From the NCBI GenBank assembly GCA_029265615.1, contig JAJUIB010000005.1:62001-126000 (forward strand): 64,000 nt of DNA. Direction: 5' to 3'. The notes under the pieces were generated by a model that saw only the letters and a program-made list of their open reading frames with translations, was not told the DNA's origin and ran no database searches. Positions 1 through 64,000 of this stretch are shown here, one piece after another. How positions within the stretch are numbered: the first letter of the stretch is position 1; each line of letters opens with the position of its first letter. A program made the translations under genes and the position numbers. Origin of the DNA: Spirochaetota bacterium. Its GTDB lineage: Bacteria; Spirochaetota; Spirochaetia; Treponematales; Rectinemataceae.

Positions 1-528
1 GGCCGCGGCTTCGAGGTGCTCGCGGGTGAAATCCGCCGCCTTGCCGAGGAGTCGGCTGAGCGAAGCGGCGAAGTCAAGATGGTGCTCGGCGAGACAGCGG
101 CCTTGGCCGCCCGCAGCGCCGAGGCCGCCGCCCTCTCCGAGGCTGCCTTCGCGGCGATGTCCGCCGCCCTTGCGGAGGTTGAGACCGCCATGATGCGTCT
201 TGACGAAGAGCTTGCCGCTGAGGCCTCGTGTTCGCGCCCCGTACTCGAGGCGCTCGACGCTATGGCGGAGGAAGCCGCCGCGACGGCCTCCTCCGCCGAG
301 GCTTCCCGCGAGGCCGCATCACGCGTGATGCGGGGCATGGATGGCCTCATCGAGGGTTCGGACGACGCCGCAGCGCGCCTTATAGGCATCCATCGGAGTA
401 TCGCATCCATCGAGGCCCGCCTCGCGGCGATGCGCGAGATGGGCGAACGAAACGAACGCGGAGCCGCCGCCGTCGGCGAACTCCTGCGTGCGCTCGGCGG
501 TGATAGCTCATGTTCCGCTGCGGGATGA
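1..528 (+). CDS. Methyl-accepting chemotaxis protein, C-terminal part (5' end outside window)
   Basis: The reading frame is open from base 1 and ends at a TGA at 526-528, so the N-terminus lies upstream of the window. The first visible residues, GRGFEVLAGEIRRLAEES, match the conserved hairpin tip of the MCP cytoplasmic signalling domain, where the receptor contacts CheA and CheW. The remaining ~150 residues are Ala/Glu-rich and heptad-like, as expected for the descending arm of the four-helix bundle. The tail is short, with no obvious CheR-docking pentapeptide. The sensor domain cannot be seen, so the ligand is unknown. The family call is firm. Confidence 0.85.
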   Translation, partial: GRGFEVLAGEIRRLAEESAERSGEVKMVLGETAALAARSAEAAALSEAAFAAMSAALAEVETAMMRLDEELAAEASCSRPVLEALDAMAEEAAATASSAEASREAASRVMRGMDGLIEGSDDAAARLIGIHRSIASIEARLAAMREMGERNERGAAAVGELLRALGGDSSCSAAG

Positions 529-621
529 TGCGGATGCGTACACGAAAGCGGCGCTAAGCCGCCGGGATTTGCGTATGGCTAGGTAGAGCGCTCGCGGCCT
601 TGGTCGCAAGCGACTTAGCCC

Positions 622-1116
622 TCAACCAAGCTCCTTCGCGAACTCCTCTGCCCAGGTCTTGATGGCGGACCAGTCCCGCGAGTCGAGGGGCGCGTCTTTT
701 TTGACGCCGAATGCCAGGCGGAGGGGCCAGGGCGCGGGCCCCTGCATCGTCCCGCCGAAGTAGCCCGCCTTCGCGCGGGGCAGGATCGCGAGCGCGGGAT
801 CGAGGAAGGAGAGGGCGCGTCTACGGGCGCTCGGCCGCCCGAGGCCGTACATGATCGAGAGGAGGAAGAGGCCTGTGGGCTTTGCGGCAAGGACGGCCCG
901 GTGCCGCTCCACGAAGGCCAGCGCCTCCGGCCTCCAGCGGAAGCCGTTGACCGGTGCGCCGACGACGAAGGCTTCGTAGCCTTCGATGTCCCTCGCCTCG
1001 CCGAGCGGCGTGCAATCCACCGCCGATCCGCGCTCGCGGAGCACGGCGGCGATTGCCTCCGCGGCCCCGCGCGTACTTCCCGTGGCGCTGTAGTAGGTGA
1101 CCAAGACTTTGCCCAT
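622..1116 (-). CDS. Flavodoxin-domain protein
   Basis: A 164-residue protein beginning MGKVLVTYYSATGSTR. This is the FMN phosphate-binding loop of flavodoxins (T/S-x-T-G-x-T) right after the first beta strand. A second flavin-loop-like segment, VVGAPVNGFRWRP, follows near residues 48-60. The start at 1116 is chosen because an AAGGAGGA ribosome site lies just upstream; a longer in-frame extension has no such site. The C-terminal half (SIMYGLGRP, KAGYFGGTMQGP) resembles protoporphyrinogen-oxidase or menaquinone-linked flavodoxins (HemG/FldA-like). The likely role is a soluble one- or two-electron FMN carrier or a flavodoxin-like reductase. The partner is unknown. Confidence 0.75.
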   Translation of the reverse strand: MGKVLVTYYSATGSTRGAAEAIAAVLRERGSAVDCTPLGEARDIEGYEAFVVGAPVNGFRWRPEALAFVERHRAVLAAKPTGLFLLSIMYGLGRPSARRRALSFLDPALAILPRAKAGYFGGTMQGPAPWPLRLAFGVKKDAPLDSRDWSAIKTWAEEFAKELG

Positions 1117-1195
1117 GTCGTCCTCCTTGCCGGTTTCTATCGATGCTACGCTAGGTCTCCCCGCCTTGTCCACAAATCTCGTGTTCCTTAAAGGC

Positions 1196-1242
1196 AAAAA
1201 TGATGCGGCGGTCAAGAGGGATCCCTCCCGACCGCCGCATCA
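1196..1242 (-). terminator. Intrinsic terminator of the alkaline phosphatase gene
   Basis: A 13-bp perfect stem (1201-1213 paired with 1230-1242), followed in the minus direction by TTTTT at 1196-1200. It begins 27 bp after the phosphatase stop codon. Confidence 0.8.
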
Positions 1243-1268
1243 CGGACGAGCCCTATGGCCGTGCCAGC

Positions 1269-2945
1269 TTATTTGATAAGATCGACAGCCTTCTTGCCAA
1301 GGTACCACCTTCCGGTATCCGCGATGAAGACCGTGACGCCGTCGAGCGTCTTCGTCTCGCCGCCTGAATAGGAGGTCTTGCCGTCCTTGGTTTCAAGCTT
1401 CGCGCCGACGATGGCGTAGTTTTTGTTGCGCGGGAAGAGGACGGTCTGGCCGCCTTTTTCCGCGACAAGGATGGGGTTCGCAGGTGCCGTCGTGTCGACG
1501 GAAACCTTTGCCCCCTTCGCCTTCAAGGCGGATTCGGCCTCGATGAAGAGCGCAGAGGTCGTTTTGGCAAGATCAAGGCCGAGCGCTTTCTCGATGTAGC
1601 GCGCAATGTCGGTGTTCTCGACGGTGCCCAAAAGCCTGCCGGCCGGATCGGGCGAGTAGGTGTAGAGAATGGTGTCCTCACCGGTATGGCCGTTGGTTGT
1701 GAAGCCGAGCTTCGCGCGCTTTGCGAGCATGGGACCGACCACATAGTTGAGCGAGCCAGCGGCCGCCTTTTTGACGGCGGTGATTTCCTCGTCGGTCGCG
1801 TCGGTGATGCCGTAGTAGTCGGCAAGGACGGCCTTGGCGTTCGAGCGCTCCGTGTCGAGCAGGGCTTCAAGGCCCTCGCCCGTGAGCTTTGCGCGCTTTA
1901 AGGGCTCGATGAAGGAGGCGAGTGGAACGGCGGTGTAGTTATTGCTCGTCGAGTAGTCGCCGATGGTGATGCCAGAGTTCCCATGGTCGGGAACAGATAT
2001 GACGAGCGTATCCTTCCTGCCCTTCGCGAAGTCGAGGGCAACTTTCACCGCCTGATCCCAGGCGAGTACGTCGCTCACGATGCCAACGGGGTCGTTCGCG
2101 TGGGCGGCCCAGTCGATCTTCGAGCCTTCGACCATAAGGAAGAAGCCGTTCTTGTTGCCCGCAAGAAGCTCAATGGCTTTTTTCGTCATGTCGGCGAGGG
2201 AAGGCTCGCGGGCGGGATCGCGATCGAATTCGTAGGCCATCGCAGTTGGCGCGAAGAGGCCCCAGGCCCTGCCGGACTTGAGATTCTCAAACTCGTAGAC
2301 CGACTGGACATACTGGTAGCCCATGCCGCGGAGGGCTGCGCCGAGATCCTCTTTGTCCTTGCGCGTCGCGGGGGAGAGATAGGTGAAGCCGCCGGCAAAA
2401 GCGACATCAACGCCGTTGTAGACCATCTGCTCAAGGATGTCGTCATAGTCCTTGCGCGAGGGTGCATGCGCCGCGAAATCGGCGGGTGTGGCATGGGGCA
2501 TCTCGCAGGTGGCAACAAGCCCTGTCGCCTTGCCGGCAAGGCGAGCGGCCTCGAGGACCGTTGCGACGGGGCGCTTCACATCCGCGCTCTTGGGCGCGGG
2601 GATGCCAGGCATACCGGCCTTTTCGGGCAGGACGGCGATATAGGGTGTGTTTGTCTTAAAGCCCGTCGAGAAGGCGGTGGCGGCGGGGGCGGAGTCGGCG
2701 ATGGGCGTGTCGGCATTGTAGGTGCGCACGAGCCCCGACGCGAGGGGATCGACCGCAAGGGGGGCGCCGCCAGAATACCAGCGGGCGAGGGCGATTGCTC
2801 CCGCGCTCGTGCCATCCGGCACGAGGAAGATAACGTTTTTGATACCCTTGGGCGTAGGGATCGGCGCCTGGGCCTGCGCACCGAGGAGCGCGGGGAGCGC
2901 AAGGAGCGCGGCGAAGGAAAGGGCGAGGCGAACCTTCGATCGCAT
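1269..2945 (-). CDS. Alkaline phosphatase family protein, exported
   Basis: A 558-residue protein of the PhoA superfamily, which hydrolyses phosphomonoesters in the periplasm with two zinc ions and one magnesium ion. Residues 1-25 form a Sec signal peptide ending in Ala-Gln-Ala. The metal-binding Asp is in FLVPDGTS (about D44). The nucleophile is Ser85 in ADSAPAATAFSTG, which matches the DSA motif. Later metal ligands are visible in EGSKIDWAAHAND, VPDHGNSG and TNGHTGED. Start 2945 is preferred because GGAGGTA precedes it, and an upstream Met would put charged residues before the signal. A roughly 100-residue C-terminal extension beyond the last metal motif ends in a beta-rich segment. The gene is monocistronic, with its own terminator. 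Confidence 0.9.
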   Translation of the reverse strand: MRSKVRLALSFAALLALPALLGAQAQAPIPTPKGIKNVIFLVPDGTSAGAIALARWYSGGAPLAVDPLASGLVRTYNADTPIADSAPAATAFSTGFKTNTPYIAVLPEKAGMPGIPAPKSADVKRPVATVLEAARLAGKATGLVATCEMPHATPADFAAHAPSRKDYDDILEQMVYNGVDVAFAGGFTYLSPATRKDKEDLGAALRGMGYQYVQSVYEFENLKSGRAWGLFAPTAMAYEFDRDPAREPSLADMTKKAIELLAGNKNGFFLMVEGSKIDWAAHANDPVGIVSDVLAWDQAVKVALDFAKGRKDTLVISVPDHGNSGITIGDYSTSNNYTAVPLASFIEPLKRAKLTGEGLEALLDTERSNAKAVLADYYGITDATDEEITAVKKAAAGSLNYVVGPMLAKRAKLGFTTNGHTGEDTILYTYSPDPAGRLLGTVENTDIARYIEKALGLDLAKTTSALFIEAESALKAKGAKVSVDTTAPANPILVAEKGGQTVLFPRNKNYAIVGAKLETKDGKTSYSGGETKTLDGVTVFIADTGRWYLGKKAVDLIK

Positions 2946-3085
2946 CGTGTACCTCCAGCATCGAATTCGGGGTGCTAGCACAGCTTCCCCGTCGCGAGGG
3001 ATCTTCCTGACATTCTATGTAAATATGGTGAGGGGGTTGTGAAACCATGATGAATTGCGTTAAGAGCGCCCTGCGTAACTCGCCG

Positions 3086-3121
3086 CCCTGTTCATTAGGC
3101 ATGATTGCTTAATGAACAGGG
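3086..3121 (-). terminator. 12-bp inverted repeat after the AT-rich gene
   Basis: The arms CCCTGTTCATTA (3086-3097) and TAATGAACAGGG (3110-3121) pair perfectly around a 12-nt loop. The repeat starts 12 bp past the stop of the AT-rich gene. No U-tract follows, so it may be a Rho-type or mRNA-stabilising hairpin rather than a classical terminator. Confidence 0.5.
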
Positions 3122-3133
3122 GCGGGCGCATTT

Positions 3134-3676
3134 TTATAAACTGATTCCAATCCATACTAGTGGAAAAAAGAACGGATCGTTACCCATAGTTGGCCATGGA
3201 TTATCTCTATATAGCCCAAAAAGCATGGCAGCTTGTGTTAATATATAAACATCGAACGAATTATTGATTTTTAAATCAAATCGGTATCCGGGCCGTATTT
3301 CGGCTACGACTTCATAGCCATTGTAATACTTGCCATCGACGTAGCAGTAGAAATTATTCACTGCTGGAAAAAACTCGATATCCACATGCAATCCTTTAAG
3401 AACATACTGGCGATAGCCAAGCAACAAAGTATGACCATGGCACTGCCCTTCATTTTCTATTATTTGATTTTGATATGCATACCCTACTATGACGTCTCCC
3501 TTGTTCCAAAGCGAATATGTTCCTTGAATTGCGTATATTTTAACTAGTGGGAATATGGGGGATGTTTCTATTCCGTATTTGCGGTTTTGCATCGCTTCGG
3601 TAGTTTGAGCAAAGAGTTTACTGCTTTCAAAAATTAAAATGGCAATAATAACGATATTCGTAAGATGTTTGCGCAT
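3134..3676 (-). CDS. AT-rich orphan gene, exported beta-barrel-like protein
   Basis: A 180-residue protein starting MRKHLTNIVIIAILIFESS and ending its signal peptide near KLFAQ. Start 3676 is supported by GGGAGGTT just upstream. The mature part is rich in aromatic residues and alternating polar/apolar stretches (VIVGYAYQNQ, HTLLLGYRQYV, VVAEIRPGYRFDL) and ends in a hydrophobic residue, which looks like a small outer-membrane beta-barrel. No family is recognised. Codon use is very AT-rich, with many A/T-ending codons and runs such as AATTATTT, in sharp contrast to both neighbours. That suggests recent acquisition, perhaps from a Bacteroidota-like or low-GC donor. Confidence 0.6.
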   Translation of the reverse strand: MRKHLTNIVIIAILIFESSKLFAQTTEAMQNRKYGIETSPIFPLVKIYAIQGTYSLWNKGDVIVGYAYQNQIIENEGQCHGHTLLLGYRQYVLKGLHVDIEFFPAVNNFYCYVDGKYYNGYEVVAEIRPGYRFDLKINNSFDVYILTQAAMLFGLYRDNPWPTMGNDPFFFPLVWIGISL

Positions 3677-3850
3677 TATAACCTCCCATGTGGTAAATAA
3701 GTTCGCTTGTACGAACAATAGTGCGTCGTAGGTGAGCACATAAGCAGTTTAGCGCGTCCTAATACATAATTATTCCTCTTCTCACATGCAATTCATCGTG
3801 ACAGGCGATGGTCAACCCAACGTACATGATGCACGGTCAAGGAGGGGGAC

Positions 3851-5119
3851 ATGCCGCGCTGGTATCAGAGTATCGCATACGGAGCGTTTAAAACGTTCGG
3901 GGCTCGGGCCTACCTGCGAGGACAGGGGGTCGAAGCTCGCGGCCTTGCGGATCTTCCCGAGGGGCCCTTTGTGCTTCTTGCCGACCACGCGAATACGGGC
4001 GACGCCTATGTACTTGCGGCGCTCCTTCCCCGCCTACCTCGGTTTATGGCGAATCTTGAGGGCGTGTCCCCGCTCAAGGCCGCGTTGGCCGATCTTGTTG
4101 GTGCCTACGGACGACGCAAAGGCGCAACCGACCTTGCGGCGCTCCGCCGTACCTTCGCGCTTGCCGCCTCAGGAGAGTCACTTGCGATTTTTCCCGAGGG
4201 CGATCGGAGCTGGGATGGCGCAGCGGCGCCGCTCCGTCCCGGATCAGCGCGACTTGTAAAAAAGCTCAGCCTTCCTCTCGTGGTAGCGCGGCAGCGGGGC
4301 AACTACCTCGCAGCACCGCGTTGGGCAAAGACGCGGCGCATGGGGCCCTGGATCGTCGAATTTTCCGTGTTCGACTCTGGCGAGGTCGAGCGCCTTTCTG
4401 AACCGCTCCTTGAGTCGATCATCGCGCGCGCGATGGAAAAGGATGAGATACCCGAGGCTCTCGAACGAGGGCTTTTCTTCTGGGGCGAGGGCCTTGCGGA
4501 GGGCATTGAGCGCCTTTTGTGGCGCTGCCCGGTCTGTGGCAAGGCCGAAGGTCCCGAAGGGCGGGGCTCCGCGCTCGCAGGCTCCGGCGATGAGCTTGCA
4601 TGTCTCCGTTGCGGCGCGCGCTGGCGTGTGGACGCGAATCAGCGCGTGCGCCCGCGCAATTTCTCCCCATCATGGAGCACGACGGAGATACGCGACCTGC
4701 GCTCCTGGAACCTCTGGCAGCGGGCCGGCATTCGTGAGCTCGCCGCCGAGGGGCGCCTTGAAAACCGCCGCGTCCGGCTTGCCCGCATGCGCGCGCATGC
4801 GGGCGGCCTTGGTCTTGAACGCCTTGGCGAGGGGCGTCTTGCGTATCGGTCGGGCGAACTTGTGTTCGAGCCGCGGGGCGGCTCCCCCATTGCGTTCAGC
4901 GCACACGAAATACGTGGCTTTGTCGACCATTTTAACCGGCGCTCGGAGTTTAGCCACCGTGGCGTGCGCTGGGCGGTCGAGTTTCTCGGTGGCAATGCGT
5001 CGAAATGGTGTTATGCATTCGCAGACGCGCCCTATGGCGCCGGCCTTGCCGCGCTCAAGGAGGAGAATCTGCGGAATATCGGCACGGGCCCGCTTGGGGA
5101 ACAGGGGGATGCAGCATGA
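3851..5119 (+). CDS. PlsC-type acyltransferase with C-terminal zinc ribbon
   Basis: A 422-residue protein. Residues 1-220 are a glycerolipid acyltransferase (PlsC/LPLAT) domain. The catalytic H-x4-D box is HANTGD (H46-D51) and the phosphate-binding motif is FPEGDRS (114-120), close to the canonical FPEGTRS. Residues about 226-254 carry CPVC and CLRC pairs, a zinc ribbon not normally found in PlsC. The last ~150 residues are not recognised. It probably transfers an acyl chain to a lyso-phospholipid or another membrane lipid at the inner leaflet. Its stop overlaps the start of a second acyltransferase by ATGA, so the two are translationally coupled and likely work in one lipid pathway. Confidence 0.75.
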   Translation: MPRWYQSIAYGAFKTFGARAYLRGQGVEARGLADLPEGPFVLLADHANTGDAYVLAALLPRLPRFMANLEGVSPLKAALADLVGAYGRRKGATDLAALRRTFALAASGESLAIFPEGDRSWDGAAAPLRPGSARLVKKLSLPLVVARQRGNYLAAPRWAKTRRMGPWIVEFSVFDSGEVERLSEPLLESIIARAMEKDEIPEALERGLFFWGEGLAEGIERLLWRCPVCGKAEGPEGRGSALAGSGDELACLRCGARWRVDANQRVRPRNFSPSWSTTEIRDLRSWNLWQRAGIRELAAEGRLENRRVRLARMRAHAGGLGLERLGEGRLAYRSGELVFEPRGGSPIAFSAHEIRGFVDHFNRRSEFSHRGVRWAVEFLGGNASKWCYAFADAPYGAGLAALKEENLRNIGTGPLGEQGDAA

Positions 5120-6012
5120 GTATCGGGTTCTCGGAACTGAGCCAGGTCATCTTTCCGAACATCGTCGCCCGCGCCTCGCCCGATCTTGCGCGAAGGCTTG
5201 TCGTCGCCGCGGGCTTAGCCTATTTCGCGCTCAATCGTCAGGAGCGGGCGCGCGTCGAGGCCAGCGTTATCGAGCTTGTCCGCGACCCAGAGCGCGCCGC
5301 GCGGGTTCGGGGGAGCGTTGTGTCGCACATTGCGGAGCATTACTTCGAGAAGCTCTTTGTCGCGGCGCGTCCGCTTCCCGCGCTTAAGAATTTTCTTCGC
5401 GAACGGGTCGAGGCGCGCGACCTGTCCCCCCTCGACGAAGCCCTTTCGCTCGGCCGTGGCGTCATCGCGGTGACCACGCATTGGGGCGCCGTCGAGTTCA
5501 TTCCCGCTTTTCTCGCTGACCGCGGCTATCCCGTCTCCATCGTTCTCGAGGCAAAGACGAAGCGGCTCCGCGCCGCTCTCGAGCGGGCGGCGCGCAACGT
5601 TGACGTGGAGCTCCTCATCGCCTCGCGCGGCGATCGAGTCCTTGCAGGCATATTCTCCGCCCTCGAGCGCGGGCGCATCCTCGTGACGCAGGTTGACGAG
5701 GTTGACGCATGGCGAAGGCGTCCGTCGCGGACGATCAGGCTTTTCGGTTCGACGCTCTACTTCGACTACAGCCTCGACTTTATCGCAAAGCGCTCGCGTG
5801 CGCCCTCGGTCGGCCTTTTCTGTGCGCGCGAAGGCGGGCTTCGCTATTCGCTCGACTGCGAGCCGATAGCCCTTGACCCGCAGACTGCCGATGTTGCCGC
5901 GCTTGCCCTTGCGCTCTGGGAGCGGCGCACGCTCGAGCGTCCGGAGCAGTGGTATCAGTGGAAAAAGTGGCCACTTATGAAGGCCCAAAGCGCCGCGCAA
6001 GGGGCTGTGTAA
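5116..6012 (+). CDS. LpxL/HtrB-like lysophospholipid or lipid acyltransferase
   Basis: A 298-residue protein of the LPLAT superfamily resembling lipid A lauroyltransferases. The H-x4-E catalytic box is THWGAVEFIP (H122, E127). It is followed by VSIVLEAKT, a substrate-binding region, and later by the basic RRRPSRTIRLFGS segment. Lipid A acyltransferases usually have an N-terminal membrane anchor; here only a short hydrophobic stretch (LVVAAGLAYFAL, residues 28-39) is present. Spirochaetes often lack true LPS, so the acceptor may be another glycolipid. The ATG is in an ATGA overlap with the upstream PlsC gene, placing both in one operon. Confidence 0.7.
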   Translation: MSIGFSELSQVIFPNIVARASPDLARRLVVAAGLAYFALNRQERARVEASVIELVRDPERAARVRGSVVSHIAEHYFEKLFVAARPLPALKNFLRERVEARDLSPLDEALSLGRGVIAVTTHWGAVEFIPAFLADRGYPVSIVLEAKTKRLRAALERAARNVDVELLIASRGDRVLAGIFSALERGRILVTQVDEVDAWRRRPSRTIRLFGSTLYFDYSLDFIAKRSRAPSVGLFCAREGGLRYSLDCEPIALDPQTADVAALALALWERRTLERPEQWYQWKKWPLMKAQSAAQGAV

Positions 6013-6227
6013 GGCGTCGAGGTGCGCGCAGGGGGTGGCTGACCCGTTGACCTGGAGGCCGCATGAGAGGCTCAAGGTCTTGCTTGTCCGCCGCACGGCG
6101 GCGTTAGGGCGTTGCGGCGATAAGAAAGGGAGAAAATACCGGGAAGGGGCGGGGGGGCGCATGCATCTCGCGGCTCCCGCCTTGTGCCCTGTCTCTTCGC
6201 CCTCTTTCGCTTTGCTAGGGGAACAGT

Positions 6228-7488
6228 GTGCTTCTTTGTCATCATCGCTTGGGCCGCGCTCTACCCCGAACTTTGCGCCGCCCGGACCGGGGCCGATCAC
6301 CCGCACTGCAAGGCGCGCGGGGGAGAGCTTTGCCTCGCGCTTTAAGGCGGCGAGGGCCTCAGCAAGTTCTTCGGCGTCGATTTTTCCGCCTGGTTCGATG
6401 TGGAGCACGGCAAGACTTGCCGATAGAAGGGCGATCTTGCGCTCGACGCCTTCGCGGTCCTTACCGAGTATCCAGCCGCGTTCGCGGTCTTCAGGCGCAT
6501 AAAACGACGAAACCTCGCGAGCAAAGCGCTCCTGCGCCTCGACGAGCCTGCCGAGCGCTTCCTCGATTGAGGGGGCATGGACTGCCGCGAAAAAGTCGTC
6601 GCCGCCGAGGTGGCCGACTGCATCGCCTGGCCGTCTGAAAATCGAGCGCAGAATGTCGGCAAAGAGCATGATCACCCGGTCTCCGTTTCGGAATCCATAG
6701 CGGTCGTTGAAGGGTTTGAAGTTGTCGAAGTCGAAGTATGCGAACGAGGTCCCCCGCCCAGGTTCCGCAAGACGCTCGGCGATGGCTGCAGAAACCCGGA
6801 GATTGTCTGGTAGCCGCGTAAGCGGATTGTGGTCGCGCGCCTCGATGAGCTCGCGTTCCGCAACGAGTGAGAGTATCGATTCCGCATGGAGGATTCCGGC
6901 ATAGCCGCCTCCTTCGGTGAGGACGACACAGCCTGCGTCCGGGGAGGCCGCATAGAGTTCGACGATGCGTCCGAGGTCGCTACCGAGCGGCGCGGCATCC
7001 GCGCCGCTCGTGGCGGGCAAGGTCGGTATGCACGTCCACGCCTGAATAGCAGTCCTTGAGCGCTTCGGTCGAACGGCTTGGCTGGGCGACGAAAAAGCCC
7101 TGGACGTAATTACAGCCTGCCTGGAGAACTGCGCGGAATTCGCCTGCAGTCTCCACGCCCTCCGCGACGACCGCGATGCCCATGAGGTGGGCCATGCCGA
7201 CAGCCTTTGCAAGAAGCGTGGCCTTTTTGGGGTCGTCGCCCGAACCTGAAACAAAGTAGCGATCTATTTTGACAAGGTCGGGTTCCGAACGGTGGAGGAG
7301 CTTGAGTCCCGCGAACCCAGAACCGAAATCATCGAGGGCGATGCGAAACCCGCGGCGTCATAGCCGCGGAGAAGGGCCTCAAAGCCATAGGCACTTCCGT
7401 CCGAGGCGCGTATGATCGGCTGGAAGGCGTGGTCGAGGAGCCCGAGGATCGCCTGCCATCGCGGGTCGAGAGCGCGCATCGCATCCAT
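6228..7488 (-). pseudogene. Decayed EAL-CBS-GGDEF cyclic-di-GMP gene
   Basis: Pieces of one long c-di-GMP enzyme lie in order but in different frames. The EAL N-terminus (HAFQPIIRASDGSAYGFEAL) starts at 7488. After GYDAAGF near 7350 the frame changes and jumps straight to GFRIALDDFGSG, so about 80-90 residues of the EAL core are missing. The EAL end (VVAEGVETAGEF, then GCNYVQGFFVAQP) runs into a stop near 6990. A third frame carries a CBS-like stretch and a GGDEF domain with NPLTRLPDN and a GGDDF signature near 6610. The GGDEF frame then has no stop and runs antisense into the neighbouring acyltransferase. At least two frame breaks and a lost stop argue for true decay rather than one sequencing error. 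The 3' limit is approximate. Confidence 0.75.
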
Positions 7489-7510
7489 AATTTCGCCGCG
7501 CCTGTTCCGT

Positions 7511-8575
7511 CTAGCGTCGCGAAAGGAGATTAAGCCGCGCGAAGAGGTGCTCGATGCTTGTGGTTCTGAGGAGGTACCTTGCATAGGGGGTTCCCGCAAG
7601 GCGCTCCTTCATGAGCGCCTCTCGTTCGACATAGGGGCGCGGCCCACGCTTGCCTGTCCATTGGACAAGCGAGAGCTGGCCGCCCTCGTATTCCAAGGCG
7701 GTCACGCCATGCTTTCCGGTCGCGCAGCCTGAGTTGAAAAGGCAGGGCACGAGGAGCGCGCTTGAGTCGTAGAGCCCCGCCGCGAGGGCGCGCTTGCGCT
7801 CCTTCTTGTCGAGCCGGGATAGTTCGTCGCGGTAAATGCCCACGAGCTCGGCGATCGCCTCGCGGCGGCCATTCTCCGCGTCGGGATATTCGCGGAGGAG
7901 TTTTTCAATCGAGAAGCGCAGGCTATCGTATTTCGAAAGCGATTCGAAAAGAGGCCTATGCGTGTGGCCGGTGAGCGAGACGACCCCGAGTTCGCGCGAA
8001 GCGCGGTAGATGCGTTTTTCCGTCTTGAAGCGGCGCTTTGCGTCGTCGTCGACGCTCGTGTTCTTGAGTGCAAGGGGGCGGGCGATGTAACGAACGACAA
8101 AATCAGAAAGGTAGTCGTGCTCGGTAAAGAACTTCGACGCCTGGTGGCCGTGAAACGCGAACAGTCTACCTTCGGCGTGCTCGAGGACAAGCCCGTGTGA
8201 AAGCGGGTAGGGGTAGTCTTTCCTTTTGAGGAGGGCAAGATCGTGATTTCCGATGATCTTTCTAAGCCGTCCCCTTTCCGCGAATGAATCGAATATTGCG
8301 TACAGGGTGAGCCAGGCTGGCCGTATTTCCTCGTAGCGGAATTTCGAAAGATCCTCGACATCGCCGTTGAGGACGAGCGTGAAGCCTCGCTCTAGGTAGT
8401 GGTGGGTGAGCATGTTGTGCACAATGCCTCGGTTCGGCGAAAGGTCGTCTCGCGAACCGCCATCGCCGAGATGGAGGTCGGAGAGAAAGACGTACCGTGA
8501 ATCGGGGCCGAGCTCTTCGCGGGGCGAGGCCGCGACAAGGCGCGCGAAGCATGCAAAGAACTCCTTGAACTTCAT
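7511..8575 (-). CDS. Calcineurin-like metallophosphoesterase
   Basis: A 354-residue cytoplasmic protein with all five metallophosphoesterase blocks: FLSDLHLGDGG, LNGDVEDL, IGNHD, FHGHQ and LTGHTHRP. These bind two metals and hydrolyse a phosphoester; the substrate cannot be inferred. The layout, with an insert between GHQ and GHTH and a long C-terminal half, is like the UDP-2,3-diacylglucosamine-pyrophosphatase/YbbF-like group, but the resemblance is loose. It lies 22 bp from the decayed c-di-GMP gene and is transcribed towards it. The start at 8575 begins MKFKEFFACF; no strong ribosome site is obvious. Confidence 0.8.
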   Translation of the reverse strand: MKFKEFFACFARLVAASPREELGPDSRYVFLSDLHLGDGGSRDDLSPNRGIVHNMLTHHYLERGFTLVLNGDVEDLSKFRYEEIRPAWLTLYAIFDSFAERGRLRKIIGNHDLALLKRKDYPYPLSHGLVLEHAEGRLFAFHGHQASKFFTEHDYLSDFVVRYIARPLALKNTSVDDDAKRRFKTEKRIYRASRELGVVSLTGHTHRPLFESLSKYDSLRFSIEKLLREYPDAENGRREAIAELVGIYRDELSRLDKKERKRALAAGLYDSSALLVPCLFNSGCATGKHGVTALEYEGGQLSLVQWTGKRGPRPYVEREALMKERLAGTPYARYLLRTTSIEHLFARLNLLSRR

Positions 8576-8631
8576 AGGCGCATCATCTCCTAGCCCCGCG
8601 AGGTGATCGTGAAAGCCGTGTGAGGAATCGG

Positions 8632-9165
8632 TTAATCCGAACCGCCTGAGAACCAGCGCACGACACCCACCTTGTTCTTTTTCGCATTGTAGATCATGCC
8701 GCCGTTCCAGTATTCGAGCGCCGCGATGAGGCTGTTGCCGCCGTCAGTTTCGTCGCTCGACGGGCCGCGGTAGCTTGCCAGGGCGAGAAACTCGTCGAAG
8801 TCCTCACGGTGGAGGGCGGTCTGGCGTTTGCGGTAGAACTCGTTCCATGCCTCGAGTTCTAAAAATCCCTCGCCCTCGTCTTCGACGATGAAGCGCGCGC
8901 GCTTTCGCAGGTCGTACCAAACGCGGAGCCGTTTCGCGGGGTCGCAACGGTTTCCGTGCTTGATGCCATTCTTGATTATTTCTGAAAGCTGCTGTTCGAG
9001 GAGGTTGCCCTCGCGGAACGCCTCGGGACATCCTTCAAGAATGAAGGATGCGTATTCCCGTATGCGCGAATAGTCGCTTGCAAATTCCGCATAACGCATT
9101 CCCTGGGCGTCGAAAAGCTCGTTGCGTTCATCGACGATGAGCTTTCTGATGATGAGCGGTTTCAT
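8632..9165 (-). CDS. HATPase-domain serine kinase / anti-sigma-type regulator
   Basis: A 177-residue protein with the N-box SEIIKNGIKHGN (about residues 61-72) and G1-box VEDEGEGF (95-101) of GHKL ATPases. It also has a late glycine-rich DGGNSLIAALEYW segment. Size and motif order fit RsbW/SpoIIAB-like kinases that bind a partner protein and phosphorylate a STAS antagonist. The start overlaps the stop of the STAS gene (ATGA), so the pair is translationally coupled. A SpoIIE-type phosphatase is divergently encoded, completing a partner-switching set. No sigma factor is adjacent, so the output may be another target, as in some spirochaetes and cyanobacteria. Confidence 0.75.
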   Translation of the reverse strand: MKPLIIRKLIVDERNELFDAQGMRYAEFASDYSRIREYASFILEGCPEAFREGNLLEQQLSEIIKNGIKHGNRCDPAKRLRVWYDLRKRARFIVEDEGEGFLELEAWNEFYRKRQTALHREDFDEFLALASYRGPSSDETDGGNSLIAALEYWNGGMIYNAKKNKVGVVRWFSGGSD

Positions 9166-9491
9166 GAAGAGGCCCTTTCCGGTCGATCCTCCTCGAGGAG
9201 GGCGATGACGTTGGACATTTCAAGTACGCGGCGGGGGCTCCCAGAGAGGCCGCGGCAGCGGAGCTTTGCCCCCTTTTTGCGTAGCGCCTGGGCTATGCGG
9301 ATGATCGATCCGACGCCCGTCGAATCGAGATAGCTTACGCCTGAAAGGTTGAGCGACACCCGGTTCCAGCCACCTTCGATCTTTCCGAGCACGAAGGCGC
9401 TGAAGAGCGGTGCGTGGTACAGGTCGTAGTCGCCGACGAGCGCGATCTCCGCCTCGTCGCCCGAGGGGGAAAGTTTCGGCGTCCATTCCAT
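9162..9491 (-). CDS. STAS-domain anti-sigma factor antagonist
   Basis: A 109-residue single STAS domain. The phosphorylation site is Ser57 in VSYLDSTGVGS, the canonical D-S-[ST]-G motif of SpoIIAA/RsbV proteins. In the usual scheme the unphosphorylated form binds the HATPase kinase and frees its target; the kinase inactivates the STAS protein by phosphorylation and a PP2C phosphatase restores it. All three partners are here within 2.2 kb. A ribosome site, AGGAGGAG, precedes the start at 9491. Confidence 0.85.
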   Translation of the reverse strand: MEWTPKLSPSGDEAEIALVGDYDLYHAPLFSAFVLGKIEGGWNRVSLNLSGVSYLDSTGVGSIIRIAQALRKKGAKLRCRGLSGSPRRVLEMSNVIALLEEDRPERASS

Positions 9492-9627
9492 GCCTGGCTC
9501 CTCCTGGTGATTCGTGCAAGGTGATCATGGCCTTGACCGATAAGACGCACGTGAAGGCTCCGTAAAGAAAGGGTTAATCCGCGCGGTCTTAACCGAAAGC
9601 TAATTGATGTAGGCTAGGATCCAGGTC

Positions 9628-10800
9628 ATGCGTACTAGTAGTGAGGCTCAGGCACTCGTGCGCGAGGCACCCCGCGCACGCGACTATGGCACCACCATCC
9701 TTCGCGCGGCGCGGCGGCCGCACTTTACGGCTGCGGAGGCGAACGCCGTTGCGCTTGCGGACGAGCTCCGTTCGCGATCCGAGGTGGAGGCGCTTGCTGT
9801 TCTCGACGGAGATATGCGGCCACTCGGCGTCCTGTCGCGCGACCGCCTCTTCGGCCTTCTCGGAAAGCCCTTCGGCCGTGAGGTTTTGGGTCGCTGCCCG
9901 GCCCGCGAGCTCGTCGAGTCTGCGCCCCTCTTCGACGGTCATGCTGGGCTTTTTTCGGCAGCCGCGTCCTTCCGTCGTGACGACCCCGCGTCCTACGCCG
10001 TTCTCGTTGACGCCGATGGCCGCTTTCTTTCCCTTCTCGCCCCCCGTGACATCGACGAGTATCTTGCGCGCATGACGCAGGAGGACATTGAGCTCGCGGG
10101 CCGGGTGCAGGAACGTCTTTCCGAGGCCAACGAGGCGCTCGGCGGCGAAGGCTACCGCTTCGAGGCCTGGACACGGCCTGCAAAGGGCGTCGGCGGGGAT
10201 TTTTGGTATTCGCGCAAGCTTTCTGAGGGTAAGGCGTTTTTTGCGCTGTGTGACGTCTCGGGGAAGGGCGTCGCCGCCTCGCTCGTCGTTTCGCTCGCCT
10301 GGGGCATGCTTCGCATGTTTGATCACCGCCGCGGCCTCGTTGCGCTCGTCAAGGAACTCAACGAGGCGCTTGTCGCCACCTTTCACCTCGAGAAATACCT
10401 CACGGGGTTTTTCGCCGTTTTTGACCCCGAGACGCGGATCCTCGAGGTCGCCGACATGGGGCACGCGCACGCGCTCCTCTTTCGCGAGGGCCGCGCACGA
10501 CGGCTCAAGGCGGAAGAACGCAACCTTCCTGTCGGCATTGAGCAGGACATCGAGCCCCTCATCCATCGTTGGCGGCTTAAGGCGAACGATGCGCTCCTCG
10601 TGTTCTCCGACGGGCTCCCCGAGCAGGAAGACGCTCAGGGCAGGGAGTTCGGCGAGCCAGAACTCGCGGCCTGCGCGCTGTCGGCCCTTGTGGCGGGCAC
10701 GGCGCTTCGCAAGGCAATTCCCGAGGCCATAGACCTGCACCGCGGTCGTACTCCGCAACAGGACGATATGTCCTTCGTCCTTCTAGTGCTTGCGCCGTAA
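9628..10800 (+). CDS. CBS-domain SpoIIE/RsbU-type PP2C phosphatase
   Basis: A 390-residue protein. Residues about 40-145 look like a paired CBS or CBS-like ligand-sensing module (AVLDGDMRPLGVLSRDRLF, then VLVDADGRFLSLLAPRDID). Residues 150-390 are a PP2C-type SpoIIE domain, with metal-binding acidic residues in KGVGGDFW, CDVSGKGVAASL and VFSDGLPEQEDA, ending QQDDMSFVLL. It would dephosphorylate the nearby STAS protein when its sensor is triggered. CBS domains bind adenine nucleotides, so cellular energy state is a reasonable guess for the signal. It is divergent from the STAS/HATPase pair, with a 136-bp shared upstream region. Confidence 0.8.
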   Translation: MRTSSEAQALVREAPRARDYGTTILRAARRPHFTAAEANAVALADELRSRSEVEALAVLDGDMRPLGVLSRDRLFGLLGKPFGREVLGRCPARELVESAPLFDGHAGLFSAAASFRRDDPASYAVLVDADGRFLSLLAPRDIDEYLARMTQEDIELAGRVQERLSEANEALGGEGYRFEAWTRPAKGVGGDFWYSRKLSEGKAFFALCDVSGKGVAASLVVSLAWGMLRMFDHRRGLVALVKELNEALVATFHLEKYLTGFFAVFDPETRILEVADMGHAHALLFREGRARRLKAEERNLPVGIEQDIEPLIHRWRLKANDALLVFSDGLPEQEDAQGREFGEPELAACALSALVAGTALRKAIPEAIDLHRGRTPQQDDMSFVLLVLAP

Positions 10801-10858
10801 CTTTGCCGCGCGGCGCCGCGTAAGGCGTCTGTCTTGCTTTGCGGCTGATGAACGGCTA

Positions 10859-11827
10859 TCAGGCGAGCATCTTTGCGATCGCCTCGACGCGCTCGACGCC
10901 TTCACGCTCCATCCATGCGCGTATGCCGCAGAGCACCTCCTCCGCGGTGCGCGGGTTGACGAACGTGCCCGTCCCGACCTGCACCGCGCGCGCGCCCGCA
11001 AGAAGGTACTGGAGCGCGTCATCCGCACACATGATGCCGCCAAGTCCGATGACGGGGATGCGCACCGCGCGCGCGGCTTTGTAGGCGCAGGCGACGCCGA
11101 CGGGCCGGACGGCCGGGCCGGAGAGCCCGCCTGTCCCCATTGCTAGGACAGGGCGGAGGCGGCGCACGTCGATGACCATCCCCACGAGCGTGTTGATGAG
11201 CGACACGGCGTCGGCGCCGCCTGCTTCCGCCGCGCGCGCAATGGGCGCGATGTCTGCGACGTTGGGCGTGAGCTTCACGATAAGGGCGCGACGCGTGCGC
11301 GCGCGGAGGGCTGCGGTAAGCCGCTCGACCTGGATAGGATCGGTGCCGAAGGCGAGCCCGCCGTGTCGCACGTTCGGGCAGCTAACGTTTATCTCGTAGC
11401 CGTCGATGCCCGTCCGCGCCGAGCAGGCGGAGATCGGTAGCCCCTCGGGGGGGGATATCCAGGGTCCCGCCGCCTCTTCAAGTCGCTCGAGCACCGCAAG
11501 GTACTCCTCTTCGCTTGCGCCCGCGACATTGGCAATTACCGCCGCTCTGCGGGTTTTGAGCTCGGGAAGTTTGTGTTCAACGAAAGCTTCGACCCCCGGG
11601 TTCGCAAGGCCGATCGAATTGAGCATGCCCGCGGGCGTCTCGACAATGCGCGGTATCGCGTTGCCCGGCCGCGGCGCGAGGGTGACTGCCTTCGTGTAGA
11701 TTGCGCCGAGGGCGTTGAGCTCCACGAGCGCTTCGTATTCCGAGCCGTAGCCGAAGGTACCAGATGCGACGCCGACTGGGTTTTCAAGGATGAGGGGGCC
11801 GATTTGAACGGAAAGCGTAGGCTGCAT
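10859..11827 (-). CDS. pyrD: Dihydroorotate dehydrogenase B, catalytic subunit
   Basis: A 322-residue class 1B dihydroorotate dehydrogenase, the fourth step of pyrimidine synthesis. Diagnostic stretches are GVASGTFGYG at the N-terminus, RIVETPAGMLNSIGLANPG, the EINVSCPN loop carrying the class 1 catalytic Cys, and GLGGI plus QVGTGTF for FMN phosphate binding. It lies 24 bp after pyrK in the same direction, so the two make the NAD-linked heterotetramer PyrK2-PyrD2. A residue or two of the usual loop after EEAAGPW is replaced by a short insert (ISPPEGLP), which looks tolerable. Confidence 0.93.
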   Translation of the reverse strand: MQPTLSVQIGPLILENPVGVASGTFGYGSEYEALVELNALGAIYTKAVTLAPRPGNAIPRIVETPAGMLNSIGLANPGVEAFVEHKLPELKTRRAAVIANVAGASEEEYLAVLERLEEAAGPWISPPEGLPISACSARTGIDGYEINVSCPNVRHGGLAFGTDPIQVERLTAALRARTRRALIVKLTPNVADIAPIARAAEAGGADAVSLINTLVGMVIDVRRLRPVLAMGTGGLSGPAVRPVGVACAYKAARAVRIPVIGLGGIMCADDALQYLLAGARAVQVGTGTFVNPRTAEEVLCGIRAWMEREGVERVEAIAKMLA

Positions 11828-11851
11828 GCGCGCTCCTTGTGGCGGCCGCGC

Positions 11852-12670
11852 CTAACGCGCGGCGCGGGCGGCCTCGGCCGCCCAGTCGATGTCGTCGCGT
11901 TCGAACACGGGACCGTCGGCGCAGGCGCGTAGAAAGCCTGCGCCGTCCGCGCGTTCGAGCGCGCAGCCCATGCAGGCGCCGACGCCGCAGGCCATCCACT
12001 GTTCGGCGGAAAGGCTCGCATTCCAGCCTCGGCTTTTCGCGAGGGCGGCGAGGGCGGCGAGCATGGCGGCGGGGCCGCAGGCGTAGATCCGTGCCCTTCC
12101 GGGACCTGCGTCTTCTTCTGCAAGGGCTGAAGAAGGCGTTCCGGCGAAGCCAGCACTACCGTCGTCGGTGTAGATGCGTACGCCTTCGGGCCATTCGATT
12201 GCAGGCACCGAGGCGGCCGTGCGGAAGCCGAAACAGGCGAGGGCGGGCGAAAGCCCGTCTTCGCCCGTGGCCACGCCTTCACGCTTGCGCCGCGCAAATT
12301 CGCGCGCAAGGAAGAGGACGGGGCCGAGGCCGATACCGCCGCCTGCAAGGAGCGCCCGCTCGCCCTTGCCCGGCGGGGGGAAGGCCCTGCCGAGCGGGCC
12401 GATCGTGTCGAGCCGCGCGCCCGCCGCAAGATCGGCGAGAAGCCGTGTCGCCTCGCCGCGCACCTGGTAGATCACGGAGGCTTCGCAGCGCTCGCGCGAA
12501 AAGCCTGCGAAGGCGAAGGGGCGCCTGAGTAGCGGATCAAAGCGCGGCGAGGCGCGTACCGTGAGGAATTGCCCCGGCTCAGGCGCTTGGGCCGGCCAGT
12601 CGATGACAAGCTCCCTCCATGACTCGGCGATCTGCCGATTGGAAAGGACGCGCGCTGCAAAGTGCTCCAC
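11852..12670 (-). CDS. pyrK: Dihydroorotate dehydrogenase B, electron-transfer subunit
   Basis: A 272-residue FAD/[2Fe-2S] protein that passes electrons from PyrD's FMN to NAD+. The FAD-binding segment DPLLRRPFAF is near residues 45-55, the nucleotide-binding LLAGGGIGLGPVLFLA near 108-122, and the C-terminal cluster is MACGVGACMGCAL followed by a fourth Cys in FLRACADGP. This Cys spacing matches PyrK. It is the first gene of the pyrK-pyrD pair. Confidence 0.92.
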   Translation of the reverse strand: MEHFAARVLSNRQIAESWRELVIDWPAQAPEPGQFLTVRASPRFDPLLRRPFAFAGFSRERCEASVIYQVRGEATRLLADLAAGARLDTIGPLGRAFPPPGKGERALLAGGGIGLGPVLFLAREFARRKREGVATGEDGLSPALACFGFRTAASVPAIEWPEGVRIYTDDGSAGFAGTPSSALAEEDAGPGRARIYACGPAAMLAALAALAKSRGWNASLSAEQWMACGVGACMGCALERADGAGFLRACADGPVFERDDIDWAAEAARAAR

Positions 12671-12782
12671 CCCGCCCCCCTTACGGCGCCACCATAGCCC
12701 GCACTCTGCAGACTGTCAATGTGCGCCAAGGCCCTCAAAGTGGCCTTGCGCCTGCCACAGCCCTCCGTGTAGTCTGACGCGC

Positions 12783-13760
12783 ATGGACGGTTTTTTTCAG
12801 ATACTCATCCTCTGCGGCATCCTGCTCTGCGGTGCGCTTCTTGCAAGGTTGCGGATTGCTCCGCCTTCCGCTCTTGTCGATCGCGCCATCAAGCTGGTGC
12901 TCTGGGCGCTCCTCCTCGTCATGGGATTCCGCCTCGGCAACGATCGAAGCATTGCCGCGCGCCTAGGCGAGATCGGCCTCCTCGCCCTTCTGGCCGCAGC
13001 CTGTGCCGTTCTAGGGAGCATCCTTGCGATTCTTGCAGGCTACGCGATACTCGGCGCGTTCTCCGCTTCTTGCGCTTCTCCGCCTCGTCCTGCACATGAT
13101 GCGGGCTTTGGCCCGCAGGACGAATATGCTCAGGGCTACGGGGCGGGGCGGATCGCGGACTGGAGGGCCCCCCTCGCGCTTCTTAGTATCGTCATCGTCG
13201 GCTTCGTTCTGGGACTCGCTCTACCGCCTCTTAAGGGATTCGACCCCTCGCAGGCTACAAGCCTAGCGCTTTACGCCTTGCTCTTCCTCATCGGCATGCA
13301 ATTTGTGCAGGCGGGCGTATCGCTCAAAGGTGTCTTCTTCCGACCGGAAACGCTCATGGTGCCGCTTGCCACCGCGCTTGGAAGCCTTGCGGGATCCGCG
13401 GCGCTTATTCCCCTCTTCGGCCTCGGCATCGGAAAGGCGCTTTCGCTGGGTGCCGGCTTCGGCTGGTACAGTCTTTCGGGCGTCATCATCGCGGATCTTG
13501 GCGACAGCGCCCTTGGATCCGCAGCCTTTCTTGCGAATATGGCGCGCGAGTCCATTGCGTTTGTCGCCATCCCCCTCCTTGCGAAAAGCCGCTTCCCCGG
13601 CCTCGCCATCGGCGTTGCGGGTGCGACCGCCATGGATGTCACCTTGCCGCTCATCGAGCAATGCTCAGGTCCCGAAGCCGTGCCTACGAGCTTCGCTTCG
13701 GGGGCGATTCTCTCTCTGTCGGTGCCGATCCTTGTCCCCCTCCTTTTTCGCATAGGCTAA
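12783..13760 (+). CDS. lysO: LysO-family lysine exporter homologue
   Basis: A 325-residue, mostly hydrophobic protein with about eight membrane segments. It has the DUF340/LysO pattern: an N-terminal two-helix module (ALVDRAIKLVLWALLLVMGF), a polar linker, then GFGWYSLSGVIIADLGDSALGS and GVAGATAMDVTLPLIEQC. In E. coli LysO exports lysine and toxic analogues across the inner membrane. The linker at residues about 98-120 is a polar insert rich in Ala, Pro and Tyr. The ATG at 12783 begins MDGFFQILIL, directly at the first helix. Confidence 0.85.
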   Translation: MDGFFQILILCGILLCGALLARLRIAPPSALVDRAIKLVLWALLLVMGFRLGNDRSIAARLGEIGLLALLAAACAVLGSILAILAGYAILGAFSASCASPPRPAHDAGFGPQDEYAQGYGAGRIADWRAPLALLSIVIVGFVLGLALPPLKGFDPSQATSLALYALLFLIGMQFVQAGVSLKGVFFRPETLMVPLATALGSLAGSAALIPLFGLGIGKALSLGAGFGWYSLSGVIIADLGDSALGSAAFLANMARESIAFVAIPLLAKSRFPGLAIGVAGATAMDVTLPLIEQCSGPEAVPTSFASGAILSLSVPILVPLLFRIG

Positions 13761-13987
13761 AGGGCGCCTCTCGCAGGCATGGCCGCGCGCGGAGCGCTTC
13801 ATGCGTGTGAAAGATCAAGAAGTGTTAAGGACCTTGCCGATGTTATCGCGGTGGTTCTGCGGGCCTTGCCTCATGGGAGTGCTAAGTCGTTGCCGTGACG
13901 GAGTATAGTTAATTATTTGTTATTGGTTAAAACTTGGCACCTTTCGTGCTTAAGCGCTCTTGCACATTCGACTTTAAGGAGGAAGGG

Positions 13988-14866
13988 ATGGCAGAGCGGC
14001 TTCATGAGCTTGTGTGCGCGTACAAGGCAAGCGGCCAGGGCCTCGAGGCTATTTTTTCGCGTATCGCCGCCGATATCTACCGCGAACCACGGCGGTATGG
14101 TTTCGACTCCGAAGACGACGTCGCGGAGGCCTTTGAGCGGTACAGGGAACGCATTCGGGGCTTTCCTGCGCGCTACGTCGATAAGGGCGTTCCCTTTGAC
14201 GCCTACCTTACGGTGAGTCTGCGGTTCATCGCGCGGAGCATGCGGCGGCTTCGCCGCCAGAGCCTTGAGCGCGACATCGTGTGCGAACGGGCCGAGCGCT
14301 GGAATGTGGAAACAGGCGAACATGTGATGACTCCCTGCCAGGACCTCTCGGCGACCTACGACAGCCGCGAGGTCGAGGAGCTTTTTGTTCGCCTTGGTTT
14401 GGGAAAGGGCGAGGCAGGGGCCATCCGCGCCGAGGCGTTCCGGAGCCGTCTCGTCTATCTCTACCTCAAGTGCGCATGGAGCGCCGATGACGAGGACACG
14501 CTCCGCGTCGCAAGCATCGCGGGCGTTCAGGCGGACTGGCTTGCCGCGGTTGTCGCCCAGGCGCGGCGTTACCTCGAGCACGAGCGGGAACGCTACGAGC
14601 GCTGCTGCCTTGCGCGGGATCGCTCCTGGTCAAGGCCACGCCTCCTCGAAGCGCGGCTGTGCGACGAAGTCGAACCGGCGCGACGGGAACGCCTTACCGC
14701 GAAGATCGGGCGCGAACGGGCACGCTATGCCGCGGCCCGCGCCAAATTCTCAAACATGCGGCCGCTTGTCCCCAACGCGGTGGTCGCGCGCATACTCGGC
14801 GTACCCAAGGGGACGGTTGATTCGGGAATTTACTACCTTAAGCGTCTCAAAATGGCGACTGCATAG
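13988..14866 (+). CDS. Sigma-like helix-turn-helix protein, spirochaete type
   Basis: A 292-residue charged protein, probably cytoplasmic and mostly helical. Start 13988 is chosen because TAAGGAGGAAGGG sits right before it. The C-terminus VVARILGVPKGTVDSGIYYLKR reads like the region 4 recognition helix of ECF sigma factors (LGVPKGTVxSxxxxxLxKL). The N-terminal half (DVAEAFERYRERIRGFPARY, YLTVSLRFIARSMRR) resembles region 2. No strong family match is recognised; a divergent sigma factor or sigma-like DNA-binding protein is the best guess. It could be the missing target of the STAS/kinase/phosphatase set 3 kb upstream, but nothing in the sequence proves this. Confidence 0.5.
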   Translation: MAERLHELVCAYKASGQGLEAIFSRIAADIYREPRRYGFDSEDDVAEAFERYRERIRGFPARYVDKGVPFDAYLTVSLRFIARSMRRLRRQSLERDIVCERAERWNVETGEHVMTPCQDLSATYDSREVEELFVRLGLGKGEAGAIRAEAFRSRLVYLYLKCAWSADDEDTLRVASIAGVQADWLAAVVAQARRYLEHERERYERCCLARDRSWSRPRLLEARLCDEVEPARRERLTAKIGRERARYAAARAKFSNMRPLVPNAVVARILGVPKGTVDSGIYYLKRLKMATA

Positions 14867-14878
14867 CATAAGGTATGT

Positions 14879-14913
14879 CCAGAATGCCGGCGATCGGATC
14901 GCCGGCACTCTGG
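14879..14913 (+). terminator. 16-bp hairpin after the sigma-like gene
   Basis: CCAGA-TGCCGGCGAT pairs with ATCGCCGGCA-TCTGG with one A-C mismatch and a 3-nt loop, 12 bp past the stop codon. No U-tract follows. Confidence 0.55.
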
Positions 14914-14956
14914 ACGCCCTTGTCCTTTGTGCCACCTCACCGCTAAGCTCTCCGCT

Positions 14957-15547
14957 ATGGAACTACTTGTCGCCACGGGCAACGCCCACAAGCTTGAGGA
15001 GCTTAAGCCCCTCTTTCCTGGTCACCGCCTCCTCCTCCCTGCCGAGGTCGGATATGCGGGCTTTGACGTCCTCGAGGACGGGACTAGTTTTTTTGAAAAC
15101 GCGTACAAAAAGGCCCGCGCCCTCTTTCGGCTGACAGGTCGACCTTCACTCGCCGATGACTCAGGTCTTGCGGTTCGCGCCTTAGGCGGCGCACCTGGCA
15201 TTTATTCGGCTCGCTATGGCTCGGAGGAGGGGGGGCGCAAGCTCGAGGCGGGAGAGCGGAACGCCCTCCTCCTTGCGAACACCGCTACTTTCGCAGACAG
15301 GACATGCGCCTTCGTCTGTTGCCTTGTCCTCGTCCTCTCTGAAGAGCGCTTTTTCACTGTCCAGGAGACGCTCGAGGGCGAGCTTCTCCGTGAGCCGCGG
15401 GGGAAGGGAGGCTTTGGCTACGATCCCGTCGTCTACCTCCCCGCCATTGGGAAGAGCGTTGCGGAGCTCTCGAGTGCTGAGAAAAATGCACTCTCCCACC
15501 GGGGCAAGGCCGCGATGCGGATGGCGGCCCTCCTTTCGACGCTTTGA
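14957..15547 (+). CDS. rdgB: XTP/dITP diphosphatase (Ham1/RdgB family)
   Basis: A 196-residue nucleotide-pool sanitiser that hydrolyses dITP and XTP to monophosphates, keeping deaminated purines out of DNA and RNA. The signature blocks are all present: LLVATGNAHKLEEL at the N-terminus, DGTSFFENAYKKA, SLADDSGLAVRALGGAPGIYSARY, GKGGFGYDPVVYLP and LSHRGKA. Length is normal. The start is set at MELLVATGN, where the first beta strand begins. Confidence 0.93.
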   Translation: MELLVATGNAHKLEELKPLFPGHRLLLPAEVGYAGFDVLEDGTSFFENAYKKARALFRLTGRPSLADDSGLAVRALGGAPGIYSARYGSEEGGRKLEAGERNALLLANTATFADRTCAFVCCLVLVLSEERFFTVQETLEGELLREPRGKGGFGYDPVVYLPAIGKSVAELSSAEKNALSHRGKAAMRMAALLSTL

Positions 15548-15590
15548 AGGCGTTTCAAAGAGCTTCCGCCACCCCATTTGCCGCCTACAT

Positions 15591-15627
15591 TAAAAAAGGG
15601 CCGCCCGGGAAATTCCCGGGCGGCCCT
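15591..15627 (-). terminator. Strong intrinsic terminator after the FecR-domain outer-membrane gene
   Basis: A near-perfect palindrome, AGGGCCGCCCGGGAA paired with TTCCCGGGCGGCCCT, is followed in the minus direction by TTTTTTA. The hairpin may also stop rdgB transcription from the other side. Confidence 0.85.
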
Positions 15628-15650
15628 CGTCCATGCGGTGGTGACGCTGC

Positions 15651-17864
15651 TTAGAAGTGGAGCCGTGTCTCGATGGAGATGGCCGGCTTCACATACGGAA
15701 TGCCCTGTGCTTCGTTCTTCCACTTGATCGCGCCGCTTGTCGCATCGCGCTCTGGCACGGTCGCGAAGAGGATCGCAAGGTCAAGGTTCGGCGTCTTGGG
15801 CACCGGCACCACGAGTTCGCCACCGAAGACGGTGTTCTCGTCGAAGAAGCGGAAGTCTCCGGCGGCGATCGCGCCTACGAGGTTGCGGCGGTCGTACACG
15901 ATGCTACCCGCGGCGTCGATGAGGGGGATGAGCCCCTTCTTGACGGCGAGCCGCGCGTGGAACTCGTCGTTTTCAAGCTGGTCGGCGACCGCCGCGTCAG
16001 GCGACCAGGGCCACATGTACCCGAAGCTGAGGCTGAGCTTGTCCTTCATGATGGAGAAGCCGCCTTCGCCGTAGACGCCCATAACGGTCGGCGTTTGGGA
16101 ATACGCCGACGGAGAGGTAAGGTAACCCGCATACTGCATGGCATACTCGGCGCGCTTTCGATCGTAGGTCGCATCGAAGAAGGCGGGCCGGAAGGCGCCA
16201 GTAAAATAGCGGTACTCAAGGCGCCAGTCGATGAACAGCACCTTGCCCATGAGACCCGCGGCGGCGCCCCAGTTTTTGATCGCACCCGTAGTCGTGTCAT
16301 AGATGAGCTCGTACTTAAGGCCCGGCTCGACACTTCCAAACTCGGTCTGGACGTAGGGGACCGTCGCTGCGCCGTCGGCGAAGAGGCGGATGCCGAGTAG
16401 TTCGGACTGGATAATGGGGAGGTCGAGGTCGAGCCCCGCGCCCACGAGCATCATGTCGCCTGCCGCGCTTTCCGCGAGTTCGGCCGCCGCGGCGGTGTCG
16501 ACCACACCCGAGACGCCGAGCGCGAGCTTGAAGTCAGGTATGGGGCGGAAGAAGAGGCGGGCGCCGAATATCTCAGGATCGGCAAGGTCGTTGACGATGG
16601 CCTCAAAGCCAGCCCTTCCGCCGTCGACGCCGAGGTTGAGGCCGACGCGCCTCACTGAGGGGAACTCGGAGTCGTTCGCATAGTCGCGCATCACAAGGCC
16701 GTGGCCGAGGGTGAGGCCCTTGAGGTTACCGACCTTCACGAAGAAGGGATCTTCGAGTTGCCTACCGTATTCGAAGTACTTGACCTTGAGCGCAAGGTCG
16801 GAAAGTGCGTCGAGCCCCGCGGCAAGAGGATCGACCTCCCAGCCGATGCCTGTGCCGAAATCCCACTCGTTGTTGCCTTTCGGCTTATACCAATCGCTGG
16901 GGTCGAAGAGGTTCGAACTGTAAATAATGGGGAGGTAGAGGCCGAGCTTCACTTTGCCGAGCTTGATCTCAGGCTGAATGACCGCCTTGGCGTAGGTGCG
17001 GTCGGCGATGGTCACCGAGCCGAGTTCCATGCCGAGGGCCTCGCGGAGCCACTTCACGAGGGGATTCTCCTCTGCGGCCACTGCCGGTACGGCGGCGGGC
17101 GCGGCCTTTTCCTCCTCGGCAGGCTTCTCTTCGACGAGGGCGGGGGCTTCTGTGCTCGTCGGCGCGCTCGTTTCAGGCGCATTCCCCGGGACCTCGAGCT
17201 CTTGGAGTTTTTGAAAATTTACATCGGCATAGGCCGCCGCAAACTGCTCGGCGCTCGCCTTGAAGGACGCAAACACCTCGGCAAAGGCATCGGCCGCCTC
17301 GCCTGCGCCGACTGCGATTTCGCCAAGCACCCCGCCTGCAGGATCGAGCTTCTGGAAGGCGACAAGCCCCTTCGCAACAAGGAGCATGGCCTTGCCCTCA
17401 TTGACCTCGAAGGCGAAGTCGGTGCCGCGAACGCCGCAGACAGCGGTCTGCGAGGAGACCTCGTAGTTTCCGCCCTTCGCCGCGACGGCGCGTATTTTGC
17501 CCGCGGCGAGGGCGAAGGCGTTTTTATCCTGCCCCGTCGTGGCAAGCCCCGCCACCTTGAAGGTAGTCGACTTCGCAAGCTTCACGATCGTGCCGTTGGG
17601 CGAGAGCTTGAGCTCTGCCGTGGTCGAGGCGCCCGTCTGTACGGTCGCACCGAGGGGGATGGGATCGCCCTCGAAAATGCCGGCGTTGAGCTTGAGCACC
17701 GAGGCGTCCGGCGCGATCACGGTAAGATCGGCGCCGTCGACGAATTCGAGAATGAGTTTTTGCGCCTGAGGCGCGGGCGCGGCTGCGGCCGCGGTCTTGC
17801 CCTGCGCCGCCGCGAGGAGCGGCAGGGCAAGGGCGAGAACGAGGCCCGTAAGTATCCGTTTCAT
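15651..17864 (-). CDS. FecR-domain outer-membrane beta-barrel protein
   Basis: A 737-residue exported protein: signal peptide at residues 1-20 (MKRILTGLVLALALPLLAAA), then a FecR domain up to about residue 185 (AFALAAGKIRAVAAKGGNYE, TAVCGVRGTDFAFEV). A Pro/Glu/Ala-rich linker follows, then a ~430-residue region of alternating strands ending in ETRLHF, a C-terminal Phe typical of outer-membrane barrels. Start 17864 has AGGAGGAAG upstream. Repeated aromatic girdles such as RLEYRYFTGAFRPAFF support a barrel. Its barrel resembles the next gene upstream, so the two look like paralogues. Function is unknown; a porin or structural role is likely. Confidence 0.65.
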   Translation of the reverse strand: MKRILTGLVLALALPLLAAAQGKTAAAAAPAPQAQKLILEFVDGADLTVIAPDASVLKLNAGIFEGDPIPLGATVQTGASTTAELKLSPNGTIVKLAKSTTFKVAGLATTGQDKNAFALAAGKIRAVAAKGGNYEVSSQTAVCGVRGTDFAFEVNEGKAMLLVAKGLVAFQKLDPAGGVLGEIAVGAGEAADAFAEVFASFKASAEQFAAAYADVNFQKLQELEVPGNAPETSAPTSTEAPALVEEKPAEEEKAAPAAVPAVAAEENPLVKWLREALGMELGSVTIADRTYAKAVIQPEIKLGKVKLGLYLPIIYSSNLFDPSDWYKPKGNNEWDFGTGIGWEVDPLAAGLDALSDLALKVKYFEYGRQLEDPFFVKVGNLKGLTLGHGLVMRDYANDSEFPSVRRVGLNLGVDGGRAGFEAIVNDLADPEIFGARLFFRPIPDFKLALGVSGVVDTAAAAELAESAAGDMMLVGAGLDLDLPIIQSELLGIRLFADGAATVPYVQTEFGSVEPGLKYELIYDTTTGAIKNWGAAAGLMGKVLFIDWRLEYRYFTGAFRPAFFDATYDRKRAEYAMQYAGYLTSPSAYSQTPTVMGVYGEGGFSIMKDKLSLSFGYMWPWSPDAAVADQLENDEFHARLAVKKGLIPLIDAAGSIVYDRRNLVGAIAAGDFRFFDENTVFGGELVVPVPKTPNLDLAILFATVPERDATSGAIKWKNEAQGIPYVKPAISIETRLHF

Positions 17865-17887
17865 GAAACTTCCTCCTATGTCCCTAC

Positions 17888-19261
17888 CTAGAACTTCATC
17901 GACGCTTGGATGGTCGAAGTGACGACGAAGTCCGCCTTCGCTGCATCCCACTTGGCGTCATACTTGAGCGTGAGCACCGAGGCTCCCGTCTTATAGTTTA
18001 CGGCCAAGCCGATCACCGCATCGGTCGGATCGACAAGATCCTCCCAGAATCCCTGTACCTTGCCGAGGTAGTACTTCTCGTAGGAAGCATCGAAGTAGAA
18101 GCCGCCGATAATCCCTTCGCCGAGCCGAGCTAGTGCCTTTGCGTGTGGGTAGTCGGCCTGGTTCTCGGTCGCCGGCGTCGGGATGGGTTTGAAGGGACCG
18201 TCGAGCGAGGCGAGGAAGACAAGCTTGTCCTTAATGAGCGAGGTGCCGAGGCTCGCGTACCAGCCTGCGAACATATCGCCACCACTCGGCTTGTCCATAT
18301 AGGCGTATTTGAAGGCGCGATAGAGGTCGTAGTTCCCGTCAAAATACGCGGGGATAAAGCCCTCCTGGAGGAACCGGATCTGTGCGCCGTAGGTGAAGAG
18401 GCCGAGGAGCCTTCCGCCAAAGCCGAGCATCGCGCCCATCGAGTCATTTGGCTCAAAGGCAATGTCCGCAAAGGCGGCGAGGGGGAAGAGCTTCCCGCCG
18501 AGAATGGGCACGGTAAGGTCGGCGCCGTAGACCGTGACGGGCTTGGAAGCCGCAGGAAGGCCGGGAATCGACGAGGGATTTGCAATATAGAGGTAGGGAT
18601 CGCGGTCAACGACCAGTGTAAGGCCTAGCTGTGCGTTTTTTATGATCGGGATCGAGGTCCCGACAAGCGGCCGGGCGTAGAGCCGCGCGCCTATGACATC
18701 GAAGCGTGCGAGATTTCCCGTCGCAAGCTCAAGTCCGAGGTAGGGGAAATTCACAAGAGCGCCGTCGACGCCGACATTGAGGCCAAAGAGCCGCGTTTCC
18801 GGCATGAAGCTCATGTTCGAATACGAACCCATGATAAAGCCGTTGCCGAGCGTGAGATCGGCAATCGATCCGAGCTTCGCATAGAGGGGATCCTCCCCCT
18901 TCACCCCATAGCGCACATAAAGGAGCTTAGGCAGGTAGATGTCGAAAAACGACTTGCCGTTTCCGTTATAGTCGGGAACCCAGTCGTCGGGATAGATTTC
19001 GACCGCCTGATCCGGGCTTGGATACAGTTTGAAGCGGAGTGTGAGGTCGACGCCAATGCCGAACTTGCCGAACGCTATATCCGGCTGAAAGCCCAATTTG
19101 GTCCACGCCTCGCTCGTGCCGCCCGGTCCCGTGGGGAGGACGTCGGTGCCGAGGTTAAGGCCGGCTTGGAAGGCGAGGGGATTCGCGCTAGGCTCGGCAC
19201 CCTCCGCGAAACCTGCAAGCGCGACGAGGGCAAGCAGGGCCGCCGCAACTAACTTCCTCAT
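17888..19261 (-). CDS. Outer-membrane beta-barrel protein, paralogue of the downstream FecR-barrel
   Basis: A 457-residue protein with a signal peptide (MRKLVAAALLALVALAGFAEG) and a barrel-like body ending TSTIQASMKF, again with a terminal Phe. Motifs shared with its neighbour include YVRYGVKGEDPLYAKLGSI with DLTLGNGFIMGSYSN (neighbour: FFVKVGNLKGLTLGHGLVM) and RLFGLNVGVDGA (neighbour: RRVGLNLGVDGG). This gene lacks the FecR module. TAAGGAGG lies just before the ATG. The genes are 23 bp apart and co-transcribed, ending in the strong terminator beyond the FecR gene. Confidence 0.65.
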   Translation of the reverse strand: MRKLVAAALLALVALAGFAEGAEPSANPLAFQAGLNLGTDVLPTGPGGTSEAWTKLGFQPDIAFGKFGIGVDLTLRFKLYPSPDQAVEIYPDDWVPDYNGNGKSFFDIYLPKLLYVRYGVKGEDPLYAKLGSIADLTLGNGFIMGSYSNMSFMPETRLFGLNVGVDGALVNFPYLGLELATGNLARFDVIGARLYARPLVGTSIPIIKNAQLGLTLVVDRDPYLYIANPSSIPGLPAASKPVTVYGADLTVPILGGKLFPLAAFADIAFEPNDSMGAMLGFGGRLLGLFTYGAQIRFLQEGFIPAYFDGNYDLYRAFKYAYMDKPSGGDMFAGWYASLGTSLIKDKLVFLASLDGPFKPIPTPATENQADYPHAKALARLGEGIIGGFYFDASYEKYYLGKVQGFWEDLVDPTDAVIGLAVNYKTGASVLTLKYDAKWDAAKADFVVTSTIQASMKF

Positions 19262-19452
19262 ATTGTGAAACCTCCTTAGGCTCGTAGCCGATCATGTGCT
19301 CCCCATAGTATATAACCGAAGCGCCAAAAAAGCACTGATTCACGCTTGGTGTTACGAAGCTTGTGGTGCCCGGTTTGTTAGGCCTACGCTGCTATCGACG
19401 CTCGACCGCAAGTTATGCTAGGTTACTCTATCCCGCCGCTTCGGAGGAGCCC

Positions 19453-20925
19453 ATGGACTTCTTCGCCCGACTCGATGCCGTTGTCCGCGAACGGAGGAGC
19501 GCCCTCTGTGTCGGACTCGATCCTCGGATCCCAGCCACAAACCCCGACCCAAGGGCGGCGATTGTCGCCGCGAATCGTCGTCTTATCGCGGCAACGGCTC
19601 CTTATGCTGCCGCATTTAAGCCCAATCTTGCCTTTTACGAAGCCTTTGGCTCCGCCGGCTTTGAGGCGCTCGAGGAGACGCTTTCGTTCATACCCGATGA
19701 TATACCTGTCATTCTTGACGCCAAGCGTTGCGACATCGATGCGACCGCGGAGGCCTATGCGAAGAGCCTGTTCGGCCTTTTACAGGGCGATGCGGTGACC
19801 CTCTCGCCCTACATGGGACGCGATGCGGTTACACCCTTTCTCGCCTATGAGGGGAGGGGAGTTTTTCTTCTTTGCCGGACGAGCAACCCCGGTGCGGGCG
19901 CCCTGCAGGATCTTTCGGTTATCACTTCCGCGGGGAACGGGCCAGAGCCTCTCTATATCCAGGTCGCGCGCGAGTGCCTTTCCTGGAGCAGCCGCGCCTC
20001 AATCGGACTTGTGGTTGCGGGGAACGACACTGTGGCGCTCCGCGCGGTGCGGCAGGTCGCGCCCGCGGCCTGGTTCCTCGCTCCCGGCATAGGCGCCCAG
20101 GGCGGCAAACCCGTCGAAGCCTTTGCCGCCGGCCGACGCGAAGACGGTCTTGGTATTCTCGTTGTTGCGGCGCGCGCCGTTGCCGAGGCCGCCGACCCCG
20201 CACAGGCCGCCTGCGAGCTTCGCGATGCGATGGAGGCCGCCCGCAGTGCCGCATCGGCTGCGCCTGCGTATGCGCCCGGCATCGGGGGCGGCAATGCTAC
20301 TCCTTCCGCATCTGCGGCACAGGCCCGTGATGGGCTTAAGGATGCCTTTCTCGAAGCGCTCATTGCGACCGAATGTTTTCGGCTTGGCGACTTTGTTCTT
20401 AAAAGCGGCAAACGGAGCCCGTTCTATATCGACCTCCGCCGCCTTGTCTCCGATCCCGCGGCGCTTGCCCTCGCGGGCAAGGCCTATGCGCGGATTGCGG
20501 ATGGGCTTGCCTATACGCGAATTGCGGGCATCCCCGCCGCCGGCCTTCCCCTTGCGACAGCCGCCGCTCTTGCCACCGGGAAGCCTATGGTGTGGCCGCG
20601 CATGCCCGCCAAAGAGCATGGCACGGGCAACCGCGTCGAAGGCGCGTTTAGGGCTGGCGAGCACCTTCTTCTCCTCGATGATCTCATTACGACCGGCGCG
20701 AGCAAACTCGAGGCTGCGGACATTCTTCGGGGCGAGGGCCTCATTATCGAGGACCTTGTAGTGCTCATTGAGCGGGGGCGGCAGGGGCGGCACGACATGG
20801 AGGCGGCGGGCATACGCCTTCACGCCTTTGTGCACGTGCGCGAACTCTTTGCCGTCTGCGAGCGCCTCGGCCTTGTCGACACAGCCCGCCGCCGCGAGCT
20901 CGAAGCCTATGTCGACGCGGAATAG
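19453..20925 (+). CDS. pyrFE: Bifunctional orotidine-5'-phosphate decarboxylase / orotate phosphoribosyltransferase
   Basis: A 490-residue fusion doing the last two steps to UMP. Residues 1-280 are a type 2 OMP decarboxylase, with ALCVGLDPR, FKPNLAFYEAFG and the catalytic charged network DAKRCDIDATAEAYA (K91, D94). After an Ala-rich linker, residues about 320-490 are orotate phosphoribosyltransferase, with LKSGKRSPFYIDLR and the PRPP-binding motif LLLDDLITTGAS near residue 410. The usual eukaryotic order is OPRT-ODC; here the decarboxylase comes first. GGAGG lies 6 bp before the ATG at 19453. It complements pyrKD at 10.9-12.7 kb. Confidence 0.92.
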   Translation: MDFFARLDAVVRERRSALCVGLDPRIPATNPDPRAAIVAANRRLIAATAPYAAAFKPNLAFYEAFGSAGFEALEETLSFIPDDIPVILDAKRCDIDATAEAYAKSLFGLLQGDAVTLSPYMGRDAVTPFLAYEGRGVFLLCRTSNPGAGALQDLSVITSAGNGPEPLYIQVARECLSWSSRASIGLVVAGNDTVALRAVRQVAPAAWFLAPGIGAQGGKPVEAFAAGRREDGLGILVVAARAVAEAADPAQAACELRDAMEAARSAASAAPAYAPGIGGGNATPSASAAQARDGLKDAFLEALIATECFRLGDFVLKSGKRSPFYIDLRRLVSDPAALALAGKAYARIADGLAYTRIAGIPAAGLPLATAAALATGKPMVWPRMPAKEHGTGNRVEGAFRAGEHLLLLDDLITTGASKLEAADILRGEGLIIEDLVVLIERGRQGRHDMEAAGIRLHAFVHVRELFAVCERLGLVDTARRRELEAYVDAE

Positions 20926-20946
20926 CGGACAAGGCCTGCCTGTCGC

Positions 20947-21375
20947 TTAGTTTTGCGACGCGGCAATCATGTCTTTGAGGTTTTTTTTTGCGGCGTAGCT
21001 CCGGAGGTGGTTGTCCATTTCCCGCCATATTCCTCCCGCCGCGCAGTCTTCGACCGAGCATGATTGCGCGCGCCGCCCGCAGCTACAGGGGGCGATGCCG
21101 AGGCTTTCGCCCGAGGCTTCAAGGATGTCGAGAAGACTTATTTCGGCGGCCGGGCGGGCGAGATAGAAACCGCCCCCCGGACCGCGCACCGATTTGATGA
21201 CGCCGCCCCGTCGTAGCCTGAAAAATATCTGTTCAAGGAATTCTGGCGAGATGCCTTCCCGCTCGGCGACCGCCTTGATGGTGACAGGTTTGTCTTCGGC
21301 GCTTGTCTCGGCAAGGGCGATGGCGGCTCGCAGGGCATAGCGACCTTTCGTGGTGATGCGCACGTCAGGCTCCAT
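20947..21375 (-). CDS. Rrf2-family transcription regulator, IscR-like
   Basis: A 142-residue winged-helix regulator: TTKGRYALRAAIALA, the DNA-reading SPEFLEQIFFRLRRGGVIKSVRGPGGGFYLAR wing, and a Cys cluster CSCGRRAQSC with C97, C99, C106 and C111. The cluster suggests a [2Fe-2S] or other redox-active centre, as in IscR, NsrR or CymR relatives. Its own promoter contains an inverted repeat, which predicts autoregulation. No iron-sulfur or cysteine operon is adjacent, so the regulon is open. Confidence 0.85.
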   Translation of the reverse strand: MEPDVRITTKGRYALRAAIALAETSAEDKPVTIKAVAEREGISPEFLEQIFFRLRRGGVIKSVRGPGGGFYLARPAAEISLLDILEASGESLGIAPCSCGRRAQSCSVEDCAAGGIWREMDNHLRSYAAKKNLKDMIAASQN

Positions 21376-21390
21376 TACGCAATTATTTAC

Positions 21391-21424
21391 GGAGTATATT
21401 ACTCATTTTATTCCAAATTGACAA
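21391..21424 (-). promoter_or_regulatory. Promoter and putative operator of the Rrf2 gene
   Basis: Minus strand: -35 TTGTCA (21419-21424), 17-bp spacer, -10 TAATAT (21396-21401). The -10 box is buried in the inverted repeat GAGTA-ATA-TACTC, well placed for repression by the gene's own product. Confidence 0.65.
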
Positions 21425-21548
21425 GCGATTTTGCCGGTTTTTATATACAAAGCCTGGGACAGTCCCGCCGCCTGCATACGGGATACCTCGCCGAGGCGTT
21501 CGTCGCGATGGGGCGGGCCTCATGACCGCCCGTCCGCATACGGGATTT

Positions 21549-22559
21549 CTAGCTGCTCGCCTCGATGCGCCACGCGCGGTGGATTTTGCGATCGCGAAAA
21601 TCGGGCGGAATGCTCTCCTCGCTTACATCCTGCACCCTCCCTTCGACAAGGCGTGGATCAAAGATGAGCCTGCGCGAGTTGGAGGAAAAATAGAGCGTCC
21701 CGCCCGGCGCCAAAACGGCAAGGCAGGCGCGAATAAGATCGGGCCACGCGCGATTCACGTCGAAGTCCGTAGGCGATGCTTTCGAATTGGAGAAGGTCGG
21801 CGGGTCGGCAATGATGAGGTCCCAGCGTGTGCTGCGGCTTTTCGCCTCCGCGAGGAAGCTGCGCGCCTCGGCACGGATGAGGGGCCGCGAGGGGCCGCCT
21901 AGTCCATTGAGCGCTAGATTGCGCTCCGCCCAGGCAAGATAGGTGTTGGAAAGATCGACCGAGCTGACAAGCTCGGCTCCTCCCGCCGCCGCATGGACGG
22001 AAAAGCTGCCGGTATAGCAAAAGAGGTTGAGGACCCGTCTGCCCGCGGCCTCTGCGCGCACGCGTGCGCGCAAGGGGCGATGGTCGAGAAACAGACCGGT
22101 ATCGAGGTAGTCGGAAAGGTTGACCAAGAAGGAAAGACCGCCCTCGCGTACGATCCGTTCCGCCTTGCCGCTCCCCCTGCGTTCATACTGTGCATCGCCC
22201 CGCATTTTCCGGCGTGTTCGGACGAACACGGACTCAAGCTCGACGCCAAGCGTTGCCGCGGCGGCCTCTGCCATGCGCGAAAGCCAGGCCAGTTCCTCGG
22301 CAAGGTCTTTTTCGTAGGGGCGCTCGTAGAGCGCAAGCGAAAGCGCCGCGTCTTTGCCGCCGAGCGGCCCTTCGGCGGTAGCGTCCGTTGCGGAAGGCGA
22401 GCGGAATAGCTCGATGGCCAGCGGAATTTCGGGAATGTCCCGATCGTAGAGCCGCACCGCGCCCACGCGCTCCGTGCGCGCCCATCGCCTTAGCGACTTT
22501 TCATTTTTTGCAAGGCGGCGCGCAAGGTAGTCCGCCTGACGCTCGTCTTTTTCACCCAC
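21549..22559 (-). CDS. RlmK-like 23S rRNA methyltransferase
   Basis: A 336-residue class I SAM-dependent methyltransferase resembling the RlmK half of E. coli RlmKL or RlmI. Diagnostic blocks are LSDYLDTGLFLDHRPLR, the SAM motif I VLNLFCYTGSFSVHAA, VDLSNTYLAWAERNL and the catalytic DLIIADPPTFSNS. E. coli RlmK makes m7G2069 in 23S rRNA. The N-terminal ~140 residues match the RNA-binding portion usually found upstream. It lies 18 bp downstream of rex on the same strand, so co-transcription is likely. Confidence 0.8.
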   Translation of the reverse strand: MGEKDERQADYLARRLAKNEKSLRRWARTERVGAVRLYDRDIPEIPLAIELFRSPSATDATAEGPLGGKDAALSLALYERPYEKDLAEELAWLSRMAEAAAATLGVELESVFVRTRRKMRGDAQYERRGSGKAERIVREGGLSFLVNLSDYLDTGLFLDHRPLRARVRAEAAGRRVLNLFCYTGSFSVHAAAGGAELVSSVDLSNTYLAWAERNLALNGLGGPSRPLIRAEARSFLAEAKSRSTRWDLIIADPPTFSNSKASPTDFDVNRAWPDLIRACLAVLAPGGTLYFSSNSRRLIFDPRLVEGRVQDVSEESIPPDFRDRKIHRAWRIEASS

Positions 22560-22577
22560 AGTCGGCGGGGCGCTGGA

Positions 22578-23222
22578 CTAGATCATGCGACCCTTGCGGG
22601 TCTGCATCATGATCGACAAGAGGGCGTAGCCGGAGGAGAGGTCTTCCCTCTGGACGACAACCTCGTCGGGAACCTTGAGCTTGGTGTTGGTGAAGTTCCA
22701 GATCGCCTTGATGCCGGCACGGACGAGAAGCTCCGCCGTAGCCTGCGCATTCGGCGAAGGCACGGCAAGCACGGCGATTTCCGCGCCAAGGCTCTTTATG
22801 CCCTGTTCGATTGTGTCCATGGACAGTATGGGGACGCCATGGATGTGCTGGCCGATTTTCGCGGCATCGGTATCGAAGGCGGCGACAAAGTGTAAGCCAT
22901 GGAGCTGGAATTCCTGATAGCCGAGTAGGGCGGAACCGAGATTGCCGGCACCGACTAAGACCGCGTCATGGGCCTCGTCCCAGCCGAGATAATGCTCGAT
23001 GGCGGCGACCAGCGCTTCCACGGGGTAGCCTTTTTTCGGCTTTCCCACGATGCCGGTGATCGCAAGATCCTTGCGCACCTGGATGGGCTCGAGGTTGAGC
23101 TCCTGGGCGATGACCGTTCCCGAAATGTAGTAGTCGCCCGCACGTTGCGCCTGGCGGATAATATGGAGGTAGGAGGGAAGTCGACGCACGGATGGTGCGT
23201 ACGAAATCTTCATCTTGGCCAT
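22578..23222 (-). CDS. rex: Redox-sensing transcriptional repressor Rex
   Basis: A 214-residue Rex protein, which represses fermentative and respiratory genes until NADH rises. The N-terminal winged helix (SVRRLPSYLHIIRQA, then GTVIAQELNLEPIQVRKDLA) is followed by GIVGKPKKGYPVEAL and the NAD-binding Rossmann motif VLVGAGNLGSALLGY. The C-terminal swapped helix is at YALLSIMMQ. Length is typical. A TATCGATAAAAA element lies upstream and recurs before the aldehyde-oxidoreductase operon. Confidence 0.92.
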   Translation of the reverse strand: MAKMKISYAPSVRRLPSYLHIIRQAQRAGDYYISGTVIAQELNLEPIQVRKDLAITGIVGKPKKGYPVEALVAAIEHYLGWDEAHDAVLVGAGNLGSALLGYQEFQLHGLHFVAAFDTDAAKIGQHIHGVPILSMDTIEQGIKSLGAEIAVLAVPSPNAQATAELLVRAGIKAIWNFTNTKLKVPDEVVVQREDLSSGYALLSIMMQTRKGRMI

Positions 23223-23254
23223 GGCTTCTCCAATCGCTAGGGAAGTGTGGCCCG

Positions 23255-23266
23255 TATCGATAAAAA
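23255..23266. promoter_or_regulatory. TATCGATAAAAA element upstream of rex
   Basis: An exact 12-nt match to 29403-29414 in front of the aldehyde-oxidoreductase operon. It lies about 33 bp upstream of the rex start, close to a TTGACT box on the minus strand (23267-23274 region). Confidence 0.35.
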
Positions 23267-23300
23267 AGTCAAGATAGTTTTTTTCTAATTTTAGCGCGTC

Positions 23301-23383
23301 TGCGTAAGGGCAACCTTAGGGCGGTGAAGCGGAAATAAAAAAGCCCCGGGGAAAAAGGAGGTTAAAACCCCGGAGCTTACGCA
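23301..23383 (+). other. Structured leader-like region with two competing helices
   Basis: Helix A: 23341-23351 pairs with 23368-23378 (11 positions, one C-A mismatch) around a 16-nt loop that exposes AAGGAGG. Helix B: TGCGTAAG (23301-23308) pairs perfectly with CTTACGCA (23376-23383). The helices share CTT at 23376-23378, so they are mutually exclusive. It lies in the long leader of the NSS transporter. No known riboswitch consensus (glycine, SAM, lysine, c-di-GMP) was recognised. Confidence 0.35.
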
Positions 23384-23742
23384 CAGCGTAGAGTCATGAC
23401 GAACTCTTGGTATAAATATACACAGCCGGGCCTTCAGGCGCAAGTGGCTTTGAGAAAAAATACAGCCCGCCTTCGGCCGTGCGGATGTGCGTGTAGCTAC
23501 CTACGGGACCGAATTGCGGCGCGCCACCTCTTCTCCGATGTGCCACCCCGCCTTCAAGGCCGTGAGGGTGTTTTGAAGGTCGAAAAACAGCTATACATCC
23601 GTCATGTTGTTCGGCGCGAATTAAAGTTAACCACGCTTCTTTTTACGAATACATCCGCAGGGCCTTTTGTATAATCATCGCGGTCGTCCTTTACGCGCGT
23701 GAGGCGAAAGGATGGCGGAACCGTACCAAACAAGGAGGCGCG
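23384..23742 (+). other. Intergenic remainder of the NSS transporter leader
   Basis: No convincing gene. A TATAAT at 23670-23675 could be the -10 box, though no good -35 is seen 17 bp upstream. CAAGGAGG just before 23743 is the ribosome site of the transporter. Confidence 0.4.
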
Positions 23743-25299
23743 ATGTCTGAAGCAAAGCGCGAAAATTGGGGCTCGAAAGTAGGCCTCATCCTGGCCATGG
23801 CGGGCAATGCCATCGGCCTTGGCAATTTCTGGAGGTACCCGTACCAGGCCGCCGCCAATGGCGGTGGCGCCTTTATGATTCCGTACTTCTTTGCCCTTGT
23901 TTTCATGGGTATTCCGCTCATGTTCGTCGAGTGGAACCTCGGCAAGACGGGCGGCAAGTACGGCCACGGGACCCTCGGTCCGATGGTGTATCTGCAGGCC
24001 CGAGAAAAGGCCAAGCCCCGCAGCGCGGCGGTTATCGGCGCGATTGCCGGCGGCTTTGCCTTTGCCGTCACGGTCCTCGTCAACTCCTACTACAACCACA
24101 TCATCGGCTGGACCCTCGGCTACTCCGTGATGTCCTTCACGGGCGGCTACATGGATCCTGCGAAGAAGACGGTTGAGATCCTCTCCGCCTACCTCGCCAA
24201 CCCCGCGAACCTGGCGTTCTGGATCGTCACGCTCGCCCTCCTTGCGCTCGCCGTCAACGGCGGTATCAAGAAGGGCATCGAGGTGGTGGCGAAGCTCCTC
24301 ATGCCGCTCATTTACGTGTTCGGCATCATCCTCATCGTGAAGACCCTCACCCTTGGCTCCCCCGTGAAGCCCGACTGGTCGCCGCTCGCCGGTCTCGACT
24401 TCATCTGGACGCCACGCTGGCAGGACCTCAATTTCAAGTCCGCCATGGCCGCCGCGGGGCAGATATTCTTCACCCTTTCCCTTGGCATGGGCATCATCGC
24501 GAACTACGCGTCCTACCTCAAGGCCGATGACGACATCGTGCTCTCCGGCTTTACGACGGTTGCGCTCAACGAGTTCGCAGAGGTCATCCTCGGCGGCACT
24601 ATCGCCATCCCGATCGCCTTCACCTTCCTCGGGCCCGAGGGCCTTGGCGCGGGCGTCGGCCTCTCCTTCATCAGCCTTCCGAACATTTTCCGCTCTATGT
24701 CGGGCGGCGGACTCTTCGGCGGCCTCTGGTTCCTCCTCCTCTTCTTCGCGGGCTTTACGAGCGCAATCGCGATGTTCAACTACCTCACCGCGCTTCTTGA
24801 GGAGGAGATGGGGATTAAGAGGAGCGTCGGCAGCTGGGCGATCTTCGGCCTGTACATCCTCGTCGGTATTCCCATCGCGCTTGAGGCGACCATCGGTGGC
24901 AAGGGCTTAGACGGCCTCAACTACTTCAGCTCGGTGGACAACTGGGTTGGCAGCGTCTTCCTCATCGTCCTCGGCCTCATCGAAGTCATCGTGACGGGCT
25001 GGCTCATGGGCCAGAAGGGCCTCGACGAGATCAACCGCGGCTCCTATTGGAAGCTTCCGAAGTGGTTCTATGTCGCCTTCATCCAGGTGCTCACCCCGAT
25101 TTCGATCCTCGCCTTCCTCGTCGGCTTCCTCGTGACGACCTTTCAGAGCGGCACCTACAAGGTGGTGGATACCTGGAGTCTCGCCGGTACGATCGTGAGC
25201 TTCGCGGTGGTGGTTCTTGGCGCGATCCAGGCCTACCTCAACATCAAGCGGAAGTACGGCGAGGAGCTAGCCTCCAACACCGTCAAGATCCTGAAGTAA
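23743..25299 (+). CDS. Sodium-dependent transporter, NSS/SNF family
   Basis: A 518-residue inner-membrane symporter of the neurotransmitter:sodium family (LeuT fold), with about 11-12 helices. The signature NAIGLGNFWRYPYQAAANGG (residues 22-41) forms TM1 with the Na+ and substrate sites. Other conserved parts are SLGMGIIANYASYL and FAGFTSAIAMFNYLTALLEEEMG. Bacterial members import amino acids such as alanine, methionine, tyrosine or tryptophan. A MetS-like microprotein follows 10 bp downstream, which points to the MetP/MetS type importing methionine or alanine. The leader is unusually long and structured, hinting at RNA-level control. Confidence 0.88.
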   Translation: MSEAKRENWGSKVGLILAMAGNAIGLGNFWRYPYQAAANGGGAFMIPYFFALVFMGIPLMFVEWNLGKTGGKYGHGTLGPMVYLQAREKAKPRSAAVIGAIAGGFAFAVTVLVNSYYNHIIGWTLGYSVMSFTGGYMDPAKKTVEILSAYLANPANLAFWIVTLALLALAVNGGIKKGIEVVAKLLMPLIYVFGIILIVKTLTLGSPVKPDWSPLAGLDFIWTPRWQDLNFKSAMAAAGQIFFTLSLGMGIIANYASYLKADDDIVLSGFTTVALNEFAEVILGGTIAIPIAFTFLGPEGLGAGVGLSFISLPNIFRSMSGGGLFGGLWFLLLFFAGFTSAIAMFNYLTALLEEEMGIKRSVGSWAIFGLYILVGIPIALEATIGGKGLDGLNYFSSVDNWVGSVFLIVLGLIEVIVTGWLMGQKGLDEINRGSYWKLPKWFYVAFIQVLTPISILAFLVGFLVTTFQSGTYKVVDTWSLAGTIVSFAVVVLGAIQAYLNIKRKYGEELASNTVKILK

Positions 25300-25309
25300 G
25301 GAGGTCGAC

Positions 25310-25408
25310 ATGTCCGCTGGAGCCCTTATGTTTATGCTCCTTGCGTGGGCCATCATCATCGGCTGCACCGTGATCGGCCTCTCGAGCATTCTGAAGCATC
25401 AGAAGTAA
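25310..25408 (+). CDS. metS: MetS-like small subunit of NSS transporter
   Basis: A 32-residue membrane microprotein, MSAGALMFMLLAWAIIIGCT followed by VIGLSSILKHQK: one transmembrane helix with a short basic C-terminal tail. AAGGAGGTCGAC precedes the ATG and the gene begins 10 bp after the transporter stop. Corynebacterium MetS and relatives are similar one-helix partners needed for MetP-type NSS transporters. Position, length and topology all fit. Many annotations would miss it because of its size. Confidence 0.75.
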   Translation: MSAGALMFMLLAWAIIIGCTVIGLSSILKHQK

Positions 25409-25420
25409 GGTTTTACGCTT

Positions 25421-25450
25421 CCGCTTCCGGGCTTTTGCGCCCGGAAGCGG
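25421..25450 (+). terminator. Hairpin after metS
   Basis: A perfect 12-bp stem, CCGCTTCCGGGC / GCCCGGAAGCGG, with a TTTTGC loop, 12 bp beyond the metS stop. No U-run follows. Confidence 0.6.
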
Positions 25451-25535
25451 TGGCTACTGACAGCGCCTCGGGACGCGTGCGAGCGATCCTTGAGGCGCAG
25501 TGCCTTTCGCTCCGAAATCCCTTTTGCGAGGCGAC

Positions 25536-26201
25536 ATGAAGCTCTTAAAACTCCTCGACGACCTCGAGCTCCGCATCAAAAAGGAAATCCTTGTGCCGGG
25601 CGACCGAGATTTGGCCTTGAAGGCGCTTAACCGTCTCCGCGCCAAATTCGTCGACTTAGGCTCGCTCGACGAAGCGGCCCCCGCCTATGTCGGCCTGTGC
25701 TCCCGCCTCGAAAAACTGCTTGAGGTGTCGCCTCTGTCGAAGGCGGCCGTCCAGGGGGGGCTCGACTACGCCGCGGCTTCCTGGTATGACCTATCGGGTC
25801 GGCTTGGTCCCTATAGACGTTATGTCTACGCCTTTTTCGGCGCTTCGATTTCGTTTTTTGCCCTCGCGCCGCAGTTCTTCCCGCCGGTGCTACCGATCCT
25901 CTTTGTCGTTCCGGTTTTTCTCGCGATCCGTGGTCTCAAGCGGAGGAGCCGCCAGGGTTTTTCGCTCAGCATGCTCGTTTATCCGGTGTCGCTTCTTGCC
26001 GCCTCGGCGGCCGCGCGGGCCTATGTCCCCGCTCTCGGCGACTGGAATTCTTTCATCGCCTCGCAGGCGAACGCATACCGCGCGAGCCAGGGGCTTGCCG
26101 CAGGCATTTCGGTCGCCTCCATCGTTCTCACCGTCGTTTCGTTCGCATCGGCACTCTATGGCTCGATCGCGGGCTTCAGGCACCGGGATATGTTCGTGTG
26201 A
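25536..26201 (+). CDS. Hypothetical membrane protein
   Basis: A 221-residue protein of unknown family. The N-terminal ~95 residues are soluble and helical (LLKLLDDLELRIKKEILVPG, LRAKFVDLGSLDEA). Four hydrophobic segments follow: FFGASISFFALAPQF, VLPILFVVPVFLAIRG, MLVYPVSLLAASAAARAY and GISVASIVLTVVSFASALYG. The start at 25536 begins MKLLKLLDDLEL; an earlier ATG would add 12 residues with no better ribosome site. No catalytic motif is visible. It may be a spirochaete-specific inner-membrane protein. Confidence 0.65.
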   Translation: MKLLKLLDDLELRIKKEILVPGDRDLALKALNRLRAKFVDLGSLDEAAPAYVGLCSRLEKLLEVSPLSKAAVQGGLDYAAASWYDLSGRLGPYRRYVYAFFGASISFFALAPQFFPPVLPILFVVPVFLAIRGLKRRSRQGFSLSMLVYPVSLLAASAAARAYVPALGDWNSFIASQANAYRASQGLAAGISVASIVLTVVSFASALYGSIAGFRHRDMFV

Positions 26202-26216
26202 GGCTCAGACGCCCGT

Positions 26217-27104
26217 TCAATCCCACCAGGTGCGTGCGGAAAAGTCGGGCCGGATGCCCGCCCCCGCGTGTCTGATGACGCAGGCGGTTCGCGAGGATTC
26301 GAAAAGGGGAGCAAGCCGGTTGCTAAAAAGGTTGAGCGTCGTGCCCTTTGCCACATCCTCATCGAAGAGGAGGGCGCGCTTCGTGCGTCGCTCGGCGAGC
26401 CAGGCCTCGTCCGAAAGGGAGAGGATGGGGCATTCGTCGTTTCGTTTGAACATCGAAAAGCGCACAAAATAGAGCTCGACCTCGAGCGCCTCTGCAAGGA
26501 GGAGTCCGGGCATGATTGATCCGTGTGCCGCGGCGACGATGAGCTGTGGCGCGAAGCCCTCGCGGGCCATGCGCGCGAGGGTGTGGACCTTTGCAGGCTC
26601 TGAAGCGCGCCAGGTATACTTGTCGCGGCATCCCGTGTAGATGAAGTGCTCAAGTTCGCCGGGTAGCCGGGCGCGAAAGGCTACCGCCTGTGTTTCGAAG
26701 CTTGTGTCGAGTCGATAGGCCGCGCGTGCAAGCGCGATGGACTGGCGGAACAGGCGGTTTGCGTCCTCGATGAGGCTGATGGGATGGGAGAGTCGGTAGC
26801 GCCGTGCCTCGGCGAGTTCGTAGTAAACAGTCGGGTGGAAGGGTAGCCCATGTTCGGCGCAGATTTTGTAGTTGAGCGCCACATTGATGAGGGCCGGCGC
26901 CCGTACAAGGATGGCGCGCGCCGTCCCTGCGCGCCGCTCGTAGAGGCCCTGGCCCGCTGCCGGACAAGAGAGGTTTGCGTCGCTTTCGCGAAGCTCCGCG
27001 ACTAACTGGGCAAGTTCTTCGATGATGGCGCCATAGGGCGCCTCGAAGTCCATGGCCTCGTGCGCTTCGTCCCAGTTTTCTGCCTTGAGGTAGCGGTCGA
27101 TCAT
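26217..27104 (-). CDS. Phosphoribosyltransferase-like protein
   Basis: A 295-residue protein. The only clear motif is RALLFDEDVAKGTTLNLF near residue 240, the PRPP-binding loop of type I phosphoribosyltransferases (hydrophobic-DED-x-x-x-G-T-T). A hydrophobic strand, APQLIVAAAHGSIMPGLLLAEAL, lies where the phosphate-binding beginning of that fold would be. The helical N-terminal ~150 residues are not recognised. The substrate is unknown. The same-strand neighbour (27197-28030) lies 92 bp upstream. Confidence 0.6.
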   Translation of the reverse strand: MIDRYLKAENWDEAHEAMDFEAPYGAIIEELAQLVAELRESDANLSCPAAGQGLYERRAGTARAILVRAPALINVALNYKICAEHGLPFHPTVYYELAEARRYRLSHPISLIEDANRLFRQSIALARAAYRLDTSFETQAVAFRARLPGELEHFIYTGCRDKYTWRASEPAKVHTLARMAREGFAPQLIVAAAHGSIMPGLLLAEALEVELYFVRFSMFKRNDECPILSLSDEAWLAERRTKRALLFDEDVAKGTTLNLFSNRLAPLFESSRTACVIRHAGAGIRPDFSARTWWD

Positions 27105-27196
27105 CGCCCTTCAGTGTAGTGTAGCGGCCTTGCTTCGTGGAAGCAGGCGGTGTCGTGGCAGTGGATCGCGGGGGATGTCCTTTCGCGCCGCAGGCC

Positions 27197-28030
27197 TTAG
27201 CCGCCTGTTTCGGTGAGGTGCCGCCGGTAGCGCAGGGGGAGAAGCCTTCTTTGCAGGGTAGGATTACTGCGCGCGGGGTTTTCGGTCGCGGAAAAGTAGC
27301 GCTTCCAAAGAATCGCATCCTCGTCACCATATGCGGTGGCGGCCAGCGCCGTTGCGTCCTCGCCGAAAAGCGCCTCGACGCTTATGTCCCGACCGCGTGA
27401 GTCCCCGTGCGGGCTAGCCTGCGGCTTTGCGCGAAGTGCATACCGTCGCCGCGCATCGACGAGGGCGAATGCTCCGCCCTCCGGACTTGCGAGCGCATAT
27501 CGGTCGACAAAGAAGTGAAGGAGGGCGCAAAGGATGTTGTGGTCGGGTTCGAGGACGGCCACCATGAGGTCGTCTCCGTGCGGCGAAAAGCGCGCGTGCG
27601 GCGAAAAGCGCGCAAAGCCCTCAAGGCGATGTATCTCCCGATTGACGCGGCGGACTGCGGCGACGAGGGTGCGGAGGGCCGCCATGCTAAAATCGCCGAG
27701 CGCCGCCTCTCCGCGCTTCCCGTAGTCGGCCGCGACGGAAAGTAGCGCCGTTTCCACGCCCTCTTCGCTCATCCATGCGCGCGCGGCTGCTCCATAGAGC
27801 CGCGGGGCCTCGATGCGGAGGCGGGCGCCTCCGCCCTCTGTTTCCTCCGTGTGGGAGGGGCTGAGGAGGCTCCGGGGGATGAGAATGGACGGATCGGCCT
27901 CCGTGCCGCCAAAAAGGCCGCCGCGTTCGACGGTATCGATCGCATCCGGAGCCCGCCCCTCGCGATAGGCGCGCTCGGTAAGCGCTATGAGGCTCTCGAA
28001 GGAGCCGTCGTGCCGCCAGGCTGCGTTCAT
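27197..28030 (-). CDS. DUF4130/TIGR03915-type DNA repair-associated protein
   Basis: A 277-residue protein of the family that accompanies the radical-SAM protein encoded just upstream. The pairing is a known genome-neighbourhood signature for a predicted DNA modification or repair pathway. Family-like stretches are DGSFESLIALTERAYREG, FSMAALRTLVAAVRRVNREIHRLEGFARF, DHNILCALLHFFVDRYA and FALVDARRRYALRA. The C-terminal RYFSATENPARSNPTLQRRLLPLRYRRHL is the typical ending. Its start overlaps the radical-SAM stop by 4 bp. An in-frame 18-bp tandem duplication adds a second copy of ARFSPH. Confidence 0.8.
   Translation of the reverse strand: MNAAWRHDGSFESLIALTERAYREGRAPDAIDTVERGGLFGGTEADPSILIPRSLLSPSHTEETEGGGARLRIEAPRLYGAAARAWMSEEGVETALLSVAADYGKRGEAALGDFSMAALRTLVAAVRRVNREIHRLEGFARFSPHARFSPHGDDLMVAVLEPDHNILCALLHFFVDRYALASPEGGAFALVDARRRYALRAKPQASPHGDSRGRDISVEALFGEDATALAATAYGDEDAILWKRYFSATENPARSNPTLQRRLLPLRYRRHLTETGG
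27576..27611. repeat. 18-bp tandem duplication inside the DUF4130 gene
   Basis: Two perfect copies of an 18-bp unit (27576-27593 and 27594-27611) stay in frame and encode ARFSPH twice. It is the same size class as the repeats in potC. Confidence 0.8.
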
Positions 28031-29283
28031 GGGAAGCTGAACTCAAGCTGTCCTGCGCCTGGGCCCTGCGCCGCTGCGCCGCAGAAAGGTCGCTCCGCAA
28101 GGAGATGGCGCAAGAGCGCCGGCGGAGGCACAGGTGCAAGGCGTCGGCCGCGGAGCGTGAGAAAGTATCGTGCACGCTTCATGACGATGCCCATCCGCGA
28201 AAGATCCTCCTCGCGGAGGACGCCGCAGCGCCGCGTCTCGACGATGCGCCGTGCGCTATTCGCTCCGAGCCCGGGCACGCGGAGAAGCTCGGAAGGTGCG
28301 GCGCTTAGAAGTTCGACGGGAAAGAACTCAAGGTGGGCGAGGGCCCACGCGGATTTCGGGTCGATGTCCTCCGCGAGACTCGGCCCCGCCGCTTCGAGGA
28401 TTTCGGATGCGCGAAAGCCGTAAAATCGCAAAAGCCAGTCGGCTTGGTAGAGCCGGTGTTCGCGGAGGAGCGGCGGCGCGACGCGCGGCAGGCGCGGATC
28501 CGGCCGCACCGGCACGAACGCGGAGTAGTAGACGCGGCGCATCCTGAAGCGGGCGTAGAGGCTTTCGGCAAGCCCGAGAATCGTGCGGTCGTCCTCGGGA
28601 CTTGCGCCGACGACGATCTGCGTGCTCTGTCCCGCGGGCGCAAAACGCGGGGTTGAGGCGAAGCGGCGCCGATCCTCGCGCTCCTCGGCCTCCGCTTCGC
28701 CGATGAAGCGCATTGCCGTGAGTATCTCGGTCCCCGATTTTTCAGGCGCAAGCCGCTTAAGGCTTGCAGTGGTGGGTAGCTCGATGTTGGCAGAAAGGCG
28801 GTCGGCGTAGAGCCCCGCCCGCCGCAGGATGCGATCGCCGCAACCCGGAATGGCCTTGAGGTGGATGTAACCCCCGAACCCTTCGCGCTCGCGGAGGATG
28901 CGTGCCACCTCGATGATGCGCTCCATGACGATGTCGGGGTCGGCGAAGACGCCCGAGGAGAGGAAAAGGCCCTCGATGTAGTTGCGCCGATAGAAGGAGA
29001 GCGTCAGGCGCACGAGCTCTTCCGGCTCGAAGGTGCAGCGACGAATGTCGTTGGACGCGCGGTTGGGACAGTATGCGCAGTCAAGCCTGCACACATTCGA
29101 ATAGAGGACCTTGAGGAGTGAGACGCAGCGGCCATCTCCTGTGAACGAGTGGCATACCCCTGCGGGGACCGTTTGGCCGATGCCCCGCCCCCTTCCCGGA
29201 GTCCGCGCACTGCCGCTCGAAGCGCAGGAGGCGTCGTAGCGCGCACCTGCAGCGAGGAGCTCGAGCTTCTCGGCAAGTTCCAT
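28027..29283 (-). CDS. Radical SAM protein, putative DNA modification/repair (TIGR03916-type)
   Basis: A protein of about 418 residues. The radical-SAM cluster is CRLDCAYC (C-x3-C-x2-C), followed by SNDIRRCTFEPEELVRL and LSSGVFADPDIVMERI. A helix-hairpin-helix, LLRVPGLGANSARRIVETR, near residues 330-350 suggests DNA binding. With the DUF4130 partner it matches the predicted DNA-lesion repair pair found in many bacteria; the chemistry has not been established. Start 29283 (MELAEKLELL) is preferred over the ATG 15 bp upstream because that upstream ATG lies inside the promoter. The first transcribed base would then be close to the A of this ATG, so the mRNA may be leaderless. Confidence 0.8.
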   Translation of the reverse strand: MELAEKLELLAAGARYDASCASSGSARTPGRGRGIGQTVPAGVCHSFTGDGRCVSLLKVLYSNVCRLDCAYCPNRASNDIRRCTFEPEELVRLTLSFYRRNYIEGLFLSSGVFADPDIVMERIIEVARILREREGFGGYIHLKAIPGCGDRILRRAGLYADRLSANIELPTTASLKRLAPEKSGTEILTAMRFIGEAEAEEREDRRRFASTPRFAPAGQSTQIVVGASPEDDRTILGLAESLYARFRMRRVYYSAFVPVRPDPRLPRVAPPLLREHRLYQADWLLRFYGFRASEILEAAGPSLAEDIDPKSAWALAHLEFFPVELLSAAPSELLRVPGLGANSARRIVETRRCGVLREEDLSRMGIVMKRARYFLTLRGRRLAPVPPPALLRHLLAERPFCGAAAQGPGAGQLEFSFP

Positions 29284-29318
29284 AGTGATACTATACATAT
29301 GTGTAGCTTTGACTGCAA
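29284..29318 (-). promoter_or_regulatory. Promoter of the radical-SAM/DUF4130 pair, possibly leaderless
   Basis: Minus strand: -35 TTGCAG (29313-29318), 17-bp spacer, -10 TATAGT (29290-29295), then six bases to the ATG. The predicted start point falls on or next to the initiation codon, and no Shine-Dalgarno site is present. Confidence 0.55.
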
Positions 29319-29401
29319 GCCCTAGCGACGGTTCTTGACGGCATGGGGTGTACGCGTGAAAGCGCGGGAGTAGTTAAATTTCCATGCTATAAAATACATC
29401 G

Positions 29402-29450
29402 TTATCGATAAAAAGTTAACTTGACAAGAATAATGGAGGGCATTTAGTAT
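29402..29450 (+). promoter_or_regulatory. Promoter and palindromes before the aldehyde-oxidoreductase operon
   Basis: -35 TTGACA (29421-29426), 18-bp spacer, -10 TAGTAT (29445-29450). Two palindromes precede or touch the -35 box: TTATCGATAA (29402-29411) and AGTTAACT (29414-29421). The TATCGATAAAAA core at 29403-29414 is repeated exactly upstream of rex. Confidence 0.55.
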
Positions 29451-29675
29451 CTGTTTGGAATGGGTGACCATTCTGTTTATACGTTCTCCGAACCGTGTCG
29501 CCTATAAGCGAGTTGAGCCATGGCGAGCGGTCTTGAGGCTTGGCTTGTGCTTGGCCTTAAAGGTCTGGGTGGAAACGCCTTGGCCTCCCGCCCTCCGGCA
29601 TTGGAAAGGAGACGACTATCGATCCCAGCTCGGCCGCGGGGGACTGCCCCCGGCCCGCCTAAGGAGGCAGGAGCG
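29451..29675 (+). other. 5' leader of the aldehyde-oxidoreductase operon
   Basis: About 220 nt of GC-rich leader with no convincing gene. A frame continuous with the Fe-S protein exists but lacks a ribosome site. TAAGGAGGCAGGAG at its end is the site used at 29676. Several short GC inverted repeats are present (for example GGGGGACTGCCCCCGG). A molybdenum- or tungsten-cofactor riboswitch was considered but no consensus could be matched by eye. Confidence 0.3.
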
Positions 29676-30365
29676 ATGAGCGATTTACCGGAGAAGCGGG
29701 AGGGCTTTTTTGAAAAGGACCAGTCCCGCCGCGACTTCCTCAAGCTGACGGGCACCGGATTGGCGGGTGCATTCGTTGCTTTAACGCTTGGTTGCGCCAC
29801 GACGGTGCGCACACGCGAGGGTAACGAGCTCCGTGTTTGGAAAACGCCGGAAGGCGCCATTGTGCATGATCCGAACCGTTGCGTTGGATGCAGGAGGTGC
29901 GAGGTCGCATGCACCGTCCGCAACGATGGCAAGGCGAGTGCGCACATTGCGCGCATCAAGGTTGCGCGGAACCTCAACTATGGCGTCGCCGGGGTATCCG
30001 CCGCCTATGCAAAGGCCGACGGTCAGCTTGGCAATTTCCGCATCGTTGCTGAGACCTGCAGGCAGTGTGAAAAGCCCGCCTGCGGCATAGCCTGCCCGAC
30101 GGGCGCGCTCACCACTGACAAGAAAACCGGCGCGCGTGTTGTCAATACAAAGGTCTGTGTCGGTTGTGGTGCCTGCCATGACGCCTGCCCCTGGCATTTA
30201 CCAACGATTGACGCTGAAACGCGAAAGGCCACGAAGTGCCTTGTGTGCAATGGGGATCCGAGCTGTGCAAAGGCTTGCCCGACGGGGGCGATCCGCTACC
30301 TTCCTTACGCTGAGGCGGAAAGGCTTCTTTGGGGCGCCGAAGTCGTATCGGGTGCAACGGTCTAA
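29676..30365 (+). CDS. Tat-exported 4x[4Fe-4S] ferredoxin lipoprotein (YdhY-like)
   Basis: A 229-residue electron-transfer protein. The N-terminus has a twin-arginine motif SRRDFLK (R18-R19), a hydrophobic stretch and a lipobox TLGC (C40), so it is a Tat-exported lipoprotein. Four Cys quartets follow: CVGCRRCEVAC, CRQCEKPACGIAC, CVGCGACHDAC and CLVCNGDPSCAKAC, enough for four [4Fe-4S] clusters as in DmsB/YdhY-type subunits. It directly precedes the aldehyde-oxidoreductase-like gene and likely carries its electrons to or from the membrane. tatA and tatC in the same operon fit its need for Tat export. Confidence 0.88.
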   Translation: MSDLPEKREGFFEKDQSRRDFLKLTGTGLAGAFVALTLGCATTVRTREGNELRVWKTPEGAIVHDPNRCVGCRRCEVACTVRNDGKASAHIARIKVARNLNYGVAGVSAAYAKADGQLGNFRIVAETCRQCEKPACGIACPTGALTTDKKTGARVVNTKVCVGCGACHDACPWHLPTIDAETRKATKCLVCNGDPSCAKACPTGAIRYLPYAEAERLLWGAEVVSGATV

Positions 30366-30383
30366 AGAAAGGGAGAAACCGCG

Positions 30384-32507
30384 ATGGCGATCACCTACGG
30401 ATACACTGGCAAGATACTTCGTGTCGATCTCTCGACCGGCAAGATTTGGACAGACGACACCTTGAAATACAAGGACTTCATCGGCGGTGAAGGCATGGCG
30501 ATGAAGATCATGTGGGATGAGGTAGCGCCTGGCACAAAACCCTACGACCCTTCCAACAAAATTATCTTCGGCACCGGCCCCCTCTGCGGCACGGGAGTGC
30601 CCTGTTCTGGCAGGACGAATATAACCTCTCTTCTTCCCTCAAGCCCGTTTTATGGTATTTCGAGTTCTCACATGGGCGGTTACTTTGCCACGGAGCTTAA
30701 GTACGCAGGCTGGGACATGATAGTCATAGAAGGCAAGGCGTCCTACCCCGTCTGGCTCCGGATTGAAGACGATAAAGTAAAAATCGAGGATGCCCGCTGG
30801 ATGTGGGGCAAGGGCATTTTTGACACGCAGGCGATGGTTGCAAGCTTCATGGGCAAAGATGCCCAGGTCGCAGCGATCGGCCAAGCTGGCGAAAATCTTG
30901 TGAACCTTTCTGTTATTCGCACGGGGTCTTCGCACTCTGCTGGCGGGCACGGCGGCGTCATGGGCTCGAAGAACCTCAAGGCTATCGGCGTCAAGGGAAC
31001 CGGCTCTGTAAAGATCGCGGGGGACCGTTCCGCTTGGGCTGAGCTCGATAAGCTCATGATGTCGATAATCGGCGCAAACAACCAAATGGTTGTACCTTCT
31101 ACCCCTCAGCCCTGGGCCGAGTACAGCGACAAGACTTCCCGCTGGACTGCTCGCAAGGGACTTTTCTGGGGAGCGGCCAATCCGCCTGTGGAGACTGGCG
31201 AGTGCGATCCGCACGATATGCAGTCTGTCGGTTTCCGCACGATGAAGGCTGTTTTTGACCTTGGGCCCCAAGCCGAAAAGTATACGGTTCGGATGGGCGG
31301 TTGCGCTCATTGTCCTATACGGTGCCATTCCCAGCTCAAGGTGCCTCAGCTCTCGAAGTACGGTTTTGATGAGCACGTTTCTAACACCTGCATGGGTTGG
31401 TTTAGCCCTCGAGGGGTGATGTTCAAGGGCATCAAGGCTTTTGACGGCATGAATGCCGATGATTCCGCCGTGGTCGGCACCGCCATTGGTGCAAAACTCG
31501 CCGATGACTACGGCGTTTGGTGCAACTACGGACAAATCGGTCGCGATTTGCAATACGCCTATGAGTCGGGTATTCTCAAGAAGGTTCTCCCCGCGAGCGA
31601 GTATGCCTCTATCCCTTGGGACAAGCTTGAGAAAGGGGACGCGACCTTCCTGGTCGATTTCTACGAGCGTGTTGCCTTCAAAAAAGGCGAGTTCTCGCAC
31701 ATCGCGGACGGCACCTATTGGCTCGCGGAGCGCTGGGGCTTCGGTGAAGATTTCTGGAACGGCAAGGTCTACAAGGTGTGGTCTCGCCAGGGCTTCCCTG
31801 TTCACCACTCAAACGAGGCGGGTGGCCAAGTCGGCGCGCTCATTTCCTGCTTCTCAAACCGTGATGCGCAAAACCACTCGCACATGAACTTCATCGGTTC
31901 TAAGCTCCCGATTGCGCTCCAAAAAGAAATCGCCGGCGAGATATTTGGTTCGCCTGACGCCCTTGATGCGCCTGCCGACTACAAGCCGATGAACGAGTAT
32001 AAGGCCCGCTTTGTAAAGTGGTCCCTCTGCCGCACAATGCTCCATAATTCGCTCACGCTCTGCAATTGGATGTGGCCGATGTCGGTAAGCCCGCTCAAGG
32101 AGCGTAAATACCGTGGCGATACCGCACTTGAAGCGAAATTTTACTCGCTTGCGACGGGTATCCAGATGAGCGAGAAGGAGCTAGATGAAGCGGCGGCGCG
32201 GTGCTTTACCCTTTTCCGAGCGATTACCCAGCGCCAGATGGGAATCAAGGACCTCCGCACTGCCCACGATCAGACTACGGAGTGGGTTGTCCATCGTGAG
32301 AAAGGCAAGGATGGCAAGGAGATTCCGCAGTTCACGCCTGGTACCATCGCCATGGAAGAGAAAGATATGGAACTTGGGCGGACGCTTGTCTACCGGGAGT
32401 TTGGTTGGGATGAAACGACCGGTGCTCCCACTCGCGCATGCCTTGAGAAATATGGGCTTGTCGACGTGGCGAACGACCTTGCCGCCCGGGGACTAATCCC
32501 TGTCTGA
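30384..32507 (+). CDS. Aldehyde ferredoxin oxidoreductase family enzyme (YdhV/WOR5-like)
   Basis: A 707-residue tungsten/molybdenum bis-pyranopterin enzyme. The N-terminal domain starts GYTGKILRVDLSTGKI and contains FIGGEGMAMKIMWDE, GPLCGTGVPCSGR and IGQAGENLVNLSVIRTGSSH, the cofactor-binding fold. The [4Fe-4S] ligands are CAHCPIRC at C307, C310 and C314; a fourth lies further on. No signal peptide is visible, so either it stays cytoplasmic or it crosses with the Tat-targeted Fe-S partner. The arrangement resembles E. coli ydhY-ydhV. Known family members oxidise aldehydes or reduce carboxylic acids; the substrate here is unknown. Third codon positions are less GC-rich than in flanking genes. 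Confidence 0.88.
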   Translation: MAITYGYTGKILRVDLSTGKIWTDDTLKYKDFIGGEGMAMKIMWDEVAPGTKPYDPSNKIIFGTGPLCGTGVPCSGRTNITSLLPSSPFYGISSSHMGGYFATELKYAGWDMIVIEGKASYPVWLRIEDDKVKIEDARWMWGKGIFDTQAMVASFMGKDAQVAAIGQAGENLVNLSVIRTGSSHSAGGHGGVMGSKNLKAIGVKGTGSVKIAGDRSAWAELDKLMMSIIGANNQMVVPSTPQPWAEYSDKTSRWTARKGLFWGAANPPVETGECDPHDMQSVGFRTMKAVFDLGPQAEKYTVRMGGCAHCPIRCHSQLKVPQLSKYGFDEHVSNTCMGWFSPRGVMFKGIKAFDGMNADDSAVVGTAIGAKLADDYGVWCNYGQIGRDLQYAYESGILKKVLPASEYASIPWDKLEKGDATFLVDFYERVAFKKGEFSHIADGTYWLAERWGFGEDFWNGKVYKVWSRQGFPVHHSNEAGGQVGALISCFSNRDAQNHSHMNFIGSKLPIALQKEIAGEIFGSPDALDAPADYKPMNEYKARFVKWSLCRTMLHNSLTLCNWMWPMSVSPLKERKYRGDTALEAKFYSLATGIQMSEKELDEAAARCFTLFRAITQRQMGIKDLRTAHDQTTEWVVHREKGKDGKEIPQFTPGTIAMEEKDMELGRTLVYREFGWDETTGAPTRACLEKYGLVDVANDLAARGLIPV

Positions 32508-32531
32508 TGCGGCCTGCGAAGTGCTAAGACG

Positions 32532-33101
32532 ATGAGCGGACAAACCGGCCCCGGCGCACATTCAGACGTGGAGGGGCCTGCCGCTCCTATCGTCTCCGCG
32601 ATTCGTCGTGCGAGCGCCGAGATCCGCCTAGTGCGGCTCTCGGCGCTCCGCGAGGCCTTTCCCGCCGAGGCCGTCTGCGAGGGCGGCCTTGAAAAGCTCC
32701 TTGCGGAATCGGGTGCCGCGGATATCCGCCGCATGGCAGGGGAACGCGGAGAGGTCTACTACTTCAGTGCGGAATCTATGACCGAGGCCTATGCGCTCCA
32801 TCTGTTTCGCGTGGAGGAGCATGACCTTATCAAGCTCGTTGCCGAAACGGTGCGCGACGAGTCGCGCTTGTATCCTCGTCCGACCGACCTTCGGGTTTTT
32901 TCTGAGCCGCCGTTCTCCCTATCTCTCACACAGGTGAATGAAATCATGGCCCGAATGGCGACGCAGCCGGACACTGTGGACATCAAGACCTGCTCCGCCT
33001 CCAATGGCGCCGTATATCTTTATTCTGATCGCTATCTTGTCCCCCTCTACGCGGAACGCCTTGCGGAGTGGATCGAAGTGGGGCAGAAGGAGAATCCCTA
33101 A
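32532..33101 (+). CDS. Hypothetical protein of the aldehyde-oxidoreductase operon
   Basis: A 189-residue soluble protein with no recognised motif. It is charged and probably made of two small winged-helix-like or alpha/beta modules (IRLVRLSALREAFPAEAVCE, LSLTQVNEIMARMATQPDTV). It lies 24 bp after the W/Mo enzyme and 3 bp before fdhD. Position suggests an accessory role, perhaps in cofactor insertion or as a small partner similar in position to E. coli YdhW, though no sequence link can be shown here. Confidence 0.55.
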   Translation: MSGQTGPGAHSDVEGPAAPIVSAIRRASAEIRLVRLSALREAFPAEAVCEGGLEKLLAESGAADIRRMAGERGEVYYFSAESMTEAYALHLFRVEEHDLIKLVAETVRDESRLYPRPTDLRVFSEPPFSLSLTQVNEIMARMATQPDTVDIKTCSASNGAVYLYSDRYLVPLYAERLAEWIEVGQKENP

Positions 33102-33104
33102 ACC

Positions 33105-33878
33105 ATGAGGAGCTCCTTGCCCCTTGCGCCCGAGGTTCCGGTCGCGATTCATGTCGACGGCTGTCGTTTGGGTGTGTTTATGTGCAGCCCCTTCGATCTT
33201 GACGAACTTGCGGTTGGGCATCTTCTTGGACGAGGTATTGTAACTTCTCGCGGGGAGCTCAAAGTGCTCGCTCCATGCCCAGATCAACGTTCCGTGCGGG
33301 TTGAGACGACAACGGGCGCAGGGAACCGCGTTCCGCCCGAGGGACTTGTGTATTCGGCCTGCGGAGCGGCTACCCGACTTGCGCCGCCGCTTTGCGCCAC
33401 TAATCCGCTTTCCGGTACAGGCGTTGTAGCGAGTCTTGAGGATCTCAAAGCCTGGGCGAGGGCAATGTTTGACGCCGCTGTTTTGTACCGCCAGGTGGGA
33501 GGGCTCCATGTTGCTGCGCTGGCTGTTCAAGATGCCTCTGCGGGGGCAGACGACGGCGCCTGCGGCGCTGAGCGGCGGACTCCATCCTACTTTGTGGTTC
33601 GGGAAGACGTTGGTCGGCACAACGCGATCGATAAGGTTATGGGCCGAGCGCTTCTCGACGGTGCCAATCTGAGGGAAGCCGTCCTACTTACAAGCGGCCG
33701 CATTGCCGCCGACATGGCTGAAAAGGCCGCCCGCGCTGGCCTTCCCATTCTTGTTTCCCGGAGCGTGCCAACCACAGAGGCCTATGAAATTGCCCGCGAT
33801 GCTGGTATAACGATTGTTGGAAGGATAGGGGCGGTGCATCCCTTTGTGTATACATGGCCGGACCGTCTTAAGCCTTAA
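33105..33878 (+). CDS. fdhD: FdhD-type sulfurtransferase
   Basis: A 257-residue FdhD homologue. In E. coli FdhD moves sulfur from IscS to the bis-MGD cofactor of formate dehydrogenases. Visible family blocks are FMCSPFDLDELAVGHLLGRG, VGGLHVAALA, REDVGRHNAIDKVMGRAL and LLTSGRIAADMAEKAARAGLPIL. The sulfur-carrying C-x-x-C loop, usually CGxCG, reads ACGAAT here, so only the first Cys remains. No formate dehydrogenase is in the window. The gene sits between the W/Mo enzyme and tatA, so it most likely matures that enzyme's cofactor. Confidence 0.85.
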   Translation: MRSSLPLAPEVPVAIHVDGCRLGVFMCSPFDLDELAVGHLLGRGIVTSRGELKVLAPCPDQRSVRVETTTGAGNRVPPEGLVYSACGAATRLAPPLCATNPLSGTGVVASLEDLKAWARAMFDAAVLYRQVGGLHVAALAVQDASAGADDGACGAERRTPSYFVVREDVGRHNAIDKVMGRALLDGANLREAVLLTSGRIAADMAEKAARAGLPILVSRSVPTTEAYEIARDAGITIVGRIGAVHPFVYTWPDRLKP

Positions 33879-33960
33879 GGTGCGTAATTGGCCCGGCCTG
33901 GCGCATGCCCCTTGCAATGCGACTAATGGATCCCCCAAGGGGGAATCCCGGGAGGTTTTT

Positions 33961-34221
33961 ATGTTTGGTAGAATTGGTCCTGCGGAGCTCATACTCATCC
34001 TCATTATTGCACTTGTCGTTTTTGGCCCCAAAAAACTGCCTGAGATAGGAAAAGCCGTTGGAGAGGCAATTCGACAATTCAAGAAACATTCCGAAAAAGT
34101 CACGGAGGAGATTGAAAAGGCAACCGAGCCTGACGCATCTGAGCCGGCTACTCCGAAGATCGAATCCGTTGCCAAGACAGCCGAGAGCCCCAAGGCGTCT
34201 TCCTCGGGAAGCAAATCCTAA
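33961..34221 (+). CDS. tatA: Twin-arginine translocase TatA
   Basis: An 86-residue protein: one membrane helix (LILILIIALVVFG), then the FGPKKLPEIG hinge and an amphipathic helix (KAVGEAIRQFKKHSEKV), then a charged, low-complexity tail. This is the TatA/TatE pattern. GGAGGTTTTT precedes the ATG at 33961. Paired with tatC 45 bp downstream and preceded by a Tat-dependent Fe-S lipoprotein, it forms a dedicated export unit. Confidence 0.9.
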   Translation: MFGRIGPAELILILIIALVVFGPKKLPEIGKAVGEAIRQFKKHSEKVTEEIEKATEPDASEPATPKIESVAKTAESPKASSSGSKS

Positions 34222-34265
34222 ACCAGCGAGGCCTGGCGCCTCTATCCAATCGTGCGGAAAAACCC

Positions 34266-35009
34266 GTGACGTTTACCGAGCATCTTGCGGAACTTCGAAA
34301 GCGGCTGGCAGTATCGCTGGCCGTTCTCGTGGCTACTTCTGTCCTCGCCTTTTCCTTTGTTGAAAAGATCGCGGATTTCCTCATCCTGCCTGCGGGATCC
34401 CTTTCCTTTGTCTATCTTTCGCCCCCTGAGCTCTTCGTCTCCTATGTAAAGCTTGCGCTTTATACGGGGCTGGCGCTCGCTCTGCCCGTGATTCTCTTTG
34501 AGTTATGGCGTTTTGTGCGCCCTGCCCTCCGGGGGCGGGAGCGTAGGTCTGTTTTTTTCGCCTTGCTTGCCGGCGGGTTTTTTTTTGCGGCGGGGGCAGC
34601 CTTTGCGTATTTTGTTATTCTTCCCTTCACAATCCGCTTTTTCCTGTCGTACGCTAATCCGCGCATTGAGGCGGTCTTCTCGATCCGCGATTACTTTGAC
34701 TTTGTGACGGGCCTTGCCTTCGGGTTTGGCGCCGCCTTTGAACTCCCGATGGCGGCTATGCTTCTTGGTGCTTTGGGGATTCTCAGGGCCGGCCTTCTTG
34801 TCAAGATGCGCCGCTATTCGATCCTCGGCATTTTTATCGTTGCTGCCATACTCACCCCGCCTGATATAATATCTCAGGTTCTTATGGCCGCGCCTCTTCT
34901 CTTTCTTTACGAACTCTCGATTGCAATACTTCGCGTTCAGGAAAAAAAACGTGCGCGACGAGAAAACAGTCTTGCCCTGTCGGATACAGGCGACGCTTTA
35001 GTCCAATAG
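34266..35009 (+). CDS. tatC: Twin-arginine translocase TatC
   Basis: A 247-residue six-helix membrane protein, the Tat signal-peptide receptor. Conserved features are FTEHLAELRKRL at the cytoplasmic N-terminus, LYTGLALALPVILFELWRFVRPAL, and the late FELPMAAMLLGALG and ILTPPDIISQVLMAAPLLFLYE blocks. It uses a GTG start at 34266. Membrane-helix order and length are normal for TatC. No tatB is seen; a TatAC-only system is common in spirochaetes and firmicutes. Confidence 0.9.
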   Translation: MTFTEHLAELRKRLAVSLAVLVATSVLAFSFVEKIADFLILPAGSLSFVYLSPPELFVSYVKLALYTGLALALPVILFELWRFVRPALRGRERRSVFFALLAGGFFFAAGAAFAYFVILPFTIRFFLSYANPRIEAVFSIRDYFDFVTGLAFGFGAAFELPMAAMLLGALGILRAGLLVKMRRYSILGIFIVAAILTPPDIISQVLMAAPLLFLYELSIAILRVQEKKRARRENSLALSDTGDALVQ

Positions 35010-35052
35010 CGCGCAAAACTCCGCTTAAGGCATCCAGTAGGTTCAAACACAA

Positions 35053-35075
35053 GGGCCGCCCATGATGGGCGGCCC
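35053..35075. terminator. Bidirectional terminator between tatC and the chemoreceptor gene
   Basis: A perfect palindrome, GGGCCGCCCAT-G-ATGGGCGGCCC, between convergent genes. It shares the GGGCCGCC / GGCGGCCC arms with the hairpin at 15597-15627. Confidence 0.75.
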
Positions 35076-35110
35076 GATTTATAAGGCTGTGAGCAGCGTC
35101 CCTTTCAGGC

Positions 35111-37108
35111 TTAGAACTCCTCGAAATCCTCGTCCTTAGGCTCGTCCTTGACCGTGATGCCGGTTTCGCGGACCGGGCGAGGCGGGACTGCCATGGCCTT
35201 CGGCTTGGGTGTCGCAGTGGGTCTCTCGGCCTTGGCGGGGCCTACAGGCGTGGGGGCCTTGCGCGGAAGCGGCTGCTGCATGGTCTCGGGGCCCGCGGCG
35301 CGCGAGCGCGCAAGTTTGAAGAAGGCGACGCGCTCCGAGAGATTCTGTGCAAGGCGGGCGATCTCGTCGGTCATGCCCGCGATTTCTTCGCTCGAGGCGG
35401 CGTTCGCTTGGACCACCTTGTCAAGCTGTATGATCGCCTTGGTGATCTGATCGGCGCCGGTCGCCTGTTCGTTCGAGGCTGCGGATATCTCCTGGACGAG
35501 CTGAGATGTCTTTTGGATGTCGGGAACGATCTGGTTGAGCATGGCCCCGGCCTTTTCGGATACGCTCACGCTCCGCACGGAAAGTTCGCTGATTTCAGTG
35601 GCCGCCTTCTGCGAACGCTCCGCGAGCTTGCGCACCTCGCTTGCGACGACCGCGAAGCCCTTGCCCGCCTCGCCCGCGCGCGCGGCTTCAATGGCCGCGT
35701 TGAGCGCAAGAAGGTTGGTCTGCCGCGCGATTTCCTCGATGATGAGAATGCGCGTCGAGATGTCCTTCATCGCGGCGACGGTTTCAAACACCGCACGGGA
35801 GCCTTCCTCCGTGTCGCGAGCGGCTTTTTGGGATATGCGCTCGGTCTCCCGCGCGTTGTCCGCGTTGTTTCTGATGTTGCCGCCCATCTCTTCGAGCGAG
35901 GCGGAGACCTCTTCGGTGCTCGCCGCCTGCTCCGTGGCGCCCTGTGACATGGCGACACTCGCCTGGTTGAGGTTGGAAGAGCCCCTGAGGAGGACATCGA
36001 CGGAGTTTTTCACCTCCTCGACGACGGCGGCGACCCGTCCGACCATCGTTTCGAAGGCCATGGCAAGCTCGCCGAGTTCGTCCCTCCTTTCTGCAAGGCC
36101 CTCCTTGCGGGCGTCGAAGTCGAGCTCCCCCTCCGCAAGCCGCTTTGAGGCATGGGTGAGCGCGATGATGGGCCGCGAGAAATTGCGCGCGATGAGGAAA
36201 ATCACCGCGATGGCGACCGCGAGGCCGAGAGCCACGATGAGGGCCAGCTGGCTTAAAAAGATGCCGAGTGCGCCGTAGATGTCGGAAAGCGGCCCGAAGG
36301 TCACAAGAACATAGTTGTTGAATTCAGGGATGCGGGTCGAGGCGTAGTACGCCCCTTCCGCGCGAAGGATGCCGAAGGTCGAGCCTTCGCTCTTGAGTAT
36401 CTTGTCCTTAAGGGGCGCGATGAGCGGCGTTTCGAAGAGGTTCCCCTTGAGCACCTTTTCCGCGTCGGGATTTGTGATGAAGACGCCGCTTCCATCGACG
36501 AGGAAGGTTTGACCGTTTTTGGAGAGCTTTTTCGCCGCGACGATCTCGCCGACGCGGGTTATGAAGATGTCTCCACCGACGACGCCGATGTCCCTGCCGC
36601 CGCGCTGGACCTTTTGGGCGACGGTGATGACGAGTTTGTTGGTGATCATGTCGAGATAGGGCGCCGAGTGGGTCGGCCCCGATGCCGCAAGGGCGCCCGT
36701 GAACCAGCCCCGTTTGTACTGGTCGTAGTCGGAGGGCGGCACCCAGCCCGAGGCGATAATCACGACGCCGCCATCTTTAATCGCTTTGGTTTCCATCACA
36801 TAGACGTCGGTGAGGTCCTTGTCGGCCGCGACGCTCGCTTTGTAGATGGCCTGGAGTCTGTCCCGGTCGGGGAAGAGCACCGAGGTCGCATCGGCCTGGG
36901 CGCTGATCATTCCGTCCTTGGCGGAGAGCCAGGTCGCTATCTCCTGGCGGAGGAGGGCGGTGGTCGTCGCTGCGCTTTCCTCGAGGTTTTTGTCGAGGGT
37001 CGACCTAAAGGTAAAGAAGATGATCGTCGCCGTCACCCCGAGCACGAGGAAGAATACGAGCGAGATGAAGACGATGAGACGGGCGGTGATCGAAAATCCG
37101 CGTTTCAT
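35111..37108 (-). CDS. Methyl-accepting chemotaxis protein with dCache sensor
   Basis: A 665-residue chemoreceptor. TM1 is at residues 12-33, a periplasmic dCache-type domain at about 35-275 ([49 protein letters not shown]), TM2 at about 280-305, then HAMP. The signalling domain has the tip [20 protein letters not shown] followed by [19 protein letters not shown]. The C-terminus is a Pro/Ala-rich tail ending DEDFEEF, which could serve as a CheR/CheB tether. dCache receptors often sense amino acids or other small organics. It is monocistronic, with a TTGACA promoter upstream. Confidence 0.9.
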
Positions 37109-37190
37109 GCCGCGCTCCTTTGGTTCGAAAGTCGCGGCCTTACAGGCCCTTGTGCAAAGGGCCGTAAGGTCGCGGGCCGTACAGCAAGGA

Positions 37191-37220
37191 AGTTTAGTTC
37201 CAGAGACCGGGGCCTGTCAA
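37191..37220 (-). promoter_or_regulatory. Candidate promoter of the dCache chemoreceptor
   Basis: Minus strand: TTGACA (37215-37220), 18-bp spacer, TAAACT (37191-37196). The 309-bp gap 37109-37417 contains no other convincing feature; no clear promoter for the helicase on the other strand was found. Confidence 0.4.
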
Positions 37221-37417
37221 AGTGATAAAGGGACTTACGCTGTATGGCGGGGCCGGCACTCTGCAGCTCCAGAGCCGTGGCTTTGAGACGAGAGCAGTAC
37301 CCGCTAGGCGAAAGCCGATGCTGCGCGATACAATTAACGCACCATCACGACAGCCGCTGTTTTGGATCGCGCCGTTTCGGCGCATCGTCACCTCTGTAGC
37401 ACGTTTTAAGGAAGCAT

Positions 37418-39082
37418 ATGGAACGCCTCAGCTTCGCGAGTCTCGGCCTTAAGCCGGACACGCTCTCCGCGATCGAACGCAAGGGCTTCGAGGAGCCCAC
37501 ACCGATCCAGGCTCTCACCATCCCCCGCCTCCTCACCGATGGGCCCGACCTTATCGCCCGGGCGCGTACGGGAACGGGTAAGACGGCGGCCTTCGGGCTT
37601 CCGCTGGTCGAACGCCTTTCCACGCCGACGGGCAAGGTCGGCGCCCTCGTCCTTGTGCCCACCCGCGAACTCGCCCTCCAGGTCGCAGGCGAGATCGTTT
37701 CGCTCCGCTCGGGCGAGCGGCCGCGGATCGCCCCCGTCTATGGTGGTGCCTCGATGGGCGAACAGCTCAGGCGGCTTGCCGCGGGCGTCGACATCGTCGT
37801 CGGTACCCCCGGTCGCGTCCTCGACCACCTTGCGCGCGGTAGTCTCGATCTTTCGGCCTTGCGCTTCCTCGTCCTCGACGAGGCAGACGAGATGCTCGAC
37901 ATGGGCTTTATCGAGGACATCGAAGCGATTATGGAGGCCTGCGGTCCCGAGCGCCGCGTCGTCCTTTTTTCGGCGACGATGCCGGCGGGCATCGTGCAGG
38001 TCGCGCGGCGGCGCCTCGGGAAGTACGAGCTTGTCGAGGACGAAAGCAAGGCGGTGGCGACCGAGCTTGCGGAGCAGGTATGGCTCGAGGTCCGCGAAGG
38101 CGACAAGCTTGAGGCGCTGTGTCGCATTATCGACGCGGAGGAGGAGTTTTTCGGCATCGTATTCACCGCCACGCGGGTGGACGCCGAGCGCGTCGCCAAG
38201 GCCCTCGAGGAGCGCGGCTATGAGTCGGACGCGCTCCACGGCGAGATCACCCAGGATCGCCGCGAGCGCATTCTTAGCCGATTCCGCGAGCGGCGGATCA
38301 GCGTCCTTGTCGCGACCGACGTCGCCGCCCGTGGAATCGATGTCGAACGCATAACGCATGTCATCAACTGGACCCTGCCTCACGACCCGGAGGCCTACGT
38401 CCATCGCGTTGGCCGCACCGGCCGCGCGGGCAATGCAGGCACGGCGATCACCTTTGTGACGCCCGAAGAGTACCGGAAACTCTTCCGTTTTAAGCACGCG
38501 GCCGGATCCGGCTTCAAAAAGGGCGCGGTGCCCGCCATCGCCGAGGTGATCGGTGCAAAGCGCGAGCGCCTTAAGGCGCGCGTCCTTGCGCGGACCGAGA
38601 CTCCGGAGTTGTGGCTTGAGCTTGCTGACGAGCTTCTCGCCCGACTTTCCCCGCGTGAGGCGCTCGCCGCAGCCCTTTTTGAGTCCTTCGGCTCCGAACT
38701 CGATCCCGCCCGCTACCGCGAGATCCAGGAGTCATCGGTCGATGCCGCTGGCACCGTCCGTCTTTTTGTCGGTGCCGGCAAGCGCGACGGTGCAACGCCG
38801 CGCCGCCTTGCGGAGATGGTGAAGCGGCTTGCAGGGCTACCCGACCGCTTGGTCGGCGGCATCGAGGTGTACGAGAACTTTTCCTTTCTCACGGTGCCCT
38901 TCGAGGCTGCCGAGCGGGTGATCGCCGCGGCACGGCGGCAAGGGGGGCTACCGCCCGTTCGCCTTGCGACACCGCGTGCGAGCGGCGAACGCGGCCGCGC
39001 CGGTGCGGGGCGGCCTGGTCTGCGCAAGCCTCGAAACGCTAAAAGCGGCGAACCGGGGAAACGGAGCGGCACACGGGACTAG
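37418..39082 (+). CDS. DEAD-box RNA helicase (DeaD/CsdA-like)
   Basis: A 554-residue ATP-dependent RNA helicase. Motifs in order: Q-motif GFEEPTPIQA, Walker A ARTGTGKTA, PTRELALQ, VGTPGRVLDH, VLDEADEM, FSATM, VLVATDVAARGIDV and HRVGRTGRAG. A DbpA-type RNA-binding domain (GTVRLFVGAGKRDGATPRRL, IEVYENFSFLTVPFEAAERV) occupies about residues 440-520. A basic, low-complexity tail ends the protein, as in DeaD-type helicases that act on structured RNA or ribosome assembly. Confidence 0.92.
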   Translation: MERLSFASLGLKPDTLSAIERKGFEEPTPIQALTIPRLLTDGPDLIARARTGTGKTAAFGLPLVERLSTPTGKVGALVLVPTRELALQVAGEIVSLRSGERPRIAPVYGGASMGEQLRRLAAGVDIVVGTPGRVLDHLARGSLDLSALRFLVLDEADEMLDMGFIEDIEAIMEACGPERRVVLFSATMPAGIVQVARRRLGKYELVEDESKAVATELAEQVWLEVREGDKLEALCRIIDAEEEFFGIVFTATRVDAERVAKALEERGYESDALHGEITQDRRERILSRFRERRISVLVATDVAARGIDVERITHVINWTLPHDPEAYVHRVGRTGRAGNAGTAITFVTPEEYRKLFRFKHAAGSGFKKGAVPAIAEVIGAKRERLKARVLARTETPELWLELADELLARLSPREALAAALFESFGSELDPARYREIQESSVDAAGTVRLFVGAGKRDGATPRRLAEMVKRLAGLPDRLVGGIEVYENFSFLTVPFEAAERVIAAARRQGGLPPVRLATPRASGERGRAGAGRPGLRKPRNAKSGEPGKRSGTRD

Positions 39083-39261
39083 GGACTTTGACACCCAAGC
39101 ACGCGGGTGTCGTTCCGTGGCTCCTGGACTGCGCGGAGTTATGTGTCGTAAATCGAAACGCTATTCCGTAAATCGATGCAAGGACGCAGGCTCGAGGTTC
39201 ACGAACTGGCCGGGTCGTGTTACAATGCGGGCACTTCGAACGCACAACTTAAGGAGCCAGC

Positions 39262-40941
39262 ATGCCTGAGCGGAAGATCGTCGAATGCGTCCCCAATTTT
39301 TCCGAGGGGCGCGACCGTTCCGTGATCGATGCCATTTCCCGTGCCATATCGGGCGTGGCAGGGGTCGCACTGCTCGACGTTGATCCGGGCGCGGATACGA
39401 ACCGCACCGTGTATACCTTTGTTGGCGAGCCCGAGCCGGTTGTCGAGGCTGCGTTGCGCGCGGCCCGGGTTGCCCACGAACTCATCGACATGCAAAAGCA
39501 CTCGGGTGCCCATCCCCGTATGGGCGCCCTCGATGTGTGTCCCTTCGTGCCGGTTTCCGGCGTGACGATGGAGGACTGTGTCGCGCTCTCAAAGCGTTTT
39601 GGCGAGCGTCTTGCGCGCGAGCTCGGCGTGCCGGTCTACCTCTATGAAAACGCCGCATCGCGCCCCGAGCGCCGGAGTCTTGCCGACATCCGTTCAGGCG
39701 AATATGAAGCCCTTGAGGCAAAGCTCGCCAAGCCCGAGTGGAAGCCTGATTTCGGCCCCTCGCAGTTCGTCGCCCGCTGGGGCGCGACGGTCACGGGCGC
39801 CCGTGAATTCCTCATCGCCTACAATATCAACCTGAACACCCGGGACAAGAAGCTTGCGAACGAGGTGGCCCTTACGATCCGCGAGGGTGGTCGCGCCGCG
39901 AAAGATGCGCAGGGCAATACGATCAAGGATGCGCAGGGCAACACCGTCAAGGTGCCTGGTCTACTCAAGGATGTCCGCGCAATCGGCTGGTACATTGAGG
40001 CGTATCGCTGTGCGCAAATTTCCGTCAATCTCGTGAATTATAAGACGACGCCGCTCCACATCGTCTTCGAGACTGCCAAGGCGGAGGCGGAAAAGCTCGG
40101 CCTTCTCGTCACGGGGAGCGAGGTCGTCGGCCTCCTGCCACTCGAGCCCCTCCTCGAGGCGGGGCGGTATTTCCTCAGGAAGATGGGCAAGAGCGAGGGG
40201 GTAGGCGAGCGCGAGCTTGTCGACACAGCTGTTCGTTCGATGGGGTTGGATTCGGTTGCACCCTTTGATGCGGAAAAAAAGATAGTTGAGTATGCCTGTC
40301 GCGCCCCTGCGCCTCTTGTCGCCATGAAGGTGGCTGACTTTGTCGACGAAGTCGCAAGCGAGTCTCCGGCGCCCGGAGGCGGCTCGGTCGCCGCGCTTGC
40401 AGGGGCCCTTGGCGCGGCGCTCGCCGCGATGGTCGGCAACCTCACTGTTGGCAAAAAGGGCTACGAGGCGGCCTGGGCGGAGATGTCCGCCCTCGCGGTC
40501 GAGTCGCAACGCGTGAAGGACGCCCTCGTGCGCGCCATCGACGAGGATACGGCTGCCTTTAATGACCTCATGGAGGCGATGAAGCTGCCGAAGTCGACCG
40601 AGGAGCAGAAGGCCGCGCGCGAAGCGGCGATACAGGCGGGCTACAAAAAGGCCGCTCAGGTGCCGCTTGAGACGGCGCGGATCTGCCTCGAGGCGATCCG
40701 GCTCTGCGAAAGGGCCGCCGCGAAGGGGAACCGCAACTCGGCCTCCGACGCCGGCGTCGGCGCCCTCATGGCGCGCGCCGGGGTGGAGGGCGCGGCGCTC
40801 AACGTTCGCATCAACCTTGGTGCCATCACCGATGCCGCCTTTGTCGCCGACCTCGCGGCGAAGGCCGCCGCCCTTGTCGCCGATGCCGAGGCCGCGAAAG
40901 ACAGAGTTCTTACGCTGGTCAACGCCTCGATCGGCGCCTAA
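39262..40941 (+). CDS. ftcD: Fused glutamate formimidoyltransferase / formimidoyl-THF cyclodeaminase
   Basis: A 559-residue fusion. Residues 1-335 are formiminotransferase (VECVPNFSEGRDRSVIDAI, QKHSGAHPRMGALDVCPFVP, GPSQFVARWGATVTGAREFLIAYNIN). Residues about 350-559 are cyclodeaminase (VADFVDEVASESPAPGGGSVAALAGALGAALAAMV). It takes the formimino group from histidine (or purine) breakdown to THF and makes methenyl-THF and ammonia. No histidine-degradation genes are adjacent. A diverged 8-residue duplication, KDAQGNT(I/V), sits in the transferase linker. A terminator hairpin follows. Confidence 0.92.
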   Translation: MPERKIVECVPNFSEGRDRSVIDAISRAISGVAGVALLDVDPGADTNRTVYTFVGEPEPVVEAALRAARVAHELIDMQKHSGAHPRMGALDVCPFVPVSGVTMEDCVALSKRFGERLARELGVPVYLYENAASRPERRSLADIRSGEYEALEAKLAKPEWKPDFGPSQFVARWGATVTGAREFLIAYNINLNTRDKKLANEVALTIREGGRAAKDAQGNTIKDAQGNTVKVPGLLKDVRAIGWYIEAYRCAQISVNLVNYKTTPLHIVFETAKAEAEKLGLLVTGSEVVGLLPLEPLLEAGRYFLRKMGKSEGVGERELVDTAVRSMGLDSVAPFDAEKKIVEYACRAPAPLVAMKVADFVDEVASESPAPGGGSVAALAGALGAALAAMVGNLTVGKKGYEAAWAEMSALAVESQRVKDALVRAIDEDTAAFNDLMEAMKLPKSTEEQKAAREAAIQAGYKKAAQVPLETARICLEAIRLCERAAAKGNRNSASDAGVGALMARAGVEGAALNVRINLGAITDAAFVADLAAKAAALVADAEAAKDRVLTLVNASIGA

Positions 40942-40957
40942 AACGGTACGCCATGCA

Positions 40958-40985
40958 CCTCCTTGTGGCTTAATCCACAAGGAGG
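40958..40985 (+). terminator. Terminator hairpin after ftcD
   Basis: A perfect 11-bp stem, CCTCCTTGTGG / CCACAAGGAGG, with a CTTAAT loop, 16 bp after the stop. No long U-tract follows. Confidence 0.6.
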
Positions 40986-41044
40986 CCTGCGCCTTGCGCA
41001 AGGTGACTTGACCCCGGGCATCGCTACCGTATACTGGCTTCGTC

Positions 41045-41701
41045 ATGTCGAGCGCCGAACGTTTTACGAGCCTCCTCCTCCACAGCTTGGGGGCGGTGCA
41101 TGTGCCCCGCTTGCTTCGCGAGCTTCCCGGTCCACTCCTCATCCATGTCTCCGACACCCCGAGCTGCTTTTACCCAACGCTCGTCCGCATCCTAGACCGA
41201 CTTCGCCCCGCCTGGCTCGTCATAAGCGGCGACCTTGCCGATGAGGTGAAGCTCGAACTCAATCCCGCCCTCGCACCCCGCTACGCCGCCCGACTTTCCG
41301 CGCTCCACGAGCTTCTCGCGCCTCGCCTTGCCCGCGAGCCACGGGGGCTTCCGGGGCTTGGCACGCGCCTTGTGCTTGCCGTGGGCAACCACGATGACGG
41401 CCAGCTTGTCGAAAGGCTTTTCCCCGAAGCCCTTGTCGTCCGCGGCGCCGCGCGCTTTCAGGCAGGCGGCTGCGCCTGCGCTGTAAGCCACTGGGCGCAT
41501 CTGGCGGAAAAGTCGGACGCGGAGTATCTTTTCTACGGACATGACCTTGCACGCCTTTCCGGCCGCGATGGCCGAAGGGTCTACTGCAACGGCATTCAGT
41601 GGATTAACGTGCTTGATCTCGGCTCAGGCTGCACGTATCGGCTTCCGTATCCCGCGGGAATCGATGCCGAGCGGCTTCTTAGGAGGAAGATCGGGCTCTA
41701 G
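41045..41701 (+). CDS. Small metallophosphoesterase
   Basis: A 218-residue calcineurin-like phosphoesterase with compact motifs: LIHVSDTPSCF, VISGDLADEV, LAVGNHDDGQL and FYGHDLARL. The usual GHTH is reduced to GHD, so metal coordination may differ. Substrate unknown. The next gene starts 18 bp downstream, suggesting co-transcription. Confidence 0.65.
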   Translation: MSSAERFTSLLLHSLGAVHVPRLLRELPGPLLIHVSDTPSCFYPTLVRILDRLRPAWLVISGDLADEVKLELNPALAPRYAARLSALHELLAPRLAREPRGLPGLGTRLVLAVGNHDDGQLVERLFPEALVVRGAARFQAGGCACAVSHWAHLAEKSDAEYLFYGHDLARLSGRDGRRVYCNGIQWINVLDLGSGCTYRLPYPAGIDAERLLRRKIGL

Positions 41702-41719
41702 GCCTGGGAAGGGAAGACA

Positions 41720-42724
41720 GTGATCGCTCTTGTTCGCAACGGCCCCCGCGTGCTTGTCGCCGAACCCGCCGACGGCCCCTTCGCCTCGTGGCTTTCGGCT
41801 CTCGGTTTCGAAACCCCGAGTTTCGACACGGCCTTCGATGCCGGTGACGATGGCAGTTCCATCGTCGTGCTCGCCGATTCGGCGCAAAGAGTCGTCCGCT
41901 ATGCGGACTGCCGCCGCGTCTTCCTTGTCCGCTGTCCGATCGAAGAGCTCCTCCTCCGCATGTACGCCGCGCTTCCGCTTGGCCTCGGACGGGTCCGCAT
42001 GGCGCCGCGTGTGCTACTGTTCCGCGGCGTAGGCGACCTCGATGCGGTTGCGGGGCGCATCGAAGAGGAGCTGGGCGCCTTTCCCGGCAGGTTCGAGGAT
42101 CTTCTTGACCGCGAAGCCGAGGGCGTGATTATCGCGGTGACGGGACGGAGCCTCGAGTCGCGGGTCGGCCTTGCCGACCTTCACCCCATCGCCCTCCATG
42201 TGCCGCGCGCCGCCTATGAGCCGCGCGCCCTCGAGGCGGAGCTCAGGCGCAACGGCCTGCGCTACCTCAATGCGGGACTGGGCGACCGGGACTGGTCTGA
42301 TCTCGAGATCAAGGTCTACGACCGCTACGGCGCCTATGACATCCAGCTCGAGCGGCTACGCCGTATTGTGAACGCGCTCGAGCTCGGTCTTATCCTCGGA
42401 GAGTCTTGGAGCAAGGACAGTCCGCGCTTTCTTATGGAGATCGACGTCTATCGGGTGCGGCTCATGAGCTTTCTCAGCCCCGAGCGCGTCAAAGGTCTGC
42501 TCCTCGGTCTCGAGTACCTCGACGACGGACTCCGGGTCGGCGACTATGACCTTTTCCGCGACGAGCGCAAGGTGCACTGGTCCGACGCCCAGGTTGAGGG
42601 TATTCGCGAGCGCAAGGAACTCGGTCTCCGCTTCCGGCGCGAGCTCCTTGCGCTACTCCCCGAGACTGAGCGGGCTGCGCTTGCAGGGCTCGAAGCGCGC
42701 CTCCGTGCATCTCGGCGCGACTAG
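41720..42724 (+). CDS. Hypothetical protein, 334 residues
   Basis: No recognised domain. The sequence looks like a soluble alpha/beta protein with Asp/Arg-rich surface patches (GVGDLDAVAGRIEEELGAF, NAGLGDRDWSDLEIKVYDRY). A recurring pattern of charged segments around DYDLFRDERKVHWSDAQVEG may point to nucleic-acid or nucleotide binding, but this is guesswork. It is co-directional with and 18 bp from the phosphoesterase, hence perhaps its partner. Confidence 0.55.
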   Translation: MIALVRNGPRVLVAEPADGPFASWLSALGFETPSFDTAFDAGDDGSSIVVLADSAQRVVRYADCRRVFLVRCPIEELLLRMYAALPLGLGRVRMAPRVLLFRGVGDLDAVAGRIEEELGAFPGRFEDLLDREAEGVIIAVTGRSLESRVGLADLHPIALHVPRAAYEPRALEAELRRNGLRYLNAGLGDRDWSDLEIKVYDRYGAYDIQLERLRRIVNALELGLILGESWSKDSPRFLMEIDVYRVRLMSFLSPERVKGLLLGLEYLDDGLRVGDYDLFRDERKVHWSDAQVEGIRERKELGLRFRRELLALLPETERAALAGLEARLRASRRD

Positions 42725-42775
42725 CTCGCTATGCATAAATATGCAAAAAAAGTGGATATCTATACCGTTTTGCCC

Positions 42776-42805
42776 TTGACCAAGGCCGGCCCTTGTTCCT
42801 ATACC
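42776..42805 (+). promoter_or_regulatory. Promoter of the potABCD operon
   Basis: -35 TTGACC (42776-42781), 18-bp spacer, -10 TATACC (42800-42805), about 35 bp before the potA start. The preceding 45 bp are AT-rich, with ATGCATAAATATGCA. Confidence 0.55.
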
Positions 42806-42842
42806 ATGCGCATGATCGATTTCCGTTAGGGAGGCAAAAGCC

Positions 42843-44006
42843 TTGATTGGATCGGATGTCGCCGTCTCGGCGCTGCGCAAGTCCTTCGGGAGCTTCGAAG
42901 CCCTGAAGGACGTTTCTTTGGGGGTCAGGAAGGGCGAGTTCTTCTCGCTCCTCGGCCCCTCCGGCTGTGGCAAGACGACCCTCCTCCGGGTCATTGCGGG
43001 CTTCGAAGATCCCGATGAGGGATCCGTGACTATCGATGGGCGCGAGGTCACAGGCCTTTCGCCAGACAAGCGTCGCTGCAACACTGTTTTTCAGAATTAC
43101 GCGCTTTTCCCCCATCTGTCCGTCTACGAGAATGTCGCCTTCCCCCTGCGCATCCGCAAGGTCCCGAATCGTCTTGTGAAGGACATGGTGCGCCGCCATC
43201 TTGCGCTCGTTCAGCTCGGGGCGCACGCGGATAAAAAGCCATCGCAGCTTTCGGGCGGCCAGAAGCAGCGCGTCGCCATCGCACGTGCGCTCATTAACGA
43301 ACCCTCGGTGCTCCTCCTCGACGAGCCACTTTCTGCGCTTGACGCCAAGCTCAGGCAACACATGCTCCTTGAGCTCGATCAGATACACGACCAGGTCGGC
43401 ATCACCTTCATCTATGTGACCCACGACCAGGCTGAGGCGCTTTCGGTTTCCGATCGCATCGCCGTCATGGACGCCGGGCGCGTGCTCCAGGTGGGAAGCC
43501 CACAGGAAATCTACGAAAATCCTAAATCGGTGTTCGTGGCGCGGTTCATCGGCGATACGAATCTCTTTTCAGGTCGCGTTGTCGAGCGGCTCGGCCCCTT
43601 GGCGCGCATCGACGCGGAGGGTTATGGGCCGCTCCTCGTCGAGGCGAACGGCGAGGCGCCCCTTGGCGCCCATGTCACCGTGGCGGTCCGTCCCGAAAAG
43701 CTCCGCATCGGCAAGGCCGAACCCGAAGCCGATGCCGAGGCGAATCTGTTCCGCGGTGTCGTCGAGGAGCCTGTATACTCGGGCTTCCAGACCAAGTACA
43801 TCGTCCGTGGCCGCGCGGCGGGGGCTCCCGAAGGGCTTGTCGGCAGCCTCGTTGTCTTTCGGCAGCACGCGCAGTGGTCCGAGGGCGTGCCAGACATCAA
43901 GTGGCGGGACGAGGTCGTCCTCTCGTTCAGCGCGCGGGACGCCGTCGTGGTCGAGAGCGATGCGCGCCCGTCCGATCCTGCTCCGGCTACGGAGGCTGTG
44001 CGATGA
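42843..44006 (+). CDS. potA: Spermidine/putrescine ABC transporter ATPase
   Basis: A 387-residue ABC ATPase that energises polyamine uptake. Walker A is GPSGCGKTT, the Q-loop is FQNYALFP, the signature LSGGQKQRVAIARAL, Walker B VLLLDEPLSALD and the H-loop YVTHDQ. A C-terminal TOBE/OB domain (AVRPEKLRIG) completes the PotA pattern. The start codon is TTG at 42843, with GGGAGGC eight bases upstream. The stop overlaps the potB ATG. First gene of potABCD. Confidence 0.92.
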   Translation: MIGSDVAVSALRKSFGSFEALKDVSLGVRKGEFFSLLGPSGCGKTTLLRVIAGFEDPDEGSVTIDGREVTGLSPDKRRCNTVFQNYALFPHLSVYENVAFPLRIRKVPNRLVKDMVRRHLALVQLGAHADKKPSQLSGGQKQRVAIARALINEPSVLLLDEPLSALDAKLRQHMLLELDQIHDQVGITFIYVTHDQAEALSVSDRIAVMDAGRVLQVGSPQEIYENPKSVFVARFIGDTNLFSGRVVERLGPLARIDAEGYGPLLVEANGEAPLGAHVTVAVRPEKLRIGKAEPEADAEANLFRGVVEEPVYSGFQTKYIVRGRAAGAPEGLVGSLVVFRQHAQWSEGVPDIKWRDEVVLSFSARDAVVVESDARPSDPAPATEAVR

Positions 44007-44992
44007 GCCAGCCCACCGCGCTCCTTCCGTCCTGTGAGCGCCGCACGGCGAGACGGCGCAACTACGGCCCTCTCTACGCGGCGCCCCAGACCCTGTGGCT
44101 CCTTGTGTTCTTCGCCGCGCCGCTTGGCATCATCGTCGCCTACTCTTTCATGCGGAAGGGGCTTTATGGCGGCGTCACCCGGGAATTCTCGCTCGATGCA
44201 TATAGAGCCCTCGCAAATTCTTCGCTTCTCCAGGTGGCCGTTCGCACCCTGCTAGTTTCGCTCACCGCGACGGCTCTTACCCTGCTTGTCGCTCTGCCGT
44301 CGGGGTACGCAATCGCGCGAAGCCGTAACCAGGCAATGCGCCTTTTTCTCGTGATTGTGCCTTTCTGGACTAACTTCCTTGTGCGAATCTACGCCTGGAT
44401 CGCGATTCTCGGCAACGAGGGTTTTTTGAATGACGCGCTCCGCGCGCTCGGCATCGTGGCCGATCCCGTGCAGTTCCTCTATAATCAATGGGCGGTCGTC
44501 CTCGTCCTCGTATATATGTATCTTCCCTATGCGATACTTCCGCTTTTTTCGACGATCGACAAATTTGACTTCACCCTCCTTGAGGCTGCACGAGATCTTG
44601 GCGCGACGAAGCTTGCGGCGCTCAGGCGCGTTTTGCTGCCGAACATCAAGGGGGGGCTCGTCACGGCGGTTCTTTTCACCTTCATTCCCATTTTCGGCGC
44701 CTACGCGGTGCCGCTCCTCGTGGGGGGCAAGGACTCCTACATGCTCGGCAACATCATCGCCGACCAGGTGACCAAGACGCGTAACTGGCCGCTTGCCTCG
44801 GCGATCTCGATGACGGTCACCGCGCTCACGGGGCTTGCGGCGCTCGTTTTCCTCTATCGTATGCGAGAGCATGCTGAGCCATCTCTTGGCGAAGAGCTGC
44901 TACCCGAACCGCATGCGGCGCTCGCTACGTTTTCTGATGCCTCGCATGGAGCATCCGGCTCCTTCACCGGCCTTGCAGGAGGCGCGCGATGA
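44003..44992 (+). CDS. potB: Spermidine/putrescine ABC transporter permease
   Basis: A 329-residue inner-membrane permease with six helices. The coupling (EAA) loop is LLEAARDLGATKLAALRRVLLPNIKGG, the part that contacts PotA. The N-terminal TM1 (LWLLVFFAAPLGIIVAYSF) and the FWTNFLVRIYAWIAILGNEG segment are typical of PotB. A C-terminal ~45-residue hydrophilic tail (from about residue 285) is longer than usual. Start in ATGA overlap with potA. Confidence 0.9.
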   Translation: MSQPTALLPSCERRTARRRNYGPLYAAPQTLWLLVFFAAPLGIIVAYSFMRKGLYGGVTREFSLDAYRALANSSLLQVAVRTLLVSLTATALTLLVALPSGYAIARSRNQAMRLFLVIVPFWTNFLVRIYAWIAILGNEGFLNDALRALGIVADPVQFLYNQWAVVLVLVYMYLPYAILPLFSTIDKFDFTLLEAARDLGATKLAALRRVLLPNIKGGLVTAVLFTFIPIFGAYAVPLLVGGKDSYMLGNIIADQVTKTRNWPLASAISMTVTALTGLAALVFLYRMREHAEPSLGEELLPEPHAALATFSDASHGASGSFTGLAGGAR

Positions 44993-45966
44993 GTGATTCT
45001 TATGCAGGCGGCAATTCTCGCGCTGTGGCGGAAAAGGCGGCGCCGCGACCTCATGTCGCGCCGCGACCTCATGTCGCGCTGCGTCCGCTCTCCGCGCGGC
45101 GGAATGCCCCCGCACAGCGGAGGGCCTCCGTACAGCGGAGGGCCTCCGTACAGCGGAGGGCCTCCGTACAGCGGAGGGCCTCCGTACAGCGGAGGGCCTC
45201 GTTTTCTTCCTTTGTCTATTGGGCGACGATCGTCTTTCTCTTCACGCCGCTTTTCGTTCTCGTCGCATATTCCTTCAATGCATCGAAGGGTGGCTCGTGG
45301 AGCGGATTTTCGCTTGTCTGGTACGAGCGACTCATCGTGGCCTCGCCTGAGCTGTGGAAGGCCTTTATGAACAGCGTTCTTGTAGCGCTCGGATCGGCGA
45401 GCTGCGCGACGTTCCTTGGTACGCTCGCCGCGGTGGGCACGAGTCGCTTTTCATTCCGGGGACGTGGCGCGACCAAGGCGCTTGCCTTCGTTCCGATGAT
45501 TCTCCCTGAGATCGTCGTCGGGGTGTCGCTCCTCGTTTTTTTCTCGGGAGTGGGACTCAAACTCGGCATGTGGACGGTGCTTATAGCCCACACAACCTTC
45601 AACCTGCCCTTCGTGTATCTCCTCGTTTCCGCCCGACTCGAGGAGTTCGATGCTTCCGTGATCGAAGCGGCGAGGGATCTTGGCGCAAACGAGTGGCAGA
45701 CACTCGTTAAGGTCATTGTCCCTATGGCACTGCCCGGCGTTGCCTCGGGCTTTCTCACCGCGGTGACCCTCTCCCTCGAGGATTTCGTCATCACCTTTTT
45801 TGTCTCCGGTCCCGGCTCGACGACGCTCCCGCTCTACATTTACTCGATGATCCGGTTTGGCGTTTCGCCGGTGATCAATGCGCTTTCGGCCGTCATGGTC
45901 GCAGGGACGATCGCACTTGTCTATCCACTCCGTGGATTTCTCAAGTCCTTCGCCTCCCGCGCATGA
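44989..45966 (+). CDS. potC: Spermidine/putrescine ABC transporter permease with repeat-expanded N-terminus
   Basis: A 325-residue PotC. After a cytoplasmic extension of about 75 residues, the permease starts at FVYWATIVFLFTPLFVLVAY. The coupling loop is VIEAARDLGANEWQTLVKVIV, and the helices fit PotC. The extension is built of in-frame tandem repeats: APRPHV twice, then five consecutive QRRAS blocks (four QRRASV plus one ending in F). Normal PotC proteins have only a few residues before TM1, so this extension is an insertion that grew by replication slippage. It is strongly basic and would sit in the cytoplasm. Confidence 0.9.
   Translation: MSDSYAGGNSRAVAEKAAPRPHVAPRPHVALRPLSARRNAPAQRRASVQRRASVQRRASVQRRASVQRRASFSSFVYWATIVFLFTPLFVLVAYSFNASKGGSWSGFSLVWYERLIVASPELWKAFMNSVLVALGSASCATFLGTLAAVGTSRFSFRGRGATKALAFVPMILPEIVVGVSLLVFFSGVGLKLGMWTVLIAHTTFNLPFVYLLVSARLEEFDASVIEAARDLGANEWQTLVKVIVPMALPGVASGFLTAVTLSLEDFVITFFVSGPGSTTLPLYIYSMIRFGVSPVINALSAVMVAGTIALVYPLRGFLKSFASRA
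45040..45075. repeat. 18-bp tandem duplication at the potC 5' end
   Basis: Two tandem copies of an 18-bp unit encode APRPHV twice, directly before the larger minisatellite. Confidence 0.8.
45115..45201. repeat. 18-bp minisatellite inside potC
   Basis: Four exact copies plus a partial fifth of CAGCGGAGGGCCTCCGTA, all in frame. Each unit contains the small palindrome CGGAGG-G-CCTCCG. The array encodes the QRRASV repeats. Confidence 0.92.
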
Positions 45967-46073
45967 AGAATGCCGTTGTGCTTGATGTTTTGCACAGTGC
46001 CGCAAAGGCGGCCAGTGCGGCCACAAGGCGGGGCCTTGCGCGTTCCGCCCATATCACGGGAAAGGGAGGCTTT

Positions 46074-47138
46074 ATGAAGGCTTCCGGATGTGCCGGGCGT
46101 TCTATCGTCCGCGTCGCGGCGTTCGCACTCGCGTTCGGCGTGTTTGCTCTTTCATCCTGCGCCCAGAAAAATGCAGGCAAGAAGCTATATATTTATAATT
46201 GGACGTATTATACACCCGACTCCGTCATCGAGAAATTCGAGAAGGAGTATGGAGTCGAGGTGGTGTACGATTTCTTCCCCTCGAACGAGGAAATGTACGC
46301 AAAGATCAAGGCGGGTGGCTCGGACTACGATATCGTCTTCCCCTCGGGCGACTACGTCTCCATCATGATCAAGGAGGGAATGCTCGCGCCGATCGACAAG
46401 GCGAAGCTCAAGAACTTCGGCAATATCGATCAGTCGGTGCTCGGCCGATGTGATTTCGATCCTGGCAACGTCTACTCGGTCCCCTACTACATGGGAGCGG
46501 CCGGCATCGCCGTCAACAAGGCAAAGGTGCCTGAGTTCGAACGGAGCTGGTCAATTTTTGGCCGCAAGGACTTGGCCGGCAAAATGACGATGCTCGATGA
46601 CATGCGCGAGGTGCTCGGCGACGCGCTCAAGTACAAGGGCAGATCGGTCAACGCGACAAGCGACGCTGATCTTGCGCTCGCCCGCGAGGTGGTCGAAAAG
46701 GAGTGGGTGCCGAACCTCCTCAAATTCGATGCAGAGGCCTTTGCCAAGGGCTTTGCCTCCGGGGAGTTCTGGGTCGTCCAGGGCTACGCCGAGTCGGTCT
46801 ACGCCGAGCTTGAGCCTGCAAGGCGTGGCGACGTAGAGTTCTTCATTCCGAAGGAAGGCGGTCCCATGTACATCGATAGCATGGTCATCCTCAAGGGGTC
46901 GAAAAACAAGGACCTGGCGCACGCCTTCATCGACTTCATCCACCGCCCAGAAATGTATGCCGAGTTCGTCGATGCGTTCGGCTTCCCCGCAACTTGCAAT
47001 GTACCCGCGCGCGCGCTCAAAAAAGGGCCCGCCTGGTATACCGCGGAAGCCCTTGAAGCCTGTGAGCTCAAAGCCGACCTTGGCGCCGCCCTTGAAAAGT
47101 ACAACGCTATCTGGCAGGAGATCCGCGTCGGCAAGTAG
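46074..47138 (+). CDS. potD: Spermidine/putrescine-binding lipoprotein
   Basis: A 354-residue extracytoplasmic solute-binding protein. The lipobox ALSSC puts the lipid-modified Cys at about residue 29. The body opens KKLYIYNWTYYTPDSVIEKF, a hallmark of PotD/PotF proteins, and continues with FPSGDYVSIMIKEGML and VPYYMGAAGIAVNKA. Start 46074 has GGGAGGC upstream. Last gene of potABCD; a terminator hairpin follows. Confidence 0.92.
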   Translation: MKASGCAGRSIVRVAAFALAFGVFALSSCAQKNAGKKLYIYNWTYYTPDSVIEKFEKEYGVEVVYDFFPSNEEMYAKIKAGGSDYDIVFPSGDYVSIMIKEGMLAPIDKAKLKNFGNIDQSVLGRCDFDPGNVYSVPYYMGAAGIAVNKAKVPEFERSWSIFGRKDLAGKMTMLDDMREVLGDALKYKGRSVNATSDADLALAREVVEKEWVPNLLKFDAEAFAKGFASGEFWVVQGYAESVYAELEPARRGDVEFFIPKEGGPMYIDSMVILKGSKNKDLAHAFIDFIHRPEMYAEFVDAFGFPATCNVPARALKKGPAWYTAEALEACELKADLGAALEKYNAIWQEIRVGK

Positions 47139-47183
47139 GCGTCTACGGGATTGCCCAATGCGATTTTCATGCGAAAGTCAAAA

Positions 47184-47209
47184 AGAGGGGGCGCTCCGCC
47201 GCCCCCTCT
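47184..47209. terminator. Bidirectional terminator after potD
   Basis: AGAGGGGGCG (47184-47193) pairs with CGCCCCCTCT (47200-47209) between convergent potD and the rhodanese gene. A run of A on one side gives U's on the minus transcript. Confidence 0.75.
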
Positions 47210-47233
47210 TCCTGTGTACGTGCGCCCCGGCGC

Positions 47234-47503
47234 TTACTCCGGCATGTCTTCAAGACCGCCTGCGTTCGTGACGTCGGAAAATCCAGCGGCCTTGAGCATG
47301 CGTGCCGCCATCGCGGATCGCGCCCCCGAGGCGCAATAGAGGACGACCGGCCGATCTTTGGGTCCGATTTCAGACATCCTCGATGCAAGTTGGTTCACGG
47401 GGATGTTGAGGGCGCCCTTATAGTGTTCGTCGGCGAATTCGGCGGGGGTACGGACGTCGACGATCGCCGCGCCATTCTTGATTTTCTCGATCAAAGTGCT
47501 CAC
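47234..47503 (-). CDS. Single-domain rhodanese
   Basis: An 89-residue rhodanese (PspE/GlpE type). The conserved start AAIVDVRTPAEFADEHYKGALNIP leads to the active-site loop VLYCASGARSAMAARML with the catalytic Cys in CASGARS. It carries persulfide or selenide sulfur for transfer to a cytoplasmic acceptor. No signal peptide. It lies 65 bp downstream of a flavoprotein whose own fused rhodanese domain has lost its Cys, so this small protein may supply the active site in trans. Confidence 0.88.
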   Translation of the reverse strand: MSTLIEKIKNGAAIVDVRTPAEFADEHYKGALNIPVNQLASRMSEIGPKDRPVVLYCASGARSAMAARMLKAAGFSDVTNAGGLEDMPE

Positions 47504-47568
47504 ATGTTCCTCCGTTTACTCTTGCGCGATTGCGGATCTGTGCGTTATCGCGCGCGGAATGTATGACG

Positions 47569-49227
47569 TTAGTCGGTCTCGTCATGGTAGCCGGGTTCGA
47601 GCCGCAGGCTACGCATGCCGCCAGAGATGTAGCGGACACGTTCAAATCCCGCCTGGACAAGCTGGCGCGCCGCAAGGTGGCCTTCGAATCCCGTTTTGGA
47701 CGCGACGATGAGCGGCAGAGTCCGGGGTACTTCGGCAAGGCGGTCTCGCAGCTCGTCGAGCGGTATGTGGATTGCCCCCGGGGCGTGGCCCTTCCCGTAC
47801 TCTCCGTAGGTCGAGACATCGAGCAGGCGGGCTCTTCCCGCATTGAGTTCGGCCAGCGCCTCCACCGCGCTTAGGGTGGGGGAGTAGCCGGACATCGCGT
47901 TCGCGGCGGCGAATGCTGCCATGTTGAGGATGTCATTCGCATAGTTGTAGGGCGGCGCATAGGCAAGGTCGAGTTCGCCGAGCTCGTCGACGGAGATTCC
48001 GCCCATGATCGCAGCGGCGACGACATCGATGCGGCGTTCGGCGCCCGATTTTCCGAAGGCTTCCGCGCCGAGGATGCGGCCTGACCCTGTGTCGTAGACG
48101 AGTTTGAGCGAAAGCTCCTCGTAGCCGGGCATATAGGAGACATGGTTGCCCTTGTGGATGGTGACGGCGCCTGCGGCGAAACCGGCCTCACGTGCCGCTT
48201 TTTCGGACAGGCCCGTCTGTGCGAAGGTGTAATCGACTGCCTTGAAGACGCTTGTCCCGAGGGCACCGCGGTAGCGCATGTTGCCGCCGAGCGCGTTGGT
48301 CGCCGCGATGCGGCCCTGCCGGTTCGCGGGGCCCGCGAGGGGGATGCGCACCTTTTTCCCGTCGACGATGCGCGTGACTTCGATCATGTCGCCCGCGGCG
48401 AAGATGGCCGGATCGCTCGTTGCAAGCCGCTCGTCGACCGCAAGTCCGCCCGAAGGGCCGATGATGAGCCCCGCGGATTTCGCAAGATCGGTGTTCGGCC
48501 TGACGCCCGCCGAGACGAGCACGAGCTCGGCGGGGATGCGGGAGCCGTCGTCGAGGACGATCTCCTTCCGCGGTGCGTCGATCGTCTTCACCGAGCGACC
48601 GAGCAGGACGCGCGCGCCCGCCTCTGCAAAAGCGGCGCCGATCATCGCGCCGAAGTCTCGGTCGGCGGGCGGCATGAGGTGATCGGTGAGTTCGACAATG
48701 GTCACGGCGATACCGCGCTTCAAAAAGGCTTCCGCAGATTCAAGCCCAATGAATCCGCCGCCGACGACAACGGCGGTCTTCGGCTTTTGCTCGGCGATGT
48801 AGGCGTCGATCGCATCCATGTCCGGAATGGTCCAAAGCCGGAAGACATGAGGGGCTCCCAGACCTTCGATCGGCGGCATAAAGGGGCTTCCGCCCTGCGC
48901 GAGGATGAGAGCGTCGTAGGGAAGGCTTGTTTCTCCCTCGGGCCCCCGCACCTTAAGCTCTTTTTCCGCGCGATCGATGGCGATAGCCTCGGTGTCGAGG
49001 AGGACCTTCACGCGGTAGCGTGCCTCGAACCCCTCAGGGGTTTGGAGAATGAGGGCGCTTCGCTTTTTGACATCGCCGGAAATGCGGTAAGGGAGACCGC
49101 AATTGGCGAAGGATACATAGGGGCCACGCTCTACGATGGTGATCTGTGCAGTTTCATCGAGCCGTCGTGCACGCGCTGCGGCCGTTGCACCGGCAGCGAC
49201 GCCACCGACAATGATAATTTTACGCAC
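47569..49227 (-). CDS. CoA-disulfide-reductase-like flavoprotein fused to an inactive rhodanese domain
   Basis: A protein of about 552 residues. The N-terminal ~445 residues are a pyridine-nucleotide disulfide oxidoreductase of the CoADR/NADH-oxidase type: FAD motif IIIVGGVAAGATAAARAR, the single active-site Cys in SFANCGLPYRI, NAD motif VVVGGGFIGLESAEAF and FAAGDMIEV. The last ~100 residues are a rhodanese domain; its active-site loop reads LIVASKTGFEG, where family members have Cys at the Ser position. Start GTG 49227 (MRKIIIVGG) is preferred, with AAAGGAG upstream. Relatives reduce CoA disulfide or polysulfide. The AT-rich promoter carries a perfect palindrome. Confidence 0.8.
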   Translation of the reverse strand: MRKIIIVGGVAAGATAAARARRLDETAQITIVERGPYVSFANCGLPYRISGDVKKRSALILQTPEGFEARYRVKVLLDTEAIAIDRAEKELKVRGPEGETSLPYDALILAQGGSPFMPPIEGLGAPHVFRLWTIPDMDAIDAYIAEQKPKTAVVVGGGFIGLESAEAFLKRGIAVTIVELTDHLMPPADRDFGAMIGAAFAEAGARVLLGRSVKTIDAPRKEIVLDDGSRIPAELVLVSAGVRPNTDLAKSAGLIIGPSGGLAVDERLATSDPAIFAAGDMIEVTRIVDGKKVRIPLAGPANRQGRIAATNALGGNMRYRGALGTSVFKAVDYTFAQTGLSEKAAREAGFAAGAVTIHKGNHVSYMPGYEELSLKLVYDTGSGRILGAEAFGKSGAERRIDVVAAAIMGGISVDELGELDLAYAPPYNYANDILNMAAFAAANAMSGYSPTLSAVEALAELNAGRARLLDVSTYGEYGKGHAPGAIHIPLDELRDRLAEVPRTLPLIVASKTGFEGHLAARQLVQAGFERVRYISGGMRSLRLEPGYHDETD

Positions 49228-49251
49228 GCTATCCGCTCCTTTGGTGCTGAT

Positions 49252-49280
49252 AATATATATCAAAAACTATATATAGTCAA
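49252..49280 (-). promoter_or_regulatory. Promoter with palindromic operator before the CoADR-like gene
   Basis: Minus strand: TTGACT (49275-49280), 17-bp spacer, TATATT (49252-49257). The perfect 12-bp palindrome ACTATATATAGT (49266-49277) overlaps the -35 box, a natural repressor site. Confidence 0.6.
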
Positions 49281-49377
49281 GTGTGAGGCGCCCCGGGCGG
49301 TATGCGCGCCTGCGCCTGCGAGGGCTGACCCCAGAGGTCAAGCCCTCGCAGGACGTAGCCGCGCGGGAAGGGGCGGT

Positions 49378-50169
49378 CTAGCGGTAACTGTGGAGGCCGG
49401 GGAGAAGGTAGTTCACCCCAAAAAAGGTGAAAAGCGCGGAGAGAAAGCCGAGCACGCAGACAAGGGCGGGGAGTTTGTCCTGCCGTTTGCGGGTGAATCG
49501 GAGATGCAAATAGGCAGTGTAGACGAGCCAGGTAACAAGGCCCCAGGTCTCCTTGGGATCCCATGACCACCAAGCGCCCCAGGCTTTTTCTGCCCAAATA
49601 GCGCCAAAGACAAGGGCGCCTGCGGTGAAGAAGGGATAACCGAGCGCGGTCGCCGTGTAGGTGATACGATCGTAGTCCGCCTTTTTCGCTTCGTTTTTCC
49701 CGAGGAGAAAAGCGAGAGAGGCGACGAAGGCTGCTACGAAAAAGGCCTCGCCAATGAAGGTGAAGGCGACGTGAAGGATAAGCCAGCCTGAGCGAAGGGC
49801 CGGGATCGGCGCGAGTGCCGCTTTGGGCGCAAGCGGCGAGTTTGCGAGTGCAAGGAGAACGGCCGCTACCACGGTGCCGCCCGTCGCGATGAGCGGAAGC
49901 CGTGGAAGGCGCGATTGTGAGCGATAGACGAAGAGCAGTATCGACACCGCCGCGGCGTAGAAGACGAGCGACTCATAGGTGCCGGTGAGCGCGGGGAAGC
50001 CTATCGCGACACTCCGTGAGACGGTCGTTGCACCGAGGAGGAGGGCTGAAATGAGAATGAGCCATCGCGAAACAGGTTCTTCGCGCCTTTCTTTTTTGAA
50101 GGCGAAGGCCGCTTGGAGCGCGGCCGCCGCGAGGAGGAGCACAAAGGCAAGGGTAGGGAGGTAGTTCAT
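49378..50169 (-). CDS. ccsA: Cytochrome c biogenesis protein CcsA (ResC)
   Basis: A 263-residue membrane protein with about eight helices. The heme-handling WWD motif is WGAWWSWDPKETW near residue 195, with flanking conserved His residues (ILHVAFTFIG). With ResB it forms system II cytochrome c synthetase, which exports heme and attaches it to CxxCH motifs outside the cytoplasm. Its start overlaps the resB stop by 4 bp. The operon is divergent from an 11-heme cytochrome c gene that needs this machinery. Confidence 0.92.
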   Translation of the reverse strand: MNYLPTLAFVLLLAAAALQAAFAFKKERREEPVSRWLILISALLLGATTVSRSVAIGFPALTGTYESLVFYAAAVSILLFVYRSQSRLPRLPLIATGGTVVAAVLLALANSPLAPKAALAPIPALRSGWLILHVAFTFIGEAFFVAAFVASLAFLLGKNEAKKADYDRITYTATALGYPFFTAGALVFGAIWAEKAWGAWWSWDPKETWGLVTWLVYTAYLHLRFTRKRQDKLPALVCVLGFLSALFTFFGVNYLLPGLHSYR

Positions 50170-51119
50170 GGGGTGACATCCTTGAGCTTGCGGATAAAGG
50201 TGGCGAAGATGCCCAGCGCACTGAGGAGGAGGCCTGCGAGCACGATAGGGTAGCCCGGGTCGACGACCGCTTCAAGGCCGGATATGTCGCGATTTTCGAT
50301 CGCTGCGACGACAAAGGGGCCGAGCGTGTCGCCTGCTAGCACCTTGCGCACCGAAGGTTCGGCATCGCGCGTCTTAATGCGTACGACTGCCTTGCCGCTT
50401 CCATCGTCGGGGGCCATGAAAAAGACCGAAGTGCCGCCAGCTTCGAACTCCTCGCCCTGGGCAAGGCTTCGCTGGACCTCGGGCCCCTCTGCGCCCGGCA
50501 TACGGAGCACGAGAAGACGTTCGACCTCGTGCGATACCTGGTAAATGGAAATCGCTCCGACCTTAAGCGGCGCATTGACGCGGATCGGGAAGTTCGCGCG
50601 GTCCGGCTTCCCCTCTTTGTTGAGAAGGGCGACTTCGCTCGTCCATTCGCGTGGGCGGCCATCGGCGTAGGCGAGGTATTCAAAGCGCTCGAGGCGCAAG
50701 AGCCGGCCATCGGGGAGCTCGACGGCATCGCCTTCGGCAAGACGCACCGCGCCCTCTTGCCTGCCTGAGAAGGTCATGATCGCGCCGACGACGAGGATCA
50801 TAAGGCCCAGGTGGAGGATGTCCGGTCCGTGGCGCCGCCGCTCCTTTTTTTTAAGCTCGTTAAGGAGCCGCGTCATGGTGCAGGCGGAGAGATTTGCGAA
50901 AAAAAGAAATGCAGGGAGGATGAAAAGCCAGGACCGAAAGAAGCTCGTAAAGCCCGAGCTTACCACAAGATCGGCGATGAGCCGTGGATAGCGGCTTGCA
51001 TAGAACTCAGGCTCCCGCCCCTGGGGGACGAGGGTCGCAAGAATGCCCATCACCGCCATATACACGATGAGGCCGATGGCAAGGCGCATGGATCGCAGCC
51101 AGGTAAGGATTTTTTTCAC
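50166..51119 (-). CDS. resB: Cytochrome c biogenesis protein ResB
   Basis: A 317-residue protein with three N-terminal helices, a large periplasmic domain and a C-terminal helix. SMRLAIGLIVYMAVMGILATLVPQG is the typical ResB opening, and HLGLMILVVGAIMTF another conserved helix. GTG start at 51119. It is the first gene of resB-ccsA and has its own TTGACA promoter facing away from the cytochrome gene. Confidence 0.9.
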   Translation of the reverse strand: MKKILTWLRSMRLAIGLIVYMAVMGILATLVPQGREPEFYASRYPRLIADLVVSSGFTSFFRSWLFILPAFLFFANLSACTMTRLLNELKKKERRRHGPDILHLGLMILVVGAIMTFSGRQEGAVRLAEGDAVELPDGRLLRLERFEYLAYADGRPREWTSEVALLNKEGKPDRANFPIRVNAPLKVGAISIYQVSHEVERLLVLRMPGAEGPEVQRSLAQGEEFEAGGTSVFFMAPDDGSGKAVVRIKTRDAEPSVRKVLAGDTLGPFVVAAIENRDISGLEAVVDPGYPIVLAGLLLSALGIFATFIRKLKDVTP

Positions 51120-51161
51120 GACACCCCCATTGCGCAGTCGGGTTTGGGAAACAGGTCATTC

Positions 51162-51190
51162 AAGATAGGATGCCGCGTGTGGACTGTCAA
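51162..51190 (-). promoter_or_regulatory. Promoter of resB-ccsA
   Basis: Minus strand: TTGACA (51185-51190), 17-bp spacer, TATCTT (51162-51167). About 42 bp from -10 to the GTG start of resB. Confidence 0.6.
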
Positions 51191-51245
51191 TATAAAGCTA
51201 ATATGTTATATAGATATATTGTAATTTTTATACTTTACAGAACCT

Positions 51246-51270
51246 GATCTTAAGGAGTATGCTTAAGATC
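51246..51270 (+). promoter_or_regulatory. Inverted repeat in the leader of the multiheme cytochrome gene
   Basis: GATCTTAAG (51246-51254) pairs with CTTAAGATC (51262-51270) across a 7-nt loop, 25 bp upstream of the ATG. The string ATCTTAAGGAGT inside it recurs in the ribosome site of the downstream rhodanese gene at 52537-52550. Operator or mRNA hairpin. Confidence 0.5.
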
Positions 51271-51294
51271 ATACCACAGGAAAGGAGGTAGCCC

Positions 51295-52533
51295 ATGAAA
51301 CGGTCAGCTTCCGCGCTCGCGGCCCTCGCGCTTGCCGGCTTCGGGGTGCTTGGCGTCCTTGGCGCCGGCGCCGCCGAATCGTCTTGCGTGAAGTGCCATA
51401 CGAATGATGCGACCATAAAGTCGCTGTTCGTGCCGCCTGCGCAAGGCTCGTCCGAGGGCGAGGGCTGAGCTGGCGCTCCTCCCCCGGTCCGGGCGGATGA
51501 ACTGTACAAGGGCTTCGTTGTCGACAAGGCCCTCATTGGAAAAGATCCTCACCTCACGGCGGACTGCGCATCCTGCCACAAGGGAACGTCTGCGGGGACG
51601 ACCAAGACCGAGGCACATAAGGGCCTCGTGAAGCGTCCTTCCGACGATCCTGCAAGCTGTGCGAGTTGCCATGGGGGCATCGCTAAGACCTACAAACTGT
51701 CGCTCCATTATTCGACCGCCGGCATGAAGTCGGGCGTTAGGCCGCGTTTTTCCGCTGCCGAGGCAAAGACCTACGATGCCGCAGTGTTCGAGCAGTCCTG
51801 CAGGTCCTGCCACGCATCCTGCGGCGACTGCCATGTGAAGAGTCCCGTCGTCTCGGGTGTCAATCTCGGGCTTATGGCCGGGCATAAATTCGTTCGCAAG
51901 GACGAATCGAAAACCTGCGCCCTCTGCCACGGTGGCCGCGTGTACCCCGAATTCACGGGCGAATACGGCGGCAACCCCGATGTGCACTATCAAAAAGGCA
52001 TGAGCTGCGTGGATTGCCACAAGGGATCCGAGCTGCATGCGAGCCTCGGCGCCCAGGCCGACCGCCGTTCGGTGCCCGACAAGCCAAGCTGCGCCGCCTG
52101 CCATCCCGCAGGCTCCGAGAAGACGGACAAGGCCAAGGAGGCCCACGCCGACCATGGCGACAAGGTCTCCTGTTCGGCCTGCCACGCCTCCTCGAGTTAT
52201 CGGGGTTGCGCCTCGTGCCATCTTGGCGAAGGAGCCACCTCGAGTCCGCAGTTTGTCATCGGGGAAAACCCACGAAAGCCGGGGCAGATAACGACGCTCA
52301 GGCTCGTGCCGACGGTGCGTGACACGTTCAAGAAGGCCGGCATCGCGCAAGGGAACTACGATGCCTTGCCGAACTTCTGGGACACGGTGCCGCACAACAC
52401 ACGCAAGCGCACGGACCGCACGCGCGACTGCGGATCCTGCCATGCCGAGCAGGCCAATTTCCTAAGCGAAGAGGGGCTGCCCTCTGGCGGCTCCGAGGCG
52501 AATAAGCGCCTCATCTTCAAATTCTCGTACTGA
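51295..52533 (+). CDS. 11-heme c-type cytochrome with in-frame UGA (putative selenocysteine)
   Basis: Read through the TGA at 51466-51468, this is a 412-residue exported protein. Residues 1-26 form a signal peptide (MKRSASALAALALAGFGVLG). Eleven CxxCH heme-binding motifs are visible, for example SSCVKCH, ADCASCH, ASCASCH, KTCALCH and RDCGSCH. The TGA is codon 58, between heme motifs 1 and 2. The frame is unbroken on both sides, so no frameshift is needed. A SECIS-like hairpin follows the TGA at the right distance, and the window has selA, selB, selC and selD. Stopping at the TGA would leave only a one-heme 57-residue stub. It is divergent from resB-ccsA and followed by a periplasmic rhodanese. 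Confidence 0.8.
51466..51497 (+). promoter_or_regulatory. UGA codon and SECIS-like hairpin of the cytochrome gene
   Basis: After TGA (51466-51468), the hairpin 51477-51497 pairs TCC-t-CCC with GGG-c-GGA around a 7-nt loop CCGGTCC. The loop holds GGTC, starting 18 bases after the UGA; in E. coli fdhF, GGUC starts 19 bases after. The unpaired T at 51480 sits where fdhF has its bulged U. This is close to the SelB-recognised bacterial SECIS. Confidence 0.7.
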
Positions 52534-52555
52534 TCATCTTAAGGAGTGGAATACG

Positions 52556-53458
52556 ATGAAGAAGTTTCTTGCTGTCCTTCTCCTTGCGGCCTGCCTTGCG
52601 CCGTTCGCGTTCGCAGCCGACATCGCGCCATTTGTCGATGCCTCTTGGCTCGAGGCGAATCTTTCGAATCCGCGCCTCGTCATCCTTGACATGCGCGCCC
52701 CTGGTGACTACAAGGCGGGCCATGTGCCGGGCGCTTCGAGCGTCCTCGGCTCCACGATCTATGTCGCCAAGGGCGAGCTCAAGAACGAGGTGCCCGAGGC
52801 TGATGACTTGAGCGACGTCCTCCAGGCGGCCGGCGTCAAAGCCGATTCGATCATCGTTGTCGTCGAGGCTGACGGCTCGCGCATCGCCTGGGCTACTCGC
52901 GTCGCCTGGACTCTCAAGTACGCCGGCCTTGCGAATGTCGGCATTCTCGATGGCGGGTACAAGGCCTGGCTTGCCGCCGGCAAGCCCGTTTCGACCGACA
53001 TCACTCTGAAGAAGGGCGATTACACGGTCAAGAAGTACGTCTATGCATATTTCGCCGACAAGGCCTATGTGCTCAAGGCGAGCAAGGCCCAGATTGTCGA
53101 TGCACGTAGCTACGACAGCTATTTCGGCCTTGCACGGCAGGCTTTTGTCGCACAGGCGGGACACTTCCCGGGCGCCTTCTCCCTGCCGTACAACTGGATC
53201 ACCACGCCTGAGGGCATGGTGCGGCCCAAGGCGGAGCTCGAGGCGATGGCCGCGAAGCTCGGCCTTAACCCGAAGACCGAGACCATCGTCTACTGCGATT
53301 CAGGCGTTCTCTGCACCTCGTGGTGGTGGGTGTTTTCTGAGGTCCTCGGCTGGACCAATGTCCGGAGTTTTGACGGCTCGAGCCAGGTGCTCACTGCCGA
53401 TGCGACGCTCAAGGCCGCCGATCCTGCGGTCAAGTATGTGACGCACACCTGGCGCTAA
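52556..53458 (+). CDS. Periplasmic tandem rhodanese (thiosulfate-sulfurtransferase-like)
   Basis: A 300-residue exported protein with a signal peptide ending AFAADIAPF at about residue 20. Two rhodanese domains follow. The first (VILDMRAPGDYKAGHVPGA) has no Cys at its loop (VVVEADGSRIAW), so it is the usual inactive half. The second has the active loop VYCDSGVLCTSWWW with C247 and C253, and arrives after IVDARSYDSYFG. It would move sulfane sulfur or selenium in the periplasm. It lies 22 bp after the cytochrome, with AAGGAG before its ATG, so the two are one operon and probably one pathway. Confidence 0.88.
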   Translation: MKKFLAVLLLAACLAPFAFAADIAPFVDASWLEANLSNPRLVILDMRAPGDYKAGHVPGASSVLGSTIYVAKGELKNEVPEADDLSDVLQAAGVKADSIIVVVEADGSRIAWATRVAWTLKYAGLANVGILDGGYKAWLAAGKPVSTDITLKKGDYTVKKYVYAYFADKAYVLKASKAQIVDARSYDSYFGLARQAFVAQAGHFPGAFSLPYNWITTPEGMVRPKAELEAMAAKLGLNPKTETIVYCDSGVLCTSWWWVFSEVLGWTNVRSFDGSSQVLTADATLKAADPAVKYVTHTWR

Positions 53459-53491
53459 GGCGCGCTTCTTTTCGCCGTAAAGCGCTCTCAC

Positions 53492-53523
53492 GGGCCGTCT
53501 TGGGGCTTATCCCAAGGCGGCCC
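53492..53523. terminator. Bidirectional terminator after the rhodanese
   Basis: GGGCCGTCTTGGG pairs with CCCAAGGCGGCCC (one T-G wobble) with loop GCTTAT, between convergent genes. Outer arms resemble the hairpins at 15597 and 35053. Confidence 0.7.
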
Positions 53524-53531
53524 TGTTGCAT

Positions 53532-53771
53532 TCACGAGACGCGTTCGATGCGGTCGAAGGGAACGGCTGCGTTTAGAAGGAGCGTCGCTACGGCCTCCGC
53601 GGCGGCCTCGTCGAGCCTGAGGGCGGCTCCGCAGTCGCTCGAGAGCGAGCGCGGGGTCGGCACAAGCCGCGCGCCGGCAATACCCGCATCGCGCGCCACG
53701 CGCTCAGCGCGGAAGGCAGCCGCGCTCGTGAAAAAGAGGACGTAGGCGAAGGGGGGATGGGTAGGGTTCAC
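53532..53771 (-). CDS. DUF3343 putative Se/S carrier protein
   Basis: A 79-residue protein starting MNPTHPPFAYVLFFTSAAAF. It has the DUF3343 hallmark RLVPTPRSLSSDCGAALRLD with one conserved Cys, which is proposed to carry selenium or sulfur. In many genomes this small protein travels with selenium-metabolism genes. Here it is the last gene of selD-yedE-yedF-cysteine desulfurase, and its start overlaps the desulfurase stop by 4 bp. Confidence 0.8.
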   Translation of the reverse strand: MNPTHPPFAYVLFFTSAAAFRAERVARDAGIAGARLVPTPRSLSSDCGAALRLDEAAAEAVATLLLNAAVPFDRIERVS

Positions 53772-54970
53772 CGCGAGCGCTCCCGCTTCAGGACCTGAGC
53801 AAGCGAATCGAGCGCGTAGTGCAGTGCGTCTTCATCGACGTCTCGCCCGGGCGCGAAGCGTATCGCGCCGTCCGGATAGCTCCCTAGAGCGCGGTGCGCG
53901 CGCGGCGCGCAGTGGAGTCCGACGCGGCAGAGAACGCCGAATTCGTCGTCGAGCGCGAGCGCGACAGCGGCGGGATCGGCGCCTTCGACCGTAAAGGATA
54001 CAAGTCCAATACGGCGGGCCTCGGGACCGGGGCCGAGTATTCTTAAGCCGCCGATACGACACAGGCCCTCGATGAGGAGTCGCGACTTTTCCGCTCCGCG
54101 CTCCTCTTCCGCGTCAAGGCTCGCCGCGCGGAGCAGGGCCACGCCTGCCCCGAGGGCCACTATGCCTGGCGGGTTGGGCGTGCCCGCTTCAAAGCGGTCA
54201 GGGAGAAAGTCGGGCTGCTCCTCGCTCTCGGATCTGCTGCCGGTTCCGCCGCGTCGCAAGGGGATAAGCAGGGCGGGATCGATTTCCGCGCCGAGCGCAA
54301 GCCCTCCTGAGCCCTGGAGGCCGAGAAGTCCCTTGTGTCCCGCAAAGGCGAGAAGCGCGTTAGGCGCTTCGGCAAGATCGATGGGCAGGTGCCCGACAGC
54401 CTGGGCGGCGTCGACGACGAGCATCGCGTCCGCCTCACGAGCCGCCTCCGCGGCGGCGCCGAGCGGCGCGATAGTGCCCGAGACGTTGGAGGCAAGGGTA
54501 AGGAGGCCGAGCACGCGTCCGCGGCATTGCTCGGCGGCCGTGCGAAGCGCGGCTACGAAGGCGTCGAGGTCGAAGGCTCCCGATGCATCAGGCGGCGCAT
54601 GCACCACATGAACGCCCTCGTGAGCCAGGGCTGAGATGACGCGCGCAGAAGCGTTGTGAATGAGCGGGTCGGCGACAACGACGTCGCCGCGCCTAAGGAG
54701 GCCGCGCAGGGCGAGGTTGAGCGATTCAGTCGCCCCCGAGGAGAAGGCAATGCGCGAGGGGTCCTTGAGGCCGAAAAGCGCCGCAAGCCCCTCGCGCACC
54801 GCGCATAAATTTCGCCCCGCCGCGAGCGAAAGGCGGTGCCCCGCGCGTCCAGGATTGCCGCCTGAGTCGGCTAAGTGCCGCGTAAGAGCAGCAAGCACCT
54901 CTGGTGGTTTCGGCCAACTCGTCGCGGCGGCGTCGAGGTAGACCACCTTATCGTTCGCGGGGGGCGCCAT
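53768..54970 (-). CDS. Cysteine desulfurase-family aminotransferase, selenium-associated
   Basis: A 400-residue class V PLP enzyme. VVYLDAAATSWPKP at the N-terminus matches the selenium-linked desulfurase subgroup (TIGR01977-like). The PLP lysine is in FAGHKGLLGLQGSGGL; LVVDAAQAVGHLPID binds the cofactor. The late loop CRVGLHCAPRAHRALG carries the Cys that would hold persulfide or selenide. Start 54970 has AGGAATCTGAAC upstream and follows the yedF stop by 2 bp. It probably supplies selenium from selenocysteine or sulfur from cysteine to the YedF/DUF3343 carriers for SelD. Confidence 0.82.
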   Translation of the reverse strand: MAPPANDKVVYLDAAATSWPKPPEVLAALTRHLADSGGNPGRAGHRLSLAAGRNLCAVREGLAALFGLKDPSRIAFSSGATESLNLALRGLLRRGDVVVADPLIHNASARVISALAHEGVHVVHAPPDASGAFDLDAFVAALRTAAEQCRGRVLGLLTLASNVSGTIAPLGAAAEAAREADAMLVVDAAQAVGHLPIDLAEAPNALLAFAGHKGLLGLQGSGGLALGAEIDPALLIPLRRGGTGSRSESEEQPDFLPDRFEAGTPNPPGIVALGAGVALLRAASLDAEEERGAEKSRLLIEGLCRIGGLRILGPGPEARRIGLVSFTVEGADPAAVALALDDEFGVLCRVGLHCAPRAHRALGSYPDGAIRFAPGRDVDEDALHYALDSLAQVLKRERSR

Positions 54971-54972
54971 GT

Positions 54973-55209
54973 TCAGATTCCTGCGGCGGAGATGATTATC
55001 CTCCACCCGTCGGGGGCGTTGTCGCGGATCTCGGCGGCGCGGCCTTCGCGCGAGGCAAGGCGTGCGACGTTGTCCCTGCTCGTTCCGTTGTCGACGAGTA
55101 CCTCGACGCTACCCCCTTTCGCGCGGACAAGGGCAGCCTTGGCACGCATGACCGGCTCGGGGCAGGCAAGACCTCGGGCGTCGACGACGATGCTCGGTGT
55201 TGTTTCCAT
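54973..55209 (-). CDS. yedF: YedF-type TusA/SirA-like sulfur/selenium carrier
   Basis: A 78-residue TusA-fold protein. The motif DARGLACPEPVMRAK carries the persulfide-forming Cys in C-P-x-P. Start 55209 is chosen because AAGGAG lies 8 bases upstream. The short form lacks the C-terminal DsrE-like half of longer YedF proteins; the separate DUF3343 gene may replace it. Its place between yedE and a cysteine desulfurase in a selD operon points to selenium delivery. Confidence 0.82.
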   Translation of the reverse strand: METTPSIVVDARGLACPEPVMRAKAALVRAKGGSVEVLVDNGTSRDNVARLASREGRAAEIRDNAPDGWRIIISAAGI

Positions 55210-55234
55210 ACAAGTCACTCCTTCTTTTAACCAT

Positions 55235-56344
55235 TCATGCCGCGCTTGCGCGCTCCCTGAACCCTAATCCGATCGCCAGCGTGAGCACAAGGCCTGCGAT
55301 GACGGCGGCTGGGCCGTAGGGCGAGGGACCGGCCGCGCTACTTGCAAGGTTGAAGTTGTGCGATATGGCCGCACCGAGGATCATGCCCACGACGAAGACC
55401 CCCGCGTCGCCATCACCCTCGCCTGAAAGGAATATCTGCCTTCCGGGGCAGCCGCCTGCGAGCGTGAAGGCGAGTCCAGAGAGCGCCATGCCCCCGAAAT
55501 TCCACACACCGTCAGAGTGGGCGATGGGCTGGCCCGCGAATCCGGGATGAAAGCGCCCTGTAGCGAGGTTCACGATAAGGGCAGAAACAAAGAGCGCCGC
55601 AAGGCCCAGAAAGAGGCGCGCATCGCGGAAGAGGACTAGGTCGCGGAGCGCTCCCACTGTGCAGAAGCGGCTCCGTTGGGCGAGGAAGCCGACCGCGAGG
55701 CCGATCGCCGCTGCAACGAGCTCGCTCGCCGCCTCTGCGCCCGGACCCTTCACGCTTCGAAAGATCGGACCGGTCGGATTGCCCGCCGCGTCGCGGCCGA
55801 AGAGCGGCGAGAGCGCGAGGAGAACAAGGAGCGCGGCCGCGAGGAGGGGCATGACGAGGCCGAGGGACGCGGGCTGCGGATAGTTCCGGCCGAGGCTGTA
55901 TCCGCGCTTTAAGAAGACAATGCCGACAAGGATGCCGGCGAACAGTCCCGCAAGGCCGAGGAGCGCATTCCAGTCACCGCCAGCGAGCCTGAGCCATGCG
56001 CGCCAGGGGCAGCCAAGGAAAACGAGGGCACCGATCATCGCGAGTGCGCCGAGGAGGAGCCTTACAAAGGGCGAAGAGCCCGAACGGGGGCGCCACTCGC
56101 CTGCAAGGAGGGCGGCGGCGAAGGAGCCGAGGATAAATGCCGGTATCTCTGGCCTTAAGTACTGGACGGAACTGGCGCGATGAAAACCCAGTGCGCCCGT
56201 GAGGTCGCGGGTGAAGCAGGCGACGCAGATACCCATGTTCGCGGGATTTCCGAGCACCGAAAGGAGCGCAGCCGCGCTTCCGATAAAGGCGCCGACAACG
56301 ATTATGCCCGGTGCAGTTGAGAAAAGCGATGCTTTTTTGCCCAT
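55235..56344 (-). CDS. yedE: YedE-type selenium transporter (YeeE/YedE family)
   Basis: A 369-residue membrane protein with about nine or ten helices. The conserved GNPANMGICVACFTRD (residues 31-46) followed by GALGFHRASSVQYLRPEIPA is the mark of the selenium-associated YedE group. Later GCPWRAWLRLAGGDWNALLGL and GGCPGRQIFLSGEGD carry the paired Cys/Gly motifs lining the YeeE pore. YeeE itself takes up thiosulfate; by neighbourhood this member is predicted to move selenium. The gene lies between selD and yedF. Confidence 0.85.
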   Translation of the reverse strand: MGKKASLFSTAPGIIVVGAFIGSAAALLSVLGNPANMGICVACFTRDLTGALGFHRASSVQYLRPEIPAFILGSFAAALLAGEWRPRSGSSPFVRLLLGALAMIGALVFLGCPWRAWLRLAGGDWNALLGLAGLFAGILVGIVFLKRGYSLGRNYPQPASLGLVMPLLAAALLVLLALSPLFGRDAAGNPTGPIFRSVKGPGAEAASELVAAAIGLAVGFLAQRSRFCTVGALRDLVLFRDARLFLGLAALFVSALIVNLATGRFHPGFAGQPIAHSDGVWNFGGMALSGLAFTLAGGCPGRQIFLSGEGDGDAGVFVVGMILGAAISHNFNLASSAAGPSPYGPAAVIAGLVLTLAIGLGFRERASAA

Positions 56345-56412
56345 TTAAAAGAAGCCTCCTTTTGCAGGCGATGCGGATTCTATCCCCCGCGCCGCCCTCT
56401 GGAGGCCCGGGG

Positions 56413-57540
56413 TTAGCCGGATGCGTCAACGACGCACGCGTCAACGACGCACGCGTCAACGACGCACGCGTCAACGACGCACGCGTCAACGACGCGAATA
56501 CCCGGCCTATTCACACGCGGCAAGACGCGGCCGACTACGCTGGCCTTTACGCCCGCCGCGCGAAGTTCGCGCATGCATGTCTCAAGGCGCTCCTCGCGGA
56601 TTCCTGCAAGGAGTCCGCCTGAGGTCTCCGGGCTGAAAAAGAGCGCCCGTTCGACCTCGTCGAGCGCCGGGGCGAATTCGACCCGGCTTGCGTAATAGGA
56701 ACGATTCCGCAGGGCCCCTCCGGGAAGGGAACCCTCGGCGGCAAGCCTTCGCGCCCCGGGAAGGAAGGGGAGGGAGCGCGCGAACACCTCGAGCGCAAGA
56801 CCGCTTTTGTCGGCGAGCTCAAGGGCATGCCCCGCGAAGCCGAAGCCCGTCACATCGGTGGCAGCTCGCACGCCGGCATTTTTGAAGGCGCGCGCCGCGT
56901 CGCGATTCAGGCGTTTCATCGAGGCGACCGCTTCCGCGATTTCACCCGCCTCCGCGCGATCCTCCTTTGCTGCCGTCGTGACGACACCCGTGCCGAGTGG
57001 CTTTGTGAGGACGAGTAGATCGCCTTCCCTAAGCGCCGTCTTGAGGAAGAGCTCGTCCGGTCGCGCGATGCCCGCCACGGCCATCCCGTACTTTGGCTCC
57101 GGGTCCATGATTGTGTGGCCACCCGCCACGGGACAGCCCGCTTCAAGCGCCTTTTCCGCTCCGCCGCGCAGAATGTCCGCGACCGTCTCCTCCTCGAGAT
57201 CGGGGGGGAATGCCGCTAAGTTGAGCGCGAGTATCGGCTCGCCGCCCGTCGCGTACACATCGGACAGCGCGTTAGCCGCTGCAATGGCGCCAAACGCGCA
57301 CGGATCATCGACGACGGGCGTGAAGAAATCCGCCGTGAAGATCAGCGCCTGTGAGTCGCTCAATGTGTAAACGGCCGCGTCATCGCCTTCTTCAAGACCG
57401 ACAAGGAGGCCGGGCGCGTCAGTGCGCGGAAAAAGCTCGGTAAGCGGACGCAGGACCTGCGCCAGGGCCGCGGGGCCCGTTTTTGCCGCTCACCCAGCCG
57501 CCGAGCACATCGACGTCAGTCTTATTCTCTCTCGTTCCAT
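56413..57540 (-). CDS. selD: Selenide, water dikinase with selenocysteine at position 17
   Basis: A 375-residue SelD that makes selenophosphate from selenide and ATP, the selenium donor for selenocysteine. The true start is ATG 57540, giving MERERIRLTSMCSAAG, then TGA at 57490-57492, then AAKTGPAALAQVL. The catalytic residue of E. coli SelD is Cys17; here it is the UGA, so it is Sec17, followed by the catalytic Lys in AAK. The body contains GDDAAVY, FTADFFTPVVDDP, FGAIAAANALSDVYATGGEP and AGGHTIMDPEPKYG. Stopping or starting after the UGA would lose the active site. The C-terminus ends in a repeat-encoded VVDAC array. First gene of selD-yedE-yedF-desulfurase-DUF3343. Confidence 0.92.
56423..56496. 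repeat. 15-bp minisatellite at the selD 3' end
   Basis: Four exact copies and a nearly complete fifth of GCGTCAACGACGCAC. Each unit has the small inverted repeat GCGTC-AAC-GACGC. In frame it encodes VVDAC repeats and adds four Cys to SelD. Confidence 0.92.
57447..57463 (-). promoter_or_regulatory. SECIS-candidate hairpin in selD
   Basis: GGCGC pairs with GCGTC (one G-T wobble) around loop AGGTCCT, nearly the same loop as the E. coli fdhF SECIS (AGGUCU). It lies 27-43 bases after the UGA, further than in fdhF but within the accepted bacterial range. A second hairpin, GGGCC-CCGC-GGCCC, lies closer but lacks GU in its loop. Confidence 0.5.
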
Positions 57541-57667
57541 GGTTCGCCATGGTATCCCTCTGCTGCGGCGCCGTCAACGGTACCGAAGGCGTTTTCGCAC
57601 GCAGGTTCATCCCCTAGCCGGTGCCGGTACAAAATCACACTCGATCACGCACGTTGAAGCGCACGCG

Positions 57668-57696
57668 TTGACTCGTATTCAGCGTCCTGCTAGATT
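57668..57696 (+). promoter_or_regulatory. Promoter of selC-selA-selB
   Basis: -35 TTGACT (57668-57673), 17-bp spacer, -10 TAGATT (57691-57696). The start point would be about three bases before tRNA-Sec. Confidence 0.7.
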
Positions 57697-57705
57697 ATGA
57701 GTAGT

Positions 57706-57794
57706 GGAAGCTGATGGGGCCTGGTGGCTCTCGCGGTCTTCAAAACCGTCGGTCGCGCCTCGCGCGGCGGCAGGTTCGATTCCTGCCTCTTCCG
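57706..57794 (+). tRNA. selC: tRNA-Sec (anticodon TCA)
   Basis: An 89-nt selenocysteine tRNA. The 6-bp D-stem GGGGCC/GGCTCT with a 4-nt TGGT loop is the Sec-specific short-loop D-arm. The anticodon loop CTTCAAA has TCA. A long extra arm pairs GTCGCGC with GCGCGGC. The T-arm is GCAGG-TTCGATT-CCTGC. The acceptor pairs GGAAG with CTTCC, but the next positions (C, T) mismatch, so the usual 8-bp stem is weak. No CCA is encoded. It is 33 bp upstream of selA and co-transcribed. Confidence 0.9.
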
Positions 57795-57826
57795 AGAACT
57801 CTTATATAAAGGTGGGAATAAGCCCC

Positions 57827-59227
57827 ATGCCCGAACCGCAGGCTTACCGTAGCCTCCCGCAGGCGGGGCGTGTCCTTGAATCTCCCCTGCTATCACCTGC
57901 GCTTGCCGCACTGCCGCGCATCATTGTTGTCGAAGAACTCCGTGCCGAGCTCGATACGGCGCGAAAGGCGCTGGCCAAAGGCGTTCCGGCTCCATCGCTC
58001 GAGGAGACGGCACGGCGCGTTGCCCGCCGCTGTGCGACACTGCTGCGGCAGGGGATCATCAAAGTCCTGAATGGAACAGGAGTGCTCCTCCACACAAACC
58101 TCGGCCGCAGTCCTCTTGATGCGGCGGATTGGAGGCGCGCCGAAGCGGCAAACACGGGATATTCGAGTCTCGAATTCGATCTTGCCTCGGGGGAGCGGGG
58201 GCCCCGGGGCGGGCTTGCGCCGGAATTCGCATCCCGGCTTGTCGGCACGGAGGCGGCGCTCATCGTCAACAACAACGCCGCCGCGCTCCTTTTGCTACTC
58301 ACGGCCTGTGCTCGGGGGCGCGAGGTACTTGTCTCCCGCGGCGAGGCGGTGCAGATCGGCGGCGGATTTCGCGTGCCCGAAATTCTTGCGCTTTCGGGCG
58401 CCCGTCTTGTCGAGGTCGGAACGACCAACGTGACGACGGTCGACGACTACCTTTCCGCCCTCGGGCCCGAGACCGCGCTTATCCTCCGCGTCCACACCTC
58501 CAACTTTGCGCTGCGAGGCTTCGTCGCTTCGCCCTCGGTGGCCGAGCTCGCCGCGGCAGTGAAGGGCCGCGTTCCGCTCATCGTCGATCAGGGATCGGGC
58601 GCCTATCGCTCAGGATGGCCGGGTGAGACTAGCCTCGCCCAGCTTGCGCGCCAAGGCGCCGACTCGCTCTGCTTTTCCTGCGACAAGCTCCTCGGGGGGC
58701 CGCAGGCGGGCGTTGTCGCGGGCCGCCGTGATCTCGTCATGGCTTGCGCGCGTCATCCGCTCTATCGCGCCTTCCGGCCGGGGAAGACTGTCCTCAGTCT
58801 GCTCGAAGCCCGCCTTGCGCGGGCGCTCGACGGCGTTCCTTCCGCCGCCGCGGCGCCGGATCCCGCAGATCTCGAAGCCTTCGGGCGCAGAGTTCTTGCC
58901 GCGCTTCCGTCCTGCGAGGCGCAGATTGTGCCGAGCGAGGGGGCCTACGGAGGCGGTTCGACGCCCGACGAGTCCTTCCCTTCGCGGGCGCTCGTGTTTT
59001 CTTATGAGCCTGAGGCCTTAAGCCGCGCCCTGCGTTCAGGCGACCCCCCACTTGTCGGCCGCATCGAGGGGGGACGGCTCCTTGTCGATCTCGCCGCCCT
59101 CGTGCGCGAAGACCCCCATCTCGTCGCGCGCGTCATCGCCGACGCCCTCGTCCGGCTGGCTACTGGCAGTGTCGGCCCCGGGGCGCCCCCTATCGCAGGG
59201 GAGGAGGGGGGTGCGCCATGCCGGTGA
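57827..59227 (+). CDS. selA: L-seryl-tRNA(Sec) selenium transferase
   Basis: A 466-residue PLP enzyme that turns Ser-tRNA(Sec) into Sec-tRNA(Sec) with selenophosphate. The N-terminal domain has LPRIIVVEELRAELDTARKA. VLNGTGVLLHTNLGRSPLD is the SelA signature. The PLP lysine lies in LCFSCDKLLGGPQAG. Start 57827 has AAAGGTGGGA upstream; an earlier in-frame Met overlaps the tRNA and is not used. The stop overlaps selB's start by 10 bp. Confidence 0.95.
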   Translation: MPEPQAYRSLPQAGRVLESPLLSPALAALPRIIVVEELRAELDTARKALAKGVPAPSLEETARRVARRCATLLRQGIIKVLNGTGVLLHTNLGRSPLDAADWRRAEAANTGYSSLEFDLASGERGPRGGLAPEFASRLVGTEAALIVNNNAAALLLLLTACARGREVLVSRGEAVQIGGGFRVPEILALSGARLVEVGTTNVTTVDDYLSALGPETALILRVHTSNFALRGFVASPSVAELAAAVKGRVPLIVDQGSGAYRSGWPGETSLAQLARQGADSLCFSCDKLLGGPQAGVVAGRRDLVMACARHPLYRAFRPGKTVLSLLEARLARALDGVPSAAAAPDPADLEAFGRRVLAALPSCEAQIVPSEGAYGGGSTPDESFPSRALVFSYEPEALSRALRSGDPPLVGRIEGGRLLVDLAALVREDPHLVARVIADALVRLATGSVGPGAPPIAGEEGGAPCR

Positions 59228-61101
59228 TCGGTAGCGCGGGGCACGTCGACCACGGAAAGACCGCCCTCGTCGTTGCTCTCACCGGCATCGACACCGACCG
59301 CCTCCCTGAGGAGAAGGCGCGCGGAATGACGACGGACTTGGGTTTTGCACGCTTTGCCGCCCAGGGGCTCGGCGAGGTCGGTGTGATCGATGTGCCCGGC
59401 CACGAACGCTTTATCCGCAACATGGTGGCGGGCGCGACCGGCGTTGATGGAGCTCTTTTTGTCGTGGCCGCTGACGACGGCTGGATGGAGCAGAGCGAGC
59501 GGCATCTTGAGGTGCTCGCCGCGCTTGAGGTGCCCGTCCTTGCGGTCGCGGTGACCAAGGCGGATCTTGTTGCCGAGGAAAGACTCAAGGCGGTCGGCGA
59601 GGACGCTGCTCGCCGCATTGCCTGCGCGACGGGGGGGCTACCGGCCTGGTTCCCGGTCGACTCTCCCGCGGGGCGTGGCATCCCCGAGCTCCGTGCCGCG
59701 CTTGCCGCCCGCCTTCGCGCCCTCCCCCAGGGCGAGGACGCGCGCGGTGCCCACCTCTTTGTCGATCGTGCCTTCACCCTCCGCGGCGTCGGCCTTGTGG
59801 TCGCAGGGACGCTTCGGGGCGCGGCTCTTTGCCCCGATGACGAACTCGTCCTCCACGGAGCGGAAGAGGCACTTCGCGTCCGCTCGCTCGAGCGGTATGG
59901 GAGACCTGCAGAGGTCGCGCTTCCTGGCGATCGCGTCGCGCTCGCTCTCGGTCGGCCGCGCGCCGAAGTAGCACGCGGAGACCTCCTCGCCGCCCCGAGC
60001 CTCAAGGTGGAAGTCGCTCGTTCGCTGTACCTTGCGCTTGCGCCACGCTGGGTGCAGTTTCGTCCCCGTCCCGGTAGCGAGCTCGAGCTCGCTGTCGGTG
60101 CGGCGCACCGCATGGCCCGCGTCTGGCCTGCGAGCGTCAGGGGTTTCGTGCGTCTTGAAGTCGAAAAGCCGCTTCCCCTGCTTCCCGGGGCGGCGGTCGT
60201 CCTCCTCCGCTCAGGCGGTGCGGACATCCTTGCCGCAGGACGTTTTGTCTGCTCTGGCGGCGCCTCGCGCGAGGGCCGACGTGAACTCGAGGCGGCCCTC
60301 GCGCGCGCGGCCACCTTAGTCGGCGAAGAGCGCAGCCTTCTTGCACGGGCCTGCGAGCTCGAGCGATGCGGGTTCCTCGAACTTGAATCCGACGAAGCGG
60401 CATTCGTAGGCTCTAGGCGTTCTGGACGGACAGTCTTTTCTCAGACGACCTTTGCGCGTGCCTGTGCTTATGCGCGAAAGCTCTCAGAATGCCCGGGTGG
60501 TTTCCCCGGGGAGGGCTTTGCCGGAAAGATGGGCCTTCCCGCGGAGGCGGGCCGCAAGCTCCTTGCCCTTGTGGCGGCGGAAGGAGAAGTCGCCCTCGTT
60601 GGAGGCCGCCTTGTTCCCGCGCCCGAGCTGCACAAGGCTGGGGAGGGCGGGGAGGCTCACGGGGCGCCTTTGCGCTCATGCGGTGACGAGGGCCGGGTGC
60701 CTCTCGCTTCGCGTCCCCTCCTTGCCCACCTTTGCGCCGCAGGCGCGCGGGGCTTCGATCTCGAACTCGAGGGTGGCGCAGGCACGCGCAAGGAGCTTTC
60801 CCCACTTTGCTCCCTCGGCCTCGTTGTTGCGCTCGACTCGCGGCTTTTTCTCTCGCGCGAGGCCTATTGTGCGCTCCGAGACGCCCTCCTTGCCGGGCGC
60901 AAACCCGGTGATGTGATTCCACTCGCCGAGGCGAAGCGTGCGACAGGGCTTTCGCGCAAGTGGCTCCTGCCGCTTATGAACCGGCTTGGCGACGAGGGCA
61001 TCCTGAGGCGTGAGGGCGAGCAGCGGCGCGTGCTCCGTCTGCCAGAAGAAGTGGCCCCCCGCGAAGCGGAGGCCGAGGGAGCGAAGCGGGGCATAGGCTA
61101 A
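59218..61101 (+). CDS. selB: Selenocysteine-specific elongation factor
   Basis: A 627-residue SelB. The GTPase domain has SAGHVDHGKTAL, DTDRLPEEKARGMTTDLGF, DVPGHERFI and VTKADLV. Domains II-III follow, then four winged-helix domains (from about residue 380) that bind the SECIS hairpin. The last helix, RATGLSRKWLLPLMNRLGDEG, is the usual SECIS-binding wing. It brings Sec-tRNA to UGA codons such as those in selD and the cytochrome. It overlaps selA by 10 bp. Confidence 0.95.
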   Translation: MPVIGSAGHVDHGKTALVVALTGIDTDRLPEEKARGMTTDLGFARFAAQGLGEVGVIDVPGHERFIRNMVAGATGVDGALFVVAADDGWMEQSERHLEVLAALEVPVLAVAVTKADLVAEERLKAVGEDAARRIACATGGLPAWFPVDSPAGRGIPELRAALAARLRALPQGEDARGAHLFVDRAFTLRGVGLVVAGTLRGAALCPDDELVLHGAEEALRVRSLERYGRPAEVALPGDRVALALGRPRAEVARGDLLAAPSLKVEVARSLYLALAPRWVQFRPRPGSELELAVGAAHRMARVWPASVRGFVRLEVEKPLPLLPGAAVVLLRSGGADILAAGRFVCSGGASREGRRELEAALARAATLVGEERSLLARACELERCGFLELESDEAAFVGSRRSGRTVFSQTTFARACAYARKLSECPGGFPGEGFAGKMGLPAEAGRKLLALVAAEGEVALVGGRLVPAPELHKAGEGGEAHGAPLRSCGDEGRVPLASRPLLAHLCAAGARGFDLELEGGAGTRKELSPLCSLGLVVALDSRLFLSREAYCALRDALLAGRKPGDVIPLAEAKRATGLSRKWLLPLMNRLGDEGILRREGEQRRVLRLPEEVAPREAEAEGAKRGIG

Positions 61102-61129
61102 TTGCCGGGCGATCGGCTATAGTCCCCGC

Positions 61130-63040
61130 GTGAACCTCATCTCGCTCGACGGCGTGTCGAAGACCTTGAAGGATGCGCCGCTTTTTCGCGAACTCTCGCT
61201 TGGCATAGACTCAGGCGACCGCATGGGCCTCGTGGGGCGCAACGGATCAGGAAAGAGCACGCTCCTCCGCGTCATTTCAGGTGACCTCGATCCCGACGAA
61301 GGCAGAATTGCGCACAAGCGCGGACTGCGCATCGCCGTCCTGCCCCAAAGACCGCAGTTCACGCCTACCGCGACGCTCCGCGACTTTCTCCTCGAAGGAG
61401 AATCCCCGGAGATCAAGCTTCTTCGCGCCTATGAACGGCTTCTTGCGCCGGGTGCAGGTTCATCCGCCCAGGCGCAGGAGGACATCTCGCGCGAGCGTGA
61501 GCTTTCGCGTCTCCATGCCGCGCTCGAGGCGGATGGAGCTCTCGACCTTGAGCAGCGGTATGCGTCCTACTGTTCCGAGCTCGGTCTTCCGCCGCTTCCG
61601 ACGCCGATGGCGACCTTCTCAGGCGGCATGCTGAAGAAGGCGGCCCTCGCGCGCACGCTCGCGCCGCAAAGCGACCTTCTCCTCCTTGATGAGCCCACAA
61701 ACCACCTCGATGTGGAGACGATCGAGTGGCTCGAACGCCGCCTCCTTGCCTCGGGCGTGGCCTTCATCCTTGTCTCCCACGACCGCTGGTTTCTCGATGC
61801 GGTGTGCAACTCCATGCTCGAAATCGAGCAGGGCCGCGTGCATCGCCATCCCGGCAACTATTCCGCCTATCTTGCGCGCAAGGCCGAGCGCTGGGCCGCG
61901 CTCGAGAAAGCCGACTCGCGGCGTCTTACAAAGCTCAAGATTGAGCTCGAGTGGCTAAACCGCGGGGCACGGGCTCGCGCGGGGAAGTCGCGCCGTCGGA
62001 AGGAGAAGATCCGCGGCATGGAAGCGGATGTTCTTGAGCGCGGTCCGCAGCTTGAAGAGTTCTCCGCGCTCGAAAGCCGCCTTGGGCGACGGGTGCTCGA
62101 GTTCGAGGCTGTGACGAAGCGTTACGGCTCCACGACGGTCATCGAGGGTTTCTCCTACGAGTTTTCGAAAGGCGACCGCGTGGGTGTCGTGGGCCCGAAC
62201 GGCGTCGGCAAGTCGACTCTGCTCGACCTTGCCGCCGGCCGTCGCGAACCCGATGAAGGCCGCATTATCCGCGGAGAAACGCTCAGGCTCGGGTATTTTG
62301 ACCAACTCGGCTCGCTCGTTGATGCATCGACAAGCGTCCTTGACTTCGTGCGCGAGCGGGCGGAAGTCTTGCGCATGCGGGACGGTAGCGTTCTTTCGGC
62401 CGAGCAGCTTCTTGAGCGCTTCCTCTTCCCCCGCGAGTTCCAGGAGCTTCCGATCGCGCGACTTTCAGGCGGCGAGCGCCGCCGTCTCGAACTCGTCCGA
62501 CTTCTCGCCGAGTCGCCCAACTTCCTGATCCTGGACGAGCCAACAAACGATCTCGATATCGAGACCATCGAATTGCTTGAGGATTTTCTCGATGACTTCC
62601 GCGGTTGCGTATTGGTCGTTTCGCACGACCGGGCCTTTCTCGACCGTGTCGCCTCCTTCCTGCTCGTGCTCGACGGCTCGGGCGCCGTTCGCGAATTTCC
62701 CGGGAATTATGGAGAATTTCGCGAGCGCGAGGCGGAGGCGTCTCTTGTCGGCGCGCCCTTTTCCGCTGAGCATCGCGGGTCCGATAATCCCTGCGCCCCC
62801 GCCGAACCTCCGTCGCGTGCCGCGCGCGCAAGGCTCAGCTTCGCGGAACGTTGCGAGTTCGAGGCCATTCTTCCCGAGATAGAGGCGCTTGAAGCGGAGA
62901 AGGCGGCGCTTGAAGCGCTGTTTGCGAGCTCCGCGCCCGATCCCGCCGCGCTGGCCAAGGGCTCTCGTCGGTATGCCGAGCTCGGTCTTCTCATCGACGC
63001 GAAGACGCGGAGGTGGGAAGAGCTTGCCGAGCGCGCATGA
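61130..63040 (+). CDS. ABC-F family ATPase (Uup/YheS-like)
   Basis: A 636-residue soluble protein with two ABC domains and no membrane part. Walker A sites: GRNGSGKST and GPNGVGKST. Signatures: FSGGMLKKAALARTL and LSGGERRRLELVRLL. Walker B: LLLDEPTNHLD and LILDEPTNDLD. The linker (RGARARAGKSRRRKEKIRG) is basic, as in ribosome-binding ABC-F proteins that rescue or tune translation. A C-terminal coiled segment (EALEAEKAALEALFASSAP) resembles the Uup tail. GTG start at 61130, 29 bp after selB. Confidence 0.9.
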   Translation: MNLISLDGVSKTLKDAPLFRELSLGIDSGDRMGLVGRNGSGKSTLLRVISGDLDPDEGRIAHKRGLRIAVLPQRPQFTPTATLRDFLLEGESPEIKLLRAYERLLAPGAGSSAQAQEDISRERELSRLHAALEADGALDLEQRYASYCSELGLPPLPTPMATFSGGMLKKAALARTLAPQSDLLLLDEPTNHLDVETIEWLERRLLASGVAFILVSHDRWFLDAVCNSMLEIEQGRVHRHPGNYSAYLARKAERWAALEKADSRRLTKLKIELEWLNRGARARAGKSRRRKEKIRGMEADVLERGPQLEEFSALESRLGRRVLEFEAVTKRYGSTTVIEGFSYEFSKGDRVGVVGPNGVGKSTLLDLAAGRREPDEGRIIRGETLRLGYFDQLGSLVDASTSVLDFVRERAEVLRMRDGSVLSAEQLLERFLFPREFQELPIARLSGGERRRLELVRLLAESPNFLILDEPTNDLDIETIELLEDFLDDFRGCVLVVSHDRAFLDRVASFLLVLDGSGAVREFPGNYGEFREREAEASLVGAPFSAEHRGSDNPCAPAEPPSRAARARLSFAERCEFEAILPEIEALEAEKAALEALFASSAPDPAALAKGSRRYAELGLLIDAKTRRWEELAERA

Positions 63041-63071
63041 CATCCTCATGGGGTTTTCGGGAGGCTCTGAG

Positions 63072-64000
63072 GTGAATTCCGGCTTTGATCTTCTATCGCC
63101 CCCGCTTGCCATCGAGGCGCTTGAGGAGGCCTATGCGCTTCGTCTTGACGGCACGGTCCAGGCATATCCGAGTTATGTAAATCGCGTCTATGGCGTCCGG
63201 GACGAATCTGGTCGCGGCTTTGTCGCCAAGTTCTACCGCCCTGGACGCTGGCCCCTTGCCGCGCTTGAAGATGAGCATCGCTTTCTCCGCGATTGCGTCC
63301 AGGCGGCGATCCCCGTCGCGGTGCCGCTTTGCAACCTCGATGGCGAAAGCATTTCCGAACTCGTTCTTGAGACCGATGATGCGGGCGCCGGGGATGCCGC
63401 CTCCTTGTTCTTCGCCCTTTTCCCGCGCGTGGGGGGGCGGAATTTCGAGCCCGAAACCGAGGCCGATTGGCTCAGGCTCGGAACACTGGTCGGCCGCCTC
63501 CACGCGGTCGGGCGCGCATCCGCCGCGCCCGGGCGCCCGCGTCTCGGCCCCGAGCTCGCGCAGGCAAACCTTGCCGCAATCCTTCCCCTTGTCAGCCCCG
63601 ACCTTGCCGCGGAGTTCGAAGAGCTTGCCTGTGAGGGGCTTGAGCGTGCGGCTCCGCGCTTTGACGGCCTACCCGTGCAGCGGATCCACGGCGACCTTCA
63701 CCGCGGCAATATCCTCGATAACCCGGAAAGAGGCCTTGTCCTTCTCGATTTCGACGACATGATGATGGGACCGGCGGCGCAAGATCTCTGGCTCCTCCTG
63801 CCGGGACGTGCGGCCGAGTCGGGGCGCGAACTGGCGCTCCTTGAAGAGGGCTATGCCGCAGCTGCGGCGTCCGAGACCGCGGCTACCGAGGCCTCGGCCT
63901 TAGGCGTGGCCTCATTCGCGCTGTTTGAGCCCTTGCGTTTTTACCGCATGATCCACTTTTTGGCCTGGCGCGCCCGTCAGAGAGAGGATTATTGGTTCCG
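63072..64000 (+). CDS. SrkA/RdoA-like protein kinase, C-terminal end outside window
   Basis: The visible 309 residues belong to the aminoglycoside-phosphotransferase/SrkA (YihE) fold. The nucleotide-binding part has SYVNRVYGVRDESGRGFVAKFYRPGRW. The catalytic loop is RIHGDLHRGNIL (D-x-x-x-x-N) and the metal-binding loop VLLDFDDMMMGPAAQDLWLLL. SrkA phosphorylates Ser/Thr and protects against stress. GTG 63072 has GGGAGG eight bases upstream; ATG 63048 is an alternative. The frame is open to the end of the window. Confidence 0.8.
   Translation, partial: MNSGFDLLSPPLAIEALEEAYALRLDGTVQAYPSYVNRVYGVRDESGRGFVAKFYRPGRWPLAALEDEHRFLRDCVQAAIPVAVPLCNLDGESISELVLETDDAGAGDAASLFFALFPRVGGRNFEPETEADWLRLGTLVGRLHAVGRASAAPGRPRLGPELAQANLAAILPLVSPDLAAEFEELACEGLERAAPRFDGLPVQRIHGDLHRGNILDNPERGLVLLDFDDMMMGPAAQDLWLLLPGRAAESGRELALLEEGYAAAAASETAATEASALGVASFALFEPLRFYRMIHFLAWRARQREDYWF

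Follow-up and report, generated by a model that had tools for sequence, protein, structure and literature searches.

A putative selenocysteine-containing 11-haem cytochrome c family with linked selenocysteine genes in Spirochaetota and other bacteria

Introduction

A stretch of 64,000 nucleotides from a Spirochaetota bacterium (referred to below as the window) carries a multihaem cytochrome gene that is split by a TGA codon near its 5' end. This raises the question of whether the codon ends a protein or is read as selenocysteine (Sec) and, in the latter case, what a Sec residue attached to a chain of haems would do. A preliminary description based on the sequence of the window alone proposed the second reading, which is followed up here by comparison with homologous genes and their neighbourhoods.

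Results

The cytochrome gene and its in-frame TGA

The gene and the elements within it are listed below.

51295..52533, + strand: coding sequence of a predicted 11-haem periplasmic c-type cytochrome with Sec58, 412 amino acids (Pfam Cytochrome_C7 / Cytochrom_c3_2; about 90 homologues)
51295..51372, + strand: predicted signal peptide of about 26 residues, read directly by eye (MKRSASALAALALAGFGVLGVLGAGA-AESSC)
51466..51468, + strand: TGA codon 58, read as Sec (84 of 91 aligned rows have TGA at this column and 3 have Cys)
51480..51497, + strand: apical hairpin of a putative bacterial SECIS element (UCCCCC-GGUCC-GGGCGGA), 11 nt after the UGA (compensatory changes, synonymous-site constraint and different hairpins in remote homologues)

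The TGA at 51466–51468 is the single interruption of the frame 51295–52533 and the same frame is found on both sides of it. The re-reading of the frame thereby confirms that an otherwise continuous signal-peptide gene with 11 CxxCH motifs is split at codon 58 without a frameshift, as first described. The motifs lie at residues 31, 91, 122, 169, 176, 208, 238, 266, 293, 305, and 379, and the protein matches the Pfam models PF14522 and PF14537 over their cut-offs, which places it among the multihaem c-type cytochromes. The terminal stop of the gene is also TGA, indicating that UGA still terminates translation in this organism. Codon 58 lies after haem 1 and before haem 2, in a Gly-rich stretch (G-E-G-U-A/G-G), and there is no resolving Cys beside it (no CxxU), so that the usual thiol/selenol mechanism is not obvious.

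Outside the CxxCH motifs, nine His residues are invariant in the alignment and Met236 is 99% conserved. With nine invariant His for 11 haems, a ligand other than His or an open site may occur at one or two of the haems. An AlphaFold2 model calculated with 42 homologues was of moderate quality (pLDDT 72, pTM 0.65) and weakest around the Sec stretch (52–56) and 168–216. A Foldseek search of the model against the PDB returned nothing, and a sequence search of the PDB returned only short stretches of NrfA/UndA-type cytochromes.

Distribution of the family

The cytochrome was identified in 17 out of 149 relatives, all 17 with the in-frame TGA, and at no fewer than 70 loci within the genome collection. 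In the class that contains Smithella, 65 out of 155 genomes gave a match (E<=1e-30), some of them remote or partial. The homologues come from Spirochaetota, Syntrophia/Syntrophaceae/Smithella, Geobacter sp. OR-1, a Pelobacter metagenome-assembled genome (MAG) and MAGs labelled Bacillota; most of the records are MAGs, and Geobacter sp. OR-1 is not labelled as one. Sequence identity reaches down to about 30–40% in a remote group. Profile searches identified two remote groups, a 13-haem branch (L129–L134) and a third branch entered through L090 (L140–L143, L147, and L150–L153). Several Smithella relatives (L067, L070–L072, L077, L078, and L084) contain 17 CxxCH motifs, the Sec cytochrome being fused to an N-terminal multihaem domain. 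A search of plasmids gave no match.

The codon 58 column in homologous genes

Among the 91 aligned rows, the column of codon 58 holds U in 84, Cys in three, Pro in two, Ala in one, and Trp in one, and no deletion was seen at this column. This TGA is shared by more than 80 genomes from several phyla, and the protein sequence is conserved to either side of it; a sequencing error or a pseudogene was rejected as its source on account of this recurrence. A first alignment had U in 85 out of 92 rows, with GEGE-G-U-AG-APPPVRAE as the neighbouring sequence. That alignment set a Gly of L090 under the Sec column, an assignment discarded in favour of the larger alignment including the remote branches, which places a Cys of L090 there.

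The three Cys rows are L090 (GGGG-C-GG), L140 and L141 (GEC-C-GG in both). A selA match is absent from the genomes of L090 and L140 and present in that of L141. The Cys rows are nested among Sec rows in the tree, where some branches are long, and at least two changes are needed to explain them. The Ala row (L128, codon GCA; position 1072 onward, + strand) comes from a genome with no selA match but retains the downstream hairpin, which fits a loss of Sec that was recent and did not lead to Cys. In the Trp row (L129; 5700–7370, + strand) TGG stands for TGA in a genome that has selA and an intact hairpin; either a genuine substitution or an error of assembly would account for this. Pro is found in two paralogues (L083 and L088) that share their genomes with U copies (L063 with L083, L031 with L088). 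Both Pro paralogues adjoin a multihaem/b-type cytochrome gene. The presence of Pro, Ala, and Trp in four rows shows that the position is not absolutely fixed, and some members of the family may work, or may have decayed, without Sec or Cys.

The preliminary description had expected Cys or UGA at this exact position in homologues if the codon specifies Sec, and had named a random residue, a deletion or resequencing to TGG or TGC as contrary outcomes. The expected pattern was observed (84 UGA and 3 Cys out of 91), and the contrary outcomes are largely excluded by the recurrence of TGA in more than 80 genomes and the lack of deletions, the four Pro, Ala, and Trp rows making up the rest.

A conserved hairpin downstream of the UGA

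Throughout the main group the stem stands at a fixed distance from the UGA. The six pairs of the stem (positions 15–20 with 27–32 after the UGA) are formed in 93.5% of cells among 28 distinct sequences, and the covariation score of the stem was reached in none of 500 shuffles. Both sides have changed in two of the stem pairs, in L044, L046, and L062 (TCCGGC...GCCGGA) and in L051 (TCCTCC...GGAGGA), and some of the compensating changes in these homologues alter amino acids too. Synonymous positions are constrained over the same region: the third position of codon +4 is T in 96% of sequences (15% expected from the usage of the same genes) and those of codons +8 and +9 are G in 100% (44% and 30% expected), with a return to normal beyond about +11. 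The remote branches have an entirely different sequence and carry a hairpin at the same place, with a loop that is mostly GUU or similar (TGAGGAGGAGCTGTGGCTCCGTTGGAGCCA); one example is GTGGCTCC-GTT-GGAGCCA, at the same distance from the UGA.

Folding of the 45-mer with the hairpin, which had been suggested as a check, was not significant: the window sequence alone reaches −13.6 kcal/mol (z = −0.2), and 83 out of 200 shuffles fold as well. Since the window hairpin alone is no better than chance, the argument for the hairpin rests on the comparative data. RNAalifold alone gave a partly different outer pairing and shares the apical stem. Of the hairpin first described, the GGTC loop after the TGA is present, but the mismatched T in the stem is not supported, as T51480 pairs with A51497 in the structure shared by the family; the irregularity in the window hairpin is a bulged C on the 3' side.

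Linkage to the selenocysteine machinery

Genes for the synthesis and insertion of Sec and for selenium metabolism follow the cytochrome.

53768..55006, − strand: class-V aminotransferase, cysteine desulfurase / selenocysteine lyase-like (TIGR01977 and SclA-like, both below cut-off)
54973..55218, − strand: TusA/YedF-like sulfurtransferase
55235..56344, − strand: YedE-family putative selenium transporter (TIGR04112, far over cut-off)
56413..57540, − strand: SelD selenophosphate synthetase with its own in-frame TGA (Sec17) at 57492–57490, catalytic motif G-U-A-A-K
57705..57795, + strand: tRNA-Sec, anticodon TCA
57827..59227, + strand: SelA, start position predicted (TIGR00474 over cut-off)
59218..61101, + strand: SelB (TIGR00475 over cut-off)

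The full machinery had been placed 4–9 kb away, and selD, tRNA-Sec, selA, and selB were indeed found about 3.9–8.6 kb downstream. The C-terminus of SelD contains a short tandem repeat (VVDAC four times, in 15-bp units) with no obvious function. The SelB proteins of the window's clade have their best curated-profile match over the first 264 positions only, and their C-terminal part, which binds mRNA, appears divergent, as would be compatible with a SECIS specific to the clade.

The co-occurrence of the cytochrome with the Sec pathway was assessed with selA as the marker; selB was unsuitable, since its profile picks up EF-Tu-like proteins in every genome as well. A selA gene is present in 16 out of 17 relatives with the cytochrome and in 20 out of 132 without it (Fisher p = 9e-11), and within the window's own family in six out of seven with the cytochrome and none of 23 without it. 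The only exception among the 17 is G022, where the cytochrome lies on a 6-kb contig and selA was not detected. Among further UGA-bearing genomes, 34 out of 36 have selA. In L018 (7173–11494, + strand) the cytochrome, rhodanese, tRNA-Sec, selA, and selB form one compact block, and in L005 and L008 the tRNA-Sec lies less than 1.5 kb from the cytochrome. Formate dehydrogenase alpha is the usual client of the Sec pathway. None was found in the window's genome, from which this client thus appears to be absent.

Rhodanese and other neighbours

The genes next to the cytochrome are the following.

52556..53458, + strand: predicted exported tandem-domain rhodanese, 3-mercaptopyruvate-sulfurtransferase-like, catalytic Cys in the second domain (C247)
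50166..51119, − strand: ResB-like cytochrome c assembly protein (system II), divergent (PF05140)
49378..50169, − strand: CcsA/CcsB-type cytochrome c assembly protein (TIGR03144 over cut-off)

According to a profile search, which replaced an ORF-based count (41 out of 64 downstream) that missed overlapping ORFs, a gene for a predicted exported two-domain rhodanese lies directly downstream on the same strand in 60 out of 75 distinct homologues. Three of the other 15 loci have it upstream. The catalytic Cys of domain 2 is retained in 50 out of 51 aligned sequences, as in active rhodaneses. Assembly genes of the ResB/CcsA type neighbour the cytochrome in the window, in L018–L021, and in several Smithella relatives. 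The 17-haem fused members (L067, L070–L072, L077, L078, and L084) are preceded by NrfD-like and TtrB/NrfC-like (4Fe-4S) genes. Other neighbours are a multihaem protein with a b-type part in some members and, in the 13-haem branch, a formate-dehydrogenase-gamma-like gene that was assigned by eye.

Elsewhere in the window, the gene at 47569–49263 (− strand) encodes a flavoprotein resembling CoA-disulfide reductase, with a fused rhodanese domain in which the catalytic loop (VASKTGFEG) apparently lacks Cys, and beside it at 47234–47503 lies a single-domain rhodanese with Cys. An ABC permease-like ORF at 44989–45966 (+ strand) repeats RRASVQ near its N-terminus in 18-bp tandem repeats.

Comparison with known systems

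The existence of another, already described Sec multihaem cytochrome, and the place of the window gene in a separate and widely distributed family, were both overlooked in the preliminary description. ExtKL of Geobacter (NF040886, GSU2937-2936) is a Sec-containing five-haem cytochrome encoded beside a rhodanese and a porin (Fujita et al. 2007, PMC1914089; ExtI paper of 2018, PMC5877670). The two systems have in common a multihaem c-type cytochrome with one predicted Sec, a rhodanese-like protein in the cluster (ExtH in Geobacter) and an anaerobic metal- or chalcogen-reducing host. They differ in that ExtKL has five haems with the Sec after the haem domain (PMC1914089, PMC5877670) whereas the window protein has 11 haems with the Sec between haem 1 and haem 2. 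The window protein did not match NF040886 at E<=1, the model was absent from the 25 families with the most frequent matches among 42 members, and Geobacter sp. OR-1 carries the family of the window yet has no NF040886 match. The neighbourhood of the window gene includes a rhodanese but one below the ExtH cut-off, and the porin and ExtM-S were not seen there. Membership in ExtKL was rejected based on the profile, the haem number and the position of Sec; the family appears to resemble ExtKL in outline (rhodanese and Sec multihaem cytochrome) without having been found to belong to it.

Octahaem tetrathionate reductase (TIGR04315) is likewise a multihaem protein, acts on sulfur oxyanions and is annotated with Sec in some entries, according to the passages found of a 2026 review (PMC13188914). 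It has eight haems compared with 11 in the window, and its model was matched by only two out of 42 members (best E 9e-4), so the family was not assigned to it. Besides ExtKL, the same passages name a Sec-annotated octahaem protein and a GSU2204-type CXXCH protein; an 11-haem family does not occur there. The rhodanese shares two rhodanese domains and an active Cys in the second with 3-mercaptopyruvate sulfurtransferase and ExtH-type proteins, but is predicted to be exported and scores below the NF008557 and NF040901 equivalog cut-offs. The NrfD-like and TtrB/NrfC-like genes beside the 17-haem members recall the Psr/Phs/Ttr/Nrf reductases (NrfD/PsrC with a 4Fe-4S subunit), but no molybdenum catalytic subunit was recognised among the recurrent neighbours identified.

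No NCBIfam model was over its cut-off for the family among the matches listed, and no papers on a Sec cytochrome in Smithella or a "selenocytochrome" were found. The cytochrome probably belongs to an ancient selenoprotein family that is unnamed in the libraries searched. This family is apparently undescribed, widely distributed and separate from ExtKL, absence from the library and the papers searched being no proof that a family is unlisted.

Discussion

The reading favoured here is that the gene encodes an exported 11-haem cytochrome in which UGA58 is translated as Sec with the help of the SECIS and the neighbouring SelA, SelB, SelD, and tRNA-Sec, and which would serve as a quinol-fed chalcogen reductase; as a whole this is highly probable. 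The recoding signature of the UGA, the family, the SECIS, the operon with the rhodanese and the linkage to the Sec genes are established computationally. Export and haem loading are predicted from the sequence, and the electron route and substrate are proposed from the neighbouring genes. Electrons from the quinol pool would reach the haems by way of partner modules (an NrfD/PsrC-like and 4Fe-4S pair, or a b-type cytochrome), which adjoin the gene in some relatives, and would leave at Sec58, whose Gly-rich surroundings between haem 1 and haem 2 are probably mobile. The selenolate would take the outer chalcogen atom of the substrate, forming a selenosulfide or selenyl intermediate that would be re-reduced by the haems, and the Sec cytochrome would take the place of the molybdenum catalytic subunit. 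The exported rhodanese would most likely deliver or prime sulfane sulfur, in the form of persulfide from thiosulfate or polysulfide, which would then be reduced to sulfide. Taken together, the neighbouring genes point to the chemistry of sulfane sulfur or a related chalcogen with quinol as the electron source, and sulfane-sulfur reduction is tentatively suggested by these neighbours as the function of the cytochrome. The link to the reduction of selenium, tellurium, arsenic or sulfur species drawn in the preliminary description is a plausible suggestion.

The Sec reading of codon 58 put forward in the preliminary description is strongly supported by UGA in 84 and Cys in three out of 91 rows, the constraint on the SECIS and the linked Sec genes, and comparative sequence data make it almost certain that codon 58 specifies Sec. 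Standard gene callers would split the gene at this TGA, and a GTG-started ORF (51628–52533) exists that could represent a separately started protein, or a pseudogene, behind a real stop. Such programmed termination or frame decay is extremely improbable, as a product from 51628 would lack the signal peptide and hence haem attachment, and as TGA is found in more than 80 genomes over several phyla with conservation on both sides, a constrained SECIS and Cys in genomes without selA. The TGG in L129 might point to a UGA read as another amino acid, such as Trp by suppression or a changed code, but the same gene ends in TGA, the Sec machinery is linked, the SECIS is conserved and the recurrent substitute is Cys rather than Trp, so that this explanation has next to no likelihood.

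The role of the residue leaves more room for alternatives. Sec58 might be a haem-iron or structural ligand rather than a catalytic nucleophile, in a protein that is a plain electron carrier: there are 11 haems and nine invariant non-motif His, with Met236 and Sec58 as candidate ligands, no Cys adjoins Sec58, and Pro, Ala or Trp is tolerated in a few members. Cys is an uncommon distal ligand in multihaem chains, however, and takes the place of Sec where selA is lacking; a rhodanese as the partner speaks for chalcogen chemistry, and Sec, being costly, is usually kept for catalysis, which together render the ligand role quite improbable. Alternatively, the same selenoprotein might act on a selenium or tellurium (or arsenic) oxyanion, as an analogue of the ExtH-ExtKL system. 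Geobacter sp. OR-1, an arsenate respirer, has a member of the family, and the window is dense in selenium-metabolism genes (YedE, SelD, and SclA-like), although these are needed for Sec synthesis anyway. A rhodanese likewise accompanies a Sec multihaem cytochrome in the Geobacter ext cluster, in which an extI mutant loses selenite/tellurite reduction (PMC5877670). The window rhodanese matches ExtH below the cut-off (E 1.5e-17) and the cytochrome weakly matches ExtM/ExtN/ExtO-type models, but the latter matches may reflect shared haem motifs only, and no porin (ExtI) or ext-like cluster was recognised beside members of the family. An oxyanion as the substrate is rated as rather unlikely, though reduction of selenite/tellurite is the nearest rival to that of sulfane sulfur.

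Within the favoured reading of a quinol-fed chalcogen reductase, the family might form a new respiratory class in which Sec is wired straight to an 11-haem chain, with neither a molybdenum cofactor nor a resolving thiol, and in which persulfide sulfur comes from the exported rhodanese and the resulting Se-S adduct is reduced by the haems. This proposal is speculative and, in its full extent, unlikely to hold. In a stronger form of it, Sec58 may be the distal ligand of one haem, which would to our knowledge be the first natural selenolate–haem centre. On this proposal, the spirochaete family of the window may also retain the whole Sec pathway chiefly for this protein.

The cytochrome adds an apparently undescribed selenoprotein family that is distant from ExtKL, the one named family of Sec multihaem cytochromes, and suggests that Sec and a haem wire beside a rhodanese are a recurrent design. 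Ordinary annotation cuts the gene at the UGA, and the protein is then easily overlooked as a functional unit. In spirochaetes the cytochrome is tightly linked to selA, selB, and tRNA-Sec, which makes it a likely reason why those genomes keep Sec. For Smithella, Geobacter, and uncultured spirochaetes, the cytochrome offers a candidate for sulfur or selenium respiration that is open to testing. It is found in many sediment bacteria, where it probably mediates selenium-based electron transfer to a sulfur- or selenium-containing compound.
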